Source: an uncultured Gammaproteobacteria bacterium (GTDB taxonomy: Bacteria > Pseudomonadota > Gammaproteobacteria > Steroidobacterales > UBA11654). From it: 64,000 nucleotides of DNA. The stretch covers positions 25,786 through 89,785 of the forward strand of contig CACDKD010000001.1 of NCBI GenBank assembly GCA_902553145.1. The letters are read 5' to 3'. The notes beneath the pieces were generated by a model. The model was not told the origin of the DNA, made no database searches, and was given only the letters and a program-made list of their open reading frames with translations. Positions 1 through 64,000 of this stretch are shown here, in pieces. The translations under genes and the position numbers were made by a program. Every line of letters begins with the position of its first letter. Position 1 is the first letter of the stretch.

Positions 1-965
1 TCGAAGGGGCTCTGCAAACAGACTATGTCGGTATTGCCTCAATGTCTGACGATGAAATGAAAATGGTCTTATCCGTAGGCAGTGATACAAATCCCGGGGA
101 TTACTATCTCTATGATCGTGGTGAAAACAGTCTTGCTTATCTTGGGTCAGTGAGACCTTGGATTGATCCAAAAACCATGGCGCCTATGAAACCGTTCTCA
201 TTTGAAGCAAGAGATGGGGAAACCATTTATGGATTCTTAACCGTCCCAGTGGATGACAATGGCAAAGATTTGCCTCTGATCCTAAACCCACACGGTGGTC
301 CATTTGGAATACAAGATGTTTGGCGTTTTAATGCTGAAACTCAGTTTTTTGCCAATCAAGGCTATGCCGTGATGCAAGTAAACTTTAGGGGTTCAGGTGG
401 GTATGGAAAACGATACGAGAGAATTGGATACAAGCGTTGGGGTCTAGAAATGCAGGACGATCTCACTGATGCAGTTCAATGGGCTGTGTCCGAGGGGATT
501 GCAGATCCAGATCACGTATGCATCTACGGAGCCAGTTACGGTGGATATGCAACCATGGCAGGCATCACACTCACCCCAGAACTTTATAGCTGTGCGGTGA
601 ACTACGTAGGAATCTGGGATCTAGAAATGCTCTATCGACAGGATGGAAGATGGGATTCGAGACTCGGTCGATGGTTCAGAGACCATGTGATCGATGTTGA
701 GAAAGACGAAGCTCAGATTAAAAAAACATCGCCTAGATATCACATCGATAAGATTCAGGCGCCGCTATTCATTGTTCACGGAAGAAGAGATTACAACGTT
801 CGAATAGAACAGGCCGAAACTCTGATGGAAGCTCTTGATGAGAAAGGCATTCCCTATGAATCTTTAATCAAAAGAGAAGAGGGGCACGGCTTCACTCTGT
901 ATGAGAATAATGTTGAGCTTTATACAAGGATGCAGGCTTTCTTTAAGGAACATTTAGCGAAGTAG
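1..965 (+). CDS. S9 family (prolyl oligopeptidase-like) peptidase, 5'-truncated by window edge
   Basis: This is the C-terminal catalytic part of an S9-family serine peptidase (DPP-IV/acylaminoacyl-peptidase type), which cleaves short peptides. The ORF track starts at an internal ATG at 42, but the frame is open from base 3, so the gene begins outside the window and its beta-propeller is mostly missing here. The alpha/beta-hydrolase domain is complete: oxyanion region HGGPFG, nucleophile Ser in GASYGGYA (about residue 165 of the listed ORF), Asp in HGRRDYN and His in EEGHGF. It converges with the spermidine-dehydrogenase-like gene, with only 7 bp between the stops. Family is certain; substrate and localisation cannot be judged without the N-terminus. 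Confidence 0.93.
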   Translation, partial: EGALQTDYVGIASMSDDEMKMVLSVGSDTNPGDYYLYDRGENSLAYLGSVRPWIDPKTMAPMKPFSFEARDGETIYGFLTVPVDDNGKDLPLILNPHGGPFGIQDVWRFNAETQFFANQGYAVMQVNFRGSGGYGKRYERIGYKRWGLEMQDDLTDAVQWAVSEGIADPDHVCIYGASYGGYATMAGITLTPELYSCAVNYVGIWDLEMLYRQDGRWDSRLGRWFRDHVIDVEKDEAQIKKTSPRYHIDKIQAPLFIVHGRRDYNVRIEQAETLMEALDEKGIPYESLIKREEGHGFTLYENNVELYTRMQAFFKEHLAK

Positions 966-972
966 TTAAATT

Positions 973-2937
973 TCAGAGTAACTCATTGACGGCTCTGTCT
1001 GCTTGAACTATGGCAGCATCGACATAAGCAGAGCCGCCGGAGTCTGAGTTTGCAATTGAGATATTTCCAATTGGTTTTCTTCCCATGACGTGGGGATATT
1101 GCTCGTTATTCATACTGTCTGGCATTCTTCCGTCAAAAAAATCATTATCAAATAAGCTGTTGTATTCGTATGAGTAGCCGTGCGCCCAACGGTTAACTGT
1201 AATTCCTGCCAAATCTTCCTCTTTAAAGTCCGGGCCAAACATTGCACTCAAATGATCAATGATCTTGTCTTCATAATCCTGAAAGCTAAGTTTCAGAATG
1301 TCGTAGCGGCCCTTTCTGTGTTGCTCTCGATTCGTTAATCCCTCATAGGGTCGAGTTGGGACATGGTTCATTAAAAAAACAACGGGTTCATCAAAAGTCT
1401 GAGGGTATTGATAGTCGCCGATGCTCACAGGAAAATCAATGTACATATTATTGAAGAATGAATTTGGGCTAATTGCTCTGGAGATGCCTTTATTTGCGAA
1501 CATGTGCCAATTTTTCATTGCAACCTGAATCCAGACAAGAGGAACTTTAACATTGTATTTTAGAGCCTCTTTTTGCTTCTTGGGCAATTCAGGGCAAAGC
1601 TCAGGAATGATGCCGTTGTAACAAGCCAAAATGCATTTCTTGCCTGAAACTTTATATAACTTGCCTTGATTGACATAAATCACCTCAACGCCATCTTTTA
1701 CATTCTTGGCCGAAATGACTGTGCTATCGAGGCGAATTCTTGTGTTCTGATCGGGCAAATCTAATTGCGAGTAATCTGCCTTAGCAGTCACAATGTCTTC
1801 CATGGTGCTACCAGATATTGCATTTGGGATCATTTTTCTAACAAGCAATCTTGCAATAGTTGCATTCCCATCGGGGAAATGAAAGATATAGGGCTCATCA
1901 GAAACTTCGTTCTTGCTCATGAACCCCTCAATGGTTTCATCGTATGTGGAAATATCATACATTTCATTTTCAGGTTCTGTTGTACCCTCCTCCTCAGTGA
2001 AGCCAAGGCCTGAAAATCCTGGAAGGCCGTCAGAGAAAGCGCCAAAAGCAGGGATAGATTCTGTTCCAACGCCCCAAAGTGACCATAACATGGTGTGAAA
2101 AAGGCCCACCACTTCGTCGCCAACTTTGTGATACTTTCTTAGGTACTCTTCGTAACTCATATTTTCTAAATGATAAAACTTTTCCTCCAGAGCCATCTCG
2201 GGAAAGAAATCTGTCTTGTCTAAGAAGAGTCTTGCGAACTCATCCTTGGACTTGTCAGAGATCGGCATCTCTTTCACAACTTTTTTTATATTCTCTGGTT
2301 TTGTGTTGTTCTTATGATTGATGTCATACCTATAGTTGGGAACATTACGGACGATTTTATTCTCGCCGTAGGTTTCTTTATTAAAAAAGAACGAAGAAGT
2401 AAGTCCTCTATTTTTAAAGTAATCGAAATCATAGGCAGAATAGAATTTCTGAAAATCAATTCCGAGATCCACCATTAATTTCTTTGATACCTCTTCATAA
2501 TAACTTGGTGACTCTATGGACTGGCTGCCACCATAAGTTAACATTTCTCTTCCATCGACTTGAAATTCGTTGCGTTTTGCATGTCCGCCAAAGTCGTCGT
2601 GATTATCCAGTATGAGTATGTTTTGATTTGAAGCAGTGCGTTCTTGATAAAAATATGCTGCCGACAAACCCGATATGCCCCCTCCTACAACAATTAAATC
2701 ATTGCTTTCCCCAAGATCTGTGACCTCTTCAAGAAAATTTCCGCCAGCCAATGCAAGCCTGTGAGCATGATCAAAAGAGCCAGGGTGATTGCCTCTGATT
2801 CCCATTAAAGCAGGAGGATACTTAAAAGGATCAATATTCTTTGCATTGAGAAAATCAATTGGTGCAACTGATGCGGCTAAACCATAGCTGACACCGTTTA
2901 TGAAATCCCTTCTTGTTATTGAAAGCTTCTTCTTCAT
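973..2937 (-). CDS. Spermidine dehydrogenase-like FAD oxidoreductase (Tat-exported)
   Basis: A 654-residue flavoprotein of the SpdH-like family, which oxidatively cleaves spermidine in the periplasm. The N-terminus has a twin-arginine motif (TRRDFINGVSYG) followed by a short hydrophobic stretch, so folded export is expected. An FAD-binding Rossmann motif follows at about residues 82-90 (VVGGGISGLSAAYF), and a GGHAKR segment typical of this family comes shortly after. It is the last gene of a seven-gene polyamine operon, 4 bp after the amidohydrolase, and this context is the main reason to prefer spermidine over other amines. No cytochrome partner is adjacent. The fold is secure, the substrate is inferred. 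Confidence 0.75.
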   Translation of the reverse strand: MKKKLSITRRDFINGVSYGLAASVAPIDFLNAKNIDPFKYPPALMGIRGNHPGSFDHAHRLALAGGNFLEEVTDLGESNDLIVVGGGISGLSAAYFYQERTASNQNILILDNHDDFGGHAKRNEFQVDGREMLTYGGSQSIESPSYYEEVSKKLMVDLGIDFQKFYSAYDFDYFKNRGLTSSFFFNKETYGENKIVRNVPNYRYDINHKNNTKPENIKKVVKEMPISDKSKDEFARLFLDKTDFFPEMALEEKFYHLENMSYEEYLRKYHKVGDEVVGLFHTMLWSLWGVGTESIPAFGAFSDGLPGFSGLGFTEEEGTTEPENEMYDISTYDETIEGFMSKNEVSDEPYIFHFPDGNATIARLLVRKMIPNAISGSTMEDIVTAKADYSQLDLPDQNTRIRLDSTVISAKNVKDGVEVIYVNQGKLYKVSGKKCILACYNGIIPELCPELPKKQKEALKYNVKVPLVWIQVAMKNWHMFANKGISRAISPNSFFNNMYIDFPVSIGDYQYPQTFDEPVVFLMNHVPTRPYEGLTNREQHRKGRYDILKLSFQDYEDKIIDHLSAMFGPDFKEEDLAGITVNRWAHGYSYEYNSLFDNDFFDGRMPDSMNNEQYPHVMGRKPIGNISIANSDSGGSAYVDAAIVQADRAVNELL

Positions 2938-2941
2938 TGAA

Positions 2942-4645
2942 CTAGTCTATTCTGAAAACAGTGTTTCCCTCAAGCACTGTCTCGATGACTCTGACTTCAC
3001 CGATTTCCTTTAGTGGTATTTTGTATAGATTTTTTTCAAGGACAATCAGGTCTGCGAACTTTCCAACTTCTATGCTTCCAGTAAGATGTCCTTGGCGCAT
3101 TACTTCTGCAGCATTAATTGTGTAGGCCTTCAGCATTTCGGTTAGGTCCATCCTCTCCTTTTCATTTAATGTCCCTTTAACGCGATCGCTTGGATCTTGT
3201 CTTGTCACTGCAGTTTCAATAGCAATGAGTGGATTCATTGTTGTTACAGCCCAATCGCTTCCGCCAACAATAGTTCCTCCTGCATCGTGAATGCTTCTTA
3301 TGGGATACATTTGATTCACTCTTTCCACTCCGAGTTCTGGAATATTGATTTCAGTAATCCACTCGTCTGGCAAAGCCCATGCGGCTTGAAAGTTAGCTGA
3401 AATCTTTAGCTCTGAAAACCTCGGTATGTCCTCCTCATGAATCAATTGAAGATGAGAAATGTGATGCTTGTTATTTTTCAACCCATTGGCCTCAATTGCA
3501 TGCTGATATGCATCAAGAACAGATCTGACCGCTCGATCTCCAATTGCGTGCGTCATGACTTGTGTGCCATTTGCATCAAATCTTGCAATTGCTTTGTTCA
3601 ATTCATCTTGGGAGAAATATAACTGTCCATAAGATCCGGAATCAAGATACGGCTCAAGAATTGCGCCGGTTTGTCCCTCAAGCACGCCGTCTATAAATAT
3701 CTTTACGCAATTGGTATTAATTCTAGGGTGCTCAAACTCCGATCTCCTTTTGTATAAGTCTTCGAAACCCGAGAACTCTTGAACATAATGCTGTCTTCCG
3801 TATTCGATGCAGGCAGTCATTCTGAGATTTAATTCGCCCTTTTCAGCAAGATCTTTAAAGCTTATTAAGTACGGCTCATTCACAGCTGCATCAATCATGG
3901 ATGTGATTCCAAAACTGCTCGCGAGATTTTGTGCGTATAAAAGTCCATTCAGGCGAAGCTCTGCCGTCTCGGTTGGTAATACGTCGGCAACAAGATTCAT
4001 TGCCGATGGCTCTCTTAAAGTGCCGCTCGGTTCACCTGTGATAGGGTCTCTTTCAATTATCCCCTTAAAAGGATCTTTCGTGTCTCTGTTGATGCCTGCC
4101 AATTCAAGCGCTTTTGTGTTCACCAATGCATTGTGTCCGTCTGACATTTCAATATATATCGGAATATCCTCAGTGACTTCATCGAACAGTGATTTATTGG
4201 GATTTGCCGCGGGAAACAATCCGGCATTTAATCCTGCGCCGATAACCCACCCTGAGGTTTTGACATGATCTTCTTCCAAACAAGCCCTGATCCTTTCCTG
4301 TATCTCATTGATGGTGAGTAAATCAAAAACCGAACACTGTAAAAAATCCATGCCATTCCAGATAGGATGAGCATGAGCATCATGAAAAGAGGGCATCATC
4401 ATCCGTCCTTGGAGATCGACAATCTCAATGGACTCATCTGCATTCTTTATTACATCAGCCTGACTACCGACCAATTGAATGACCCCGTCTTTAATCAGGA
4501 TTGAATCTGCGATGGATAGATTCTCGTCAAATGTATGAATGCTGCCATTGACATAAGCTTTGCTGTTGCCTGCGGAAAGATCGCTCATACTAAACACTGC
4601 TAAAAGAATTGCTGTTTGCTGTATAACTTTTTTTATCTTAAACAT
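2942..4645 (-). CDS. Exported metal-dependent amidohydrolase (YtcJ/amidohydrolase-3 family)
   Basis: A 567-residue amidohydrolase of the YtcJ-like family. Residues 1-25 form a signal peptide ending near SAG, so the enzyme is probably periplasmic. The metal-binding HxH is in FHDAHAHPIWNG (about residue 89), further ligands lie in MTHAIGDRA and SHLQLIH, and the last acid is in GGSDWAV. The C-terminus returns to the small beta domain (GKFADLIVLEKN). It sits 4 bp after the PotF-like gene and 4 bp before the SpdH-like gene, so it is co-transcribed with polyamine catabolism. Hydrolysis of N-acylated amines before uptake would fit, but this is inference; known YtcJ-family substrates are diverse. Confidence 0.8.
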   Translation of the reverse strand: MFKIKKVIQQTAILLAVFSMSDLSAGNSKAYVNGSIHTFDENLSIADSILIKDGVIQLVGSQADVIKNADESIEIVDLQGRMMMPSFHDAHAHPIWNGMDFLQCSVFDLLTINEIQERIRACLEEDHVKTSGWVIGAGLNAGLFPAANPNKSLFDEVTEDIPIYIEMSDGHNALVNTKALELAGINRDTKDPFKGIIERDPITGEPSGTLREPSAMNLVADVLPTETAELRLNGLLYAQNLASSFGITSMIDAAVNEPYLISFKDLAEKGELNLRMTACIEYGRQHYVQEFSGFEDLYKRRSEFEHPRINTNCVKIFIDGVLEGQTGAILEPYLDSGSYGQLYFSQDELNKAIARFDANGTQVMTHAIGDRAVRSVLDAYQHAIEANGLKNNKHHISHLQLIHEEDIPRFSELKISANFQAAWALPDEWITEINIPELGVERVNQMYPIRSIHDAGGTIVGGSDWAVTTMNPLIAIETAVTRQDPSDRVKGTLNEKERMDLTEMLKAYTINAAEVMRQGHLTGSIEVGKFADLIVLEKNLYKIPLKEIGEVRVIETVLEGNTVFRID

Positions 4646-4649
4646 TAAA

Positions 4650-5735
4650 TTATTTGCCTGTTTTAATGTTAATCCATTGTCTGGTCATCGTGCGATCGAC
4701 TCTCGGGTTTGCTATCTCTGCGATGAAGAGTTTATTCAATGTCTCTTGATCAGGATAGATTGCTCTATTATTGAGGATATCTTTGGAAATGAATTTTTTA
4801 GACTCAGGAATTGCATTTGGAAATTTGACCTTATTGGAGATCGCAGCCATGACCTCTGGTTGAAGTATGAAATCGAGAAACATGTGTGCGTTCTTAGCAT
4901 TTGGTGCATCGTTTGGTATAGACATCATGTCCACCCACATCTGAGCTCCCTCTTCCGGAATCTCGTATTCAATAATTACATTATTCTTAACTTCTCTTGC
5001 TCTATCGCCCGCTTGCAAAATGTCTCCGCTCCAACCAAACACAAGGCATATCTCGCCATTGGCAAGGTCATTTATATATTTTGAAGAGTGAAAATACCTA
5101 ATGAATGGCCTGATGTTCTTTAGAAGCTCATATGCCTCGCCTCTGTATTCTGATGGATCTTTTGTATTGGGATCTTTTCCGATATAAAAAAGTGCTGCCT
5201 TAAATACCTCGCTTGGGGCATCGAGAAAAGCGATGCCGCATTGTTCAAAATTCTTTAAAAGCTCGGGTTTAAATAAAATATCAAAAGTATTCATCTTGAA
5301 ATCCTTGCCCATGATTTCGTCTATGGCTGCACGATTGTATCCAATGCCTGTGGTTCCCCATAAGTATGGGATGGCAAATCTATTGTCCGGATCCATCGTG
5401 CTTAACATCTCCATCATTACTGGGTCCAAATTATCAAAATTAGGTATTGCAGTTTTATCGAGCTCTAGGTGTATATTCGCTCTGACCTGTCTTCCAAGGT
5501 ATTCGATGCTTGGAGAAACGATGTCGTAGCCCGTTGACCCGGCGAGTAGCTTTCCCTCAAGCACCTCATTGCTGTCAAAAACATCGTAGATGACTTCTAT
5601 CCCTGTTGACTCCTCAAATTGATCGATGACGGATTGATCAATGTAATCGGACCAGTTGTAGACTCTTACCTCTTCAGCATGGATTGAAAATGAGAGAAAA
5701 AAGTATGTCGCGTTGATTGCCCAACTCTTCTTCAC
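4650..5735 (-). CDS. Polyamine-type ABC transporter substrate-binding protein (PotF/SpuD-like)
   Basis: A periplasmic solute-binding protein of the PotD/PotF family. The mature part begins EEVRVYNWSDYIDQSVIDQF, the classical N-terminus of putrescine/spermidine binders, and WGTTGIGYN and LVFGWSGD are also family segments. The ORF track begins at an ATG at 5786 inside puuB, giving an implausible polar leader. A GTG at 5735 yields MKKSWAINATYFFLSFSIHAEE, a normal signal peptide, and overlaps the puuB stop as GTGA, so I chose it (361 residues). No permease or ATPase genes lie nearby, so the partner transporter must be encoded elsewhere or the protein acts alone as a sensor or scavenger. Confidence 0.88.
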   Translation of the reverse strand: MKKSWAINATYFFLSFSIHAEEVRVYNWSDYIDQSVIDQFEESTGIEVIYDVFDSNEVLEGKLLAGSTGYDIVSPSIEYLGRQVRANIHLELDKTAIPNFDNLDPVMMEMLSTMDPDNRFAIPYLWGTTGIGYNRAAIDEIMGKDFKMNTFDILFKPELLKNFEQCGIAFLDAPSEVFKAALFYIGKDPNTKDPSEYRGEAYELLKNIRPFIRYFHSSKYINDLANGEICLVFGWSGDILQAGDRAREVKNNVIIEYEIPEEGAQMWVDMMSIPNDAPNAKNAHMFLDFILQPEVMAAISNKVKFPNAIPESKKFISKDILNNRAIYPDQETLNKLFIAEIANPRVDRTMTRQWINIKTGK

Positions 5736-7018
5736 AACCGATCTCGAAGAGCGTAATAAAGCATGCCAAGATAAAATCCAGGCCATCGCAATAGTGTTCC
5801 TCCTGGAAATGTCGGGATTTTAATCTTGGAGAAAATATCAAGATTAGACACTGTGCCATCAATTGCTTCAGCAAGCACAGTACCCGCTAGGCTTGCCATT
5901 GCTACCCCGTGGCCTGAATATCCATGAGCAAAATATACATTGGTGTGCAATCTGCCAACATGCGGCATTCGATTCACCGTCACTCCAATTCGTCCGCCCC
6001 AAGCATAGTCAATGGTTTTGTCATGCAGATGTGGGTAAACTTCCAGCATTGTTTTTCTCACATAGGATTTCAAATCCTTTGGGAAATTTCTTGCATAGCT
6101 CTCTCCTCCGCCAAACAGGAGCCTGTTGTCTTGAGATATACGAAAATAGTGCACGTGAAACTTATTGTCGTGTACACAAACATCATCCCTATTTATATAC
6201 CGAACTTCTTCTTCACTCATCTGCTCTGTGGCAAGGATAAAATTATTGATTGGCATCATCTTAACGGCCAACTTGTTCTCTAGATTATCCAAGTATCCAT
6301 TGCAAGCAAGAACAACATGGTCGGCTTTGACCTCACCCTCATTGGTCTTAACAATGCAAGGGGAGCCATTTGAATACGATGTTACTCTAGAATTTTCATA
6401 GATTTTGACGCCTGAATCCTCTGCTGCTTGTGCAAGTCCAAGTGCATAATTGAGCGGATGAAGATGGGCTCCACCCATGTCCAGAGATCCGCCCCCATCA
6501 AAGTATGAGCTGTGAAACATTTCTCTCACCTCTTCAGGGTTCATGTAACGAACCAAGTCATAGCCATAATCTGTGTTTAGTTTTTCTACATATTCTTTAT
6601 GATGATGATCATCGCCCCTGTCATTGGAAACAGTTGCATTTCCAGCCTTCAAGTCGCAGTCAATTTCATGTTTTTCAATTCTGGTCTTTACGATGCTTTT
6701 TCCATATTCCGAGAGCCGCCAAAGCTCATTGGCCAACGACTTGCCGTAATCTTTTTCCAATTCATGAATCTTTTTGTTATGGCCACTTCCTAACTGTCCT
6801 CCATTTCTTCCTGAGGCCCCCCATGCCAATTTATTTGCTTCCACAATCGTGACATCGTGACCTCTTTCAGAAAGGTTGAGCGCGGTTAAAAGACCGGTGT
6901 AGCCTGCGCCTATCACACATATATCTGCGGCATGTGAACCCTTTAATGAGGATCTTTCTTTGAGGTTGTTTGCAGTGTGATAGTAGTAAGAGTCTGGATA
7001 ATCTATGGATTCTTTCAT
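5732..7018 (-). CDS. puuB: Gamma-glutamylputrescine oxidase
   Basis: A 428-residue FAD-dependent amine oxidase of the DAO fold. In the Puu pathway PuuB oxidises gamma-glutamylputrescine to the aldehyde, releasing ammonia and hydrogen peroxide. The dinucleotide-binding motif is at about residues 33-47 (DICVIGAGYTGLLTAL), followed by WGASGRNGGQLGSGHNK, a hallmark of the PuuB/OrdL group. The C-terminal FAD contact is in YFAHGYSGHGVAMA. It lies 9 bp after the aminotransferase and overlaps the PotF-like gene by 4 bp. The combination with puuA and puuD supports this assignment over a generic glycine oxidase. Confidence 0.88.
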   Translation of the reverse strand: MKESIDYPDSYYYHTANNLKERSSLKGSHAADICVIGAGYTGLLTALNLSERGHDVTIVEANKLAWGASGRNGGQLGSGHNKKIHELEKDYGKSLANELWRLSEYGKSIVKTRIEKHEIDCDLKAGNATVSNDRGDDHHHKEYVEKLNTDYGYDLVRYMNPEEVREMFHSSYFDGGGSLDMGGAHLHPLNYALGLAQAAEDSGVKIYENSRVTSYSNGSPCIVKTNEGEVKADHVVLACNGYLDNLENKLAVKMMPINNFILATEQMSEEEVRYINRDDVCVHDNKFHVHYFRISQDNRLLFGGGESYARNFPKDLKSYVRKTMLEVYPHLHDKTIDYAWGGRIGVTVNRMPHVGRLHTNVYFAHGYSGHGVAMASLAGTVLAEAIDGTVSNLDIFSKIKIPTFPGGTLLRWPGFYLGMLYYALRDRL

Positions 7019-7027
7019 ATCAGTCTA

Positions 7028-8392
7028 CTATAGCTTTTGGACAGCTTCTTGCGTCTCATCCAAGGTGGTTCTTGCTTTGTCTACAAGCTCATCAATTTGC
7101 TCATGATTGATCACCAAAGGCGGTGCAATGATCATGCTGTCGCCAACGGCCCTCATGACCAAACCGTTTTTAATAGAAATATCTCTGCACAATGAGCCCG
7201 TATTAAAATCACTGGGGAATCTGGATCGCTTCACTTTATCGTTAGTAAGCTCTATTGCTCCCATTAATCCCTTTATCCTAGCCTCTCCAACTATTGGATG
7301 GTCTCCTAACGACAACCATTTGTCCCTTAAATAGGGTGCAATCGAGTGTTTTACACTGTCCAAGATGTTTTCCTTCTTGATAAGCTCAATATTCTTCAGA
7401 GCTACGGCACACGCTGCTGGGTGTCCTGAATAAGTGAACCCATGAGCAAACTCGCCCCCTTCTTCAATTATGGTGCCTGCTAAACGATCGCTGACCAAAA
7501 CTCCACCCAATGGCAAATATCCTGATGTGACCCCTTTGGCAAATGGAATCATGTCTGGTTTTATTTCATAGAAGGTTGACCCGAACCATTCTCCGAGCCT
7601 TCCAAATCCTGTGATCACTTCATCGGCAATTAATAGAATTCCATAGCGATCGCATATTTTCTGAACCTCCGGCCAATAGCTGTCTGGCGGAATAATTACG
7701 CCACCAGCGCCTTGAATAGGCTCTGCAATAAATGCAGCTACATTTTCAACTCCGTGTTCCTCAATTGCTCTTTCGAGATCTCTGGCAGCATTTATGCCGA
7801 ATTCATCGGGATCGAGATCGCCTCCCTCTCCATACCAATATGGTTGTTGGATATGGTCTATTCCTGGAATGGGCAAGCCTCCCTGTTGATGCATTCCAGT
7901 CATTCCTCCTAAACTTGCTCCAGCTACAGTACTGCCGTGATACGCATTATTCCTTCCAAGGATAATTTGTTTGTTTGGATGACCCAATAGACTCCAGTAA
8001 TATCTAACCATTCTTAAGACGGTGTCATTCGACTCCGAACCAGAACCGGTAAAGAAAACATGATTTAAATGATCTGGTGCAAGCTCACCAATGACTCTGC
8101 TGAGTTCAATCGCAGGCGGATGCGTGCACTGAAAGAAATTATTGTAGTATGGCAACTCTTGCATCTGCTCGAAAGCAGCCTTAGATAGTTCGTCTCTGCC
8201 ATAACCCAGGTTGACATTCCATAAACCTGACATGCCATCTAGGATCTGGTTGCCCTCTGCATCCCAAATATAAACTCCATCGCCTTTTGTGATTACTCTG
8301 GTTCCCTTTTCTGCTAGCTCACCATGATCAGTAAATGGATGAAGGTGATGCTCACTATCAAGCTTTTGCCAATTCTTTAATTCTTTATTCAT
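7028..8392 (-). CDS. PLP-dependent class III aminotransferase (putrescine/GABA-pyruvate type, SpuC-like)
   Basis: A 454-residue fold-type I, class III (omega) aminotransferase. The PLP-binding lysine is in [17 protein letters not shown], the conserved acid in [14 protein letters not shown], and the phosphate-contacting segment in [12 protein letters not shown]. The N-terminus ([12 protein letters not shown]) resembles the SpuC/putrescine-pyruvate and omega-amino-acid-pyruvate groups. It sits between puuA and puuB with 2-bp and 9-bp gaps. It could transaminate putrescine directly or GABA released by PuuD; sequence alone does not separate these. No separate GABA transaminase is present in the window, which favours a GABA role, by inference. 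Confidence 0.85.
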
Positions 8393-8394
8393 AT

Positions 8395-9729
8395 TTAAAC
8401 GCTCAAGAGAAGATTCTCTCTTTCCCAGGGGCTGATTACCTGAAAGTACTCATTATACTCATCCTCTTTCATTGCGACATATATTTGCGAGAATCTATTA
8501 CCCATCAATGCAGGCATCGTTTCACTCTCTCTTAAAATATCAATGGCTGTTGAAAGATTCTTTGGCAGGTTAAATTGCATATTGGATGCATTTGAGTCCT
8601 CAGGCGCAGTTGGCTGAAGAGATTTCTGGATCCCCAAATAACCACAAGCAAGTGTAGAGGCAATTGATAAATATGGATTAACATCTGCTCCACCGATTCT
8701 AAACTCAACCCTTTTATTCTCTGGCGATGAAGTTGGGACTCTTAGTCCAGTCGTTCTATTGTCATAACCCCAACATAAGTTAATCGGTGCATTTTGGAAC
8801 CGCTGAAACCTTCGATATGAATTCACATAAGGTGCATTAAATAATATTGACTCGGGAGTGAACTGCTGAAGACCTGCTATAAAACCTCTAAATGCATCTG
8901 TTTCGTCTTGTGACTTTGAAAAAACATTTTTCCCTGAATCGCCATCAACAAGTGAAATATGCCAATGCATTGCACTGCCTGGTTGATCTTCTAATGGTTT
9001 TGCCAAGAAAGTCGCATATATTCCATGCTGCATTGCTGCTTCCCTGATAAGTCTCTTGAAAATCATCACCTGATCACAAATCATCAAAGGATCATCATGC
9101 TCAAAATTGATCTCCAGTTGAGCGGTTCCCATTTCATGCTCTAAAGTATCTATTTTTATATTCATAGCATCTGAGTAAGAGTGAATCTGATCGATGATTG
9201 GTTCAAATTCATCCAATGCATCCAAACTAAAGGGCCTTCTGACTGTTTCTTGTCGTCCAGAGCGTCCGACTGGTGTCTGAAGCACTTGATTTGGATCGGT
9301 GTTTCTCTGAACAAGATAAAATTCTAGTTCAGGAGCAACAACAGGCTTCATGCCATTTTCTCTGTATAGTTGGAGAATATTCTTGAGTACTTGCCTAGGT
9401 GAGATATCGACATTCGAGCCATCCTCATAGAAGCAATCATTCACAACTGTGGCTGTGGGGTCCTTCATCCATGGCAGAAGTTTTAAGGTCGTCAGATCGG
9501 GTCTTATAAGTATGTCTCTGTCCGCGGGGTTGATGTAACCATCGGGAAGGAATTTTCCTGTGACAGATTGAGTAAATACAGATTCTGGCAACCTGATTAC
9601 TGACCCCGAAGTAAATTTTTCAACTGGAATAAGCTTGCCTCGAGCGGTACCTGCCATATCGGGAACTATGGTTTCAACTTCTTGGATATTATTTTCAGTC
9701 AGCCAATTTTGTATGTCTTTATCTTCCAT
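8395..9729 (-). CDS. puuA: Gamma-glutamylputrescine synthetase (glutamine synthetase family)
   Basis: A glutamine-synthetase-fold ligase that couples glutamate to putrescine using ATP. The catalytic core shows APELEFYLV (metal-ligand glutamates), MHWHISL (ATP/metal) and [16 protein letters not shown] near the C-terminus. The ORF track starts at 9897 deep inside puuD. The ATG at 9729 gives [20 protein letters not shown], the usual family N-terminus, and has a GAAAGG ribosome-binding site just upstream, so I use it (444 residues). It overlaps the puuD stop by 11 bp, indicating translational coupling. A PauA/SpuI-type role on other polyamines remains possible. Confidence 0.88.
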
Positions 9730-10480
9730 GCCTTTCTGAATACTCCTGACATGAGGTGCCAAACGCCTCGAATATTTTTCTTGAAACAGCGCTTTTTTCT
9801 GGTTTCCATTCCGGGTGCCATTGGACGGATAAATTAAATCCTGCTGCATCCTTAATGGTAAATGCTTCAACCAACCCGCCGTGGGAAAGTGCCTCAATAT
9901 TTAAGCCTTGGCCTAGCTGCTTTACGCCTTGACCATGGAGAGAATTAACCTCGGCTTCAAGAAGACCGGTTAATTGATGTAAATATCCACCCTCCTCAAA
10001 AGATACGCTATGACTGATATCGTATTGGTCCTCTATGGATGCATTACGATCAAAGTCATGTCCCTTGAAATCAGATTCATTTTCAAGTGACTGATAAAGA
10101 GAGCCTCCAAGGATGACATTCATTTCCTGAAATCCTCGACAAATTGCAAGGATTGGTAATTCCATATCTATAATTTTCTTAACTGCTTTAAAAACATATT
10201 CGTCACGAGATGGGTCGATCAACATTTCAGAATCATTGATCTTATCGCTATATCTATCAGGGTGCACATTCGATAAGCTGCCGGTCAGTAAGAATCCATC
10301 AAGACGGTTCAAAATTGATTTCATTGAAGACAGGTCATCGCTTGGAATGAGTACTGAGGTTACATCGGAGTACTCATGGATCGCTTTAATATATTTCTCT
10401 CCCACAACATGAAAAGGGTGTCGTTCAATTTCTTTACGACAACAAACAATACCGACCAGTGGCTTATTAGAGTTAGGCAT
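9719..10480 (-). CDS. puuD: Gamma-glutamyl-GABA hydrolase (class I glutamine amidotransferase-like)
   Basis: A 253-residue peptidase C26/class I GATase-like hydrolase that releases GABA and glutamate from gamma-glutamyl-GABA, the last Puu step. The nucleophile Cys is in LAICRGFQEMNV (about residue 135), the oxyanion region is LLTGSLSNVHP, and the His-x-Glu dyad is in VQWHPEWKPE. It is the first gene of the operon, 36 bp after the RND pump gene on the same strand, so read-through from the pump promoter is possible. The pathway's PuuC aldehyde dehydrogenase is not in the operon; the aldehyde dehydrogenase at 56 kb is a candidate substitute. Confidence 0.87.
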   Translation of the reverse strand: MPNSNKPLVGIVCCRKEIERHPFHVVGEKYIKAIHEYSDVTSVLIPSDDLSSMKSILNRLDGFLLTGSLSNVHPDRYSDKINDSEMLIDPSRDEYVFKAVKKIIDMELPILAICRGFQEMNVILGGSLYQSLENESDFKGHDFDRNASIEDQYDISHSVSFEEGGYLHQLTGLLEAEVNSLHGQGVKQLGQGLNIEALSHGGLVEAFTIKDAAGFNLSVQWHPEWKPEKSAVSRKIFEAFGTSCQEYSERHGR

Positions 10481-10516
10481 ATAATTTTTTGAAATATTAA
10501 GTACTGATTGTACTAA

Positions 10517-13500
10517 TTATGAGGTCTTTTGAGTAAGTCTTAATTTAAGTCTAAGATTATATTTTCCCTCACGCACGTCATTCACAAAGCAAATAAGTGC
10601 TGGGACAAAGACAAGAACGAGATAAGGCACGAAAAGCATTCCAAAAATAAATGTGATCGCGAGTGGCTGAATGAGTCTTGCTTGAAGACTGCCCTCAAAA
10701 ATTATTGGCGTCAAACCAACAATAGTGGTTATTGTGGTTATAAGAACCGGTCTGAATCTCTCCCTAATGGCCTCGTTGATTGCACGAATTAGAATATATC
10801 CATCGCTTTGGAATTCTTTGATTGCTCTTACAAGAATGATCGAGTCATTGACCAATACTCCTGTCAGCCCAAAGAAAGCCAATAAACTAAACATGCTCAG
10901 GTTAAAGCCCAAGACAAGGTGGCCCAATATGGCTCCAATTAATCCAAATGGAACAACTGCCAATATTAGGAAAGGAGTCGTATAACTCGAGAAAACCCAA
11001 GCAAGAATAATAAATATAGAGGCAAATGTAATGATCAGGGCCAATCTCAACCCAGAAAACGCCTCAGCTTGCTCGAGGGCTTTTCCATCATAGACCAATC
11101 GAACTCCATAATCTCTCTCAATAAGAGGCTCGATATCAGTTCTAACAGCCTGTAAGACAATATTGGTTGTTGTAACAGTTGGGTCAACGTCACCAGTAAC
11201 AGCGACTTGTCTGACCCCATCTTTCTTTCTTATTTTAGTAAAACCAAGCCTTTTCTTAAGATTTACCACTTCTGAGAGAACAACGCTTCCTCCATCTGGA
11301 GCAGTTAGATAAATGTCTCTGATTGTCTGATTCTCGGTCTCGCCTGCTGGTAACTTCACCCTAACAATCACTTCTTCTGTGTCTTGGGAAAAACGTTGCG
11401 CAACAGAGCCTGAAAATGAGTTTCTAACTTGTCTAGCTACTTCTTCTGCAGTGAAACCTATGGCTTCACCTTCTGGCTTAATTTCCAAAAGTATTTCTTC
11501 TTTTCCATAAGGCAAATCATCTTCCAGTGCTATAAGCCCAGGCAGAACTCTCATTTCATTTCTCAAAGCAAGCGCTGCTTCTTTCATTTGAGAAAGATTG
11601 TCTCCAATGACACGGATATCAATATCCCTTCCAGGCGGTCCTCCAACGGAGTCCTCAAAAATCACAAAGTTCTCAATACCAGACATTATGCGAGTTTCAG
11701 CTTCCCAAGCTTCAATGAATTCTCTGTTCCTTATGAGCCTTACATCGCCTGAAACAAGCTCAGCCACGAATGATCCGATGTGCCCGCCTGATACGTCACT
11801 AGAAAAGGACCCTTTTCCTGTGTAACTGACTCCAATGTTACCAACGCCGTAGTTTACGAGACTTCCTTTCTGGCCAGTTAATTTTTCTTCTACAGAATAA
11901 AGCGCTCTTCCAATCTCATTGACCATCTCTTCTGTTCTTTCCTCAGACGTGCCTGGTGAAAAAGAGAAATTCGCAAGTAAAATATCACCTTCAGGAGTAT
12001 CAAAAAACTCAAAATTAACCCTGCCAGTTGATAACAGAGTTAGAGAGACTAGCAACATACAAATTGTGGCTGTAATGGTGAAGCCCTTTTTTGTATAGGT
12101 TTTTTCGATAATAGGAAGAACCCTATCATCTCTAAATCGGTTGAAATATATATCAAATTTTCTCGTTTTATTTTCGCCTTCCGAGACTTTTTTGAGAGAC
12201 GAGCGAAGATGATGTGGAAGGATTAAAAAACACTCAATCAGACTTGCTATTATGACGAGCGACAATGTGATTGGAACCGCTGAAATAATGTTTCCAACGT
12301 CGTTTTGTATAAGCAAAATAGGAAGGAATGCAGCCACAGTAGTAAGCATTGCGGCAAGCACGGGCGGAAACATTCTCTGTGCGCCTAGGCGAGCAGCCTC
12401 TTTGTAATTCATTCCTCTTCTATGAAGAGTGGTTGTGTGTTCAGAAACAACAATCGCATCATCGACCACGATCCCAATGCCCATGATCAAAGCAAACATG
12501 CTGATCATATCCAGAGATAAGCCCATTTGACTCATTGCGCCCAGGGCAGCCATGAATGCAACTGGTATTCCAGCAGCAACCCAAATTGCAACTCGCCCAT
12601 TCAGGAAAACGAATAACACCAAAAGAACAAGGATCAATCCTGTCCCTCCATTCGAAAGCAACATGTTAATTCTTTGTCTAACTTGATCGGAGAAAACATC
12701 GTAAACAACAATCTCGAGAGATGCGGGATAAAGGCTAGCAACTTGGGTCATGTATTTCTCGACAGCTTCTTGCGATACGAGAGAGTCTGCGCCTCTGGTC
12801 CTGTAGACTTTCAAACCAATTGAGGGGCCATCTGAATTTACCCTGTAGTTGGAGTTGACTCTAAATGTTTCATAAACATTTGCGATATCACTGAGATAAA
12901 CTTTTTCTCCAGAAGATTTTGAAACCACCTCAATGTCTCGAAGTTCATTTGGGCTTCTAGCGAGACGATCGCTCCTTATTTGTCTTGATACACCTCCACT
13001 GTTTATACTGCCTGACGGAAGATCTATGCTTGATGATGAAAGCTCTGATGAGACTTGGCCGAGAGTAAGATCCAATTCTCTGAGGTTGTCCGATGAAATT
13101 TCCACCCATATTTCACTGTCTCTCACGCCCTGAAACTCGACATTGGCGAGTCCTAAGCTTATGAGATCATCTCGGATTTGTCTGGCATAAAATTTAAGAG
13201 TCTTTTCAGAAAATGGTCCTGAAATATCAATTGCACATACTTCGTCTCTTTGAAGAACCTGAGTAACAATTGGTTTTTCTATGTCCTGAGGGAATGTTGT
13301 AATTCTAGAAACAGCTGACTGAACATCGGTCAAAGCTTTGGTCATGCTCACGCTTTCTTTAAACGATATATACATTTTAGCCCTGCCCTCAAAGGCAGTT
13401 GAATTGACTTCTTTGACGCCGTTTATAAATCTTACTTCTGGCTCAACGGCATTGATGATATTGCTCTCAATGTCTTCAGCACTTGCACCCTGCCACTCAA

Positions 13501-13711
13501 CATCAACACTTATAAGCTCGAGTCCAAAATCTGGCATAAGCTGTCTTTTGAGCTGCGTGATCCCGAATGCACCATAGAGAATGAGTATGGCCATGAGTAA
13601 GTTGGCAGCAACTTTATGACGACTAAAGAACGCAATGATTCCCCTATCCGGTTGCATTGTATCCCTCGGATTAATCGGTCTATTTTTTTGGCTGTAATTT
13701 TTGAATACCAT
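10517..13711 (-). CDS. RND efflux transporter permease (AcrB/MexB-like superfamily)
   Basis: A 1064-residue inner-membrane proton-driven pump of the RND superfamily. It has the first transmembrane helix near residues 35-52, large periplasmic loops, the TM4 proton-relay aspartate pair in GIGIVVDDAIVVSEH, and a second repeat with GLTGVLVNDSIILV. The internal duplication and length match the AcrB type. Its start overlaps the adaptor gene stop by one base (TAATG), so the two are translated together. No outer-membrane TolC-like gene is adjacent. Substrate cannot be predicted; proximity to polyamine genes is suggestive only. Confidence 0.93.
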   Translation of the reverse strand: MVFKNYSQKNRPINPRDTMQPDRGIIAFFSRHKVAANLLMAILILYGAFGITQLKRQLMPDFGLELISVDVEWQGASAEDIESNIINAVEPEVRFINGVKEVNSTAFEGRAKMYISFKESVSMTKALTDVQSAVSRITTFPQDIEKPIVTQVLQRDEVCAIDISGPFSEKTLKFYARQIRDDLISLGLANVEFQGVRDSEIWVEISSDNLRELDLTLGQVSSELSSSSIDLPSGSINSGGVSRQIRSDRLARSPNELRDIEVVSKSSGEKVYLSDIANVYETFRVNSNYRVNSDGPSIGLKVYRTRGADSLVSQEAVEKYMTQVASLYPASLEIVVYDVFSDQVRQRINMLLSNGGTGLILVLLVLFVFLNGRVAIWVAAGIPVAFMAALGAMSQMGLSLDMISMFALIMGIGIVVDDAIVVSEHTTTLHRRGMNYKEAARLGAQRMFPPVLAAMLTTVAAFLPILLIQNDVGNIISAVPITLSLVIIASLIECFLILPHHLRSSLKKVSEGENKTRKFDIYFNRFRDDRVLPIIEKTYTKKGFTITATICMLLVSLTLLSTGRVNFEFFDTPEGDILLANFSFSPGTSEERTEEMVNEIGRALYSVEEKLTGQKGSLVNYGVGNIGVSYTGKGSFSSDVSGGHIGSFVAELVSGDVRLIRNREFIEAWEAETRIMSGIENFVIFEDSVGGPPGRDIDIRVIGDNLSQMKEAALALRNEMRVLPGLIALEDDLPYGKEEILLEIKPEGEAIGFTAEEVARQVRNSFSGSVAQRFSQDTEEVIVRVKLPAGETENQTIRDIYLTAPDGGSVVLSEVVNLKKRLGFTKIRKKDGVRQVAVTGDVDPTVTTTNIVLQAVRTDIEPLIERDYGVRLVYDGKALEQAEAFSGLRLALIITFASIFIILAWVFSSYTTPFLILAVVPFGLIGAILGHLVLGFNLSMFSLLAFFGLTGVLVNDSIILVRAIKEFQSDGYILIRAINEAIRERFRPVLITTITTIVGLTPIIFEGSLQARLIQPLAITFIFGMLFVPYLVLVFVPALICFVNDVREGKYNLRLKLRLTQKTS

Positions 13712-14853
13712 TAGAGAATATCCACTTTAACGCCTTCACCGGCTTCTCTGAGTTGGTTTGTCACAATCAAGTCGCCATTTTGAACCATCAGTTCCTCTAT
13801 CGGCTTAATTAGAACATTGGATTGATCATATCCAGAAATCGCTATTCCAACTTTCTTCAACCTTTGATCTTTAACAATGTATATATATTCGTCATTGAAA
13901 ACAGCCGTCTCTGGAATCCTAATGACTGATACATATTTTTTATCTGGCATTCTCAAGCGAACGAATGCTCCGGGCCTAAGTGGCGTTTCCTGCTCTTTAT
14001 CCATTTCAATAGTTGCAAATATATTCACTCCGCCTGTGTTGGATGTGATTTCAGCACCCACTCTGGAAATCGAGGCATCAAAAATTAAATCTTTCTGCCC
14101 TACTGTCCACCTGACCTCTATGGCTCTTCCCAAAATTTCATTTTCATCTTCAAGCAATCTCCCATATTGCGACTTGGAAATCGAAAATCGAACTTCCATG
14201 TTTTTAATGTCGATGATCTCTCCGATTTTGTCATTGAAGGTGCTGACTTGTTTTCCGAGTGTTGCCTGCACATCATTTATGACGCCATCAAATGGGGCAA
14301 ATAACTCGGTGTCCCTTAAATCTTTTTCTGATTCAGATAAAACAAGCTCTTGTTGTGTCTTTTCCAATAGAGCATTGTCTCTAAATTGCTCAGAGATTGA
14401 TCCTTGTTTGAACAGTTCATCTGCTCTCTCGAAGTCTCTAGTCATAACATCGAGTTTGGCAGTTTCTTCTGTGACAGAATTTCTATATTCGAAGTCATCA
14501 ATTCTGAGAAGCAACTCGCCTTTTTTTACAACCGCTCCTTCTTTAAAGTTGTCTCCAACTTTAATTACCTGACCGCCAACGAGGGCTCTGAGCTCGCTCC
14601 TCCTTGAGGTAATAACTTCACCAAAAAGAGCTACTGTGGGTTGAATGTCGCCATATTGAGCCTCGATCACTGAAACAGGCCACGATTTTTCTTCAATCAC
14701 AAGAATCTCTGGCTCTTCTTTTGTGGCCCTTAAGAATGATATAACTAAGAATGTACCCACCAGTAAAAGTACTATGGGATTTACCCTTTTTATTCTATTT
14801 ATATATTCTTTCATGAGTCGACTCAGGGATGGGATTCGTTGTTGCATACCCAT
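13711..14853 (-). CDS. RND efflux periplasmic adaptor (membrane fusion protein)
   Basis: A 380-residue HlyD/AcrA-type adaptor that links the RND pump to an outer-membrane channel. One N-terminal hydrophobic helix (IVLLLVGTFLVISFL) anchors it. The lipoyl-like segment follows (GGQVIKVGDNFKEGAVVKKGELLLRI is split around the coiled-coil hairpin), and the beta-barrel contains LRPGAFVRLRMP. The first ATG at 14853 is used; an in-frame ATG at 14814 directly before the membrane helix is an alternative. It is the first gene of a two-gene unit with the permease, and may share a transcript with the polyamine operon downstream. Confidence 0.88.
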   Translation of the reverse strand: MGMQQRIPSLSRLMKEYINRIKRVNPIVLLLVGTFLVISFLRATKEEPEILVIEEKSWPVSVIEAQYGDIQPTVALFGEVITSRRSELRALVGGQVIKVGDNFKEGAVVKKGELLLRIDDFEYRNSVTEETAKLDVMTRDFERADELFKQGSISEQFRDNALLEKTQQELVLSESEKDLRDTELFAPFDGVINDVQATLGKQVSTFNDKIGEIIDIKNMEVRFSISKSQYGRLLEDENEILGRAIEVRWTVGQKDLIFDASISRVGAEITSNTGGVNIFATIEMDKEQETPLRPGAFVRLRMPDKKYVSVIRIPETAVFNDEYIYIVKDQRLKKVGIAISGYDQSNVLIKPIEELMVQNGDLIVTNQLREAGEGVKVDIL

Positions 14854-14940
14854 CGGATTCTTTTAAGAATTATTCTAATTTTCGAATGCTAATGGAATTA
14901 GTGCTTTCAAAGGATAGACGTTACAAAAAGTTACATCGAT

Positions 14941-15348
14941 TCATGAAGAAATAATCATGAATTTTGCATGGCACTCAGCAATGACTTTTTGTTTATCTTT
15001 TGTTTTCATAACACCATACATCATCGCCATTCTTGATTTCGTTTTTAAATGATGCCCTTCGAGCATTACTGTTTCTCCTGTCTGAAGAGAATTTTTATAA
15101 CGAAGATCGCATTTTGCAGTCTGTGCTGGCTTGCCCTTCAGAAACAACCAATTCGCCATTACATCATCGAGCAAACTGAAAATGATTCCGCCGTGGGTAG
15201 TATCTTGGAAACCTACATGGGTTTCTGCGGGCGTGAACTCTGCTCTACAGATGTCATTGTCATCGATGATAAAATTTGTTTTTAATCCAATTGGGTTTTC
15301 TGGACCACAAACAAAACAATGGTTTGAATTTAAATCAAGCTCGCTCAT
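14941..15348 (-). CDS. PaaI-family hotdog thioesterase
   Basis: A 135-residue hotdog-fold protein of the PaaI/YiiD type, which hydrolyses acyl-CoA thioesters. The N-terminal CFVCGPENPIGL is a common lead-in for this subgroup, and the HGGIIFSLLDDVMA segment carries the hotdog helix with its conserved HGG and acidic residue. It overlaps the upstream metallo-hydrolase by 4 bp, so the two form one unit. The acyl substrate is unknown. Confidence 0.82.
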   Translation of the reverse strand: MSELDLNSNHCFVCGPENPIGLKTNFIIDDNDICRAEFTPAETHVGFQDTTHGGIIFSLLDDVMANWLFLKGKPAQTAKCDLRYKNSLQTGETVMLEGHHLKTKSRMAMMYGVMKTKDKQKVIAECHAKFMIISS

Positions 15349-16247
15349 ATCAAATCGAATCTTCTAGAATTGTTATTACTTTTTATAAGTCCAGCAGTAG
15401 TTCCAGAAAAATGGGCAGCTAGAACAACGGTATTTGAATCAGTGAGCTTGTCTACAATCTTCACGCGTGTTTCATTTGATAAATTTTTGTCATCACAAAA
15501 CACTGTGGATACGGATGGACAATCAACCTGAATGGGATTGTGAAGAACGTCTCCTGTAAGTATGCCATTCCTGTCTTTCGAATTTATCTCAACACAATAG
15601 TGTCCAGGACTATGGCCAGGCGTTTTTATAAGATTTATTTCCCTGCCTAAGTCTGTTGAATCATCGATGATATTAGCCTGTCCCGATTCGATTATCGGCA
15701 ATATGCTATCTTGATAAACAAGCTTTGTATACTCATCATACGGACTCTTAGATTCTTTTTGCATGCTTGAGAGCTCTTCGCTAGAAAAAAGGTATTTTGC
15801 ATTTGGAAATGTTGGAACCCAAACACCATTCTCTAGTCTAGTATTCCAACCCACATGATCAGCATGTAAGTGGGTACACATGACGATATCTATAGACTCC
15901 AAGCTTAATCCGAACGATTCTAAATTCTGAATGTATTTGCTGTTTCTGTTATTCCAATGACTCAGAATAGACTCATTTTTCTTGTATATTGGACCTTGTC
16001 CCACTCTGTGCTTGTCATTGCCAATGCACGTATCGACTAATATGTTTAGATTTGGCGTTCTGATAAGGAATGAATGCATGCTTAAAAGAATCATTTTGCT
16101 CATTGGTTCATAGAATGGCTGAATCCAGTCCATATTCTTTTCAAATATTCCTAAGTCTATTTCTGGAAATGCATTTAGCACAGGAAAACGCTCGATACCG
16201 TCTATCACTTTATCAACAGAGACTTCACCAAAATGCAGGGTCTTCAT
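15345..16247 (-). CDS. Metallo-beta-lactamase-fold hydrolase
   Basis: A 300-residue MBL-fold hydrolase. The two-metal motif is THLHADHVGWN (HxHxDH), followed by a histidine in KTPGHSPGHYC, an aspartate in GILTGDVLH and a C-terminal histidine in LAAHFSG. There is no signal peptide, so it is cytoplasmic. The pattern resembles quorum-quenching lactonases and many uncharacterised MBL proteins; the function is not assigned. It is coupled by a 4-bp overlap to the PaaI-type thioesterase, so an ester or thioester substrate is plausible by context only. Confidence 0.82.
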   Translation of the reverse strand: MKTLHFGEVSVDKVIDGIERFPVLNAFPEIDLGIFEKNMDWIQPFYEPMSKMILLSMHSFLIRTPNLNILVDTCIGNDKHRVGQGPIYKKNESILSHWNNRNSKYIQNLESFGLSLESIDIVMCTHLHADHVGWNTRLENGVWVPTFPNAKYLFSSEELSSMQKESKSPYDEYTKLVYQDSILPIIESGQANIIDDSTDLGREINLIKTPGHSPGHYCVEINSKDRNGILTGDVLHNPIQVDCPSVSTVFCDDKNLSNETRVKIVDKLTDSNTVVLAAHFSGTTAGLIKSNNNSRRFDLI

Positions 16248-16284
16248 ACAAATAGTGTAGTGTAATTATTTAGCAGGCTTAACT

Positions 16285-16878
16285 TTATTTATAAAAAATA
16301 CTGAAGATTCTTCGAAACCAATCTTGCCTTCTTTTACAAACAAGACAAAAGATCAAGGCAGCAAATCCAGCGAGTATCCCATCCATGCCAGCTGCATTGG
16401 CAAGGGCTTCTACATTTTTTCTTACTGGCTGAATCCATGAAATAGATTTGGTAGTTTGGTTCTCAAGATTACTAATGTTTTCTAGCTCAGAATCGATGGA
16501 TGCCTCAAGTGCTGAAATACTCTCTTGTAGATTATTAGTTACTGACTGTTCTCTTTGAATGCTGATTGCCGCTGAAGCAATTTGACTTTGTAGATCTTGG
16601 ATTATCGCTGAATCTAATTCAGTATCAAGACCTGCCAATCTGCCATTAAGCTGATTAACTAAATTATTGATTGATTCAATATTGGTTCGGCTTTGAGATA
16701 CTGCTTCAATTGCACTCCTCAACTCTGACTGATTAAGAGTAATAACCTCTCTTGATTTATTCAAAGGTTCAATTGAGGCATCCTTTGGTGTGATAAAGGC
16801 AAGAAATGTAAAGATAGACGCAAACAGAATTACTAAATCTGTAACTTTGGTCAGACTATCTTTGAAAGAATTGAGCAT
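16285..16878 (-). CDS. Hypothetical membrane-anchored coiled-coil protein
   Basis: Not recognised. After the chosen start the protein has about 197 residues: one hydrophobic segment near the N-terminus (LVILFASIFTFLAFI), a long middle rich in Gln, Ser, Asn and Leu with coiled-coil character, and a second hydrophobic segment (GILAGFAALIFCLVC) near a basic C-terminus. The ORF track starts at 16914, but that start lies inside a strong hairpin plus T-run that ends the upstream small gene, so the ATG at 16878, immediately before the first membrane helix, is more likely. Its ribosome-binding site is weak. Expression probably depends on read-through or its own promoter. Confidence 0.6.
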   Translation of the reverse strand: MLNSFKDSLTKVTDLVILFASIFTFLAFITPKDASIEPLNKSREVITLNQSELRSAIEAVSQSRTNIESINNLVNQLNGRLAGLDTELDSAIIQDLQSQIASAAISIQREQSVTNNLQESISALEASIDSELENISNLENQTTKSISWIQPVRKNVEALANAAGMDGILAGFAALIFCLVCKRRQDWFRRIFSIFYK

Positions 16879-16890
16879 ATCTCTTATTTG

Positions 16891-16920
16891 AGAAGAAAAA
16901 GGGCTCTTTTGCAAGAGCCC
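16891..16920 (-). terminator. Rho-independent terminator after the 73-residue membrane peptide gene
   Basis: On the minus strand an 8-bp GC-containing stem (GGGCTCTT / AAGAGCCC) with a 4-base loop is followed by TTTTTCTTCT. It lies 50 bp downstream of the small membrane-protein stop codon. A short T-run on the plus side means it could act weakly in both directions. It invalidates the listed start of the next ORF. Confidence 0.85.
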
Positions 16921-16969
16921 TTTTCTATTGCTTTTAAAATTTTAAAAACTTAAAAAGCTTGTTTCTCAT

Positions 16970-17191
16970 TTACATACCGCGTGAGCCGTACATTCCTGAG
17001 AGAATAGCAAGAACAATGATACCTACTACACCGTTTTCACCTAGCGTATTGATCAAATCGATCAAATTGCCAAGTACAGCGCCGACAAATGGTACATCCA
17101 TACCAAATACTACGCCTGCAGCAACACCAAGTGCTACTAAAGCGACAGCGATATCAGTTAGTTCTCCTATCCAACCCTTGATTTTATTCAT
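16970..17191 (-). CDS. Small hydrophobic membrane protein (73 aa), unknown function
   Basis: Not recognised. A short basic N-terminus (MNKIKGWIGEL) precedes two Gly/Ala/Val-rich hydrophobic segments: about residues 13-30 (VALVALGVAAGVVFG) and about 55-66 (GVVGIIVLAILSGM). A polar stretch with NLIDLINTLGENG lies between them. It has a very strong Shine-Dalgarno (AGGGGAGG, 8 bp before ATG) and its own terminator, suggesting high expression as a single-gene unit. VirB2-like pilin, holin or bacteriocin-like peptides are conceivable from size and hydropathy, but no diagnostic motif supports any of them. Confidence 0.7.
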   Translation of the reverse strand: MNKIKGWIGELTDIAVALVALGVAAGVVFGMDVPFVGAVLGNLIDLINTLGENGVVGIIVLAILSGMYGSRGM

Positions 17192-17545
17192 GATAAAATC
17201 CTCCCCTAATTAAGGTTAACTTTAATGTTCCTATATCAAACGACATGTTTAAAAAAGAACATTTTAAATCTAGTCAGATTTGATGATATAGGTCAAAATT
17301 TGCATGATATTTGTTTTTATACAACATATTGGCCTCCTTTTGGATGGGTTTGTATTGCTAGGTTTCAGCCAGTCTTTACAAATGCATCGAGTTTAAAAGA
17401 AAAATTTTTATTGTCTTATGTTATTGATATTAATGACTTTATTATTTTTTTTTTAAAATATTTTCGATTTTAAGGTATCAGGCGATTAATTTGCGTAAAT
17501 TAGACTGGTTCTAAAAGGAATATTATTTTTTTTGAGATTATTTTG
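17192..17545. other. 354-bp AT-rich intergenic region upstream of the small membrane protein gene
   Basis: This is the only gap above 300 bp. It is strongly AT-rich with several A/T runs. It holds the strong ribosome-binding site of the 73-residue protein (around 17200) and a perfect 9-bp inverted repeat, CCTATATCA at 17230-17238 and TGATATAGG at 17284-17292. The plus-strand 82-codon ORF at 17225-17473 has no ribosome-binding site and no recognisable features, so I do not call it a gene. No convincing RNA gene or terminator was found in the remainder. Confidence 0.6.
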
Positions 17546-17621
<76 letters not shown>

Positions 17622-17632
17622 ACGGTTGGCAT

Positions 17633-17662
17633 ATTCTATAGAAAAATAATCATAATTGTGAA
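17633..17662 (-). promoter_or_regulatory. Probable sigma-70 promoter of tRNA-Phe
   Basis: In the 45-bp gap between yggX and the tRNA, the minus strand has TTCACA (17657-17662) and, 16 bp on, TATAGA (17635-17640), overlapping an alternative TAGAAT. The position would start transcription a few bases before the mature tRNA 5' end. Read-through from yggX is also possible. Confidence 0.45.
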
Positions 17663-17666
17663 GAAT

Positions 17667-17939
17667 TTATTGTGTCGGAGGGATATATTCCTTTGGCTTT
17701 TCAGAAGTGCCCTCAAACAAAAATTTAATCATCTCATTTTGTAGATAAGCCCTTGCTGAGGGGTCAACCATTGATAGCCTGTTTTCATTGATCAGCATGG
17801 TTTGATGTTGCAGCCACAACTCCCATGCCTCTTTTGAGATATTTAAATGAATTCTTTCGCCCAAGCTTCCTGGATATGGGGGTCTTTCCATCTGTTCCAA
17901 GTCTCTCTTGTAATATTCACAATAAATTTTTTTAGTCAT
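17667..17939 (-). CDS. yggX: YggX family Fe(II)-trafficking / oxidative damage protection protein
   Basis: A small cytoplasmic protein of the YggX family, which in enterobacteria protects Fe-S enzymes from oxidation. The sequence MTKKIYCEYYKRDLEQM carries the conserved N-terminal Cys, and AWELWLQHQTMLINENRL and DPSARAYLQNEM are family hallmarks. The ORF track starts at 17960, but the ATG at 17939 gives the normal N-terminus and a 90-residue protein of normal length. It follows mutY by 7 bp, the arrangement usual in Gammaproteobacteria, and fits a link to the Fe-S enzyme MutY. Confidence 0.95.
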   Translation of the reverse strand: MTKKIYCEYYKRDLEQMERPPYPGSLGERIHLNISKEAWELWLQHQTMLINENRLSMVDPSARAYLQNEMIKFLFEGTSEKPKEYIPPTQ

Positions 17940-17946
17940 TTGTAAA

Positions 17947-18999
17947 TTATAATCGATCAATAATTTTTTTGACTGCTTTTGATGTCGCTATTGAATTCAT
18001 TTTTTGTGCCTTGATGAAGGCCATATTTTTTTTCAATCTCTGAACTTTGGTGTCACTTATATCTATGATTACAGGGTTAATTTGTATATCAATATGGCTT
18101 AGAGAATGTGTAAATGAATCCAAATCGCTTTGACAATTAAACTTGTTAATACCAGTATTTGACTTTATCCAAGACTCAACTTTTTCATCCGTCTCTAGAG
18201 CTGGAAAAGACCATAATCCAGGCCAGATGCCTTTCGCATCTCTTTGTTCTAGTAAAAATCTATCTTCGGATCTGATCACTAAAAAATTGTATTCGATTTT
18301 CCTTTTTTGCTTTTTTGCTTTCTTTTGAGGGATCAGATCAACCTTGCCCTCTTTCCTTGCGACACAGCTTTTAACAACAGGACATTGATCACATTGATAT
18401 TTTTTTGGCAAACAAACTGTGGCTCCTAAATCCATAATTGCTTGCGTGTATACATCGTATTCATTATCTGGAGTACAACTTTCTGAGAGTTTCCATATTC
18501 TTCTTAATGAATCTGCTTTAGTTAAATCTCCCTCTATAAAAAAATGCCTTGAAAGGACTCTCTTTACATTGCCATCCATGATTGCTCTGGGTTCGATGTT
18601 ATTGAGTGAAAGAATTGCGCCTGCTGTTGATGGTCCTATACCGGGCAATGCATTTATTTCATCATAATTTCGAGGAAATATTCCCCCGTAATCGTCTTTT
18701 ATGATCACTGCAGCCTTGTGAAGATTTCTCGCTCTTGAATAGTAACCAAGACCGGACCAATGTGACATAACTTCTGATTGTTTTGCGTTTGCAAGGTCAT
18801 TAATTTCAGGGAAACTAGAGATAAACTTTGTGAAATATGGAATTACAGTTTTTACTTGTGTTTGTTGCAACATAATTTCTGAGACCCATGTTCTATATGG
18901 TGTTTTATTTTTTTGCCACGGTAGATCTTTTCTTCCGTGCTCACTCCACCACTGAAGAATTGGTTTCGTAAATATCTCTTGGGGATTTTGTTTGGTCAA
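17947..18999 (-). CDS. mutY: A/G-specific adenine DNA glycosylase
   Basis: A 350-residue base-excision repair enzyme that removes adenine mispaired with 8-oxoguanine. The catalytic Glu lies in SEIMLQQTQV, the helix-hairpin-helix in LPGIGPSTAGAIL, and the [4Fe-4S] cysteines in CLPKKYQCDQCPVVKSC. The C-terminal NUDIX-like domain that recognises 8-oxoG begins around residue 230 (EYNFLVIRSED). Together with mutM in this window it forms the GO repair system. It is followed by yggX. Confidence 0.97.
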   Translation of the reverse strand: MTKQNPQEIFTKPILQWWSEHGRKDLPWQKNKTPYRTWVSEIMLQQTQVKTVIPYFTKFISSFPEINDLANAKQSEVMSHWSGLGYYSRARNLHKAAVIIKDDYGGIFPRNYDEINALPGIGPSTAGAILSLNNIEPRAIMDGNVKRVLSRHFFIEGDLTKADSLRRIWKLSESCTPDNEYDVYTQAIMDLGATVCLPKKYQCDQCPVVKSCVARKEGKVDLIPQKKAKKQKRKIEYNFLVIRSEDRFLLEQRDAKGIWPGLWSFPALETDEKVESWIKSNTGINKFNCQSDLDSFTHSLSHIDIQINPVIIDISDTKVQRLKKNMAFIKAQKMNSIATSKAVKKIIDRL

Positions 19000-19001
19000 T
19001 T

Positions 19002-19670
19002 CTAGCCAATGATTTTTGTGACGCCTATAAATGCCACAATAAAAATCAGGATATAGGTGGCATGAACCCAGATTAGTGTTTTACTCATACCGCCACTGAT
19101 TTCTGACTCTAAGTCAGGAGAAGAACCCTCGATCGCGAGCCTTTCGAATGATTGTCCAAGGGGGAAAAAGGCGATTTCAATTCCCAGTATGGTCAAATTT
19201 ATGAGTCCATATAAACCAACCTTTAATGCAACTGAATTTGCCTCATACGGTCCATTTCCCATAAATGAAGATAATGAAATAACAATCAACCCAATACCAA
19301 GTGATGCAACAATGAATCGGTTAATTTTGGAAAGGTTCTGTCCAAATGGCTTATCAAGATTTGCTGCGCCACCAACATTGATAACCAACCATGCAAAGGT
19401 AAAAATCCACATTAAAGCCAGTGTGATTGTCGAGGGCTCAATGTAACCCAGTGTTGCTGAGAGATGAACTCCAAATGGGAGTGCCATAACCCACATTACT
19501 CTAGGGAGAAGCTCAATCTTTAATGCCATCTCCAGCATTTGAAACCTTGCCTCAATCCCAAGATTGGGATCGACTGATCTCTTTGAGCAAAGCATCACAC
19601 CGACGTCTGTTCCGAGCCAAAACACAAACATACAAATATGAAGAAATTTCCAAATCTCATATTCAGCCAT
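19002..19670 (-). CDS. Hypothetical multi-pass membrane protein
   Basis: A 222-residue protein with about six hydrophobic segments, for example ICMFVFWLGTDVGVML, ITLALMWIFTFAWLVI and FIVASLGIGLIVISL, ending in YILIFIVAFIGV. A histidine in the first helix (KFLHICMF) and another near the last helix (LIWVHATYIL) resemble haem- or metal-binding membrane families such as CopD-like or DUF2269-like proteins, but I cannot confirm a family. It lies 2 bp upstream of mutY and 3 bp downstream of the 91-residue gene, so it is in the same transcription unit. Confidence 0.65.
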   Translation of the reverse strand: MAEYEIWKFLHICMFVFWLGTDVGVMLCSKRSVDPNLGIEARFQMLEMALKIELLPRVMWVMALPFGVHLSATLGYIEPSTITLALMWIFTFAWLVINVGGAANLDKPFGQNLSKINRFIVASLGIGLIVISLSSFMGNGPYEANSVALKVGLYGLINLTILGIEIAFFPLGQSFERLAIEGSSPDLESEISGGMSKTLIWVHATYILIFIVAFIGVTKIIG

Positions 19671-19673
19671 GGT

Positions 19674-19949
19674 TTAGTCCCTTTTTACTTCTGGTTCTAC
19701 GGTCTCGCCATCTAGTTGCCATGAATAAAGCTCCCCAATGTATTGAGACAATAGAAAACTGATCTCCTCTGACTCACCGTCTGCCTCGAGGGCTTCAAGA
19801 TTTCTTTGTGCAAGTTCTATGGCTCTTGCAACCCTATAATCTCTGAAGGCTTGACTTTTCTGCATTGCTTTAGAGATTTCCATTTGATCAAGGAAGTCTT
19901 GGGTAATAGCTACATTGACTCCAGACCATGAAAGATTAATTTCGCTCAC
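19674..19949 (-). CDS. Hypothetical small acidic protein (91 aa)
   Basis: Not recognised. A soluble, mostly helical 91-residue protein with many acidic residues (ALEADGESEE) and a central ARAIELAQRNLEAL helix. No signal peptide, cysteines or metal motif is visible. It is the first gene of a run that continues with the membrane protein, mutY, yggX and tRNA-Phe, with small gaps throughout. Confidence 0.6.
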   Translation of the reverse strand: MSEINLSWSGVNVAITQDFLDQMEISKAMQKSQAFRDYRVARAIELAQRNLEALEADGESEEISFLLSQYIGELYSWQLDGETVEPEVKRD

Positions 19950-20094
19950 AATTTTTCCCCGTATGCTTTTGATTATCTAGATTATCATTAAATCGAAATA
20001 TTTTGACAATACTTTATCTGGTTACTGTTTTCCCTTTATCGTCTAATTGTTTTCATATATATTCATTTAATAATCTTGTTTTTAGGAGTTGTCA

Positions 20095-21000
20095 ATGAGA
20101 CCACATGTGGAATTAATTCAACAAAGCGATCTTTGCTGGCATCCTGCTGAGCTTCATGCAGGAACAGGAAGAGCGATGCAAAGAAATCTGTCTTATGATG
20201 AGGAAGATGGATCTTGTTCAACAAAAATAGTTTTTGAGACTGCTTGGGATCGACCTGGAGGATATCACGAAGCAGACACCGAGTGGTTTGTGCTTGAGGG
20301 TAAAGTAAAAATGGGCAATGAGACATTCGGACCAGGCATGTATTGGAGAGCACCAGCGGGCCTAAGAGTTCCCGATATAAGTGTTGATAAAGGGTCTGAG
20401 GTTCTAATATTCCGAGAGTACGGCGATTGGGGTTTTTCTGTATCTGAATCTGATAAAAGTGAGTTTATTCCAGAAGGCGGAAATACTGCATCGGAAGAGC
20501 CAGGGAAATTAACCATTTGTGATTCAGCAAAAATGGACTGGATGGACAACATATACGAAGGAGATTCCCAAAGATTCCTTCAATTAAAAATCCTATACCA
20601 TGATCCTTCTCCAGAGGGAGAAAATGAAAAAGGATTTATTACTCTCCTGGGATGGGCTCCCCCAGGATGGTCCGATAATAGACTAATCCATCATCCTGTA
20701 TTTGAAGAAGCCTATACATTGACAGGGCACATGGAGTATAACTTTGGTCGATTCACGCCAGGGACATATTTCTTTAGGCCAGCAAAAGTAAAGCACGGTC
20801 ACTTCATAACTGGAGAGGAAATGGGATGTAGTTGGATATTCAGACTGGATGGATCACTGATCAACTGGGTTACATTAAATTCTCAAGTAATTGTGAAGGG
20901 CGATGCCGTGAACTATGATCCAGAAACACAAGGATTTGTTATGGCAGGCTTGCCTGTGAGGTCAAAATCAACAGGTCCATGGGATCTAGACGGCCAGTAG
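20095..21000 (+). CDS. Bicupin-type protein (DUF4437-like)
   Basis: A 301-residue protein with two cupin-like beta-barrels. The first, about residues 55-120, contains GGYHEADTEWFVLEGK and GPGMYWRAPAGL. The second, about residues 205-265, contains HHPVFEEAYTLTGHMEY and PGTYFFRPAKVKHGHF. Both keep His/Glu residues suitable for one metal each. The ORF track start at 20089 is a TTG; the ATG at 20095 has TAGGAG upstream and is preferred. It opens a plus-strand run toward the amidohydrolase and acyl-CoA synthetase. A dioxygenase or isomerase role is possible, unproven. Confidence 0.72.
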   Translation: MRPHVELIQQSDLCWHPAELHAGTGRAMQRNLSYDEEDGSCSTKIVFETAWDRPGGYHEADTEWFVLEGKVKMGNETFGPGMYWRAPAGLRVPDISVDKGSEVLIFREYGDWGFSVSESDKSEFIPEGGNTASEEPGKLTICDSAKMDWMDNIYEGDSQRFLQLKILYHDPSPEGENEKGFITLLGWAPPGWSDNRLIHHPVFEEAYTLTGHMEYNFGRFTPGTYFFRPAKVKHGHFITGEEMGCSWIFRLDGSLINWVTLNSQVIVKGDAVNYDPETQGFVMAGLPVRSKSTGPWDLDGQ

Positions 21001-21055
21001 AAACTCGCAGCTCTTGATCATTTGATAAATTCATTAATGTTCCATCATTGAAAAT

Positions 21056-21910
21056 ATGAGCGGAATCATCGACATTGTAGTAAACCTCTATACACCTACA
21101 GAAGTGGGTCTTGGACAAACTGGGCTGGATGACGAATTCAAGGAACAAGTCCGAATGCCTGAGGAAATGAGGCCTGGTGTCACTATCCCAGACTACATTA
21201 AAAAAATGGATAACGCAGGAATTGAACGCTCATTATTGATCGCAGTTCGAGCAGGAGATATAAGAGTAGAGGAATCTTTTGAAGTGCCATATGAAAGTGT
21301 TCATAAGGTTTGTCTTGAAAACCCTGACCGATTTTCTGGATTGGCAGGAATTGATCCTTTCAGAGGAATGGAAGGCTTAAGAGATTTAGAATATGCGGTC
21401 AAGGAAATGGGATTTGTTGGGGCACATCTATACCCCCATTGGTGCGAACTACCGCCCAATCACAGGAAATACTATCCATACTATGCAAAGTGTTGTGAGC
21501 TCGGTATACCAATTATGATGCAGGTTGGTCACAATTTAATCTATTCCAGAAATAGGCGCCTACCCAGCGTTGGGAAACCAATATACCTTGATGAGGTTGC
21601 GATTGATTTTCCTGAATTGAAGCTGATTGGAATTCACATAGGTATTCCTTGGACTGATGAGATGATATCCATGTGCTGGAAACATGAAAATATCTATACT
21701 GCCGGTGATGCCTATGCACCAAAATATTGGCCAGAATCGTTTGTTCACTATGCAAATTCTTATGGGCAAAACAAAGTGCTCTTTGGAACAGACTGGCCTG
21801 TGATTGATCCTGAGAGAGCAGTAAAAGAATTCAATGATCTTAATTTTAGAGAGGCTGCGTCTCAGAAAATATTGAGAGAGAATGCTTTGGAAGTCTTCAG
21901 TTTAAGTTAA
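21056..21910 (+). CDS. Amidohydrolase-2 (ACMSD-like) family protein lacking the usual HxH
   Basis: A 284-residue TIM-barrel protein of the amidohydrolase-2 group, which includes decarboxylases and hydrolases acting on aromatic-ring cleavage products. Later barrel motifs are present: histidine in MQVGHNLIYS, histidine in LIGIHIGIPW and aspartate in VLFGTDWPVID. At strand 1, where the family normally has HxH, it reads IIDIVVNLYTP, so the first two metal ligands are absent. It is followed 12 bp later by the acyl-CoA synthetase. Activity may be non-hydrolytic or use a different metal arrangement. Confidence 0.78.
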   Translation: MSGIIDIVVNLYTPTEVGLGQTGLDDEFKEQVRMPEEMRPGVTIPDYIKKMDNAGIERSLLIAVRAGDIRVEESFEVPYESVHKVCLENPDRFSGLAGIDPFRGMEGLRDLEYAVKEMGFVGAHLYPHWCELPPNHRKYYPYYAKCCELGIPIMMQVGHNLIYSRNRRLPSVGKPIYLDEVAIDFPELKLIGIHIGIPWTDEMISMCWKHENIYTAGDAYAPKYWPESFVHYANSYGQNKVLFGTDWPVIDPERAVKEFNDLNFREAASQKILRENALEVFSLS

Positions 21911-21922
21911 GACTTTTTTCTC

Positions 21923-23446
21923 ATGATTACTGATCTGCCATCCTCATTCAAGCATACCGTTATCTCTGATGGAATATTATCTGCTTGTTCTCAGAGTCCC
22001 TCTAAAGTTGCATATAAACATGGGCAAAAGACAAGAACATATCATGAACTGAAGCAGAGAATTGACTCAATTTCTGGGATTATCCATTCTTTTCAGACTC
22101 CAAACAAATGCAATATTGCAATTGTTGCATCTAATTCGATTGAGTATATGGAAATTGTTCTAGCTGCCTCCAAGTTGGGTCATCCAATTGCCACCGTTAA
22201 CCCCAAATTGACAGCAAATGATATTGTTTCAATCTGCGAAGATGCTGAAGCAAAATTGGTATTTGTTGATCAGAAAGTCTCATCTTTGCTGGTTGGTAGA
22301 AATATCCGAGGTGTTCAAGAGATTATTGGAATAGATAACGAGATGGAAACCCTTATCGCTCAAACTGAATGCCCAAGTCAGCTTCCAACCATTAAAGAAA
22401 AAGAAACATTTACAATCCCTTACACATCTGGGACGACAGGAAAACCAAAAGGTGTTTTAGTGCCCCATCGATCAAGAGCTCTGACTCTTTATGGGATGGC
22501 AGATGCTTATGGTTGTTTTTCTTCTGATGATCGCTTTCTTTCTATTGCCCCAATGTGCCATGGCGCTGGGATGATCTTTTCATTAGCACCCATATTTTTT
22601 GGAGGCTATGCAGAGATTATGGATGACTTCAATCCTGAATTGGTAATGAAAACTCTTGAAGACGAGGAAATGACAGGTTTTTTTGGAGTTCCAACCCATT
22701 TTTATGGGATGCTAGGCGTAGATCAATCCATTCTTGACAACTGCTCTGGAAGCTCATTAAAAACGATCATATCAAACGCAGCCGCACTGCCACAATCATT
22801 AAAAGAAAAGATTGTTAAACATTTTGGAGAGGGGCTGCTTTATGAATGTTATGGTTCAACGGAAGGTGGAATTATTTCAAATCTAGGGCCAGATGACCAA
22901 TTAAGAAAAAAGCAATGTGTCGGAGAGCCCTTTCCTTTTACAGAGATAAAAATTTTAAATAATGATGGTGATGAATGCGGGCCAAATGAGGTTGGGGAAG
23001 TTTTCACAAGCAGTCCATATATATTTAATGGCTACTGGCAAAAAGAAAAAGAAACTCAAGATGCTTTTGACGGAGAATGGCTTACAGTAGGCGACCTTGC
23101 TAAAAAAGACGAAGATGGGTTCCTATACATAGTCGATAGAAAAAAAGACATGATCATCTCGGGTGGAGTCAATATTTATCCAAGGGAAATTGAAGAAGTG
23201 CTCTTAGAGCACCCAGAGATTAATGATATTGCTATTGTTGGTGAGCCTGATGAAAAATGGGGTGAAATCATTAAGGCATTTATTGTTTTCAAAGAAGAGG
23301 AACTTTCCCTTGATGTGATTCAAGATTTTTGTAGTAATAAAATCGCGTCTATTAAAATGCCAAAGATTATTGAAACAATTGATGCATTACCAAGAAATGC
23401 CAATGGCAAAGTACTCAAAAACGAATTAAGAGGAACAAAATCATGA
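21923..23446 (+). CDS. AMP-dependent acyl-CoA synthetase/ligase
   Basis: A 507-residue ANL-superfamily enzyme that activates a carboxylic acid to its CoA thioester via an acyl-adenylate. The P-loop motif is IPYTSGTTGKPKGV, the A5 motif is YECYGSTEGG, the hinge is VDRKKDMIISGGVNIYP, and the catalytic lysine is in PRNANGKVLKNEL. It overlaps the next gene by 4 bp. The neighbours suggest an aromatic or other unusual acid rather than a fatty acid, but residues alone do not tell. Confidence 0.9.
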   Translation: MITDLPSSFKHTVISDGILSACSQSPSKVAYKHGQKTRTYHELKQRIDSISGIIHSFQTPNKCNIAIVASNSIEYMEIVLAASKLGHPIATVNPKLTANDIVSICEDAEAKLVFVDQKVSSLLVGRNIRGVQEIIGIDNEMETLIAQTECPSQLPTIKEKETFTIPYTSGTTGKPKGVLVPHRSRALTLYGMADAYGCFSSDDRFLSIAPMCHGAGMIFSLAPIFFGGYAEIMDDFNPELVMKTLEDEEMTGFFGVPTHFYGMLGVDQSILDNCSGSSLKTIISNAAALPQSLKEKIVKHFGEGLLYECYGSTEGGIISNLGPDDQLRKKQCVGEPFPFTEIKILNNDGDECGPNEVGEVFTSSPYIFNGYWQKEKETQDAFDGEWLTVGDLAKKDEDGFLYIVDRKKDMIISGGVNIYPREIEEVLLEHPEINDIAIVGEPDEKWGEIIKAFIVFKEEELSLDVIQDFCSNKIASIKMPKIIETIDALPRNANGKVLKNELRGTKS

Positions 23447-24081
23447 GCCTGAAAAAAATCTCCGTAGATTTCTACTTTGATTATAGTTGCCCTTGGACTT
23501 ATTTTGGCTTCAAACGATTGATTCAAACTGCAACCAGAACTGCATCGGACATCATCTGGAAGCCCATAAATCTTGAGATAATGAGAGAGATTCTTGATAA
23601 ACCGAAAGCAAGTACAACTAACTATCAAAAAAATTACAGAAAAAAAGATCTACAAGACTGGGCAAACTATTGCACAGTGGTCATAAATCAAATGGAAAAT
23701 ATTGATCATAGAGTTTCAATGGCTGCATCCAGAGGTGTGGCTCATGCTGTTGATGAGGGTCTTATAAAAGAGTACTCAGAGGAAGTTTTTAAAGCTTTTT
23801 TCAGTGATTCTAAAGATATTTCGGATAAGAAAATCTTACTAGAGATTGCCGAAAATATTGGTTTGAATGGAAAACTTGAAGATTCTTTGGATGACGACTC
23901 ATTAGATCTTGTGATAGAAGAAAACTCTAAAGAGCTTGCTCAACGAGGTGGATATGGAAGTCCTACAATGTTTGTCGAAAATCAGATGTTTTTTGGGAAT
24001 GATCGAATGAATCTGGTTGAGTTTGCAATTGGACAAGCAAGCGGTAGAGTATTAGTGATTCCTGGACAGCACAACACATAG
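23443..24081 (+). CDS. DsbA-family / 2-hydroxychromene-2-carboxylate isomerase-like (kappa GST fold)
   Basis: A 212-residue thioredoxin-fold protein with an inserted helical domain, as in HCCA isomerases and kappa-class GSTs. The N-terminal segment FYFDYSCPWTYFGFKRL aligns with the glutathione-binding site of that group and is not a CxxC redox site. GYGSPTMFVENQMFFGNDR is the family C-terminal signature with the cis-Pro. HCCA isomerase acts in naphthalene catabolism, and the surrounding genes fit aromatic breakdown. Start overlaps the ligase stop (ATGA). Confidence 0.82.
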   Translation: MSLKKISVDFYFDYSCPWTYFGFKRLIQTATRTASDIIWKPINLEIMREILDKPKASTTNYQKNYRKKDLQDWANYCTVVINQMENIDHRVSMAASRGVAHAVDEGLIKEYSEEVFKAFFSDSKDISDKKILLEIAENIGLNGKLEDSLDDDSLDLVIEENSKELAQRGGYGSPTMFVENQMFFGNDRMNLVEFAIGQASGRVLVIPGQHNT

Positions 24082-24104
24082 TGTTTTTGTGATACATTAT
24101 TTGT

Positions 24105-26876
24105 ATGGTCGCCATGTCCAAATTTAACAGAAGAAACTTTTTAAAAGGCTCTGCATCATTGGGTCTTGCGTTGAATTATTCTTCATCGGCTGTTGCGGTT
24201 GACACTCAGACCCAATATCGTTCCTGGGAAGACGTCGCAAGAAAAAAATGGACTTGGGATAAAGTCAGTAGATCCACACACGGCACCAACTGCACTGGTC
24301 AGTGCGCTTTCAATGTTTATGTAAAAAATGGCGTGGTCTGGAGAGAAGAGCAACAAGGTGAATACGGTTCTTCTGGAGATGCTCCTGATTATGGGCCAAG
24401 AGGATGTCAAAAAGGATTGAGTCATTCTCGTTACATGTATGGTAAACAGAGAATACTTTATCCTCTGAAACGAGTCGGAGAAAGGGGCGAAGGAAAGTGG
24501 GAAAGGATCACCTGGGAACAAGCCATGTTGGAGATTGCAGATAAATTCATAGATCACTCTGTTGAGCATGGGCCGGAAGCAATCACATGTGGGCTTGGTA
24601 CGCAAATGGTCATGAAAAGAGCTTCTTATGCCAGCATTATGCGATTTGCAAATATCACTGGGGTTCAGATGCCAGAGGCATTTGCAGGAGTCGGTGACTT
24701 ATTCTCTGGAGCTCAAATCACTCTTGGGCATGTCACGCTTGGTAACACAATGGCTGAGATTTATAAATCCAAGTGTTGCTTGATTTGGTTCTGCAATCCG
24801 GCAGTCACAAGAATACCTGACGCTCATTTTTTCTGGGAAGCAAAATACAATGGGACTGAAGTAATCTCAATCTCGCCAGACTTTAACGCCACAGCAATGC
24901 ATGCCAGCAAATGGCTTAATCCAAAACCTGGAAGTGATATTGCTCTTGCAATGGCAATGATTGAAACCATCATAAGTGACAAGAGTTATGATGAGGATTA
25001 CATGAGGGAGCAATCGGATCTCCCATTTTTGGTAAGGAAAGACAACTTAAAATATTTAAGAGAGACGGATCTGCCCCAAGCTTCGGCTGATGCGAAAGAT
25101 AATCGGTTTTATTTTTGGGATGAAAAGAATGATCAGTTAACTGAAGCACCTGGAACCGGAACACCTCCTGTGCCACCTCCTGGTACGCCCGAACATCTCA
25201 TACCGCCTATGCCTTCTATTGACCTTCAGGGACTAAAACCAGCGATTGAGGGTTCGTGGACCATTGAAACAAAAGATGGTCCGGTCGAGGTCACGACTGT
25301 TTTCGAACTGGTCAAACAAAGATCGTCGGAACACACTCCTGAATATGCTGAAGAAATAACTGGCATAAGTGCTAAAGTCATTAGAGACGTAGCAAGAAAA
25401 TTTGCTAGCTCGAAGCCGGGGATGATCTACGCAGGTTATCGAGCCTCGAAATATCTTCATGGGGATCTATTGCAAAGAGCATTATTTTTATTGCTTTGCA
25501 TCACTGGCAATACTGGCAAAGAAGGTGGTGGTCTTACCATCACAAACCTTGCAAAAGATGAAAGCGCCCTTTTTCCATTCGCTCTCAAAAATCCAATTGC
25601 AGCCTTCCGTGTAGCCACGCTCTCAAGATGGGACTATGTTCATGCAAACATGAAAGAATTCAATGAAGAAATGTATGGAAAAGAACTGGCTGATGAATAC
25701 GATCATCATTTCAAAGAGTCAGTTAAAAATGGGTGGTTTCCAGACTATTCAAAGAAACCTTGGAAGATGGGACTCTTTTCAGGAACCAATGCTGCCAGCT
25801 GGAGATCGTCCGGAAAAAGATGGAGAGAAAATGCTTTTAGTAAGCTGGAAACCATTGCGACTTTTGCTACCGATATGGGTGCTACAGCAATGTATTCTGA
25901 TTATGTATTGCCGATCTCGCATCACTATGAAAGACATGACTTCCACCTAGAACCAAGAACGCCGTATATGCAGGTCATAGACAAAGCGGTCGAGCCTTTG
26001 GGAGAGAGTGTCGATGACTGGACTGCATATAAAAGACTTGCCGAAGCAATCTCCATTCGAGCAAAAGAAAGAAACATAAGCCCCATACCTGATAATGTTG
26101 TGGGCGTTCCGTTTGCGAGAGATATGACAAAATATCACGATGACTTCACCGATGAAGGGAAAATTAAGTCCGTGAAAGATGTTATTCAATTCCTTCTGGA
26201 CAATACCACAGGCATCCAAAACGTTAAATATGAGGAACTTGCGGCAAAAGGTTTTTTGAGAAATAAAGGCTCTGAAACCACGCTCCATTCAAAAGAGTCG
26301 CCCTTTTTCTCAGAGATTTATGACAATGTTAGGGAAAAGACCGGTTACAAGACTTTGACCCACAGGCAACAATTTTATATTGACCACGACTGGTTTGTTA
26401 AATTCGATGAAGCATTGCCAGGACATAAAGATGCTTTAATCAATGAAGGCTATCCCATGAAAATGCTCATGGGCCATGCTAGGCATGGTATTCATAGCAT
26501 GTGGCGTGATGACAGCTTTCTTCTCAGCCTTCAAAGAGGGGAACCTGATGTCTATGTCAATCCAGAAGATGCAAAAACCAAGGATGTTGTGGATGGCGAG
26601 CTAATCAGAGTTTTTAGCAAATCAGGATCGTTTATTGCTCAAGCACATGTAACCTCAGCGATGGGCCCTAATATGCTCTACATGTATCATGGGTGGGACC
26701 CAATGATGTTCAGAGGTCGTGAGAATTTTGGTGCAGTCGTTCAAACAGGAGGTCTTATAAAGCCCACGTCTTTAGTGGGAGACTATGAGCATTTGGGATG
26801 GAAACCCTTTGCTTATGAACCCAACCATACCTTTCATGACTTCACATGTGATTTTGAAAAGTACTCAGAAGCCTAA
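24105..26876 (+). CDS. Type II DMSO-reductase-family molybdopterin oxidoreductase, catalytic subunit (Tat-exported)
   Basis: A 923-residue molybdoenzyme catalytic subunit. It begins with a Tat signal (FNRRNFLKGSASLGLALN). The FS0 cluster site reads H-x3-C-x3-C (HGTNCTGQC, H59/C63/C67) with a fourth ligand in GPRGCQKG (C101). This His-ligated pattern is typical of the type II group, which includes DMS, ethylbenzene, selenate and perchlorate enzymes. A candidate Mo ligand Asp is in AGVGDLFSG. C-terminal cofactor-binding segments (LMGHARHGIHSMWRD) are present. No iron-sulfur beta, haem gamma or chaperone gene is adjacent; a convergent MFS gene follows after 2 bp. Substrate unknown. Confidence 0.88.
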   Translation: MVAMSKFNRRNFLKGSASLGLALNYSSSAVAVDTQTQYRSWEDVARKKWTWDKVSRSTHGTNCTGQCAFNVYVKNGVVWREEQQGEYGSSGDAPDYGPRGCQKGLSHSRYMYGKQRILYPLKRVGERGEGKWERITWEQAMLEIADKFIDHSVEHGPEAITCGLGTQMVMKRASYASIMRFANITGVQMPEAFAGVGDLFSGAQITLGHVTLGNTMAEIYKSKCCLIWFCNPAVTRIPDAHFFWEAKYNGTEVISISPDFNATAMHASKWLNPKPGSDIALAMAMIETIISDKSYDEDYMREQSDLPFLVRKDNLKYLRETDLPQASADAKDNRFYFWDEKNDQLTEAPGTGTPPVPPPGTPEHLIPPMPSIDLQGLKPAIEGSWTIETKDGPVEVTTVFELVKQRSSEHTPEYAEEITGISAKVIRDVARKFASSKPGMIYAGYRASKYLHGDLLQRALFLLLCITGNTGKEGGGLTITNLAKDESALFPFALKNPIAAFRVATLSRWDYVHANMKEFNEEMYGKELADEYDHHFKESVKNGWFPDYSKKPWKMGLFSGTNAASWRSSGKRWRENAFSKLETIATFATDMGATAMYSDYVLPISHHYERHDFHLEPRTPYMQVIDKAVEPLGESVDDWTAYKRLAEAISIRAKERNISPIPDNVVGVPFARDMTKYHDDFTDEGKIKSVKDVIQFLLDNTTGIQNVKYEELAAKGFLRNKGSETTLHSKESPFFSEIYDNVREKTGYKTLTHRQQFYIDHDWFVKFDEALPGHKDALINEGYPMKMLMGHARHGIHSMWRDDSFLLSLQRGEPDVYVNPEDAKTKDVVDGELIRVFSKSGSFIAQAHVTSAMGPNMLYMYHGWDPMMFRGRENFGAVVQTGGLIKPTSLVGDYEHLGWKPFAYEPNHTFHDFTCDFEKYSEA

Positions 26877-26878
26877 AG

Positions 26879-28141
26879 CTAGAATACATCCTCTCTTGGA
26901 ACTGGCTCAAGAAACATAAATATAATTGCTGCAAGAATAATTGGTATGATTCCGACATATGTGTAGCCCATATTCCAGCCAAAAGCCGTCGCAGCATACG
27001 TGATAGCAAGAGGCCCTAAACCAAAGCCTAGATTGATTGCCAGCGTTCCAGAGAAACTTGCTGCTGTCGCCCTAAGTTCTGCTGGAAAGTTCTCTGCTAT
27101 AAAAGTTGCCATGACTGCATAAGCGCCATAAAAAAATAGTGTCATAAGTCCGTAAACTATCAATACTTGAGTCCAACCTTCTGCCCACCAAATCAGCATT
27201 ATGAAGGCAAGGCTTCCAGAAAGAGCCCAAATGATGATTGTATTTCTTCTGATTAGGAAAAACTCCCCAACAATTGCGGCAGCAATATATCCAAATGCAC
27301 CTATGCCATATGAATAACCAACAATTTTAATGGCATCGACTATGCTCCATTCTCTTTCTTGAGTGAAATACAACACCAGCATCAGCGTACTGCCGTATGC
27401 AAATGCATAAAGAAATTGGCCTGTAAAGAGAAGCAATGTTTTTCTTCTCCATTTTTCCTTAAATAAAACCATTGTGCTGACGGAGGGCTCGCCTTGAGGT
27501 TTTGATGCTTGAGATTTTAACCAAGCTTCTGATTCAGGAAGATACTTATAGATTATCCATCCATATGGAAGGAAAAGCAGGGCCAATAAAAAAGTATATC
27601 GCCAATTGATTCCAAGTTGCTCAATCATGAATGCCACCAAAACTGATGCAAAGAACCAGCCTAAGGGAAACCCAATCTGTAGTATTCCTGTGAAGAGACC
27701 TCTGTACCTCGGCGGAGATGACTCAGTTACTGTAGTCAATGTGATTGGTGATTGAGCTCCAGCTGCAGTAAAACCCAATGTTCTGGCAATAAGCACAGAT
27801 ATTGTGTTTGGAGCAATAGCCAGGAATGCAACAAAAATGGGCGTTAAAAAAGTTGACCATAAAAGGGATTTTCTTCTTCCAATTCGATCCGTGAGAACCC
27901 CAACTTGTGTGCATAGAATTCCAGAGATAAAAAATGTTATTGCGACATACCAACCAACATCTGTTAATGACCATCCGAAATCATTTTGAAATTTCTCACT
28001 GACCAATATAAAAATTGAGTGGTCTAAATTTGCAAACGTCACTCCGATTAAGCAAATGAAGAAGATTTTATACGATTTGAAAGGGATATCTTTGAAAGAT
28101 ATTTCACTGGATGGTGTATTCAAATTCTGATTGTCTGACAT
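26879..28141 (-). CDS. MFS transporter (metabolite:H+ symporter-like)
   Basis: A 420-residue, 12-helix major facilitator. The loop 2-3 motif is GVLTDRIGRRKSLLW and the TM4-5 region reads ARTLGFTAAGAQSPITLT. FIAENFPAELRATAASF resembles the aromatic-acid and sialic-acid symporter branch. It lies between the molybdoenzyme and nitrilase genes, so import of a pathway substrate is plausible. It converges on the molybdoenzyme gene and diverges from the nitrilase gene. Confidence 0.88.
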   Translation of the reverse strand: MSDNQNLNTPSSEISFKDIPFKSYKIFFICLIGVTFANLDHSIFILVSEKFQNDFGWSLTDVGWYVAITFFISGILCTQVGVLTDRIGRRKSLLWSTFLTPIFVAFLAIAPNTISVLIARTLGFTAAGAQSPITLTTVTESSPPRYRGLFTGILQIGFPLGWFFASVLVAFMIEQLGINWRYTFLLALLFLPYGWIIYKYLPESEAWLKSQASKPQGEPSVSTMVLFKEKWRRKTLLLFTGQFLYAFAYGSTLMLVLYFTQEREWSIVDAIKIVGYSYGIGAFGYIAAAIVGEFFLIRRNTIIIWALSGSLAFIMLIWWAEGWTQVLIVYGLMTLFFYGAYAVMATFIAENFPAELRATAASFSGTLAINLGFGLGPLAITYAATAFGWNMGYTYVGIIPIILAAIIFMFLEPVPREDVF

Positions 28142-28242
28142 GTTCTCCCCTTTGATTTGATTTGTAAATAATCAATATACTGTAATATGTTATTGATTGA
28201 ATCGATTTTTTTTAAATTTGAGTTTTAACGAAAGGTGAAATT

Positions 28243-29385
28243 ATGACGCTCCAATATTCTGCAGTTGGGATACAAAACGAATCGCATATGGCAACCACCA
28301 TTGACGATTACTGGAAAGATCTGGAAAGGCTCCAGACCAGTATCGCTTACGCTGTATGGAATTGTAGCTTGGATTTGCCTGTTCAACTTGTATCAATCTC
28401 TGAAGGTGGAATTGGAGGGTGGTGCCTTGGTGGAGGCGAAGAACACCTTCGTATATACAATGAGGTCGTCCCTGAAATACCTGGAAAGGAAACAGAATTT
28501 CTTGGTGAAATATGTAAGCAATTCAATATTTATCTTATTGCTCAAATGGTTGCGAAAGTTCCAGAGCTTATGCCCGATAGAATCTTTAATGTTGCATTCA
28601 TTATCGATCCAAAGGGCGAGCTCATCCATACCCATATAAAAACATCTTTCTATCAGAAAGAAACAAACACAGCGCCTAGTGATATTTGGGACATTTATCT
28701 TCAAAAATATGGGGATGATCCAGAGAAACTCCATGATGCATTGTATCCAGTCGCAAAAACTGAGATTGGGAATATTGGAACGTTGATTTGTGCAGAGGGA
28801 AGTTATCCTGAAGCTGCTCGAGGTCTTGCCATGAATGGTGCTGAAATAATATATAGATCACAGTATCCAGAGCCATGGATGGGAAATAATATGAATCAAA
28901 TACAGAATCAATCACATGCCATATTTAATACTTGTTATGTGCTTGCTCCTAATATTGGTGGAATCTATATGCCCGGTGGAGAAGACTTTAAATTCAGTAA
29001 TGGAAAAAGCCAAATCATTGATTATAGAGGCCAAATTATCTCTGAATACCTGAGTGGTGGAGAAGCACTAGTCAGTGCAATTGTAAACATTGATGGCCTA
29101 AGAGATTTTAGATTGAGAGGACAGTGGCAAAATTTAACGAAAGATATGCGGGTTGAAGAATACAAAGTCATCTATGATGCGATGATGGCAAAAGGCGGGA
29201 TATATCCAAAAAATCTATGTATGAATGAACCCCCATTCACCGAAGAAGATCAGGTTGAACTGGTCAAGCATCAGGTAAATAAAATGGTAAAGCTGGGTAT
29301 ATATACTGCTCCAAAAAATTGGGAGCCCTATGATATTAAAGAATCTGTTGCCGAGAGAATCAAAAAAACTGAGACTGGGTCTTAG
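28243..29385 (+). CDS. Nitrilase-superfamily carbon-nitrogen hydrolase (catalytic triad intact)
   Basis: A 380-residue hydrolase of the nitrilase superfamily, closest in layout to aliphatic amidases. The triad can be placed as Glu54 (VSISEGGIGGW), Lys133 (HIKTSFY) and Cys183 (TLICAEGSYPE). The long C-terminal extension (about 80 residues past the core) is shared with the paralogue at 30562. It has its own AAAGG ribosome-binding site and is followed 3 bp later by the DUF385 gene. Nitrile or amide substrates are likely; which one is unknown. Confidence 0.88.
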   Translation: MTLQYSAVGIQNESHMATTIDDYWKDLERLQTSIAYAVWNCSLDLPVQLVSISEGGIGGWCLGGGEEHLRIYNEVVPEIPGKETEFLGEICKQFNIYLIAQMVAKVPELMPDRIFNVAFIIDPKGELIHTHIKTSFYQKETNTAPSDIWDIYLQKYGDDPEKLHDALYPVAKTEIGNIGTLICAEGSYPEAARGLAMNGAEIIYRSQYPEPWMGNNMNQIQNQSHAIFNTCYVLAPNIGGIYMPGGEDFKFSNGKSQIIDYRGQIISEYLSGGEALVSAIVNIDGLRDFRLRGQWQNLTKDMRVEEYKVIYDAMMAKGGIYPKNLCMNEPPFTEEDQVELVKHQVNKMVKLGIYTAPKNWEPYDIKESVAERIKKTETGS

Positions 29386-29388
29386 AAA

Positions 29389-29832
29389 ATGATTTGGCGT
29401 CTTTTTATCAATCCCGTCATGATCTTTTTTTTAAGATCGCCCCTACACTTCCTTGCTAGCCACAGTGTTCTGGTTCTATATGTAACTGGAGCAAAAACTG
29501 GCAAGCAATATTTTATACCCGTAAGCTTTTTTCAACACAGAACAGGATTGTTAACATGCGTGACTGATAAACCGAATATATGGTGGAGAAACTTGACCGA
29601 TGCTAATGAAATAAAAATTTTATTTAAAGGCAGGGAGATTCAATCGAAAATAAATGTTGAACCCAATGATTCAGACTATATATATCCAAAACTTAATGCT
29701 CTTTTTACTCATAGTCGTATCGATGGTTTTTTTGGGGGCGTTGGTTACAAAAAAGGAAAGCCTATTGAGGAAGACATCGTAGAGGCGACAAAAAGAATGG
29801 TCCTCATTGAGTTAGATTTCACTGAATCTTAA
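29389..29832 (+). CDS. DUF385 / deazaflavin-dependent nitroreductase-like split-barrel protein
   Basis: A 147-residue split-barrel protein resembling the Ddn/DUF385 family. The TGAKTGKQYFIPVSFF segment corresponds to the family's TxGRxSGxxR...L region, and KPNIWWRNLTDANE matches its PxWxxNL motif. In actinobacteria relatives bind F420; F420 use in this organism is not shown, and FMN or haem binding are alternatives. It forms a two-gene unit with the nitrilase and overlaps the convergent FkbM gene by 21 bp. Confidence 0.7.
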   Translation: MIWRLFINPVMIFFLRSPLHFLASHSVLVLYVTGAKTGKQYFIPVSFFQHRTGLLTCVTDKPNIWWRNLTDANEIKILFKGREIQSKINVEPNDSDYIYPKLNALFTHSRIDGFFGGVGYKKGKPIEEDIVEATKRMVLIELDFTES

Positions 29833-30561
29833 GTTTACCGCCGCCTTTCTTGGAACATTGTCTTGATCTAGCATATGAGGGCAAATAAATTGATCTCCAA
29901 GTTTTTTTGGACTCTTTGAAAAACTCAGCTCTATTGCTTTGGGGTCACCCTCCTCATCCAAACGATTATTATTCGGGTGAATATGGATCAGTTTTAGTGA
30001 TATTTGATCTAGAAATTTTTCGATTTTCTCTCTATTTTCAGATACTGCATGAAATTCGATTACCAATCCGGATAAACTATCACTGCATGCGATAATTTCA
30101 TCTAGAATTTGATACTCGTATCCTTCGATATCTACTTTAAGAAATATTGGCATATCATCCAGTCTTTCCATCGCTTGATTCAAGTTGGTATCACAACCTG
30201 TCGCAGTGCCAATTTTTTCCAAAAATAAAGATGCATGCTCTTTAAAAAATACTCTAAATTCTAAATAAAGTTTTACCGCTTGAAAGGGTGCAAAAAGCCT
30301 TCCAATTAAAATCGTAATAAGCCTTTTAAAAAAATGCTTAATCCAGTATGGAGTGCCTATAGAGTAATCATAAGCATGAACCTTGACTTTCTTCCGCTCT
30401 ATAAAATCTTTTTCGAAACTCCAATTTCTTCCTATGCCCAACGCAAGGAGTGCGGCAGAGTTTTCAATAGACTTTGGATCGACAAGATAACCGCCATCGT
30501 TATCGCTGCCTAATCTAATCAGATCGAATGAGCCGTCTGGTTTATAGCTTTTTGGCAGCAT
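29812..30561 (-). CDS. FkbM family methyltransferase
   Basis: A 249-residue SAM-dependent O-methyltransferase of the FkbM family. The N-terminal DNDGGYLVDP and the LKVDIEGYEYQILDEI motif (catalytic/SAM region, about residues 140-155) are characteristic. A hydrophobic basic stretch around residues 70-95 may associate with membrane. It starts one base upstream of the end of the nitrilase-like gene, so the UbiD, nitrilase-like and FkbM genes probably form one minus-strand operon. The acceptor molecule is unknown. Confidence 0.82.
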   Translation of the reverse strand: MLPKSYKPDGSFDLIRLGSDNDGGYLVDPKSIENSAALLALGIGRNWSFEKDFIERKKVKVHAYDYSIGTPYWIKHFFKRLITILIGRLFAPFQAVKLYLEFRVFFKEHASLFLEKIGTATGCDTNLNQAMERLDDMPIFLKVDIEGYEYQILDEIIACSDSLSGLVIEFHAVSENREKIEKFLDQISLKLIHIHPNNNRLDEEGDPKAIELSFSKSPKKLGDQFICPHMLDQDNVPRKAAVNLRFSEI

Positions 30562-31623
30562 TTATTTTTTAGATTTTTCGGTATAGATTCCAGATTTGAT
30601 GAGCTTCTTCACTGAATCGTTAAACACCTTTCCCGCGTCCTCATGATTCATTGGCGGAAGGTTATTTGGCCATATAGGTCGATCATAAAGTTTTTTGAAT
30701 ATCTCGGTTTTGAGATAAGGAATCCAGTTTTGAAATCTTGCGTTTTGACGATAATGCCTCAAAGCTTCAATGTTTATTTCACTTGCAGTGTATGCATCTC
30801 CAACAGTGTCTGTCTTTGAAAGTATTGTTCCTTTGTAATCAATTATTGATGATCTGCCGCCTAAGGCACCATCAATTATTGTTGGATCTCCGTTGTCTTC
30901 AGATGGCATTATTAGGGATCCTGTATTTGGCGCTATCATGTAAGCAGTGTTATCAATCGCTCTTGATCGATTCTGAACTTCAAAGATCTCTCTGGAGACC
31001 CAAGGTTCAGGCAAGGATGCCCTGTAAAGAATTTCTGCCCCATTTAGAGCAAAAGCCCTGAATGATTCTGGGAAAGAGCCCTCTACACCAACGGTGCCTG
31101 CAATATTCCCTATTGGAGTTTTGGCAACTGGAAAGAAAGCATCGATAGAGTCGCCGTGTTGCTCGACCCATTGATCATAAACATCATGAGGTGTCGTTGA
31201 GTGCTCAACAAATACCACAATATTCTTATGATGCTTGTATATGAGATCTCCGTTGTCATCGATGATGAATATTGTATTAAAAAATCTATCTTTGTATTCC
31301 GGAAGTCTCTCCTTGAGCTGTCCGATGATAAAGGTGCCTTTTTCTTTTGCCAGAACTCCTAAAAAGTCTGTTTCAGGGCCTGGTATTTCTGCCGCCATTA
31401 TTTTTGCGTATTCGGCCTGATTCATATCCAATATCTCGTCAACAAAGCCCTGAACTGCACCTTCGCCTAGTGCAATTAACTTTACGGGTAACTCCAATGA
31501 ACACATGTGTGTCACCATCTCGATCATATTTCCAATATGATCAAGATTGGTCTGAACCTCGTCTCTCGTTTTGACATGCTTGACTTTGGTTTGGAGAGCT
31601 ACTGCTAAATATGGATCTATCAT
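30562..31623 (-). CDS. Nitrilase-like protein lacking the catalytic cysteine
   Basis: A 353-residue paralogue of the nitrilase at 28243, alignable over most of its length (for example NGAEILYRASLPEPWV against NGAEIIYRSQYPEPWM). Glu54 and Lys133 are kept, but the nucleophile position reads GTVGVEGS instead of LICAEGS, so Cys is replaced by Gly179. The frame is intact and the rest of the core is conserved. It should not work as a normal nitrilase or amidase; it may be a pseudoenzyme, regulator or partner. It sits 8 bp after the UbiD gene. Confidence 0.85.
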   Translation of the reverse strand: MIDPYLAVALQTKVKHVKTRDEVQTNLDHIGNMIEMVTHMCSLELPVKLIALGEGAVQGFVDEILDMNQAEYAKIMAAEIPGPETDFLGVLAKEKGTFIIGQLKERLPEYKDRFFNTIFIIDDNGDLIYKHHKNIVVFVEHSTTPHDVYDQWVEQHGDSIDAFFPVAKTPIGNIAGTVGVEGSFPESFRAFALNGAEILYRASLPEPWVSREIFEVQNRSRAIDNTAYMIAPNTGSLIMPSEDNGDPTIIDGALGGRSSIIDYKGTILSKTDTVGDAYTASEINIEALRHYRQNARFQNWIPYLKTEIFKKLYDRPIWPNNLPPMNHEDAGKVFNDSVKKLIKSGIYTEKSKK

Positions 31624-31631
31624 TTTTTTAC

Positions 31632-33023
31632 CTATATATAGTTCTTTAGATCTATATTTTCTTCGTTTGGAATTACAGGCTTTACTAAGTCGTCCGCATA
31701 GTCCATATCTTTGGTCGCATCAATACCTACTCTTGCTGATGTCCCATCAGGTAGTGCAGCTCTGTCAACTTCCCATGTTACAAAATTTGGAAATGTATAT
31801 AACTTTTCCGCTCTACCCATCCTAGTCCAAGTAGCCCATTCCACGTCATCCATGTCATTGGGGTCGACATCATCGTCTACAATGATGATTCTTTTTGCCA
31901 TCCAGGCGAGGTTGAAAAACCCCATATTCATTTCAAAGAGCTCCTTTATCATCCGCCCAGGTTCGTCGTCGTCACTCTTTTTTATTGCGATAACCAAATG
32001 CATTAAAGGGCCAATTTTTGTATCAAAGTGAACTGCAATATCTGTCACATTTGGATAGCCTTGCCTAATTTTTTGCTCGAGTCCTTTTGAGATGCCATAC
32101 ACTGTTAGATAACCAAGATTGTTATGCTCTTTCGCTCTACCTGCCATCAGCGTATAGAACATTGCATCGTTCCTTTGCAACAAACTTGTTACTTTACACA
32201 TTGGAGCATGCTCAGTGCCATATTGAGCACCGAATTCCCCTAACGTGTTTTCTACCATATTGTCGAGATCAACAATTGTCTCAAATGCCATTTCACAATC
32301 TGCTGGTATCGGCAGTCCCGAGTCTGGGCCTGTTATAACTTCAATTGCTTCACCATTAATGCCTCCAGCAACATCTAGTTCTGAAACTTCATCTGGAGAT
32401 TTAGAGGCAGCAGCCATTAGTAAAGCAGGTGGAGCACCTAAAACCATAGCAACCCTCATTTCTTTATTATTCTCCTTATGCCAGGCATAAGCTTTTCTTA
32501 GATCGCTCAGTCCGCTGGCATTGATCAAAAGATTTTCTTTATCAATAATCAAGCATCTATAGAATCCAACATTAATTTTGCCATTGGGTTTTTTAAAAAT
32601 GCCTACGGCAGCCGTCAGGAATGGGCCTGTATCAAGCTCAAAAAATGTAGGGGCAGGAAGCGTGGTGAGATCAATCTCACTTCCCTGTAGGATTGTTTCT
32701 GTTACATGACCAGAATCAACATGTTTGTAAGGTATTGGATTTGCAATCCCAGACATAACTTTTTGTCCGGCTTGTTCATATGTAAAATTTTCACTACCGT
32801 CATCATTAAAAATGAGTCCATAGCGACCCATGGAAGTGAATAAGCCTCCTACCGCCTTATAATCTGAATTCTCAACATTCTCAAATATGAAAGCCTTAGA
32901 CTCCTCTTCAAGAGTCTTCATTAAGGCAGCCATTTCATATTCTGGTTTGACTGGTTTTTTAATTTTAACCAGCTTCCCTTGTGACTCGAGTAATTCTATA
33001 ACCTCTCTAAAGGATCTATGCAT
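31632..33023 (-). CDS. UbiD family prenylated-FMN-dependent decarboxylase
   Basis: A 463-residue UbiD-fold protein. Members reversibly decarboxylate aromatic or unsaturated acids using prFMN. The N-terminal FREVIELLESQGKLVKI, the EYEMAAL metal-region start, the AMVLGAPPALLMAAAS motif, the PIPADCEMAFE segment with catalytic-type acids, and the C-terminal IIIVDDDVDPNDMDDVEWA are typical. The ubiquinone-biosynthesis UbiD is usually about 490 residues with different motifs, so a catabolic role is more likely here. No ubiX is in the window. It heads an operon with the nitrilase-like and FkbM genes. Confidence 0.87.
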   Translation of the reverse strand: MHRSFREVIELLESQGKLVKIKKPVKPEYEMAALMKTLEEESKAFIFENVENSDYKAVGGLFTSMGRYGLIFNDDGSENFTYEQAGQKVMSGIANPIPYKHVDSGHVTETILQGSEIDLTTLPAPTFFELDTGPFLTAAVGIFKKPNGKINVGFYRCLIIDKENLLINASGLSDLRKAYAWHKENNKEMRVAMVLGAPPALLMAAASKSPDEVSELDVAGGINGEAIEVITGPDSGLPIPADCEMAFETIVDLDNMVENTLGEFGAQYGTEHAPMCKVTSLLQRNDAMFYTLMAGRAKEHNNLGYLTVYGISKGLEQKIRQGYPNVTDIAVHFDTKIGPLMHLVIAIKKSDDDEPGRMIKELFEMNMGFFNLAWMAKRIIIVDDDVDPNDMDDVEWATWTRMGRAEKLYTFPNFVTWEVDRAALPDGTSARVGIDATKDMDYADDLVKPVIPNEENIDLKNYI

Positions 33024-33145
33024 ATCTGTAACTAGAAATTTTTAACTACATTAGCATTCGATTTAAAAATAATCTAATCACTTCGATTGTTTAATATAGC
33101 TGTGATAATTGATATTCTTATTGATAGTCATATTCAGGAGGGGAA

Positions 33146-34252
33146 ATGAAAACGAAAGCAGCATTAGCAATAAAAGCCGGAGAAGATCTTGTCATAGAAG
33201 AATTAGATCTAGATGGGCCGGGTGACAACGAGGTATTGGTAGAAATAAAAGCAACCGGAGTATGTCATACAGACGCATTCACACTATCAGGCGATGATCC
33301 GGAAGGGATTTTTCCTTCAGTGCTAGGACATGAGGGTGCCGGTATCATTATGGAAGTTGGAAAGAATGTGACCTCAGTAAAGCCAGGCGATCACGTAATT
33401 CCACTCTATACCCCTGAATGTAGAGAATGTAATTTTTGCCTTAATCCAAAAACAAATCTTTGTCAGTCAATCAGGGAAACTCAAGGACAAGGGGTAATGC
33501 CAGATGGAACTTCAAGGTTTTCTCTCAATGGCGAACCAATTTATCACTACATGGGCTGTTCAACTTTCTCAAACTACTCTGTAATGCCAGAAATTGCTGT
33601 AGCAAAAGTTAGAGAAGACGCCCCGTTTGATAAAATCTGTTATATCGGTTGTGGTGTCACAACTGGTATAGGCGCTGTTGTTTATGATGCAAAAGTAGAA
33701 CCTGGATCAACCGTTGCTGTATTTGGCTTAGGAGGTATAGGGCTTAATGTAATACAGGGTGCAAGAATGGTAGGTGCAGACAAAATTATTGGTATCGATA
33801 TAAATGAAGATAAGGTTGCACTTGCAGAAAAGTTTGGGATGACAGACTTTGTTAACCCTAAAAAATCAGAGAATGTAGTTGAAAACATAATTGATATTAC
33901 TGATGGAGGAGTAGATTACTCATTTGAATGCATAGGTAATGTGGAGACTATGCGACAAGCCTTAGAAAGTTGTCACAAAGGATGGGGTGAATCTGTCATT
34001 ATCGGCGTTGCAGGTGCTGGTCAGGAAATATCAACAAGGCCATTTCAATTAGTCACAGGGAGAGTGTGGAGAGGCTCTGCTTTTGGTGGTGCTAGAGGGA
34101 GAACTGATGTACCTACAATTGTTGAATGGTATATGGATGGAAAGATTGATATTGATAATCTAATTACACATACAATGCCGCTGGAAGAAATCAATGAGGC
34201 ATTTCATCTAATGCATGAAGGTAAATCAATAAGATCTGTAGTAATATATTAA
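33146..34252 (+). CDS. frmA: S-(hydroxymethyl)glutathione dehydrogenase / class III alcohol dehydrogenase
   Basis: A 368-residue zinc alcohol dehydrogenase of class III that oxidises the glutathione adduct of formaldehyde. Catalytic zinc ligands are Cys in TGVCHTDAF, His/Glu in LGHEGAG and Cys in [12 protein letters not shown]. The structural zinc loop is [15 protein letters not shown]. The NAD motif is [13 protein letters not shown]. It has a strong AGGAGGGG ribosome-binding site. No S-formylglutathione hydrolase is adjacent. It suggests that a neighbouring pathway, for example oxygenase demethylation, releases formaldehyde. Confidence 0.95.
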
Positions 34253-34333
34253 TATTATGTTCTATTTTATTATACATATATTTCATTAACTTATAATATT
34301 ATATTACACAAACTAATCTATAAGATACGTAGA

Positions 34334-35608
34334 TTACATAAATATAAGATCAGATATCCTATCATACTTCCCTGGCACTATCATCGGACACATTCCATTG
34401 ATTTTATCTTGTACCTTTATTAAAGATAGCCTGAGATTATCTATCTGTTCATTTTCTAATGAGCTGTCAGTATGAGGAATGTAATTTTCCCTAATCCCTA
34501 AAAGTTGATAGTAATGTTTTCTTGGTATTGAGACGTTATCACAGATATTTGCAAAACTTTTCCTTATAGATTCAGGATATACTTCCCACTCAATTGTTGA
34601 TGATAATTTGACTAGAGATTTTCTAAGATTTGTTATTGGTTTACCTGTTTTAGGATTATAAAAAACGTATTCGCTTTGATAGATACCTGTATTTGCATAT
34701 AAATATTCGTATGTGTGATTTAGAACCGATTGAATATCATTTGTTATCGGAACTACTTGAATAAATTTACTTCTTTTCTTTATGGTTATATGGCTATTAT
34801 CGGTAATTTGTTTCGCCTTAAGTTGTAAAATATCGTTCTTTTTTAAACCAGTAATAGTCATCATATAAATTACATTTCTTGTAATTATGTTGAGTCTATG
34901 TTCATCCATAGGATCACATAAGTTATATAAGTACTCTGGGTATTCACTAATGATATCTAATTGTTTTTTTGATGTTTTTTGGCCAGTAATAACCATCTTT
35001 CTTCTGAACTCATTTGCAGGATTATTTTGTAAATAATAAAGTCCTGAAGAGGATGCATGCTTAAAGATTTTTGAAAGTAACATCAATGCATTTTTTGATG
35101 CCGCTGGTGTATGACTATTATTTCTCCACCATTGTTCAATTTTTTCTAATGTTATGGATTCAATAGTGTCATTATGAAATGATTTGAGTTTATTAGAGAG
35201 TAAGTAATTAAGATTATGAGCAAAATGATTTGTTGAGTGTTCGCCGGTAGACTTTTTCTTTAACAGGTACTCATTGGCAATATCAATAAATTTCATTGAA
35301 GAGTTAAACTGTTCTCTCTTAGTTTTTTTGAGTAGATTTGGATCTATCCCCTTCTCCAATAGATCAATAGTTTGAAGATGTAAATCAATTGCGATAGGCA
35401 GGGATAATTTCTCTTTGGATCCATGCGTGATTGTTCTTGGATTACCTCCGCCTTTTATTCTTGCATAAGTAACAAAGCTTATTCTTCCAGATGGATTTAC
35501 TTTGATTCTGAGTCCCTTGTAGTCTGTCAATGTAATAAAGTACGCCTTGTCCTTTATAGGTAGTGATTCTAAATATTCATAAGAAACTTTATTACTATCT
35601 ATCCGCAT
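34334..35608 (-). CDS. Degenerate tyrosine recombinase/integrase (DUF4102-type arm domain)
   Basis: A 424-residue protein with an N-terminal arm-binding domain of the DUF4102 type (ITLTDYKGLRIKVNPSGR), a SAM-like core-binding domain, and a C-terminal catalytic fold. The catalytic residues are eroded: box I reads TGLKKNDIL (Lys256 for Arg), box II reads PESIRKSF (Glu346 for His, Arg349 kept), and LLGIREN has Ile for the third-box His, with no Tyr at the expected spacing. The frame is intact. Base composition is more AT-rich than its neighbours. No tRNA or second attachment site is nearby. It may be a relic of an integrated element or a domesticated DNA-binding protein. Confidence 0.75.
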   Translation of the reverse strand: MRIDSNKVSYEYLESLPIKDKAYFITLTDYKGLRIKVNPSGRISFVTYARIKGGGNPRTITHGSKEKLSLPIAIDLHLQTIDLLEKGIDPNLLKKTKREQFNSSMKFIDIANEYLLKKKSTGEHSTNHFAHNLNYLLSNKLKSFHNDTIESITLEKIEQWWRNNSHTPAASKNALMLLSKIFKHASSSGLYYLQNNPANEFRRKMVITGQKTSKKQLDIISEYPEYLYNLCDPMDEHRLNIITRNVIYMMTITGLKKNDILQLKAKQITDNSHITIKKRSKFIQVVPITNDIQSVLNHTYEYLYANTGIYQSEYVFYNPKTGKPITNLRKSLVKLSSTIEWEVYPESIRKSFANICDNVSIPRKHYYQLLGIRENYIPHTDSSLENEQIDNLRLSLIKVQDKINGMCPMIVPGKYDRISDLIFM

Positions 35609-35626
35609 ATAGCATACATTATAAGT

Positions 35627-35648
35627 ACTGATACTTTATTGTATCAGT
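35627..35648. repeat. Inverted repeat upstream of the degenerate integrase
   Basis: Perfect 8-bp arms ACTGATAC and GTATCAGT are separated by 6 bp, ending 19 bp upstream of the integrase start. It could be an operator or a recombinase-binding site. There is no T-run in the correct place for a strong terminator. Confidence 0.5.
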
Positions 35649-35694
35649 TATTATTAGTATAAGGATCTAGATAATATTTACAAAATATTATGTT

Positions 35695-36447
35695 CTATAA
35701 GAAATGGTCACCACCATTTGGACTAATAGTTTGGCCTACAAAATGATCGCCGTCTTCTGAGGCTAAGAATACATAAGCCGGAACTATCTCTCTAATATCA
35801 GCGATTGTGCCTTTTGGAATAGAAGCTTTGATTCCATCTAATATTTCTGTTGGAACCTCTGAGAGCATTCTCGTCATTGTTGCTCCTGGTGCGACACAAT
35901 TTGCTCTTATGTTTACTGTTCCTATCTCTAATGACAATGACCTTGTGAATGATATTATTGCTCCCTTAGCAGCAGTGTAGTGGGCAAATCCAGCGCTGCC
36001 TTTATAAGCTAGCTGTGATGCAGTATTAATTATTCTGCCGTATTTCTGTTCATACATAATCTTTAGACATTCTCTTGTGCAATAAAATGTCCCATTTAGA
36101 TGGACAGAAATTAACTCATTCCACATCTTATCTTTCATTTCATGTACAGGAGCACTGGTAGCTATGCCTGCATTATTAACAAGGATATCGATTCTTTTGT
36201 ATTGGTCTTTTATTGACTCAATCATACCTGATACTTGTTTTGAGTCCGATACATCAGCCTCAATAGTCATCGATTCATCTGAAAACTGAGAAACTTCGGT
36301 AAGGACCTTATTTGCGTTCTCTTCTTCTTGTTGATTTGGATAATTTATTATCACCTGAGCACCTTCTCTCGCAAATGCCATTGCTACACCTGCTCCGATA
36401 CCAGCAGAACTGCCTGTAATAAGTGCTACTTTGTTTTCTAATTTAAT
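35695..36447 (-). CDS. SDR family oxidoreductase, apparent ATT start
   Basis: A short-chain dehydrogenase/reductase. The ORF track begins at 36381, which would remove the NAD(P)-binding Rossmann motif. The same frame continues upstream without a stop through ALITGSSAGIGAGVA to an in-frame TAA at 36457-36459. Between that stop and the motif no ATG, GTG or TTG exists, but an ATT at 36447 has AAGGA 6 bp before it, giving a normal 250-residue SDR beginning (M)KLENKVALITG. The catalytic YxxxK is in HYTAAKGA and NNAG is in LVNNAGIA. The substrate is unknown; a start-codon mutation is the alternative explanation. Confidence 0.8.
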   Translation of the reverse strand: MKLENKVALITGSSAGIGAGVAMAFAREGAQVIINYPNQQEEENANKVLTEVSQFSDESMTIEADVSDSKQVSGMIESIKDQYKRIDILVNNAGIATSAPVHEMKDKMWNELISVHLNGTFYCTRECLKIMYEQKYGRIINTASQLAYKGSAGFAHYTAAKGAIISFTRSLSLEIGTVNIRANCVAPGATMTRMLSEVPTEILDGIKASIPKGTIADIREIVPAYVFLASEDGDHFVGQTISPNGGDHFL

Positions 36448-36512
36448 GGATAGTCCTTAATCTAATTTTATTTAATATAATTACAGATCATAATATCGAT
36501 TTAATCATTTTT

Positions 36513-37538
36513 ATGCCAAGAACGAAAACATTACCATCTGACTTCTATCATTCTTCATCAGTTTTTGATCAGGAGATAGAAAGTATTTTCAAAAATGAAT
36601 GGTTGTGGGTAGGGAGAACCGAGGAGTTGTCTTCAGTCGGTTCATATATAACAACAGACATTATCGGCTACCCAATTATTATACTCAGGGATAACTCTAA
36701 CGACCTTAAAGCCTTTCATAATGTCTGCAGACATAGGGCTGCAAAAGTTGTTTCTAGTAAAAGCGGTGTCTGCAAACATATGATATGCCCTTATCATGGC
36801 TGGAAATATGATCTCAATGGGAAGCTAATGGATACACCCAAATTCTATGCAAATGATGATTTTGATGAAGGCGGTCATTCTCTCTTTAAAATATCAATCG
36901 AGGAGCGTTTTGGTTTGGTTTTCATAAATCTAAAACTAGAATCTAAATCTCTTGATGAGTGGTTTGCAGGCTTCGGTAAAGTTGTTAGCAATTACTGTGA
37001 TAAGAATTTAGTTCACCACAATGAACTCAAATTTGACGTGCATGCTAACTGGAAAACATATGTAGATAACTATCAAGAGGGTTACCATATCCCGCTTGTT
37101 CATCCTCAACTCAATCGCGATGTAATTTGGCAAGACTATACGCTAGAAAATAAAGACGAATACAGCATCCATTCTGTTCCTGAAAGAGCAAACAGTGATC
37201 AACCAGGTAGTTTTGGTTGGCACTTTCCAAATTTCATATTCAATATTTATGGAAGGGGAATTGTATTCCAAAGAATTGAGCCATTGAAGCCAAAATGGTG
37301 CAGGGTAGTCTACAACCTCTTTCGCCCCAAGGATATAAGTGCAGAGGATTTCGAAAATAAAGAGGGAAAATATCAGCTAGAAGTAAGTCTGGAGGATCAG
37401 AAGCTAATACCAGAAATACAGCAAAATCTTCAAGCAGGCATATATAATGAAGGTCCGCTAAGTAAAAAATACGAAACAGGGGTCGCATATTTTCATGACC
37501 TCTATCTAACGAAACTTAATTTGGAGAATAACAAATGA
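36513..37538 (+). CDS. Rieske non-haem iron oxygenase, alpha subunit
   Basis: A 341-residue aromatic-ring-hydroxylating/demethylating oxygenase subunit. The Rieske [2Fe-2S] ligands are C72/H74 (NVCRHRAA) and C92/H95 (CPYHGWKYD). The mononuclear iron site is EGYHIPLVHP (H192, H197) with an acid further on. It is shorter than naphthalene-dioxygenase alpha subunits and nearer to the small demethylase or carnitine/choline-type oxygenases. No ferredoxin reductase or beta subunit is adjacent; the next gene overlaps by 4 bp and is an NmrA-like protein. O- or N-demethylation feeding formaldehyde to FrmA is an inference. Confidence 0.9.
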   Translation: MPRTKTLPSDFYHSSSVFDQEIESIFKNEWLWVGRTEELSSVGSYITTDIIGYPIIILRDNSNDLKAFHNVCRHRAAKVVSSKSGVCKHMICPYHGWKYDLNGKLMDTPKFYANDDFDEGGHSLFKISIEERFGLVFINLKLESKSLDEWFAGFGKVVSNYCDKNLVHHNELKFDVHANWKTYVDNYQEGYHIPLVHPQLNRDVIWQDYTLENKDEYSIHSVPERANSDQPGSFGWHFPNFIFNIYGRGIVFQRIEPLKPKWCRVVYNLFRPKDISAEDFENKEGKYQLEVSLEDQKLIPEIQQNLQAGIYNEGPLSKKYETGVAYFHDLYLTKLNLENNK

Positions 37539-38392
37539 TACTAATAACAGGCGCCACAGGGAAAACAGGCTCTGCAACAGCAAAATCTCTCGGTGAGAAG
37601 GGAGAAACTTTTAGAGCGCTGATAAGAAACGAAGAAAAAAAAGAAGGATTAGAGTCTTTAGGTGGAGAGGTAGTAATTGGATCCATTGAAAACACGGAGG
37701 TCGTAAATCAATCGATGCAAGGGGTTAAAACAGTGCTGGTTCTGCTTCCAAACTCTGAGAGTCAATTGGCTCTGGAAAAACAGCTTGTAGACTCTGCTAA
37801 ACAAGCTGGGGTTGAAAGAATCGTTAAAATGTCATCCATAGAAGCGACGCCGGATGCCACAAGTCCAATTCCAAAATTACATCTTGAATCTGAAGAATAT
37901 ATTAAGCAATCAGGTCTAGCTTGGACGATGATTAAACCAAACTTTTATATGCAAAACTTGCTCGCATCAGCTGGAACAATAAAAGAACAAGGCAAAATTT
38001 TTCTGCCCATGGGTGAGGGTAAAACCGGAATGATTGATACAACCGATGTTGGGAAGGTTTTAGCAAAAGTGCTTTCTGAAGATGGTCACGAATCAATGAA
38101 CCACGAGATTACAGGGCCTGAAATTTTATCTTTCTATGAGGTTGCTGAAATTTTTAGTCAGGTGCTAGGCAAGCAGGTTGATTATGTGGACGTCCCTATG
38201 GACGCCTACAAGGAAACCCTTGGACAATTTTTGACAAACCAGTGGCATTTAGATGCCGTCATTGATTTATTCAAAGGGATTGCTGAGGGTGGTATTGAAG
38301 ACAAGACAGATACTTTCAATGAGCTTATGGGAGAAACGCCTAAATCACTTTCTCAATTCCTAGCGGAAAATTCATTTATCTTTAAAAGCTGA
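37535..38392 (+). CDS. NmrA-like NAD(P)-binding protein
   Basis: A 285-residue atypical SDR of the NmrA/QorB type. The nucleotide motif is ILITGATGKTGSATAKSL at the N-terminus, and the middle contains VKMSSIEATPDATSP and WTMIKPNFYMQNLL as in this group. No YxxxK active site is apparent, consistent with sensor or quinone-reductase-like members. It is translationally coupled to the Rieske oxygenase (4-bp overlap), so it may supply electrons or sense redox state; that is inference. It converges with the AmpG-like gene with no gap. Confidence 0.82.
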   Translation: MILITGATGKTGSATAKSLGEKGETFRALIRNEEKKEGLESLGGEVVIGSIENTEVVNQSMQGVKTVLVLLPNSESQLALEKQLVDSAKQAGVERIVKMSSIEATPDATSPIPKLHLESEEYIKQSGLAWTMIKPNFYMQNLLASAGTIKEQGKIFLPMGEGKTGMIDTTDVGKVLAKVLSEDGHESMNHEITGPEILSFYEVAEIFSQVLGKQVDYVDVPMDAYKETLGQFLTNQWHLDAVIDLFKGIAEGGIEDKTDTFNELMGETPKSLSQFLAENSFIFKS

Positions 38393-39673
38393 TTATTGCT
38401 CCTTCCACCCTTTTTTGACGATCAAAAATGAGCATAGGATTGATGGAATTCCCAACAATGCAGAGTAAATAAACAAAGTGGCCCAACCGCTGCTCTCAAT
38501 AATCATTCCAGAGAATCCACTTAAAGTAATGCCAGGCAAAAACATAATAGATGTAAATAGCGCATATTGGCTGGCTGTATAATATCTGCTTGTTAAGCTC
38601 GATAGGAATGCGATGAATACTGTTCCAGAAAAGCCCAATGCAAAATTGTCTGCGCTTATGGTCAATACTAAAGCAGACAAACTAGGCCCTGCATTATTCA
38701 AGAATAAGAAAAATAAGTTCGTTACTGTCAATAAGATGCTGCTGATAATCAATAATTTTCCAATCCCAAAGCGTGCGACTGTCAAGCCGCCAATGAATGC
38801 TCCGATAATGGTTATGGTAAAACCAAAAACTTTTGTCACAGTCGCAATCTCAGAAAGATTGAACCCAATATCTGCATAGAATGGGTTTGCGGCAATTCCA
38901 ATGATTAAATCACTGACTCGATAGATTGCTATAAACATTAAAAGAAAAAGCGACCAGTAACCATTTCTCTTAAAAAACTCAGCAAAAGGGTCAACTAAAC
39001 TCTTTTGAAGCCATCCTGAGTCATTATGTATATTCGATGGCTTATCTGATTCTGGAATTAAGATCACAGTCACAATCCCCACTAACATGAACAATGACAT
39101 CACCTGGTATGTTAATGCCCAGTCGTAAAAACTGGCCAAATATAAAGCTCCTGCACCTGATGTCAGTGCTGAAATTCTATATCCCAGTTGATAACTCGCT
39201 CCAAGAACCGCTTGAAATTTACTTTCTGCAATCTCAATTCTGTATGCGTCAATTGCAACATCCTGAGACGCTGATGCAAAAGCTATAAGGATTGATAAAT
39301 AGGCAAGAAAAATAAGGTCCTGTGCGGGACTAAGAAAGGACATATAAACTAATCCAAGCAAAATAATTACCTGTGTTAAAAGCATCCAAGATCTTCGTTG
39401 CCCAATCATATTGGTTAACCCAGGCAGTTTCAGTCTATCGAGCATGGGAGCCCACAGAAACTTTATTGCATAAATAATGCCCACCCACCCAAACATCGTA
39501 ATTTCAGAAATCTTAACATCTGCTGAGGCGAGCCAAAGAGTGAGCGTTGCAAACAAAAGAGGGTGGGGCAATCCTGCAGAAAATCCTAGAAAAGCCATTC
39601 TAATTGATTCTGAACTGGAATATATACCAAGTCCTTTTTCATTAAATTCTGAGAGCGCTCTATTCATACTCAA
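38393..39673 (-). CDS. AmpG-like MFS permease
   Basis: A 426-residue, 12-helix MFS protein similar to AmpG, which imports anhydromuropeptides for cell-wall recycling. Supporting segments are SAGLPHPLLFATLTLWL near the N-terminus, KFLWAPMLDRL and ASQDVAIDAYRIE, all matching the AmpG/SLC33 branch. It overlaps exodeoxyribonuclease III by 14 bp at its start. Muropeptide transport is likely but not proven. Confidence 0.85.
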   Translation of the reverse strand: MSMNRALSEFNEKGLGIYSSSESIRMAFLGFSAGLPHPLLFATLTLWLASADVKISEITMFGWVGIIYAIKFLWAPMLDRLKLPGLTNMIGQRRSWMLLTQVIILLGLVYMSFLSPAQDLIFLAYLSILIAFASASQDVAIDAYRIEIAESKFQAVLGASYQLGYRISALTSGAGALYLASFYDWALTYQVMSLFMLVGIVTVILIPESDKPSNIHNDSGWLQKSLVDPFAEFFKRNGYWSLFLLMFIAIYRVSDLIIGIAANPFYADIGFNLSEIATVTKVFGFTITIIGAFIGGLTVARFGIGKLLIISSILLTVTNLFFLFLNNAGPSLSALVLTISADNFALGFSGTVFIAFLSSLTSRYYTASQYALFTSIMFLPGITLSGFSGMIIESSGWATLFIYSALLGIPSILCSFLIVKKGWKEQ

Positions 39674-40424
39674 TAATTAAAGGAGCATGATCCGAGAACC
39701 TTTCCTTCTTATAAATTGATGCTCTAATCGGTGCCTTGGAAAAATAATTATTATAGATTTGATAATCAATCCTCCATCCAACATTGTTGTTATAGGCATT
39801 ACCTCTGTTTGACCACCAAGTGTATTCTTCTGAATTTTTATTAATTTCTCTAAACGCATCAGTGCATGAGTATTCTTCAAAAATTTTATCCAGCCATGCT
39901 CTTTCCTCTGGCAAGCATCCAGAGTTTTTTTGATTTGATTTCCAATTTTTAATATCGATCTCTTTATGAACAATATTAATATCGCCACAAAACATAAATG
40001 CCGTTTTTGAATCACTGCATTCGGCTAATTTATTTTCAAAAAAATCTAAAAAACGGTATTTGGCTTGTTGCCTTGCATCGCTGGATGAGCCGGATGGAAA
40101 ATATGCAGAAGCAATTTTGAAATCTTTGTATGAGCATTCAATGTAACGGCCCTCTTGATCAAACTCCTCTGAACCCAATGAATCAATTAAAATTACTGGC
40201 TCTTCTTTTGTGAAGATTGCAACACCGCTGTAGCCTTTCTTAACTGCTTGATTATGGTAGCAATGATATTTTTTAGGCCAATACTCATCTCCCTGGATGT
40301 CATCTAGCTGCGCCCTGACTTCCTGAAGACAGATGATGTCTGCATCTTGATCATTAAGCCAATCAAAGAGGCCCTTTCTATTTGCAGCCCTTATGCCATT
40401 CACATTTAAGGTAATAATTTTTAT
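39660..40424 (-). CDS. xth: Exodeoxyribonuclease III (AP endonuclease), probable ATA start
   Basis: An ExoIII-family AP endonuclease for base-excision repair. It contains LNVNGIRAANRKG, ICLQEVRAQ (metal Glu), GDINIVH, WWSNRG, and the terminal SDHAPLIIEYE with the catalytic His. The ORF track uses a TTG at 40493 with no ribosome-binding site, adding 23 unusual residues. The family N-terminus (MKIITLNVNG) would start at codon ATA at 40424, which has GGAG 7 bp upstream; no ATG or GTG is available. I give the ATA form (254 residues, normal length). It is divergent from pyrE. Confidence 0.9.
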   Translation of the reverse strand: MKIITLNVNGIRAANRKGLFDWLNDQDADIICLQEVRAQLDDIQGDEYWPKKYHCYHNQAVKKGYSGVAIFTKEEPVILIDSLGSEEFDQEGRYIECSYKDFKIASAYFPSGSSSDARQQAKYRFLDFFENKLAECSDSKTAFMFCGDINIVHKEIDIKNWKSNQKNSGCLPEERAWLDKIFEEYSCTDAFREINKNSEEYTWWSNRGNAYNNNVGWRIDYQIYNNYFSKAPIRASIYKKERFSDHAPLIIEYE

Positions 40425-40510
40425 GCTATTTCTCCAACTTGAATGCTTGTCTTCATTATCGAGCCATTCTGTGAGATGCTTAGCAGAAGACAAGTCTTAG
40501 TTTAGCGTTA

Positions 40511-41155
40511 ATGGAAAACTACAAACAGAACTTTATACAGATGTCTATCGATATAGGCGCTCTCAAATTTGGTGAATTTGAACTCAAATCCGGAAGGGTC
40601 AGTCCCTATTTTTTTAATATGGGCCTTTTCTCAAGCGGTCGGTCTATGAAAAATATTGGTGATTTTTATGCTGCTGCATTAGAGGAGAGCTATCTTGAAT
40701 ACGATATGCTTTTTGGTCCTGCATACAAGGGGGTTCCGCTCGTATCGGTCTTAAGCTCAAGTCTTTTCGTCAATCATGAGAAAGATGTTTCATTCGTGTA
40801 TAACCGCAAAGAGAAGAAGGAGCATGGTGAAGGAGGTCAAATAGTTGGTCCGTCCTTAGCAGGCAAAATCGTCATTGTTGACGATGTGATCACAGCAGGT
40901 ACTGCAATCAAAGAGGCTTCAAAAATGATCATTGAGGCTGGCGCTGAAATCTCAGGAATTCTGATTGCTCTTGATAGACAAGAAAAAGGAGCGGGCGACT
41001 CGTCAGCGGTTCAAGAAGTTTCCCAAGAGCTTGGGGTGCCGGTAATATCGATTGTCAATCTGGATCAGATTCTTACTTACGTGAAAAATAGCCCCAGTGA
41101 ATTTGGGGACTATGTGAACAGAATAGAGGGTTACAGAGAAAAATACGGCGCTTGA
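40511..41155 (+). CDS. pyrE: Orotate phosphoribosyltransferase
   Basis: A 214-residue type I phosphoribosyltransferase that converts orotate and PRPP to OMP in pyrimidine synthesis. It has the N-terminal FGEFELKSGRVSPYFFNMG, the flexible loop NRKEKKEHGEGG and the PRPP-binding motif IVIVDDVITAGTA. Length matches E. coli PyrE. It diverges from the exonuclease gene and converges on dut with a 2-bp gap; the pyrE-dut neighbourhood is common in Gammaproteobacteria. Confidence 0.97.
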   Translation: MENYKQNFIQMSIDIGALKFGEFELKSGRVSPYFFNMGLFSSGRSMKNIGDFYAAALEESYLEYDMLFGPAYKGVPLVSVLSSSLFVNHEKDVSFVYNRKEKKEHGEGGQIVGPSLAGKIVIVDDVITAGTAIKEASKMIIEAGAEISGILIALDRQEKGAGDSSAVQEVSQELGVPVISIVNLDQILTYVKNSPSEFGDYVNRIEGYREKYGA

Positions 41156-41157
41156 TT

Positions 41158-41631
41158 TTAACCTTCTCCGGTATGACCAAATCCGCCTTCCCCACGGTCT
41201 GATTCATCAAATGAATCCACCACATTAAAACTAACCTGCTCAATTGGAAGAAAGACCATCTGAGCTAAGCGCATCCCGGGTTCAATTACACAATCTTCCT
41301 TGCCCCTATTCCAGCATGAGATAAAAACCTGTCCTTGATAATCCGAATCAATTAAACCTACCAAATTTCCCAAAACAAGTCCTTTTTTATGGCCGAGCCC
41401 CGAGCGAGGCAATAAAACTGCTGCTAAAGAAGGGTCTCTTATGTAGACCGCGATACCACTCGGAATGAGCTCGGTATTGCCTGGTTGGAGAGTCAGTGTA
41501 TCCTCCAAGCATGCAAGTAAATCTATCCCAGCAGATCCAATGGTTTGATAATCTGGCATCTCAAAAGTGTCTCCGATTCTCTTGTCAAGAATCTTTAAAT
41601 CAATAATTTTACTTTTGGAGCTATCTTGCAT
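41158..41631 (-). CDS. dut: Deoxyuridine 5'-triphosphate nucleotidohydrolase
   Basis: A 157-residue trimeric dUTPase that hydrolyses dUTP to dUMP. The five family motifs are visible, including [42 protein letters not shown] and the C-terminal [10 protein letters not shown] arm. Length is normal. It is divergent from the rpmB promoter region. Confidence 0.96.
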
Positions 41632-41697
41632 AACAACAGTTTAATTCTTTTTAAGAATATGTGTTACCAAAGTGAGCCTAAAATTGCCCATAAAATC

Positions 41698-41726
41698 TTG
41701 CTAAGTAACTGTCCTATTGGTATAAA
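41698..41726 (+). promoter_or_regulatory. Sigma-70 promoter of rpmB-rpmG
   Basis: TTGCTA (41698-41703) and TATAAA (41721-41726) are separated by 17 bp, in the dut-rpmB intergenic region, about 50 bp before the rpmB ATG. The spacing and match are good for a housekeeping promoter. Confidence 0.65.
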
Positions 41727-41774
41727 GGCCCTCCTGAATTAAAAATAAACCAGTACCTAAGAGGTAAAACAAAA

Positions 41775-42011
41775 ATGGCAAGAGTTTGTCAAGTAACAGG
41801 CAAGAAGACAAAAAGCGGAAACAATGTTTCCCATGCACACAATAAGACCAGAAGAAAGTTTGTGCCAAATCTTCATACGCATAGAATCTGGGTTGAAAGC
41901 CAAAACAGATTTATAAAGCTACGCTTGTCTAAAAAAGGCCTAAGAACCATTGATAAGCATGGAATTGATCATGTACTGGAAAACCTCAAAGATTTTGGGG
42001 AGAGAGCCTAA
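41775..42011 (+). CDS. rpmB: 50S ribosomal protein L28
   Basis: A 78-residue ribosomal protein of the large subunit. [20 protein letters not shown] and [17 protein letters not shown] match gammaproteobacterial L28. It has an AGAGG ribosome-binding site and its stop overlaps the rpmG start (TAATG). Confidence 0.97.
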
Positions 42012-42166
42012 TGAGAGAGAAAATAAAACTGGTTTCATCTGCAAAAACAGGGCATTACTACACGACCACAAAAAACAAAAAAGAACACCCAGACAAAATG
42101 GAAACAAAAAAGTTTGACCCTAAAATTAGGAAACATGTCCTCTATAAAGAGGCCAAAATCAAATAA
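42011..42166 (+). CDS. rpmG: 50S ribosomal protein L33
   Basis: A 51-residue ribosomal protein absent from the ORF track because of its length. The frame starts at the ATG overlapping the rpmB stop and reads [20 protein letters not shown], ending with [21 protein letters not shown] is diagnostic of L33. It lacks the CxxC pairs, so it is the zinc-free form usual in Proteobacteria. It is co-transcribed with rpmB. Confidence 0.96.
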
Positions 42167-42192
42167 CCTTCTTTTCAAAATAATCTAAAGCA

Positions 42193-43014
42193 ATGCCAGA
42201 GTTACCTGAAGTAGAGGTCACCAAAAAGGCTTTGTCTTTTGCTTTGAGAAATACCTCAATCATAGGGGTGAATGTCAGAAACAAAAAACTTCGATGGCCT
42301 ATCGAAAAGAATAAAATCAAGAACTTAATTCATTCTGACATCAAGAAAATCATTAGAAGAGGGAAGTATATCCTGATCTACTGTGAGGAAGGAGCGTTGA
42401 TACTTCATCTTGGGATGTCTGGGAGCATTGGTGTTTTTGATGAAAACATCCAATATCATAAACATGATCATCTTGAACTGCTCCTTGAGAATAAAAAAGT
42501 AATTCGTCTAAATGATCCTCGACGATTTGGTTGTGCTGTTTGGACAAACAAAAATCCTGAAGAGCATAAATTAATAAAAAATCTTGGCGTTGAGCCTCTT
42601 GAAGAGTCAAATCTTGGAGAACATTTATACGCACTAAGCAGAAATAGAAACACCGCTGTAAAAAACTACATTATGAATTCAAACATAGTTGTTGGGGTCG
42701 GAAACATTTATGCAAGTGAGTCACTCTTCAGAAGCGGTATCAACCCCATTCGATCATCTAACAGGATCAGCGAAGATCGATACAAAAGATTAAGCGAAGA
42801 AATAAAAAAAGTTTTAAATGAAGCCATCGAGATGGGCGGCACCACCCTACGTGATTTCACATATTACAATGAAGTACGACAGGTTGGGTACTTTAAGCAG
42901 AAGCTTTTTGTGTATGGGAAGCCTGGTGAGGATTGCAGAAAATGTGGTCAGGAGATCAAGCAAAGAATGATTGCTGGCAGAAACAGCTTCTACTGCTCAA
43001 AATGTCAAACCTGA
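42193..43014 (+). CDS. mutM: Formamidopyrimidine-DNA glycosylase
   Basis: A 273-residue bifunctional DNA glycosylase/AP lyase removing 8-oxoguanine. The N-terminal catalytic proline and glutamate are in MPELPEVEV, the helix-two-turn-helix is in VVGVGNIYASESLF, and the C-terminal zinc finger is CRKCGQEI...FYCSKCQ. It follows rpmBG closely, as in E. coli and relatives. It converges on the gamma-glutamyltransferase gene with no gap. Confidence 0.97.
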   Translation: MPELPEVEVTKKALSFALRNTSIIGVNVRNKKLRWPIEKNKIKNLIHSDIKKIIRRGKYILIYCEEGALILHLGMSGSIGVFDENIQYHKHDHLELLLENKKVIRLNDPRRFGCAVWTNKNPEEHKLIKNLGVEPLEESNLGEHLYALSRNRNTAVKNYIMNSNIVVGVGNIYASESLFRSGINPIRSSNRISEDRYKRLSEEIKKVLNEAIEMGGTTLRDFTYYNEVRQVGYFKQKLFVYGKPGEDCRKCGQEIKQRMIAGRNSFYCSKCQT

Positions 43015-44703
43015 TTAGTAAAAATCAATGTCGTAACCCTCAATAATTCCTCTTGGATCCGAGGATGACTCAACTTCACCGGATTCGTTGTCCCAAGTAA
43101 CGACTTGCATATTTCCGTAACTTGATATTTCTTGGAGTGTATGGCCCTTGGTCTCAAGCCCATGAATAACCTCATCAGAAAATGTGTCTTTTTCATATCT
43201 AATGACATCCGGTAGGAATTGATGATGGAATCTTTTTGAAGCGGTCATGCTTTTTGCATCGCCTCCATCAAAATAATCCAGAATTGAAAGGAGCACCATT
43301 GTAATGATTCTTGCGCCTCCTGGGGTTCCAAGTATAGCAATCCCTCTATCAGACTCTATAAATGTTGGCGTCATGCTTGAAAGCATCCGCTTGTTGGGCT
43401 GTATGGAATTTTGCTCACCATGAACCAGGCCGTATCGATTTGGAGCAAAAGGTTTTGCAGAAAAATCATCCATTTCATTGTTTAAGATTAAACCTGAACT
43501 TGGCAGCATGTATCCTGAGCCAAACCAAGTATTTATAGTCTGTGTTACAGCAGCGCGGTTGCCGTTCATGTCTAAGATTGAAAAATGAGAAGTGTGCGCC
43601 CCTTCATTCCATGCAAGCTTGCCATCTAATTGGTCGTCCTTATGAATAGGAGTAGCGGCATCCATATCAATACTTTGGGCTAAGTCTAATGCGTGCTCTT
43701 TGCTGATGAGTTTACGTATAGGAATATCCACAAAATCTGGATCCCCCAAGTAAAAAGCCCTGTCCCTGTATGCTCTTCTCATGGCTTCAACAATCAAATG
43801 GGATCTCGCTGAAGTTTCCATTCCAGAAAAATCGAATTCACTGATGATGTTTAAAATAGTAGCAATTGTTGTTCCGCCAGATGATGGTGGTGGGGCAGTG
43901 GTAAGTTGTGCGCCTAAAAAATTAATGGTTATTGGCTCTCTCTCAACCACTGAGTAATTCTCAAAATCTTCTTCTAACCAGATTGAGCCATCTTGTCTTG
44001 CTTCTTGCACCATTGTTTCTGTAAAGAAACTGTTATAAAAACCTTCTTGGCCAGATGATGCGATTATCTCCAGAGTTTTGGCAAGTTCTGGCTGCTTAAT
44101 AATCTCACCAACATTTGGAAGTTTTCCATTTGGCATAAATACTGCTTTAAACTTAGGCGAAAGGGTTCTTGATCTCTCAGCTACAGTCAATGCGGTAATT
44201 AATCGCTCATAAGCTGGAAATCCTTCGCGTGCGAGGCGAATGGCTGGCTGAAGAAGCTTATACAAAGGCATGCTTCCATGTTTATTTGAAACATGATGGA
44301 GCGCTGCTGGCAGTCCGGGTATTCCTGAAGCCAAAGGGCCATTCAAGGATGCCGTTCTGAGCACATCTCCATTCTTATCCAGATACATGTCTCTGTTTGC
44401 CATGGATGGTGCCTTCTCTCTCGCATCAATAAAAATGGATTCATCTTTTTCAATGCTGTGCAAGAGAAAAAATCCACCGCCGCCCAAACCTGAGCTATAT
44501 GGCTCGACAACCGAAAGAACTGCACTCACAGTCACAGCAGCATCAAAGGCATTTCCGCCCTGTTCTAGGATTTCATAACCTGCTTTTGTCGCTAAGGGAT
44601 GGGCGCTTGCAATGCCTGCCGTTTTAAGGCCTTCTGCATGAATGGGTTCGCTGTATGCGAAGGCCAGATTAACAATCAATAACAGTCTTAGAATCTTTAA
44701 CAT
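43015..44703 (-). CDS. ggt: Gamma-glutamyltransferase (exported)
   Basis: A 562-residue Ntn-hydrolase precursor with a signal peptide (residues 1-23, LLLIVNLAFAYSEPIHA). GGT hydrolyses glutathione and other gamma-glutamyl compounds in the periplasm. The autocleavage/nucleophile Thr is in AHTSHFSILDMNG, and SSGGTTIATIL, MDDFSAKP and GTPGGARIITMVL are family segments. It is 3 bp downstream of coaD. It might also process gamma-glutamyl polyamines, but nothing in the sequence shows that. Confidence 0.95.
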   Translation of the reverse strand: MLKILRLLLIVNLAFAYSEPIHAEGLKTAGIASAHPLATKAGYEILEQGGNAFDAAVTVSAVLSVVEPYSSGLGGGGFFLLHSIEKDESIFIDAREKAPSMANRDMYLDKNGDVLRTASLNGPLASGIPGLPAALHHVSNKHGSMPLYKLLQPAIRLAREGFPAYERLITALTVAERSRTLSPKFKAVFMPNGKLPNVGEIIKQPELAKTLEIIASSGQEGFYNSFFTETMVQEARQDGSIWLEEDFENYSVVEREPITINFLGAQLTTAPPPSSGGTTIATILNIISEFDFSGMETSARSHLIVEAMRRAYRDRAFYLGDPDFVDIPIRKLISKEHALDLAQSIDMDAATPIHKDDQLDGKLAWNEGAHTSHFSILDMNGNRAAVTQTINTWFGSGYMLPSSGLILNNEMDDFSAKPFAPNRYGLVHGEQNSIQPNKRMLSSMTPTFIESDRGIAILGTPGGARIITMVLLSILDYFDGGDAKSMTASKRFHHQFLPDVIRYEKDTFSDEVIHGLETKGHTLQEISSYGNMQVVTWDNESGEVESSSDPRGIIEGYDIDFY

Positions 44704-44706
44704 TCT

Positions 44707-45183
44707 TTATTTTTTGTAGGCTTCGCTTAATGCTTGATGCACAACTGGGTGAACAAAATCTGAAACGTCTCCTCCTTCTTGTGCAATTTGTCTGATCAAT
44801 GACGATGAAATGAAAGCATTTTGGTCGCCGCTACTGAGGAAAACTGTTTCGATATCGTCAGCAAGCTTTTTATTCATGCTTGCCAATTCAAATTCGTATT
44901 GACCATCGGCAGGAGACCTGAGGCCTCTAACTATCACTCTCGCTTCAATTTGTTTAGCAAAATCAATTGTCAACCCGTCATAAGGTTGAACCTCAATGTT
45001 GCTAAAACCATTCAAAACCTCGTTTACCATTGTCAGTCTTTTGTCATGATCAAAGAGAGGGGTCTTATCTTCACTAACCGCAACGCCTACGATCAAAACT
45101 TGAAAGATCGTTGAGGCTCTTCTGATGATTTCAAAGTGGCCATTCGTGATTGGATCAAAGGTTCCTGGATAAAGCGCGATCAT
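44707..45183 (-). CDS. coaD: Pantetheine-phosphate adenylyltransferase
   Basis: A 158-residue nucleotidyltransferase for the fourth step of CoA synthesis. The nucleotide-binding motif is YPGTFDPITNGHFEI and the second motif is FISSSLIRQIAQEGGDV. Length is normal. It overlaps rsmD by 4 bp, the conserved rsmD-coaD arrangement. Confidence 0.97.
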   Translation of the reverse strand: MIALYPGTFDPITNGHFEIIRRASTIFQVLIVGVAVSEDKTPLFDHDKRLTMVNEVLNGFSNIEVQPYDGLTIDFAKQIEARVIVRGLRSPADGQYEFELASMNKKLADDIETVFLSSGDQNAFISSSLIRQIAQEGGDVSDFVHPVVHQALSEAYKK

Positions 45184-45764
45184 TTTTTACTGGATTTAGT
45201 TGTTAATTTAAGGATTCCATAATATACATTTCCAGCCTTTGAATCCCTAATTAATTGATATTTTGGGGAGACTAATTTATCTAAACATTCGTTTGACTCT
45301 AAATAAATGAGGCTTTCATCATCGGCCCAAGACTGCTCGTATAGATTTTCAACGATTTGATGTAATTCATATTTGTCATATGGCGGATCTATAAAAATTA
45401 TATCGTATGGGTTTTCCTTATTTTTCTCTTGAATCATCAAAATAGCGTCTTTGCATGTCACGTTTATTGAATTTATTCTGTAGCGAATCAGTGTGTCCTT
45501 TATGGCGCCACAAGCTTTTCTTGAGGTGTCTACATAATATGCGGAATTACAACCTCTGGAGATGCTCTCAACACTTAGACAGCCACTCCCTCCGAATAGT
45601 TCTAAAACATTTGCACCCTCAATATTGGGCGTTAACCAATTAAAGAGGGTTTCACGAACTCGGTCTGGTGTTGGTTTGGTTAATTCATCGCCTACGGAAA
45701 GGAAAATTCCTTTATGCTTACCCCCAATAATTCTAACCCTTCTCATTTTGTGTGATGCTGACAT
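45180..45764 (-). CDS. rsmD: 16S rRNA (guanine966-N2)-methyltransferase
   Basis: A 194-residue SAM-dependent rRNA methyltransferase. RIIGGKHKG and PTPDRVRETLFNWL are the family N-terminus, VLELFGGSGCLSVE is motif I, and IIFIDPPYDKYEL is the DPPY catalytic motif. It is coupled to coaD and divergent from rpoH. Confidence 0.96.
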   Translation of the reverse strand: MSASHKMRRVRIIGGKHKGIFLSVGDELTKPTPDRVRETLFNWLTPNIEGANVLELFGGSGCLSVESISRGCNSAYYVDTSRKACGAIKDTLIRYRINSINVTCKDAILMIQEKNKENPYDIIFIDPPYDKYELHQIVENLYEQSWADDESLIYLESNECLDKLVSPKYQLIRDSKAGNVYYGILKLTTKSSKK

Positions 45765-45856
45765 GTGTTTTTGCGCAGATTAAAGCTAAATATTGCCATA
45801 TATACTTTACTATTGATTTTTATAATATATTGATTTATATGGTATTTTTAAAATAA

Positions 45857-45884
45857 TTGACTATATTTTTAGCACTCATACTAA
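45857..45884 (+). promoter_or_regulatory. Candidate core promoter of rpoH overlapping CIRCE
   Basis: TTGACT (45857-45862) is a good -35. A weak -10 (TACTAA, 45879-45884) follows at 16 bp. Both flank or overlap the CIRCE operator, so a bound repressor would block polymerase. The -10 match is poor, and a heat-shock-type or extended promoter cannot be excluded. Confidence 0.4.
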
Positions 45885-45895
45885 GAGAGTGCTAA
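45869..45895. promoter_or_regulatory. CIRCE operator (HrcA-binding site) upstream of rpoH
   Basis: A perfect inverted repeat TTAGCACTC-N9-GAGTGCTAA lies 35 bp before the rpoH ATG. Both 9-bp arms match the CIRCE consensus exactly, including spacer length. CIRCE is the operator of the heat-shock repressor HrcA, usually found before groESL or dnaK. Its position between a -35 and the start codon makes repression of rpoH the natural reading. Confidence 0.92.
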
Positions 45896-45930
45896 TATTT
45901 ACTTCCTCGAAATTGTTTTCGGGTTATTTT

Positions 45931-46788
45931 ATGAGCGAAATAGCAATTAAAAATGAAATGCAACTTCTCGGTCCGATAGGGAGCTTAGAGGCATACATCA
46001 GTATTGTCAATCAGGCGCCTGTACTGACAAGGGAAGAAGAATATGCTCTTGCTGTGAGATTCAAAGAGAATAATGACCTTGATGCAGCAAGACAATTAAT
46101 TCTGTCACAACTTAGGTTTGTTGTTCATATTGCAAGAACATATGGCGGATATGGGCTTCCTCTCGCCGACATAATTCAAGAAGGAAATGTCGGCTTAATG
46201 AAGGCCGTTAAAAAATTTGATCCAGAAAAAGGCGTGAGACTTGTGACATATGCCGTGCATTGGATCAGGGCAGAAATTCATGAATTTGTATTTGATAATT
46301 GGAAAATTGTTAAGGTCGCAACAACGAAAGCTCAGAGAAAACTCTTTTTCAAGCTTAGAAACTCAAAAAAGAAAATAGGTTGGCTCACAAATGATGAGAA
46401 AAGCTTGATAGCTGATGATTTGGGTGTAAAAACAAAAGATGTTGAAACCATGGAGGAGCGATTAGCTTCCAAGGATGTATTATTTGATCGTCCGGAGGAC
46501 GATGAGAATACGTATGTCAGTCCCGCAGGTTTTTTGCCAGCGCCAAATAGTGACCCATCAAAGCTTATAGAAGAAGAGAACTGGCTTGAATGCAATACAG
46601 AATTACTGACTGAAGCAATGGATAAGCTTGATAAGAGAAGCAAAGAAATATTGAAACTTAGATGGTTGGCTGACGAAAAACATACCCTCAAAGAACTTGC
46701 AATGAAGTTTAATGTTTCATTAGAAAGAGTGCGACAAATCGAAGAACAAGCCATACTTGATCTCCGTGAAAAACTCCTCAATCCATAG
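45931..46788 (+). CDS. rpoH: RNA polymerase heat-shock sigma factor (sigma-32)
   Basis: A 285-residue sigma factor. Region 2 reads QLRFVVHIARTYGGYGLPLADIIQ with the RpoH-typical core-binding stretch, followed by the FDPEKGVRLVTYAVHWIRAEI segment. The RpoH box is around KLFFKLRNSKKKIGWL, and region 4.2 is TLKELAMKFNVSLERVRQIE. The ORF track start at 45889 lies inside the CIRCE operator, so the ATG at 45931 (MSEIAIKNEM) is chosen. Regulation by HrcA is predicted from the operator just upstream. It slightly overlaps trmB. Confidence 0.96.
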   Translation: MSEIAIKNEMQLLGPIGSLEAYISIVNQAPVLTREEEYALAVRFKENNDLDAARQLILSQLRFVVHIARTYGGYGLPLADIIQEGNVGLMKAVKKFDPEKGVRLVTYAVHWIRAEIHEFVFDNWKIVKVATTKAQRKLFFKLRNSKKKIGWLTNDEKSLIADDLGVKTKDVETMEERLASKDVLFDRPEDDENTYVSPAGFLPAPNSDPSKLIEEENWLECNTELLTEAMDKLDKRSKEILKLRWLADEKHTLKELAMKFNVSLERVRQIEEQAILDLREKLLNP

Positions 46789-47443
46789 GCCTGTTAGAAG
46801 CTTTGTTCGACGTAAAGGCAGGATAACCTCCTCGCAAAAATCTGCATTAAAGAATCTTCTGGCAAAATATGGCGCTGTGTATTCATCAGACATGGGTCAA
46901 CTGTCGTCAAGCCTGCTTGGCAATCCCAAATTCCCTTTGATAGTTGATATTGGCTTCGGGGATGGAGAGTTATTAGTAACTACTGCAGAAGACCATGCTG
47001 AAAGCAATTTCATTGGAATAGAGGTCTATGATGCTGGAATAGGTCACTGCCTAAAACTCATAGAACAAAGAAAAGTAAATAATCTTAAGCTCATAAGCGG
47101 TGATGCAGTTGAAGTCATGAAGTTTGGAATTCCGAACAACTCCATAAATCAGATCAATTTGTTTTTTCCAGATCCATGGCCAAAAAAAAGGCATCACAAA
47201 AGAAGGATTATTAATAATGAGTTTATTCTGCTCATGACTAAGAAACTAGCAGAAAATGGAATAGTAAATATCTCTACAGACTGGGAGGATTATGCAGATC
47301 AGATAGGTGATCTTTTTTCAAAGAGGGGAGAGTTTTTAGAGAAATCATCTACTGCAAGAAATGTAAGCACAAAATTTGAGAAAAGAGGCATTTCCTTAGG
47401 CCATGATATTTTTAACTTTTGCTATAAGCTAATCTCTCAATGA
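46766..47443 (+). CDS. trmB: tRNA (guanine46-N7)-methyltransferase
   Basis: A 225-residue SAM-dependent tRNA methyltransferase. VDIGFGDGELLV is motif I, NFIGIEVYDAGIGHCL binds SAM, and NLFFPDPWPKKRHHKRRII is the family signature. The N-terminal HRPVRSFVRRKGR is also typical. No ATG fits. GTG at 46766 is chosen over TTG at 46757; both overlap the end of rpoH (23 or 32 bp) and neither has a clear ribosome-binding site, suggesting translational coupling. It converges with gltD with a 15-bp overlap. Confidence 0.94.
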   Translation: MKNSSIHRPVRSFVRRKGRITSSQKSALKNLLAKYGAVYSSDMGQLSSSLLGNPKFPLIVDIGFGDGELLVTTAEDHAESNFIGIEVYDAGIGHCLKLIEQRKVNNLKLISGDAVEVMKFGIPNNSINQINLFFPDPWPKKRHHKRRIINNEFILLMTKKLAENGIVNISTDWEDYADQIGDLFSKRGEFLEKSSTARNVSTKFEKRGISLGHDIFNFCYKLISQ

Positions 47444-48922
47444 TCCTAGCTTAAGCATTGGTGCTGAAAGTCTACTTTTCCCTTGAAGATATCGATCAAT
47501 TTGAAGCGCTGCCCCGCGGCCTTCGTTCATCGCCCAAACAACCAATGATTGGCCTCTTCTTGCATCGCCAGCAGAAAAAACACCTTCAGCATTGGTTGTA
47601 AACTCTCCATAAGCTGATTCGATGTTGTGTTCTTTATTTAAAGAAACCCCAAAGTTATCTAATATATTTTTTTCTGGGCCTACAAATCCTAGTGCAAGTA
47701 AAATCAAATCGGCTTTCCAAATTTTTTCCGTATTTGCAATTTCCTTCATCTTCATCTTGCCGTCTTCATCTTGAAGCCATTCTATCTCGATGGTCTTGAG
47801 GCCTTTAACAAACCCGCCCTCACTTAAGAATTCTTTGCTGAGTAAAGAAAATTTCCGAGGATCTCTACCAAATCTTTTTTCTGATTCCTCGTGACCATAG
47901 TCGGCTCTTAAAATGTTTGGCCATAGTGGCCACGGATTGTCTGGGCTCCTCTTTTTTGGAGGTTTACTCATAATCTCCATATTAACCATATTTTTACAAC
48001 CGTGGCGGATTGCGGTTGCAATGCAATCTGTTCCTGTATCACCCCCTCCAATTACAATCACATCTCTATCTTTAGCATCAATATAGTTTCCATCAGAAAG
48101 CGAGCTATTCAATAAGCTCTTGGTGTTCTGGGTGAGAAAGTCCATCGCAAAATATATATTATTGGATTCTCTTCCTGGGATATTAAGATCTCTTGGTGTT
48201 GTTGAGCCCGTTGCTATCAAAACAGCATCGTATTCCTTTTTAATTTCATCGGCAGAAAGATCTATCCCGACATTGATATTCGTTCTGAATTCTATGCCTT
48301 GGGACTCTAGTAGGTTAATTCTTCTCTTTAATAAGCTTTTGGAAAGCTTCATGTTTGGAATCCCGTAAACCAGAAGCCCGCCTATTCTGTCTTCTCTTTC
48401 GAAAACGGTTACGGAATGTCCCACTTTGTTGAGCTGATCTGCTGCAGTAAGGCCAGCAGGTCCTGAGCCAATGATGGCGATTTTTTTATTTGTAGCATCA
48501 GCTTGGATTTGTTCTTTAACCCAACCTTCTTCAAATGCTCTGTCAATGATTGAATTTTCAATGTCTTTAATCGTCACTGCTGGCTCATTTATGCCTAAAA
48601 CACATGCTCCCTCGCACGGTGCTGGACAAACCCTACCGGTAAACTCTGGAAAATTGTTTGTTTTCGTGAGTCGCTCATAAGCTTCTTTCCATTTGCCTTT
48701 AAAAACCAAATCATTCCATTCTGGAATTAGGTTATCGATTGGACAACCATGATCTGACTCACAGAATGGGACGCCGCAGTTCATGCATCTAGCGCCTTGT
48801 TGTTTTAGCTGATCTTCTTCAGCAGGCGTGTATATTTCATAATAATCCAATGCTCTTTCTACTGGATCGCGCCAAGGCGTCTTCCTTCTAGGGTATTCCA
48901 TGAAACCAGTCGGCTTACCCAT
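47429..48922 (-). CDS. gltD: Glutamate synthase (NADPH) small subunit
   Basis: A 497-residue flavoprotein that passes NADPH electrons to the large subunit in glutamate synthesis. The N-terminal cysteine clusters [21 protein letters not shown] carry iron-sulfur ligands. The FAD motif is [17 protein letters not shown] and the NADPH motif is [13 protein letters not shown]. It is 2 bp downstream of gltB in one operon. Confidence 0.97.
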
Positions 48923-48924
48923 AT

Positions 48925-51900
48925 TTAAACTCCCTTCCTTTGTGATTTTCTGTCGTTGACATCGAAAATAGATTCGGTTTCCTCGTTGTGTTCTGCTCTC
49001 TCATTGATAACACGCTTATAGTCAATCGGCATGACTTTAACAAACGTTTCCAAACTCTTGTCCCAATCAGACAGAATTGCTTCGGCTAATGGAGAATCTG
49101 TGTGCTCACGATGCAATTCGAGGAGTCTAAGTATTTCTGCAATGCTGGACTCATCCTGAAGGTGTTCAAGCTCTACCATCCCTTTATTGCATTTGGGCTC
49201 GAATTCATCCCAAGGATCAAAAATATACGCTATTCCTCCTGACATTCCAGCAGCAAAATTAACGCCGGTCTTGCCCAAAACCAGAACCCTTCCACCTGTC
49301 ATATACTCACAACCATGGTCACCAACGCCTTCAACAACCGACCATGCTCCGCTGTTTCTGACAGCAAATCGCTCAGCCGCAACACCTCTAAAGAAACCAA
49401 AACCTGAGGTGGCACCATAAAGTGCTACATTACCAATAATAATATTTTCCTCTGATTTCAACTCAGAGCTCAGAGGAGGTCGAACAATGATTTTTCCTCC
49501 AGAAAGGCTTTTTCCAACATAATCATTGGCATCGCCGGACAAATTAAAGCTCACGCCCTTTGATAAAAAAGCTCCAAAACTTTGTCCAGCAGAACCAGTA
49601 AAGTTTAGTTTAATACTGTCTTCAGGGAGTCCTTCATCGCCCCAAAGATTTGCAATTTCATGACTTAACATCGCGCCAGTTGCTCTGTTTAGATTTGAAA
49701 TTTGATAATCATGCTCAACTCTGTTTTTCTTCTGAATAGCTTCTTTGCATCTTTTTATCAGCTCATGATCCAAAACGGAATCGATATCATGGACCTGATT
49801 GATTGTTTTTCTTGTCTCAACTTCACCCCTTATTTCATCGGATTTTATCAACAATGGGCTTAAGTCTAGTTGACTTGATTTCCAGTGCTCCATTGCCTTC
49901 TCGGTCGATAACAGATCTACCCTTCCTATAAGATCATCTATTGACTTTATCCCAAGCCTTGCCATTATCTTTCTCGCCTCTTCAGCAACCAAAAATAGGT
50001 AATTGATCACATGTTCGGGCTGTCCGGTAAATTTCTGTCTCAGAATTTTATTTTGAGTTGCAATGCCTACTGGGCATGTATTGAGATGACACTTTCTCAT
50101 CATAATGCAGCCAAGTGAAATCAATGGCGCTGTTGAAAATCCAAATTCCTCTGCGCCCAGTATTGCCGCAATGATCACGTCTCTTCCTGTTTTTAATCCG
50201 CCATCAGTTTGGAGGGTTACTCTGCTTCTAAGATTATTCTTAATAAGGGTCTGATGAACTTCAGCGAGTCCTAGCTCCCAAGGCATGCCTGCATTCTTAA
50301 TGCTGGTGAGCGGAGAGGCTCCTGTCCCTCCAACATCTCCAGAAATTACAATATGGTCGGCATGTGCTTTTGTAACTCCAGCAGCAATTGTCCCCACTCC
50401 ACTTTCTGCTACCAACTTAACACTGATATCTGCAGTTGGGTTTCCATTCTTCAAATCAAATATCAGCTGAGCCAAATCCTCGATTGAATAAATATCATGG
50501 TGAGGAGGGGGGCTAATCAAACCCACTCCCGGAGTTGAATATCTTATGGAGGCAATTTTTTCATCCACCTTTCTGCCTGGCAACTCGCCGCCCTCACCGG
50601 GCTTTGCTCCTTGTGCAATTTTAATTTGAAGCTGCTTTGCATTTGCAATGTAGTTTGCTGTAACGCCAAATCTACCAGACGCGATTTGCTTAATAGCAGA
50701 AGATTTAGAATCACCATTCTTCATTGGTTCGTATCTGGATGGATCTTCCCCGCCTTCTCCACTATTACTCTTCCCACCAATTCTATTCATTGCAATAGCC
50801 AGAGTCTCATGAGCTTCTGGTGAAATTGAGCCAAAACTCATGGCGCCTGTGCAAAATCGTTTCACTATTTCGCTCGCAGATTCGACTTCCTTGATTGGTA
50901 TAGCTCGCTTGCTTGGGTATTTAAGCTTTAATAAACCCCTAAGGTTTAATGCTTCTTCCGCCTTTTTATTTGAAAGACTTGAAAATTTCTTATATGCATC
51001 GTCATCATTTGTCCTAGCTGCCAGCTGCAATGACCAAACTGTTTCTGGATTCCACCCTTTTTTTTCGCCCTCACTTCTCCAATGAAAGTCACCAGGATTT
51101 GGAAGATCTGACGAAGGTTCACTTTCATCCTCTGGCCACCCGAGACTATGTCTTTGAGAGTCCTCAAGCTGAATTGTCTCCAAACTGATCCCTTTAATTT
51201 TACTCGCAGTTCCATCAAAGCATTTTTCAATCACTTCTTTCGATAAACCAATGGCCTCAAAAATCTGGGCGCCCTTATAAGATTGGAGGGTTGAAATGCC
51301 CATTTTTCCCATGACTTTTAGAATGCCTTTTACAACTGCTTGACGATAAGCATCAATAACCTCCTCGTATTCATCTAACGGAACTCTATTCTCTGGGCCT
51401 CTTTTATAGTGTGTATGCTTGATTATATTTTCAGCCTTAGCCTGCATTAAAATTTCGTATACAAGATACGGATTGATTGCGTCAGCCCCATATCCAAAAA
51501 GGAGACAAAAATGATGCACTTCACGAGATTCGCCTGTTTCAATTACTATTGCGGCCTTTGCCCGCTTAGCAACTTTTACAAGATGGTGATGGACTGCGCC
51601 GCAAGCCATGAGAGCACTTATAGGAATTCTGTTTTCATTAATTCCTCTATCACTAAGCACTATGAATCCAGTGCCTTTATCTATTGCTTCTTCCGAAATC
51701 TTGCATATATCATCAATTTTTTTGTTCAGGTCGTCTTCTTTACTGTAGGTGATATCAATAACCTTGCTTCTGTGATTCAAATAATTAAGGTGTTTAAGTG
51801 CATACATGGCAGTGTTTGTGAGGATTGGGTTCTCAACAAGTATTCTGTTCGCATGCTCCTCAGAAGGCTCTAAAAGATTTCCTTCTGGACCAATGTAACA

Positions 51901-53571
51901 CTCAAGAGACATAACGATCTTTTCTCTGATTGAGTCTATTGCAGGATTGGAAACCTGAGCAAATCGTTGCTTAAAATAGTCATATAACAATCGATGCTTG
52001 TCACTGAGTGATGCCAGCACAGTGTCATTCCCCATTGAGCCAAGCGGGTCTCTTAAGTCATGCACCATTGGTAAAATCATGAATTCAATCGTCTCTGAGG
52101 TATAGCCAAATGCTCGCATTCGCCTTATAAGCTCTTCTTTTCCATAGAGAGGATCGTTCGAAAGTTGTTTGATCTTTCTAAACCCAAATCTATTGCTATG
52201 AAGCCAATCTCTGTATGGGTTTTCTTTAACCAGTGGGTCTTTGACGTCTGAATCGCTCAAAAGCTTTCCTTTATTAAAATCAATTAGGAATATTTTTCCT
52301 GGCTCCAACCTTCCTTTTTTAATTACAGTTTCTTCAGGAATATCCAATACACCTACTTCGCTGGCCATGACTATCCTGTTGTCTGATGTCAGATAGTAAC
52401 GACTTGGTCTTAGTCCATTTCTATCCAAAACAGCGCCAATAGAGTCTCCATCTGTAAAAGTAATTGAGGCAGGTCCGTCCCATGGCTCCATGAGATTTGA
52501 CTGAAATTCATAATAGGCCTTTCTCTCTTTTGTAATCGTCTTCTTTTTCTGCCAGGCTTCTGGAACCATCATTAAAATAGACTCTTGCAAAGAGCGGCCT
52601 GACAGGGTTAAAAATTCAAGCACATTATCAAAATTTCCTGAGTCAGAGCAGTTTGGCTCAATAACTGGGAAAAGATCGCTAAGCCTTTCTCCGAAAATGG
52701 ATGATTTCATATTTCCTTCCCTGGCTTTCATCCAATTGATGTTTCCTTGTATGGTGTTTATTTCTCCGTTGTGAGACATCAGTCTGTTTGGCATTGCTCT
52801 ATCCCAGCTAGGAAAAGTATTGGTCGAAAATCTTGAATGAACCATTGCTAGGTGGGATGAGTATTTATGATTGCTCAGGTCAACAAAGAACTTCCCAACC
52901 TGGTCACAGGTAAGCATTCCTTTGTAAACAATGGTCTTTGAAGAAAGACTGCAAATGTAAAAAAGATCCGCCTCGTTGAGCTCTGAATTGCTTCGAAGAT
53001 AATTACTTATTTTTTTTCGTGAAAGATAGAGCCTTCTTTCGAAATCTTTGTGTTCTGGGTTTGACTTACTGTCAATAATAAAAATTTGCTCTATATAGGG
53101 CATTGCATCCAGTGCTGAGGGGCCTATATCTGCCTTCTTCTTATCAATTGGCAGATTTCTCCACCCGACGACTTTTAGTCCATTCTCGTCACATATCTTT
53201 GAAAAATAGTCTTTACAAAAATCTCTTTCCTTTTTGTCATTGGGCAAAAAAATATTTCCCACTGAATAGCGCTCAGGATCGAGGTCAACTGAAAAAGCTT
53301 CTTTTGCAACCCCAGAAAAAAAATCATGCGGCATTCCAGTGAGTATTCCAGCTCCATCACCGCTGTTCGGTTCTGCTCCTCTTGCACCTCTATGATCCAT
53401 GTTGCAGAGTATAGTTAAGGCGTCTTTTATATTTTCATGGCTGGGTTCCTTTTTGATATGAGCAACAAACCCAACGCCACAACTCTCCTTTTCAAACCGG
53501 GAATCGTACATACCAATATTTGAGCTTTGTTTCAGCATCATAATTAATTCTTTTTTATTTTTCTTAACCAT
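48925..53571 (-). CDS. gltB: Glutamate synthase (NADPH) large subunit
   Basis: A multidomain enzyme of about 1550 residues. The class II amidotransferase domain has its nucleophile Cys in ESCGVGFVAHI, exposed after removal of a short propeptide. The FMN-binding synthase domain contains the [3Fe-4S] cysteines in CIMMRKCHLNTCPVGIA, and the C-terminal beta-helix ends the protein. The track start at 53577 is a TTG two codons upstream; the ATG at 53571 is used, and ATGs at 53541 or 53538 are alternatives. It forms the gltBD operon. It assimilates ammonia, including that set free by polyamine oxidation. Confidence 0.96.
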   Translation of the reverse strand: MVKKNKKELIMMLKQSSNIGMYDSRFEKESCGVGFVAHIKKEPSHENIKDALTILCNMDHRGARGAEPNSGDGAGILTGMPHDFFSGVAKEAFSVDLDPERYSVGNIFLPNDKKERDFCKDYFSKICDENGLKVVGWRNLPIDKKKADIGPSALDAMPYIEQIFIIDSKSNPEHKDFERRLYLSRKKISNYLRSNSELNEADLFYICSLSSKTIVYKGMLTCDQVGKFFVDLSNHKYSSHLAMVHSRFSTNTFPSWDRAMPNRLMSHNGEINTIQGNINWMKAREGNMKSSIFGERLSDLFPVIEPNCSDSGNFDNVLEFLTLSGRSLQESILMMVPEAWQKKKTITKERKAYYEFQSNLMEPWDGPASITFTDGDSIGAVLDRNGLRPSRYYLTSDNRIVMASEVGVLDIPEETVIKKGRLEPGKIFLIDFNKGKLLSDSDVKDPLVKENPYRDWLHSNRFGFRKIKQLSNDPLYGKEELIRRMRAFGYTSETIEFMILPMVHDLRDPLGSMGNDTVLASLSDKHRLLYDYFKQRFAQVSNPAIDSIREKIVMSLECYIGPEGNLLEPSEEHANRILVENPILTNTAMYALKHLNYLNHRSKVIDITYSKEDDLNKKIDDICKISEEAIDKGTGFIVLSDRGINENRIPISALMACGAVHHHLVKVAKRAKAAIVIETGESREVHHFCLLFGYGADAINPYLVYEILMQAKAENIIKHTHYKRGPENRVPLDEYEEVIDAYRQAVVKGILKVMGKMGISTLQSYKGAQIFEAIGLSKEVIEKCFDGTASKIKGISLETIQLEDSQRHSLGWPEDESEPSSDLPNPGDFHWRSEGEKKGWNPETVWSLQLAARTNDDDAYKKFSSLSNKKAEEALNLRGLLKLKYPSKRAIPIKEVESASEIVKRFCTGAMSFGSISPEAHETLAIAMNRIGGKSNSGEGGEDPSRYEPMKNGDSKSSAIKQIASGRFGVTANYIANAKQLQIKIAQGAKPGEGGELPGRKVDEKIASIRYSTPGVGLISPPPHHDIYSIEDLAQLIFDLKNGNPTADISVKLVAESGVGTIAAGVTKAHADHIVISGDVGGTGASPLTSIKNAGMPWELGLAEVHQTLIKNNLRSRVTLQTDGGLKTGRDVIIAAILGAEEFGFSTAPLISLGCIMMRKCHLNTCPVGIATQNKILRQKFTGQPEHVINYLFLVAEEARKIMARLGIKSIDDLIGRVDLLSTEKAMEHWKSSQLDLSPLLIKSDEIRGEVETRKTINQVHDIDSVLDHELIKRCKEAIQKKNRVEHDYQISNLNRATGAMLSHEIANLWGDEGLPEDSIKLNFTGSAGQSFGAFLSKGVSFNLSGDANDYVGKSLSGGKIIVRPPLSSELKSEENIIIGNVALYGATSGFGFFRGVAAERFAVRNSGAWSVVEGVGDHGCEYMTGGRVLVLGKTGVNFAAGMSGGIAYIFDPWDEFEPKCNKGMVELEHLQDESSIAEILRLLELHREHTDSPLAEAILSDWDKSLETFVKVMPIDYKRVINERAEHNEETESIFDVNDRKSQRKGV

Positions 53572-53771
53572 TGGCAAGCCTGATTTGGTTGCTCACCATT
53601 ACTTCTTTGTGCCCAGATGGGACACTTTGTTGCTCAATATCACTGGGAAATTGAAAATGAATTTTAGCAAATTTGAATTGAAATTTCCTGTGCAACGTTA
53701 TTATATGAATGTTTCAGCCAAATCTTCGTCGTTATCTTCGGCAGGCTAACTGCAATATAAAAAGGAACAAA

Positions 53772-55421
53772 ATGGAAGAATTTAAATTAATTATAGATGC
53801 AATAGGCAGCTTTCTTTGGAACAACTATACGCTTTACGCTGTCGTTGCCACCGGTATTGTTTTCACAATCTGGAGCGGATTTTCACAGTATTACGCTTTG
53901 ACTCACGGTTTCAAGGTGATCAAAGGTGACTATGATAAAGATGATGATCCCGGAGCAATTTCACACTTTCAAGCACTTTCAACAGCTCTATCGGCAACGG
54001 TGGGCTTGGGAAATATTGGAGGCGTGGCTTTAGCGATATCACTGGGTGGTCCAGGAGCGGTCTTCTGGATGTGGGTGGTAGGCTTTTTGGGAATGGCCAT
54101 TAAGCTCAGCGAGGTATCTCTTTCAATGATTCATCGAAATACAGATGACCCAGACAATCCCAGCGGCGGGCCAATGTGGGTTGTCGAAAGGAACTTTTCG
54201 GGGAAGAAAGGCCTTATGAAATACCTAGGCAAACTCATTGCCGGTATCTTTTGTTTTGCATTAATAATTAACACAATTACTGCTGGCAATATGTTTCAAG
54301 CATGGAATGTTGCAAACCTGACAGAGGCCTACTTTGGGGTTCCAACTCTGGCTACAGGCATGATCCTTGCTCTTATTGTGGGATCCGTGATCATAGGCGG
54401 AATCAAAAGAATTGGTGCAGTAACATCAAAGCTTGTTCCGATAATGCTCATAATTTATATTCTGGCCTGTATATATGTTCTTACGATAAATTTTACTGCC
54501 ATCCCTGAAATGCTAAAACTGATTGTAAGTGCCGCATTTTCGCCAATGGAGTCAAGCAATGCGTTTCTTGGTGGTACGGCTGGTGCAGCATTTATTTTTG
54601 GCATGCAGCGTGCTCTCTTTTCAAATGAGGCTGGCCAAGGCTCTTCTGCCATAGCTCACTCTGCAGCAAAAACGGATGAGCCTGTAAGAGAAGGTGTCGT
54701 TGCTGGTTTAGAGCCTTTTATTGATACCATTGTTGTCTGCACAATGAGTGCTTTAGTAATTTTGGTTACGGGCATTTGGAACCGCCCTGCAGAAGTTCAG
54801 CTTTCTGATCTTGCAGTGAATCAATCGGGACAAAACTGGTCCATTGATCGCACAATCACTAATGCTCCGAGCCTCAATGATGGAAACAAGGTTTTCATGA
54901 TTTATTCAGGCACAGAAAATGCTGAAGCAGGGAATTCTTTGCACAAAGTATACGGAAGGGTTGCGGTTAATGGTTCAGGCAAATCTATAGACTGGGATGT
55001 GATTTCCTCTAAAACTCCACCCGAAATCAATGGGGCTGTCTACCTTGATTATGTTGGTGCCAATTTGACTGCGGCTGCATTTGATAAAGTCTCTTCGGGG
55101 CTTGGCAAATGGTTGGTGACTCTTGCCTCCTGGCTTTTTGCAATATCCACAATGATTTCTTGGAGCTACTATGGAGAAAAAGGGGTGTCCTTTTTATTCG
55201 GAGAGAAGGCAATACTCACCTACAAGCTCGCTTTTTGCGTTTTGGCTGTCTTATCCACAACTGGCTTTATTCAGACCGATAGGGAGCTGAATCTTTTTGC
55301 TAACCTAGGGACGGGACTATGCATTATGGCAAACCTTCCTATCCTTTGGCTTTTTGGCTATCAAGCCATCAGGGACTACAAACTGTATATCTCTAAACTG
55401 AAAGCTGGAGATTTTGATTAA
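53772..55421 (+). CDS. Sodium:alanine/glycine symporter (AGCS family)
   Basis: A 549-residue AGCS transporter with about ten or more helices. The family signatures are ALSATVGLGNIGGVALAI and FSNEAGQGSSAIAHSAAKT. It imports alanine or glycine with sodium. A soluble insert of roughly 100 residues (about 360-460) between later helices is larger than in short AGCS members. The track start at 53709 gives an implausible basic leader; the ATG at 53772 has AAGGA upstream and is preferred. It diverges from gltB. Confidence 0.93.
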   Translation: MEEFKLIIDAIGSFLWNNYTLYAVVATGIVFTIWSGFSQYYALTHGFKVIKGDYDKDDDPGAISHFQALSTALSATVGLGNIGGVALAISLGGPGAVFWMWVVGFLGMAIKLSEVSLSMIHRNTDDPDNPSGGPMWVVERNFSGKKGLMKYLGKLIAGIFCFALIINTITAGNMFQAWNVANLTEAYFGVPTLATGMILALIVGSVIIGGIKRIGAVTSKLVPIMLIIYILACIYVLTINFTAIPEMLKLIVSAAFSPMESSNAFLGGTAGAAFIFGMQRALFSNEAGQGSSAIAHSAAKTDEPVREGVVAGLEPFIDTIVVCTMSALVILVTGIWNRPAEVQLSDLAVNQSGQNWSIDRTITNAPSLNDGNKVFMIYSGTENAEAGNSLHKVYGRVAVNGSGKSIDWDVISSKTPPEINGAVYLDYVGANLTAAAFDKVSSGLGKWLVTLASWLFAISTMISWSYYGEKGVSFLFGEKAILTYKLAFCVLAVLSTTGFIQTDRELNLFANLGTGLCIMANLPILWLFGYQAIRDYKLYISKLKAGDFD

Positions 55422-55429
55422 TACCGAAA

Positions 55430-56260
55430 ATGAAAACAAAAGAAGAAATTAAAATAAAGCCATTTTGGTACTCAGATGTTTGGCTATGGCCAAAGCTGAT
55501 TACAATCATCACCACTCTTGATAAAAACGGTACCGTTAATGCCGGCCCATACTCTCACATCATGCAATATGACGTGATGACAAAGAATCCAAGGATGCTG
55601 ATAGGGTTCAGGCAAGATTCTCACACCTTCGTAAATATTGAAGAGACCGGAGAATTTGTTGTCAATTGCCCTAGTGCAAGCCATTTGGATGACATGATGG
55701 AGACTGCGAAATTTTATCCTGAAGGAATCAATGAACTGGAATTTACAAAATTTACACAAATTCCGTCAAAAAAAGTTTCGCCCCCAAGTCTTGAGGAATG
55801 TCCACAAATAGCAGAATGCACCGTTGATGAAATAATCAAGTTAGAAAAGAGCTCTGGTATCGTGATTGGGAAGATCGAAGCAATCGTTGTTGATCAAGAA
55901 CTTATTTCGATGGGCAGAGAAGAGAGAATAAAAACCATGGATCTTCCAATTGGAATGGGCGACGAAGCCAGACAGACTTACTTTCACACCACGGCTCAAA
56001 CATTGATCAAACATGACTTAGGGCAGCCAAAAACAGCCATGCAGGGTGCAGATGCAAAAACTTCAATGGAATGGGACAACGATGCCACTGAGATGCTGAT
56101 GGGCGTCCCGCCCCCCTTAAGAAAAATGGTCATTGAAAACACCGAAGAGTTTGCTGTGGAAAAAAATCAAAAGACCGTTACCGGAGAGATATTTAAAGAA
56201 TTGGCAAAATCAGTCGGAATGGATCCGGATGTAATGGAGAGGTTTAGAAGCGGTGGCTGA
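55430..56260 (+). CDS. Flavin reductase-like protein with C-terminal PCP_red-like domain
   Basis: A 276-residue protein. Residues about 10-200 form a flavin-reductase split barrel (AGPYSHIMQYDVM, GFRQDSHTFVNIEETGEFVVN). The C-terminal 50 residues (from MEWDNDATEMLMGVPPPLRK through VTGEIFKELAKSVG) match in spacing the PCP_red domain found at the end of protochlorophyllide reductase subunit B. This tail may bind an iron-sulfur or protein partner, but no cysteines are present in it. The gene is 8 bp after the symporter and overlaps the annotated GTG start of gabD. Function unknown. Confidence 0.8.
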   Translation: MKTKEEIKIKPFWYSDVWLWPKLITIITTLDKNGTVNAGPYSHIMQYDVMTKNPRMLIGFRQDSHTFVNIEETGEFVVNCPSASHLDDMMETAKFYPEGINELEFTKFTQIPSKKVSPPSLEECPQIAECTVDEIIKLEKSSGIVIGKIEAIVVDQELISMGREERIKTMDLPIGMGDEARQTYFHTTAQTLIKHDLGQPKTAMQGADAKTSMEWDNDATEMLMGVPPPLRKMVIENTEEFAVEKNQKTVTGEIFKELAKSVGMDPDVMERFRSGG

Positions 56261-56264
56261 AAGC

Positions 56265-57722
56265 ATGGATATTAAAAATTCTGAATTGTTTAAGAATCAG
56301 TGCTACATAAATGGATCGTGGGTCAATGCGGACGATGGTTCTACATCGAATATCGTCAATCCGGCAAACTCTAAACAATTGGGCACTGTTCCAAATTGTG
56401 GCTCAAATGAGGCTTTAAAAGCCATCAAAGCAGCGAAGGAAGCATATAAAGTTTGGTCAAAGACAGACGCAAAACAACGTTCTTCTGTGCTTAAGAACCT
56501 TCATCGTCTCATGCTCGAACATCAGGAAGACTTGGCAAGGATTATAACGCATGAAGGCGGCAAACCACTCTCTGAATCAATGGGTGAAATTGCCTATGCT
56601 GCGTCTTTTTTTGAATGGTTTTCAGAAGAGGCGAAAAGAGTTTATGGTGATGTAATTCCTGGTCATCAGCAGGATCGAAGAACGCTTGTGATCAAACAAC
56701 CCATCGGCGTTGTTGGCTGTATCACGCCATGGAATTTTCCATCGGCAATGTTGGCAAGAAAAATCGCGCCTGCTATAGCAGTTGGCTGCACAGTGGTTGC
56801 GAAGCCAGCACCAGAAACGCCCTATTCTGCAACAGCTATGGCGTATCTATCTGAACTTGCTGGGATACCCAAGGGTGTATTTAATGTGGTCACAGGCGAT
56901 GCTGAAAAAATTGGCTCTGTGATGACAACCCACAAAGAAGTAAAAAAAATCACTTTTACTGGCTCCACTGCTGTTGGAAAACAGTTGCTCAAGCAATCGG
57001 CAGATACCGTAAAAAAAGTTTCTCTTGAGCTAGGAGGTCATGCCCCTTTTATTGTCTTTGAAGACGCAAATCTTGAGGATGCAGTTGATGGTGCGTTGAT
57101 TGCAAAATATAGAAACAGTGGCCAAACATGTGTTTGCGCCAATAGGATTTATGTCCAATCAAGCATCTATGACGATTTCTCTAAGCGCTTCACTGAGAAA
57201 GCCTCTCAATTGGTGGTTGGTGACGGTCTTGCAGAGTCCACACAGCAGGGGCCATTGATTAGCGAAGATGCCATGAAAAAAGCGTCAGCTCATGTTGAGG
57301 ATGCTAAAAACAAAGGTGCAACTATTGCCACGGGCGGAAATCCACATTCGCTAGGCGGGTTATTTTTTGAGCCCACTGTTTTAACTGGGGTCTCAGATGA
57401 AATGTTGATTGCACAAGAAGAAACGTTTGGTCCAGTCGCACCGATTTTTAGTTTCGATAGTGAAAAAGAAGTATTGGAACGTGCAAATAATACGCCTTAT
57501 GGTTTGGCGGCTTATTTTTATACGTCTGATCTTGGTAAGTCATGGAGAGTTTCGGAACAACTTGATTACGGGATGGTCGGTCTTAATACTGGAATAATAT
57601 CCACAGAGATGGCTCCTTTTGGGGGCATAAAAGAATCGGGGATAGGCAGAGAGGGTTCGAAATATGGTGTAGACGATTATCTAGAGATGAAGTACATCTC
57701 TCTAGCTGGAATTGAAGAGTAA
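56265..57722 (+). CDS. gabD: NAD(P)-dependent succinate-semialdehyde dehydrogenase
   Basis: An aldehyde dehydrogenase of about 485 residues. The catalytic Cys is in NSGQTCVCANRIYV and the Glu in SLELGGHAPFIV; both are characteristic of the GabD/SSADH group. The cofactor region is FTGSTAVGKQLL. The GTG at 56253 in the track adds four residues; the ATG at 56265 is preferred. It would complete GABA breakdown from the puu pathway at the other end of the window, and could also take gamma-glutamyl-aminobutyraldehyde in place of PuuC. That link is inference. Confidence 0.88.
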   Translation: MDIKNSELFKNQCYINGSWVNADDGSTSNIVNPANSKQLGTVPNCGSNEALKAIKAAKEAYKVWSKTDAKQRSSVLKNLHRLMLEHQEDLARIITHEGGKPLSESMGEIAYAASFFEWFSEEAKRVYGDVIPGHQQDRRTLVIKQPIGVVGCITPWNFPSAMLARKIAPAIAVGCTVVAKPAPETPYSATAMAYLSELAGIPKGVFNVVTGDAEKIGSVMTTHKEVKKITFTGSTAVGKQLLKQSADTVKKVSLELGGHAPFIVFEDANLEDAVDGALIAKYRNSGQTCVCANRIYVQSSIYDDFSKRFTEKASQLVVGDGLAESTQQGPLISEDAMKKASAHVEDAKNKGATIATGGNPHSLGGLFFEPTVLTGVSDEMLIAQEETFGPVAPIFSFDSEKEVLERANNTPYGLAAYFYTSDLGKSWRVSEQLDYGMVGLNTGIISTEMAPFGGIKESGIGREGSKYGVDDYLEMKYISLAGIEE

Positions 57723-57767
57723 TTGTTTTTAAGCAAAACCCCTGTATGATTCATCTCAATCGGTCAT

Positions 57768-59117
57768 ATGCCAATGAAGAATAATGCCCCCAAATTAACA
57801 GTCGGTCCTGTCTCGGGATCCATTTTATCTATGATGCTGCCTATGGCCTTGGGCATCTTGGTAATGATAGGAAACGGTCTCGTTGATGCCTATTTTATAG
57901 GTCAATTGGGCTATGCTCAGCTGGCTGCGGTCAGTTATGCGTTTCCAGTTTGGTTCGTTGCAGCAGGAATAGTAATGGGTCTTGGCACAGGCACATCTTC
58001 TGTTTTGTCGAGGTTTATAGGTGCTGGCGATACAAAAAGCGTAAAACAAATAGCCACGCACTCGATGATACTTGCTGTATTGGCAGGAGCTGTTGTTACT
58101 GCCATTGGCCTTGTTTCCATTGAGTCTTTGTTTGGCCTGCTTGGCGCTAATGAAGAAACAATGCCTTTTGTTAAGTCCTACATGACAATTTATTACTGGG
58201 GCTCATTGTTTCTAGGCATACCATTTATAGGTAATTCAATCTTGAGGGCCAATGGCGATGCCAAAACACCTTCTTTGCTGGTAGCCTTTTCTGCCATAGT
58301 GAACGCTGTGCTGGATCCTATTTTAATCTTTGGTTGGTTTGGGTTTCCAGAAATGGGGGTAGCAGGCGCTGCTCTAGCAAGTGTCATTTCAACGGTTGCA
58401 TTTCTTCTTGCCTCTCTCTGGGTGCTCATTTTTCGTGATAACTTACTCACATCAGTTGGGCACAGTCTTTCCTCAATGATTTCGTCTTGGAAGCAGGTGC
58501 TTCATGTTGGCTTGCCTGCCATTGCAAGCAACCTAATTGCCCCGGTTTCTAGTGCTTTAGTTACTGCTCTAGTCAGCACCTATGGACAAGAAGCTGTCGC
58601 AGCTTATGGTTTGGCTGGAAGAATTGAGGCTCTCGTGATTGTATTGTTGATGGCATTGGGTGGGGCGACCGCTCCATATGTTGGGCAAAACTATGGTGCT
58701 AAAAAATTCGATCGTTTAGTCGATGGTTTTAAGTTCTCAGCAAGATTTGCTCTCTTCTATTCCATATTCTGCATCCTTCTTTTGTATTTCATCTCATCAA
58801 CCATTCTTGGTGTATTCACGGATAACGAAGATGTAATTCGATTGGCCATGATTCAGCTGATGATTTGCCCATGGGGTTATGGTTTTTTGGGCATAGCCTC
58901 AATTTGTAATGGCTCCTTTAATGCATTCGCAAGGCCCTTGCCGGCAATGACAATTTCAATCTCAAGAACGCTCGTGATATATGTCCCTCTTGCATATCTG
59001 CTCGCATATTATTTTGGCTTTCAAGGAATACATATTGCGCAAGTTTTGGCTAATATTTTTGCAGGGTGTGTGGCTATTGTCTGGTACAGAAAAGTCTTTA
59101 AAGAAGTCGCTGTTTAG
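57768..59117 (+). CDS. MATE family efflux transporter
   Basis: A 449-residue, 12-helix multidrug/toxin exporter of the MATE family. It has two related halves: the first with MLPMALGILVMIGNGLVDAYFIG and GLGTGTSSVLSRFIGAG, the second with VGLPAIASNLIAPVSSALVT and APYVGQNYGAKKFD. It is driven by Na+ or H+ gradients. It converges with acs after 1 bp. Substrate not predictable. Confidence 0.92.
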   Translation: MPMKNNAPKLTVGPVSGSILSMMLPMALGILVMIGNGLVDAYFIGQLGYAQLAAVSYAFPVWFVAAGIVMGLGTGTSSVLSRFIGAGDTKSVKQIATHSMILAVLAGAVVTAIGLVSIESLFGLLGANEETMPFVKSYMTIYYWGSLFLGIPFIGNSILRANGDAKTPSLLVAFSAIVNAVLDPILIFGWFGFPEMGVAGAALASVISTVAFLLASLWVLIFRDNLLTSVGHSLSSMISSWKQVLHVGLPAIASNLIAPVSSALVTALVSTYGQEAVAAYGLAGRIEALVIVLLMALGGATAPYVGQNYGAKKFDRLVDGFKFSARFALFYSIFCILLLYFISSTILGVFTDNEDVIRLAMIQLMICPWGYGFLGIASICNGSFNAFARPLPAMTISISRTLVIYVPLAYLLAYYFGFQGIHIAQVLANIFAGCVAIVWYRKVFKEVAV

Positions 59118-59118
59118 A

Positions 59119-61083
59119 TCATTCCTCGCCTTGAAGCTGCCTAATGATTGACTCATCCTCTAACGTCGATATGTCTTGAGTGATTGCTTCTTCTCGAGCG
59201 ATTGCACGAAGCAGCCTTCTCATAATCTTGCCTGAGCGTGTTTTTGGCAAATTATCTGAAAAACGAATTTCATCTGGCTTTGCTATTGCGCCGACCTGTT
59301 CGCTGACCCATTCTCTCAGAACTTCTTGCATTTTTTTTGCTTCATCTCCAACTGGCCTATCTCCTTTGGTTACAACAAAAGCAAAAATGCTCTCGCCCTT
59401 GACTTCGTGTGGTTTACCTACGACAGCCGCTTCGGCAACCTTCTGATTTGCGACAAGTGCCGACTCAACCTCCATTGTTCCTAAACGATGGCCAGAGACA
59501 TTGAGAACATCGTCAATTCTCCCCATAATCCAATGGCAGCCATCTTCATCTTTGTATGCGCTGTCGCCAGCAACATAGTATCTTCCGTCAAACTTGTCCC
59601 AATAGGTGTCAATATACCTTTGATTGTCTCCCCATATGGTTCTGAGCATCGAGGGCCATGGTTTTTTGATGACGAGGTATCCACCTTGGTTTGGTTCTTC
59701 TACCGGTTCGCCAGATTCATTCACAATATCAACATCAATGCCTGGTATCGGAGTTGTGCACGATCCGGGCTTAGTGTTTGTAATACCTGGAAGGGGGCTA
59801 ATCATTGCCCCGCCTGTCTCAGTCTGCCACCAAGTATCAACTATTGGGCAACGCTCTTGGCCAATAACGCTGTGATACCAAATCCAAGCTTCGGGGTTTA
59901 TCGGTTCGCCGACGGTACCAAGCAAGCGAAGCTGTGATAAATCATAGCTGTTTGGAATCTCATCTCCATGCTTCATTAAGGCCCTGATGGCAGTGGGTGC
60001 AGTATAAAAAATAGTCACGGCATGCTTTTCGCAAATCTTCCAAAATCTTCCCACATCTGGAAAAGTAGGAGCGCCCTCATAGATAAGAATCGTAGCGCCT
60101 GCGAGCAGGGGGCCATATGCAACATAAGTGTGTCCTGTAATCCAGCCCACATCTGCAGTACACCAGAAAACATCATCTTCCTTGATATCAAATACCCAAG
60201 AAAAAGTCGTTTTTGCATGCAAAATATATCCCGCGGTGGAGTGTTGAATTCCTTTGGGTTTGCCTGTGGAACCTGAGGTGTAGAGTATAAACAATGGGTG
60301 TTCAGCATTAAGGGGCTCAGGATCACAGTCAGAAGGACAATCTGAGATCAGGTCTGTCCACCAAACGTCTCTTTCTTGATCAAATTCTATTTTTTCTCCT
60401 GTTCTTTCAAAAACCACAACATTTTTTACTTTGTGCAAAGAGTTTGTCACCGCCTCATCCGTTGCTTGCTTAAGCGGAATAACGCTTCCGCCTCTATATG
60501 CTCCGTCAGCAGTAATCACAATCTTTGATTGGGCATCCTCTATCCTGTCCTTGAGTGCATTTGATGAAAACCCTCCAAAAACAACAGAGTGTATTGCGCC
60601 AATTCTTGCGCATGCCTGCATCGCAATCACAGCCTCGGGGCACATGGGCATATATATCACAACCCTATCCATCGGCACTACGCCAAGCTTCTTAAGGCCA
60701 TTGGCAAATTGAGAGGTTCTTAAAAGAAGATCTTTGTATGTGATGCGCTCAGAGTTTCCATCCTCTGTTTCAAATATAATTGCAGTTTTTTCTGGGTTTT
60801 TATTGGCATTTATATCCAGAGAATTAAAAGAAGCATTGATCTCTCCGTCATTGAACCATTCATAATTGGGCGCATTTGATTCATCCAGTATGTTGTTAAA
60901 TGGGAGAAACCAATGCAAATGAGCCCTGGCTAATTTAGCCCAATATTCAATGTGATTGTGTGAAGCTTCTTCCCTTAATCTTTGCGCGTCTTCGTTGTTA
61001 ATATTGGCTTGCTTGATAAACTTTTTTGAAGGAGCAAAACTTCTAGACTCATTCAATATCGACTCAATCAACTTTTCTGTCAT
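59119..61083 (-). CDS. acs: Acetyl-CoA synthetase
   Basis: A 654-residue AMP-forming ligase that activates acetate. Motifs: [51 protein letters not shown], and the acetylation-site lysine in [16 protein letters not shown]. Length matches bacterial Acs. It would salvage acetate produced in catabolism. Confidence 0.96.
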
Positions 61084-61101
61084 TGCAAACCCTTAGAGAA
61101 A

Positions 61102-61734
61102 TCAATTTTTTAAAATTATTGGTGAAGCCTCTTTTGACTGCATTCGCTCGATGATGGGACTTGATTTTGGAATATGGCTCAAAAGAAAGCTCATTTGGTC
61201 GGCCAATATATTTCTTCCTTGCAGCAAAATGTACTCGGCATAAGATGGAGCAAATGGGATTGCAAGAAGTCCCATGTTTGCTTCCTCGGGAGTTTTTCCA
61301 CCTTTAATATTGTTACATCGCTTGCAGGCGCTCACCACATTCTGCCATATGTCTTGGCCGCCTCTGCTTATTGGGGTCACATGGTCCCTGGTCAATTCTC
61401 TCTTGCTGTATTGAGACCCACAATATAGGCATAGATGGTCGTCTCTCTTGAAAAGCGTTTGATTGTTCAATGGCGGTGTAAAGTCCGAAAGTTTTTGCTG
61501 AAAATGCTTAGATCGACCCCTTGTAGCAATAATTGAATTTATACTTATTTGACTTCTGAGACCAGATTTAGCATTGATTCCACCTCTGATCGTATAAAGA
61601 TGGTCGCCGAGGGTATAAACCACGTCTCCTACAGAATAAAGTTTGGCCGCTTCCTTAAAGTCTATCCACTCAAGCGGAAGCCCTGTTGTATCAATTCTGA
61701 GGCTGCGATAGGGGAAGTTCATTAAGTTATTCAT
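61102..61734 (-). CDS. HNH endonuclease family protein
   Basis: A protein of about 210 residues with a central HNH domain. CLYCGSQYSKRELTRDHVTP and NVVSACKRCNNIKGGK carry the two CxxC zinc pairs and the HNH residues. Stand-alone HNH proteins of this type are widespread in Proteobacteria, often near translation or metabolism genes, and are not necessarily mobile. The track start at 61764 is a TTG overlapping the pntA side; the ATG at 61734 is preferred and another at 61722 is possible. Function unknown. Confidence 0.83.
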   Translation of the reverse strand: MNNLMNFPYRSLRIDTTGLPLEWIDFKEAAKLYSVGDVVYTLGDHLYTIRGGINAKSGLRSQISINSIIATRGRSKHFQQKLSDFTPPLNNQTLFKRDDHLCLYCGSQYSKRELTRDHVTPISRGGQDIWQNVVSACKRCNNIKGGKTPEEANMGLLAIPFAPSYAEYILLQGRNILADQMSFLLSHIPKSSPIIERMQSKEASPIILKN

Positions 61735-61856
61735 TTGAAATACTATAAAGGCTTTTTGTGACAAAAATAATAAAAATTTGGGCTTTTTTGCTTGGATTTT
61801 TTTGTGGGCATGTTAGTCTTTCGCACCAACTGAAGAGAACTATAAAAAATAAATAC

Positions 61857-62972
61857 GTGGCTATAAAAATTGCAGTTGTAAATGAGTCTATAAATGATGA
61901 AACACGTGTTGCTGTTGTCCCAGAAATAGCACAAAAGCTCTCCTCAAATAATATTTCTTTTGTAATCGAAAAAAACGCTGGTGCAGCCTCAGGTTTTTTG
62001 GATGCAGACTATCCCGATAATTCATGCAGCTTTGCTGGATCTTCATCAGATGTGCTCAATGATGCAGACGTTCTTTTCAAAGTAAATCCACCAACACCGG
62101 ATGAGATCAAAAACATGAAGAAAGGTGCTATTGCAATCTCTTACATGCAGCCATTTCAAAATGAAGCCCTCATCAAGTCAATGGCAGCATCAGGAATTGA
62201 TGCTTTTTCTGTTGAGTTGATTCCAAGAATTTCTCGTGCTCAATCAATGGATGCGCTGTCATCTCAAGCATCGATAGCGGGATACAAATCTGTAATCTTA
62301 GCGGCCAATCACGCAAATAAATTCTTTCCAATGCTCACCACCGCTGCTGGAACAGTTCGTCCTGCACAAACTCTAATTATTGGAGCTGGAGTAGCGGGTC
62401 TTCAAGCCATAGCAACTGCAAAAAGACTTGGTTCGAGAGTTATTGCATTTGATGTTAGAGGCAGCACAAGAGAACAAATTGAATCTCTGGGAGCACAGTT
62501 TCTGGATACGGGAATAACTGCAGAGGGCGAAGGCGGTTACGCAAGAGAGTTGACAAGTGATGAGCTTGATACTCAAAAGGAGGTCCTCTCTAAAACAATG
62601 AGCCAATCGGATGTTGTAATTACAACAGCTGCAGTGCCTGGTAAACCGGCTCCAAAGCTCATAGACAAAGAAACAGTGGAATCGATGGCTCCAGGCTCTG
62701 TGATAGTAGACCTAGGTGCCATCTCTGGCGGTAACTGCGAGCTTACCAAGCCTGACGAAATTGTTGATCACGATGGGGTAATAATCTTGGGACCAACCAA
62801 TCTGCCCTCGACTATGCCCAAGCACGCAAGCGAGCTCTACTCAAGAAATCTTTTGAACTTCCTCTCTCCAGCACTCACTGATGAGGGCCTTAGTATTGAT
62901 TGGGATGATGAAATATTTAAAGGTGCAAACATCACCCGAAATGGTGAAGTGCTCTTTGATCAAGAGGGTTGA
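61857..62972 (+). CDS. pntAA: NAD(P) transhydrogenase subunit alpha part 1
   Basis: The soluble NAD(H)-binding domain of proton-translocating transhydrogenase. DETRVAVVPEIAQKL, the RAQSMDALSSQASIAGYKSV loop and LIIGAGVAGLQAIATAKRLG are diagnostic. The track start at 61758 adds an implausible leader; a GTG at 61857 gives MAIKIAVVNES, the normal N-terminus, with 371 residues. The membrane part is a separate gene, so this is the three-gene form known from Rhodospirillum. Confidence 0.94.
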   Translation: MAIKIAVVNESINDETRVAVVPEIAQKLSSNNISFVIEKNAGAASGFLDADYPDNSCSFAGSSSDVLNDADVLFKVNPPTPDEIKNMKKGAIAISYMQPFQNEALIKSMAASGIDAFSVELIPRISRAQSMDALSSQASIAGYKSVILAANHANKFFPMLTTAAGTVRPAQTLIIGAGVAGLQAIATAKRLGSRVIAFDVRGSTREQIESLGAQFLDTGITAEGEGGYARELTSDELDTQKEVLSKTMSQSDVVITTAAVPGKPAPKLIDKETVESMAPGSVIVDLGAISGGNCELTKPDEIVDHDGVIILGPTNLPSTMPKHASELYSRNLLNFLSPALTDEGLSIDWDDEIFKGANITRNGEVLFDQEG

Positions 62973-62977
62973 TTGAT

Positions 62978-63265
62978 ATGGAAACATTTATTGCGATTTA
63001 CATCTTTATGTTGGCAGCTTTTACTGGCTTTGAGGTGATATCGAAGGTTCCAGCAATTTTACATACGCCGCTCATGTCTGGGTCAAATTTCATTCATGGT
63101 GTGGTCCTTGTAGGGGCCATTATTGCATTAGGCATGGCTGAAACAAATCTAGAGAAGACTATTGGGTTTTTTGGTGTTCTTTTGGCTTCTGGCAATGCTG
63201 TTGGTGGTTATGTTGTAACCGAAAGAATGCTAGAAATGTTTAAGTCTAAGAAAGAAAATGAGTAG
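62978..63265 (+). CDS. pntAB: NAD(P) transhydrogenase subunit alpha part 2 (membrane)
   Basis: A 95-residue, three-helix membrane subunit. GFEVISKVPAILHTPLMSGSN is the signature sequence of the PntA membrane domain. The ATG at 62978 is chosen over the TTG at 62969. It overlaps pntB by 8 bp and follows pntAA by 5 bp. Confidence 0.94.
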   Translation: METFIAIYIFMLAAFTGFEVISKVPAILHTPLMSGSNFIHGVVLVGAIIALGMAETNLEKTIGFFGVLLASGNAVGGYVVTERMLEMFKSKKENE

Positions 63266-64000
63266 TGTTGAAACCATAATACAAAGCATATATGTGGTTG
63301 CCGCAGTTTTATTTATTGTCGGCCTAAAAAGAATGAGCTCTCCCACTACTGCAAGAACAGGAATCATTTGGGCAGGGGTTGGAATGCTGATGGCGACAGT
63401 TGCGACTTTCTTCTATCCTGGAATTGAGAACTTTCTCCTGATTGCAACTGCTATCTTTCTTGGTACTGTCATTGCTGGATACACCGCCAAAAAAGTTGAG
63501 ATGACTGAAATGCCAGAAATGATTGCCCTTTATAATGGTATGGGCGGTGGCGCTGCTGCAGCCATAGCGGCAGTAGAATTATTCAAAGATCATCACTTGC
63601 CTCTGAGTGTCACTACATTGGCGCTAATCGGAGGAATCATTGGTTCAATTTCATTCACTGGAAGCTTGGTTGCGTTTGGAAAACTTCAGGGAATGATAAA
63701 AGGAACCTTTAGGTTTAAAGGCCAACACCAAATTAATATTCTGCTATTACTCGGATCAATTGCATTATCCGTTCTTGTCGTTACAGGATTTGATTCCAAT
63801 GCGACACTGGTAACCGCAATCTTCATCATTGCCTTAATACTCGGTATCGCGATGACAATGCCGATTGGAGGTGGCGATATGGCTGTTGTCATTTCTTTAT
63901 ACAACGCACTAACAGGTTTGGCAGTCGGTTTTGAGGGTTATGTTTTGCAAAACTATTCGATGATCATTGCAGGCACAGTGGTTGGTGCTGCAGGAACACT
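63258..64000 (+). CDS. pntB: NAD(P) transhydrogenase subunit beta (3' end outside window)
   Basis: Absent from the ORF track because no stop lies in the window. The frame from ATG 63258 stays open to base 64000 (about 247 codons). It encodes several transmembrane helices, with KKVEMTEMPEMIALYNGMGG and MPIGGGDMAVVISLYNALTG, the conserved PntB segments lining the proton channel. The NADP-binding C-terminal domain is beyond the window. It uses the proton gradient to make NADPH, which gltBD consumes. Confidence 0.95.
   Translation, partial: MSSVETIIQSIYVVAAVLFIVGLKRMSSPTTARTGIIWAGVGMLMATVATFFYPGIENFLLIATAIFLGTVIAGYTAKKVEMTEMPEMIALYNGMGGGAAAAIAAVELFKDHHLPLSVTTLALIGGIIGSISFTGSLVAFGKLQGMIKGTFRFKGQHQINILLLLGSIALSVLVVTGFDSNATLVTAIFIIALILGIAMTMPIGGGDMAVVISLYNALTGLAVGFEGYVLQNYSMIIAGTVVGAAGT

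Follow-up and report, generated by a model that had tools for sequence, protein, structure and literature searches.

A conserved nitrilase-fold protein lacking the catalytic cysteine is encoded beside a UbiD-family gene in marine Gammaproteobacteria

We analyzed a 64,000-nucleotide stretch of DNA (the window) and found a gene whose product, P1, is on sequence grounds a Cys-less protein, fixed and under selection, from the AmiE/AmiF-like branch of the nitrilase superfamily. Together with a UbiD-family gene it appears to form a two-gene, operon-like arrangement. The Cys nucleophile is regarded as defining the enzymes of this superfamily, and the usual amidase/nitrilase route runs through a Cys-thioester, a route that P1 cannot use because the nucleophilic Cys is missing. 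The features central to this finding are as follows.

30562..31623, minus strand: P1, Cys-less amidase/nitrilase-fold protein of 353 aa (Pfam CN_hydrolase, kept Glu54/Lys133/Glu140, AlphaFold2 fold match)
31087..31089, minus strand: P1 codon 179, GGT, Gly at the catalytic Cys position (read from the sequence)
31078..31098, minus strand: remodelled nucleophile strand of P1, residues 176-182, G-T-V-G-V-E-G (alignment with relatives)
31632..33023, minus strand: UbiD-family prFMN-type (de)carboxylase, which precedes P1 in the gene pair (Pfam, TIGR00148, synteny)
28243..29385, plus strand: P2, paralogue of 380 aa with complete Glu54-Lys133-Glu140-Cys183 (Pfam CN_hydrolase, co-inheritance with P1)

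Both paralogues cover the whole Pfam CN_hydrolase domain, P1 with 90.4 bits and P2 with 104 bits (cut-off 23.2), and P1 combines this domain with the alpha-beta-beta-alpha fold of the nitrilase superfamily. The source genome (1.44 Mb, 85% complete) encodes four CN_hydrolase proteins. The initial annotation had described an intact paralogue at 28243-29385 with Glu54, Lys133 and Cys183, next to a second protein that keeps Glu54 and Lys133 in an intact frame and has Gly179 where the Cys should be. Its coordinates and residues are exact for both, and P1 also keeps Glu140, the second amidase glutamate. Alignments to solved enzymes match Gly179 of P1 to the Cys in the formamidase from Bacillus cereus (ICHDGMFPE), and Cys183 of P2 (codon TGT at 28789-28791) to that in aliphatic amidase (ICDDGNYPE). 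The Glu-Lys-Cys triad of P1 is thus incomplete, with Glu54 and Lys133 in place and Gly179 for Cys. Substitution by another Cys is unlikely, since the only one in P1, Cys41, lies outside the active-site motifs. A search for P1-type proteins in phages found none.

Gly179 is conserved wherever we find P1. Orthologues were collected from the window's own family (f1) and from a second family of the same order (f15), giving 37 distinct full-length sequences of 60-99% identity. Gly occupies position 179 in all 37, which is more than chance would give, and Glu54, Lys133 and Glu140 are likewise invariant. All four Gly codons are used at this position (GGT 15, GGC 15, GGA 4, GGG 3), so it is the amino acid rather than the DNA that is conserved. 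When the window is compared pairwise with its four nearest genomes, dN/dS for P1 is about 0.02-0.04, and UbiD and P2 give similar values where dS is unsaturated. The initial annotation had asked whether the Gly is fixed in an orthologous group, and had named a Gly confined to this genome, under relaxed selection among orthologues with Cys, or a base-call error, as what would overturn it. Apart from the loss of the Cys itself nothing speaks for a faulty assembly or base call, or for a gene copy in decay, and this explanation is refuted: fixation across two families under strong purifying selection, in intact frames, is compatible with neither error nor decay. P1 has lost an essential catalytic residue, with the loss fixed in a selected gene, as expected of a pseudoenzyme. 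The same annotation had proposed a pseudoenzyme or an enzyme with changed chemistry; the proposal stands insofar as the Gly is fixed and selected, while sequence cannot separate its two halves.

The change extends to the whole nucleophile strand, which reads G-[ST]-[VI]-G-V-E in 37/37 P1 proteins, compared with [TC]-[LI]-[IC]-C in most Cys relatives. Gly176, Gly179, Val180 and Glu181 are each present in every P1 sequence, position 177 is Ser (20) or Thr (17), and position 178 is Val or Ile. Among 54 Cys-bearing relatives, position 176 is Thr in 42, Cys in 9, Tyr in 2 and Ile in 1, and position 177 is never Ser or Thr but mostly Leu or Ile. Three further residues, Arg211, Pro302 and Trp318, are fixed in P1 alone. 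This pattern fits adaptation better than decay. The loss of the Cys with the remaining active site retained, and the constant place of the gene behind UbiD, suggest that an old enzyme shape has been co-opted for a new use in the P1 lineage. What the initial annotation noticed is, on these alignments, real and conserved, and more structured than was described there. An AlphaFold2 model of P1 (14 sequences, mean pLDDT 69, pTM 0.75) matches formamidase/amidase folds (Foldseek E 7e-21, probability 1.00), with formamidases as the best PDB matches. The model confirms the predicted overall fold, side-chain geometry being beyond its quality, and that Ser/Thr177 would point into the pocket is assumed from strand periodicity.

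The Cys is also missing from seven remoter relatives, which have Ala at this position and come from proteobacteria, actinobacteria, haloarchaea and one bacteroidete (plasmids of Tsukamurella, Haladaptatus, Halorientalis and Flammeovirga; gammaproteobacterial genomes G128, G395 and G506). All seven keep Glu54, Lys133 and Glu140, so retention of the pocket without the Cys recurs. By identity, the Cys-bearing proteins nearest to them belong to the ICMEG group. This type is rare in the order (1 of 295 genomes at the cut-off used), and a phylum-wide sample yielded no further members. In our trees the Gly proteins form one clade (100/100), and the Ala proteins are placed elsewhere, as one or two pieces. 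A single Cys-less clade of Gly and Ala proteins is favoured by neither tree, but an AU test does not reject it (p=0.16). Loss of the Cys has happened at least once and, judging from the trees, more probably two or more times. One Ala-type member and several Cys relatives lie near other UbiD genes; one Ala-type locus (L106) is part of an aromatic-type cluster that has a UbiD gene of its own, and in the Tsukamurella locus (L095) the neighbours are salicylyl-CoA hydroxylase and indolepyruvate oxidoreductase genes. The copy on the Flammeovirga plasmid (L099, 5980-7095) has also lost the Glu two residues past the nucleophile position (LAMGG) and sits on a very long branch; it is possibly a truly dead protein.

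The conserved hydroxyl residue at position 177, found in all P1 proteins and in none of the 54 Cys relatives, together with the retained Glu, Lys and Glu, raises the question of whether P1 is still an amide hydrolase in which Ser/Thr177 or water replaces the nucleophilic Cys. We consider this very unlikely: residue 177 lies two positions ahead of the nucleophile site, where a suitable geometry is only assumed, and Ser occurs there in just two of the seven Ala-type proteins.

The genomic context of P1 points to UbiD, a link that was absent from the initial annotation. In the window the two genes are separated by 8 nt. The Pfam UbiD N-terminal, core and C-terminal domains are all detected in the UbiD protein, its Arg and Glu..Glu positions align with those of solved UbiD enzymes, and its score against TIGR00148 is 235 bits, slightly short of the cut-off of 245; we assign it to the UbiD family. 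Throughout the P1 loci examined, from about 40 genomes, P1 is immediately preceded by a UbiD gene in the same orientation, the spacing varying between a short overlap and about 75 nt. Of the 39 f15 genomes, 28 have both P1 and UbiD, 1 has P1 only, 1 has UbiD only and 9 have neither (Fisher p=4.6e-7, a value which, like that for P2 below, ignores shared ancestry). The genome with P1 and no counted UbiD (G173) carries a partial UbiD at a contig end, which explains the exception, and in G152 a different gene follows UbiD, which therefore has no P1 beside it. Some f15 genomes, for example G089, G161, G058 and G094, have 8-12 UbiD-family genes each alongside many nitrilase-like genes, an unusual expansion.

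Strict adjacency and gene order in about 40 loci, co-inheritance and the loss of the nucleophile would all be expected if P1 were a catalytically dead accessory subunit of UbiD, which stabilises the enzyme, gates its active site or presents its substrate. This is possible, but we think it doubtful, because the Glu, Lys and Glu of P1 and the surrounding pocket are invariant and would be needless for a pure protein-protein role. In addition, the UbiD of G152 lacks P1 alongside, and UbiD relatives beyond the pair are known to function without such a subunit.

A ligand-binding pocket, perhaps with acid-base conversion, fits the sequence of P1 best. The invariance of all the other catalytic residues makes a mere scaffold unlikely, and the arrangement with UbiD would make the P1 ligand part of the UbiD step. 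We see about an even chance that P1 is a binding protein, and perhaps an enzyme, for an intermediate of the UbiD pathway, acting without a thioester, with P2 as the true amide hydrolase of that pathway. The pocket would still bind a compound resembling a carboxamide or carboxylate, which UbiD consumes or produces, and P1 would either pass this compound on or convert it by non-covalent acid-base chemistry using Glu54, Lys133, Glu140 and water, possibly with Ser/Thr177; P2 would perform genuine amide hydrolysis in the same pathway. Only tentatively do we propose that the P1 lineage is catalytic without an active-site Cys, through its rebuilt strand and water or Ser/Thr177 acting with Glu-Lys-Glu, and that its dedicated task is to convert what its partner UbiD consumes or produces. 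P1 also offers a handle on this UbiD pathway in marine bacteria.

The paralogue P2 follows the presence of P1 less strictly than UbiD does. Its orthologues all have the Cys. P1 and P2 share only 37-39% identity and fall in separate clades of the tree, so P2 is no recent duplicate of P1. In the 39 f15 genomes the two occur together in 25, P1 alone in 4, P2 alone in 1 and neither in 9 (p=3e-5); in three of the four genomes with P1 only, P1 is on a contig of 4-7 kb, and completeness is only 72-73% in two of the four. The initial annotation had suggested that P1 might be a partner of P2 or a ligand sensor. A hetero-oligomer of the two in which P1 has the regulatory or ligand-sensing role would agree with their being co-inherited neighbours in the window, and nitrilase-fold proteins often oligomerise. 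We nevertheless judge it unlikely: the two genes converge and so are not transcribed together, the distance between them in f15 reaches about 8 kb, one genome (G094) has P2 without P1, the sequences are as distant as just noted, and next to the plasmid-borne Ala-type members no further nitrilase-like gene is annotated. The co-inheritance thus favours a partnership weakly, upstream UbiD being the strongest partner by far, and P2 as the main partner of P1 is weakened by convergent genes, variable spacing and low identity. Right after P2, on the same strand (29389-29832), the window encodes a small protein that weakly resembles the deazaflavin-dependent nitroreductase family.

The pair lies in a wider cluster, which also holds P2; further genes around the pair in the window are as follows.

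21056-21910, plus strand: Amidohydrolase_2 protein (wider-cluster synteny)
21923-23446, plus strand: AMP-binding (CoA ligase-like) protein (wider-cluster synteny)
24105..26876, plus strand: molybdopterin oxidoreductase, DMSO reductase type II alpha-like (TIGR03479 860 bits, below the cut-off of 985; synteny)
26879..28141, minus strand: MFS transporter, aromatic-acid symporter-like (profile matches, synteny)
29812..30561, minus strand: FkbM-like methyltransferase, immediately 3' of P1 (profile match, synteny)

Genes for an amidohydrolase_2 protein, an AMP-binding ligase, a DsbA-like protein, a DMSO-reductase-type molybdoenzyme and an MFS transporter recur in f1 and in several f15 loci, and the whole looks like a cluster for catabolism of an aromatic or heteroaromatic acid. 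The FkbM-like methyltransferase recurs in f1 loci and was not detected in f15 loci; it is probably outside the core module. Some f15 loci carry isochorismatase, luciferase-like, bilin reductase and aldehyde dehydrogenase genes, and guesses at a substrate from these f15 neighbours do not converge on one compound. The ferredoxin-dependent bilin reductase-like gene adjoins the molybdoenzyme gene in some f15 clusters (L077, 6869-7588; L046, 14572-15624) and did not turn up in that of the window. A phage-integrase-type tyrosine recombinase gene (34334-35608 in the window) keeps a constant position in the cluster in every f1 locus whose flank is long enough; its sequence diverges fast (41-95% identity), and it is a resident rather than a recent element. 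A 4196-base contig filed as Dehalococcoidia (Chloroflexota) (L005, DDKW01000050.1) has the same four genes; their proteins are 92-99% identical to those of the marine gammaproteobacterial genus of the window, and the contig is probably mis-binned.

Among known systems, P1 is closest in design to the AmiF/AmiE amidases (PDB 5g3o, 2e2k, 2uxy, 2plq), with which it shares the fold, the Glu-Lys-Glu positions and the [DE]G.[FY]PE and GAE motifs; Glu140 aligns with their second active-site Glu (Glu142-type) and is invariant in P1. Its best NCBIfam matches are PRK13287 formamidase and PRK13286 aliphatic amidase, with scores of 50 and 48 bits that fall far below the AmiF/AmiE equivalog cut-offs of 406 and 427. 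P1 differs from these enzymes in the absent catalytic Cys, an identity of only about 20%, the remodelled nucleophile strand and the fixed UbiD partner. In open-access literature, as far as titles, abstracts and term counts go, we found no Cys-less member and no UbiD pairing, which is weak evidence of absence; annotation pipelines label Cys-less nitrilase-fold proteins as hydrolases regardless.

Closer by identity (about 34-47% over the full length) are unnamed "nitrilase-related carbon-nitrogen hydrolase" proteins, namely the P2, ICMEG and CCSDG groups, which resemble P1 in Glu, Lys, Glu and length, but retain the Cys. Some ICMEG-group genes lie near UbiD and AMP-ligase genes, although the fixed operon pair of P1 is not seen there. 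The Ala-for-Cys proteins (36-43% identical to P1) are like P1 in being Cys-less with Glu-Lys-Glu kept, and unlike it in having Ala instead of Gly and in that a conserved UbiD operon is not seen; on this comparison theirs is probably a loss separate from that of P1. Engineered Cys mutants such as MtCPA C158S (PDB 5h8k, 5h8l) also have the nucleophile removed with fold and pocket kept, and to go by the PDB titles one of them was crystallised with a bound ligand. Those mutants are laboratory-made, whereas in P1 the state is natural and selected, and the P1 lineage, with the Cys gone, the pocket kept and a tie to UbiD, is a natural test of the nitrilase fold without its nucleophile.

Follow-up and report, generated by a model that had tools for sequence, protein, structure and literature searches.

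Naturally occurring genes that start with AUU are, to our knowledge, known from very few cases, and gene callers limited to ATG, GTG and TTG truncate such genes or lose them. The infC gene, which encodes IF3, is described as starting with AUU, AUC or AUA and as being autoregulated (Butler et al. 1986 and Sacerdot et al. 1996, as cited in PMC9410913 and PMC5472188). In E. coli pcnB, an AUU start is described as limiting output (Binns and Masters 2002, as cited in PMC13009471 and PMC9410913). Comparative and profiling data place cvfC1 (AUU) and ccpN (AUA) of S. aureus in the same class, with starts conserved in staphylococci; in poor medium, S. aureus reporters with AUU or AUA starts reached ~10% of the output from AUG (PMC13009471). 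Streptomyces sigR starts with GTC, and its repression by IF3 has been proven (PMC5472188).

Within the window, the 64,000-nucleotide stretch that we analysed from the genome of an uncultured marine bacterium (G000; 1.44 Mb, 85% complete), the AUU start of a gene for an SDR-family oxidoreductase joins the already known type represented by infC, pcnB, cvfC1 and sigR (PMC9410913, PMC13009471, PMC5472188). Like infC, the SDR gene has a conserved AUH codon (AUU, AUC or AUA) behind a Shine-Dalgarno sequence and would be expected to be sensitive to IF3; unlike infC, an autoregulatory translation factor gene, it encodes a metabolic enzyme for which no IF3 feedback is expected. It resembles pcnB in being a gene not for translation that has an AUU start, but pcnB encodes another protein and was measured in one species, whereas conservation of the SDR AUU is seen across a genus. 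A conserved AUU or AUA start is likewise common to cvfC1, ccpN and the SDR gene, although the staphylococcal genes have extended Shine-Dalgarno sequences and experimental proof, while the SDR gene has a moderate AAGGA and a start read from sequence comparison. The sigR gene also has a non-canonical start that is conserved at genus level and overlooked by gene callers, but its codon is GTC rather than AUU, its product is a regulator rather than an enzyme, its Shine-Dalgarno sequence is strong (AGGAGGTG), and the effect of IF3 on it is proven. The features of the SDR locus are as follows.

35695..36447, minus strand: coding sequence of the SDR-family oxidoreductase, 250 codons plus stop TAG, start ATT (open frame, Pfam, orthologues)
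36445..36447, minus strand: AUU start codon (ATT in 7 of 10 genus genomes, ATG there in one more)
36454..36458, minus strand: Shine-Dalgarno sequence AAGGA, with a 6-nt spacer to the ATT
36457..36459, minus strand: in-frame upstream stop TAA, read from the sequence
36379..36381, minus strand: first canonical in-frame start (ATG, codon 23), not the main start
36394..36417, minus strand: TGSSAGIG nucleotide-binding motif, absent from any product begun at the first ATG
35965..36018, minus strand: catalytic Ser144, Tyr157 and Lys161
36490..36519, minus strand: possible sigma-70 promoter TTGGCA-18-TATTAT, ~43 nt upstream (weak evidence)
36513..37538, plus strand: divergent gene for a Rieske / ring-hydroxylating oxygenase alpha subunit (synteny in 10 related loci)
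34334..35608, minus strand: tyrosine-recombinase-like gene downstream of the SDR gene (PF00589, PF13356; beside the SDR gene in 10 of 10 related loci)

On the minus strand, the start region reads GAT TAA GGA CTA TCC ATT AAA TTA GAA AAC AAA GTA GCA CTT ATT ACA GGC AGT TCT GCT GGT ATC GGA. The frame (36456-35695) stays open for 253 codons after the TAA at 36459-36457, and no ATG, GTG or TTG occurs in it between that stop and the ATG of codon 23. The original prediction had claimed that canonical start codons are missing from the upstream stop to the Rossmann motif, that GSSAGIG lies in frame upstream of the first ATG, and that the ATT at 36447 is preceded by AAGGA at a spacing of 6. Our reading of the frame bears out the first two claims, as the ATG at 36381-36379 comes after TGSSAGIG, and both the coordinates and the spacing in the third are right. 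The leader is AU-rich, and we found no stable structure in it. Sigma-70-like sites in the upstream region were at chance level (2 found, 1.4 expected from shuffles).

We compared this start among G000 and nine other genomes of the genus, each of which has a full-length orthologue that is 68-96% identical. Codon 1 is ATT in seven of the ten (G000, G005, G008, G003, G002, G009 and G006) and ATG in G004, while G001 and G007 have an ATG one codon earlier. The ATT-bearing orthologues range down to 71% protein identity, come from independent assemblies, and include the single-cell-type assemblies AG-447-O13 and AG-435-A22; a scan of GTDB species recovered the genus loci with the same start codons and added one more record with ATT at this start, REDSEA-S12_B1. 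This conservation is the strongest test of whether the AUU is more than chance. As the same ATT is found in independent genomes of the genus, a shared base error is not credible. The original prediction had weighed a genuine AUU start against a start-codon mutation or base error and had proposed comparing this codon in orthologues; with ATT in seven of ten genus genomes that derive from independent projects, both MAG and single-cell, and ATG at the same codon in one of the ten, G004, that comparison sustains the former and rejects the latter. An error in sequencing or assembly, or a recent change of ATG to ATT that is silencing the gene, would agree with the ATG that outgroups have at or next to this codon, but we give this explanation almost no credence, given that the identical ATT recurs in the genomes of seven species, produced by different projects and including AG-447-O13 and AG-435-A22, and that the frame, catalytic residues and purifying pattern of the gene are intact. 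The ATG of G004 at codon 1 fits this codon being the start position.

Outside the genus, an AUH codon is not conserved at the SDR start position. In other families of the order, the orthologues have an ATG start, and 69 of 70 non-genus homologues have ATG, GTG or TTG at the position or a few codons before it, the exception (L086) having ATG one codon after it. On the SDR gene tree, whose deep branches have only moderate support, the distribution of ATT needs two changes, either two separate gains or a single gain that G004 has since reversed. Third codon positions among the ATT species are only ~45-50% identical, save in the close pairs G000/G005 and G009/G006, so the conservation of the ATT is not due to a lack of time. 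Codon identity alone is modest evidence, since one of the 17 other invariant isoleucine codons of the gene is equally ATT in all seven species.

To these observations we can add the pattern of substitution around the ATT in four near species. Codons 2-22 have mismatch rates of 0.135/0.048/0.548 at their first/second/third positions and codons 23-250 rates of 0.149/0.081/0.525, the same coding pattern in both, whereas the pattern is non-coding (0.117/0.225/0.225) over the 20 triplets that precede the ATT. The ATT itself is unchanged in all six near-species comparisons, in which 55% of the third positions in codons 2-22 are mismatched. This switch in substitution pattern at the ATT indicates that coding constraint starts directly after it, 22 codons ahead of the first canonical start. 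Translation from the ATG at 36381, yielding a shorter protein, would be the call of a standard gene finder, as this is the first canonical start; however, such a product would be without beta-1 and the TGxxxGIG nucleotide-binding loop, codons 2-22 are under the same codon-type constraint as the remainder of the gene, and outgroup orthologues encode this stretch behind an ATG, all of which leaves that start highly improbable.

The Shine-Dalgarno sequence is also retained, as TAAGGA in five near species and as AAGGAG/AGGAG in G006/G009. In G008, G003 and G002, it is overlapped by an in-frame ATG AAA xxA GAx TAA directly upstream of the SDR gene. Such an upstream mini-ORF of four codons (ATG AAA TTA GAT TAA) might lead into the SDR frame by stop readthrough or by termination and reinitiation, with the AUU as a mere reinitiation site. 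We regard this route as very unlikely, though slightly less so than the two alternatives above: G000 and G005 have ATA in place of the mini-ORF's ATG, and G009 and G006 lack the mini-ORF but still have the ATT, with no ATG, GTG or TTG back to a stop at codon -17. Even with reinitiation after the mini-ORF, the AUU would still serve as a start. In the three genomes that have it (L010, L011 and L012), the mini-ORF ends on the Shine-Dalgarno sequence and resembles the first codons of the SDR gene itself. Judged by these sequence comparisons, the AUU of the SDR gene is a genuine start that has been kept in evolution.

The encoded protein has the features of a classical SDR, with TGxxxGIG near the N-terminus (TGSSAGIG at residues 11-18). 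Profile searches gave matches to PF13561 (E 7e-58) and PF00106 (E 2e-56), both with scores far over cut-off, and the orthologues are full length and 53-96% identical. In an alignment of 13 orthologues, T11, G12, S14, G16, I17 and G18 are invariant, as are the intact NNAG motif (N91, N92, A93 and G94) and all three catalytic residues in the orthologue alignment. Among PDB sequences, those of FabG-type and hydroxyacyl-CoA reductases come closest. However, the score against the FabG 3-oxoacyl-ACP reductase equivalog TIGR01830 is 215.3 bits vs a cut-off of 297.75, and the protein is under the curated cut-off for every one of the 25 NCBIfam models listed; as no equivalog cut-off was reached, we name the gene only as an SDR oxidoreductase. 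Its product is very probably a full-length, functional SDR whose translation begins at the AUU at 36447-36445.

The SDR gene is divergent from the Rieske oxygenase gene, and the order MFS-NmrA-Rieske<>SDR-recombinase-ADH-UbiD, in which ADH is a class III alcohol dehydrogenase, holds in ten loci over whatever part of it each one covers. The tyrosine-recombinase-like gene directly 3' of the SDR gene is 43-95% identical among the ten genus loci. We considered an origin of this block in a mobile island, as prompted by the adjoining tyrosine recombinase, and discarded it because all ten genomes share the gene order of the block and the sole tRNA of the window is far away, at 17.5 kb. With its place beside the SDR gene in 10 of 10 loci, the recombinase-like gene is a vertically inherited, non-mobile recombinase homologue.

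For initiation at this codon, we propose that the AAGGA Shine-Dalgarno sequence and the unstructured, AU-rich leader would set the AUU in the P site, where ordinary fMet-tRNA would read it through a third-base mismatch and insert methionine. The N-terminus of the AUU-started SDR would then read IKLENKVALITG, with methionine in place of isoleucine. IF3 would disfavour this AUU, so that output of the SDR would be low and would vary with the level of IF3, by analogy with infC and with the S. aureus AUU/AUA reporters, and the AUU is probably a fixed low-expression setting for this gene. Altered initiation machinery, considered as another basis for the AUU start, was not supported. Read by eye, the initiator tRNA (L140:13740-13816, minus strand) shows a 1-72 mismatch and a GGG:CCC anticodon stem; IF3 retains a C-terminal FRGREM-type motif. 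As both look normal, the machinery gives no sign of a new decoding rule.

The SDR gene is a clean comparative case of an AUU start in a metabolic gene, and it led us to a stronger one in hisF, which is needed for histidine synthesis.

G000:C2:12715-13479, plus strand: hisF (L137/L178; orthologues L177-L186 and L215-L241), start ATT

All ten genus genomes have ATT as the start of hisF, and in the G000 gene the first canonical codon comes only after 184 codons of open frame. Among 23 readable genomes of the order outside the genus, the homologous position is ATT in 13, ATA in two, ATG in four and GTG in two, and is not a start codon in the remaining two; the ATT and ATA starts are spread over many families. 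A pattern scan of 369 genomes of the class, which catches only genes with this N-terminal spacing and therefore has small denominators, found an AUH-started hisF in six genomes, five of them in this order (all ATT) and the sixth a reduced genome of 0.4 Mb (ATA); it found ATG- or GTG-started hisF in 22 genomes, none of them in this order. The ATT of G000 hisF (C2:12715) precedes the end of the hisA match (12727), and this position inside the end of hisA makes translational coupling likely. A literature search did not find a link of hisF to an AUU start, although this does not prove that there is none. The AUU of hisF across the order is the least expected result of our analysis, and its pattern makes the reason for keeping a weak start codon testable.

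We also surveyed 1.15 Mb of G000 (982-1093 gene-like ORFs) for ORFs with an AUH codon at Shine-Dalgarno spacing but without a canonical start ahead of the conserved domain. The SDR gene is among a handful of G000 ORFs that have such a codon together with coding sequence that precedes the first canonical start. In the genus, infC starts with ATC in 10 of 10 genomes, and further genes with AUH codons in the start position are listed below.

G000:C1:103482-104030, plus strand: tsaC/yrdC-type gene (L123/L200), no canonical start before the AYPTDTVYG motif
G000:C1:225811-226560, minus strand: TauE/SafE-like permease (L129/L208), start candidate ATA, shared by 7 of 7 genomes of the genus
G000:C7:59553-60194, minus strand: ccmA-like ABC ATPase (L291-L299), first canonical codon in G000 after Walker A
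G000:C3:148122-149432, plus strand: lipoyl-domain E2 (aceF-like), ATC start candidate behind a Shine-Dalgarno sequence
G009:C1:64043-64768: lipoyl-domain E2 (aceF-like), ATT start candidate behind a Shine-Dalgarno sequence

The tsaC gene has an ATC start candidate in six of eight genus genomes. We treat the AUH starts of the TauE-like, tsaC and E2 genes as candidates, given their Shine-Dalgarno sequences, position and conservation. The start position of ccmA is an AUH codon in five of nine genomes (ATA in G000 and G005, ATT in G008, G003 and G002) and is TTG or unclear elsewhere; one of the five AUH-start genes also has an ATG four codons earlier. Such alternation between ATA and ATT at one position would fit a start codon that drifts among AUH codons. 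By implication, the N-termini of hisF, tsaC and infC in these genomes need correction.

It is tempting to view the AUH starts of infC, hisF, the SDR gene, tsaC, ccmA, the TauE-like permease and lipoyl-domain E2 as one maintained control layer, in which weak starts would let output jointly follow IF3 activity, with the hisF AUU reaching across much of the order, but we consider this broader proposal doubtful. Enrichment of AUH starts in this genome was not established, as the candidates in G000 (~7 of 1093 ORFs) and in an AT-rich alphaproteobacterial control contig (1-2 of 409) do not clearly differ, and these counts depend on inspection.

Many G009 genes (G009:C1, L271-L290) appear to be split into short frames relative to G000, which suggests indel errors in that assembly; the ATT of G009 at the SDR start is backed by its close relative G006. 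In the control contig (G423:C14 391415-391966 and 139584-140078; L251-L270), a second ORF lacks any canonical start ahead of what looks like its coding region and is an ATA candidate, and infC itself apparently starts with ATA.
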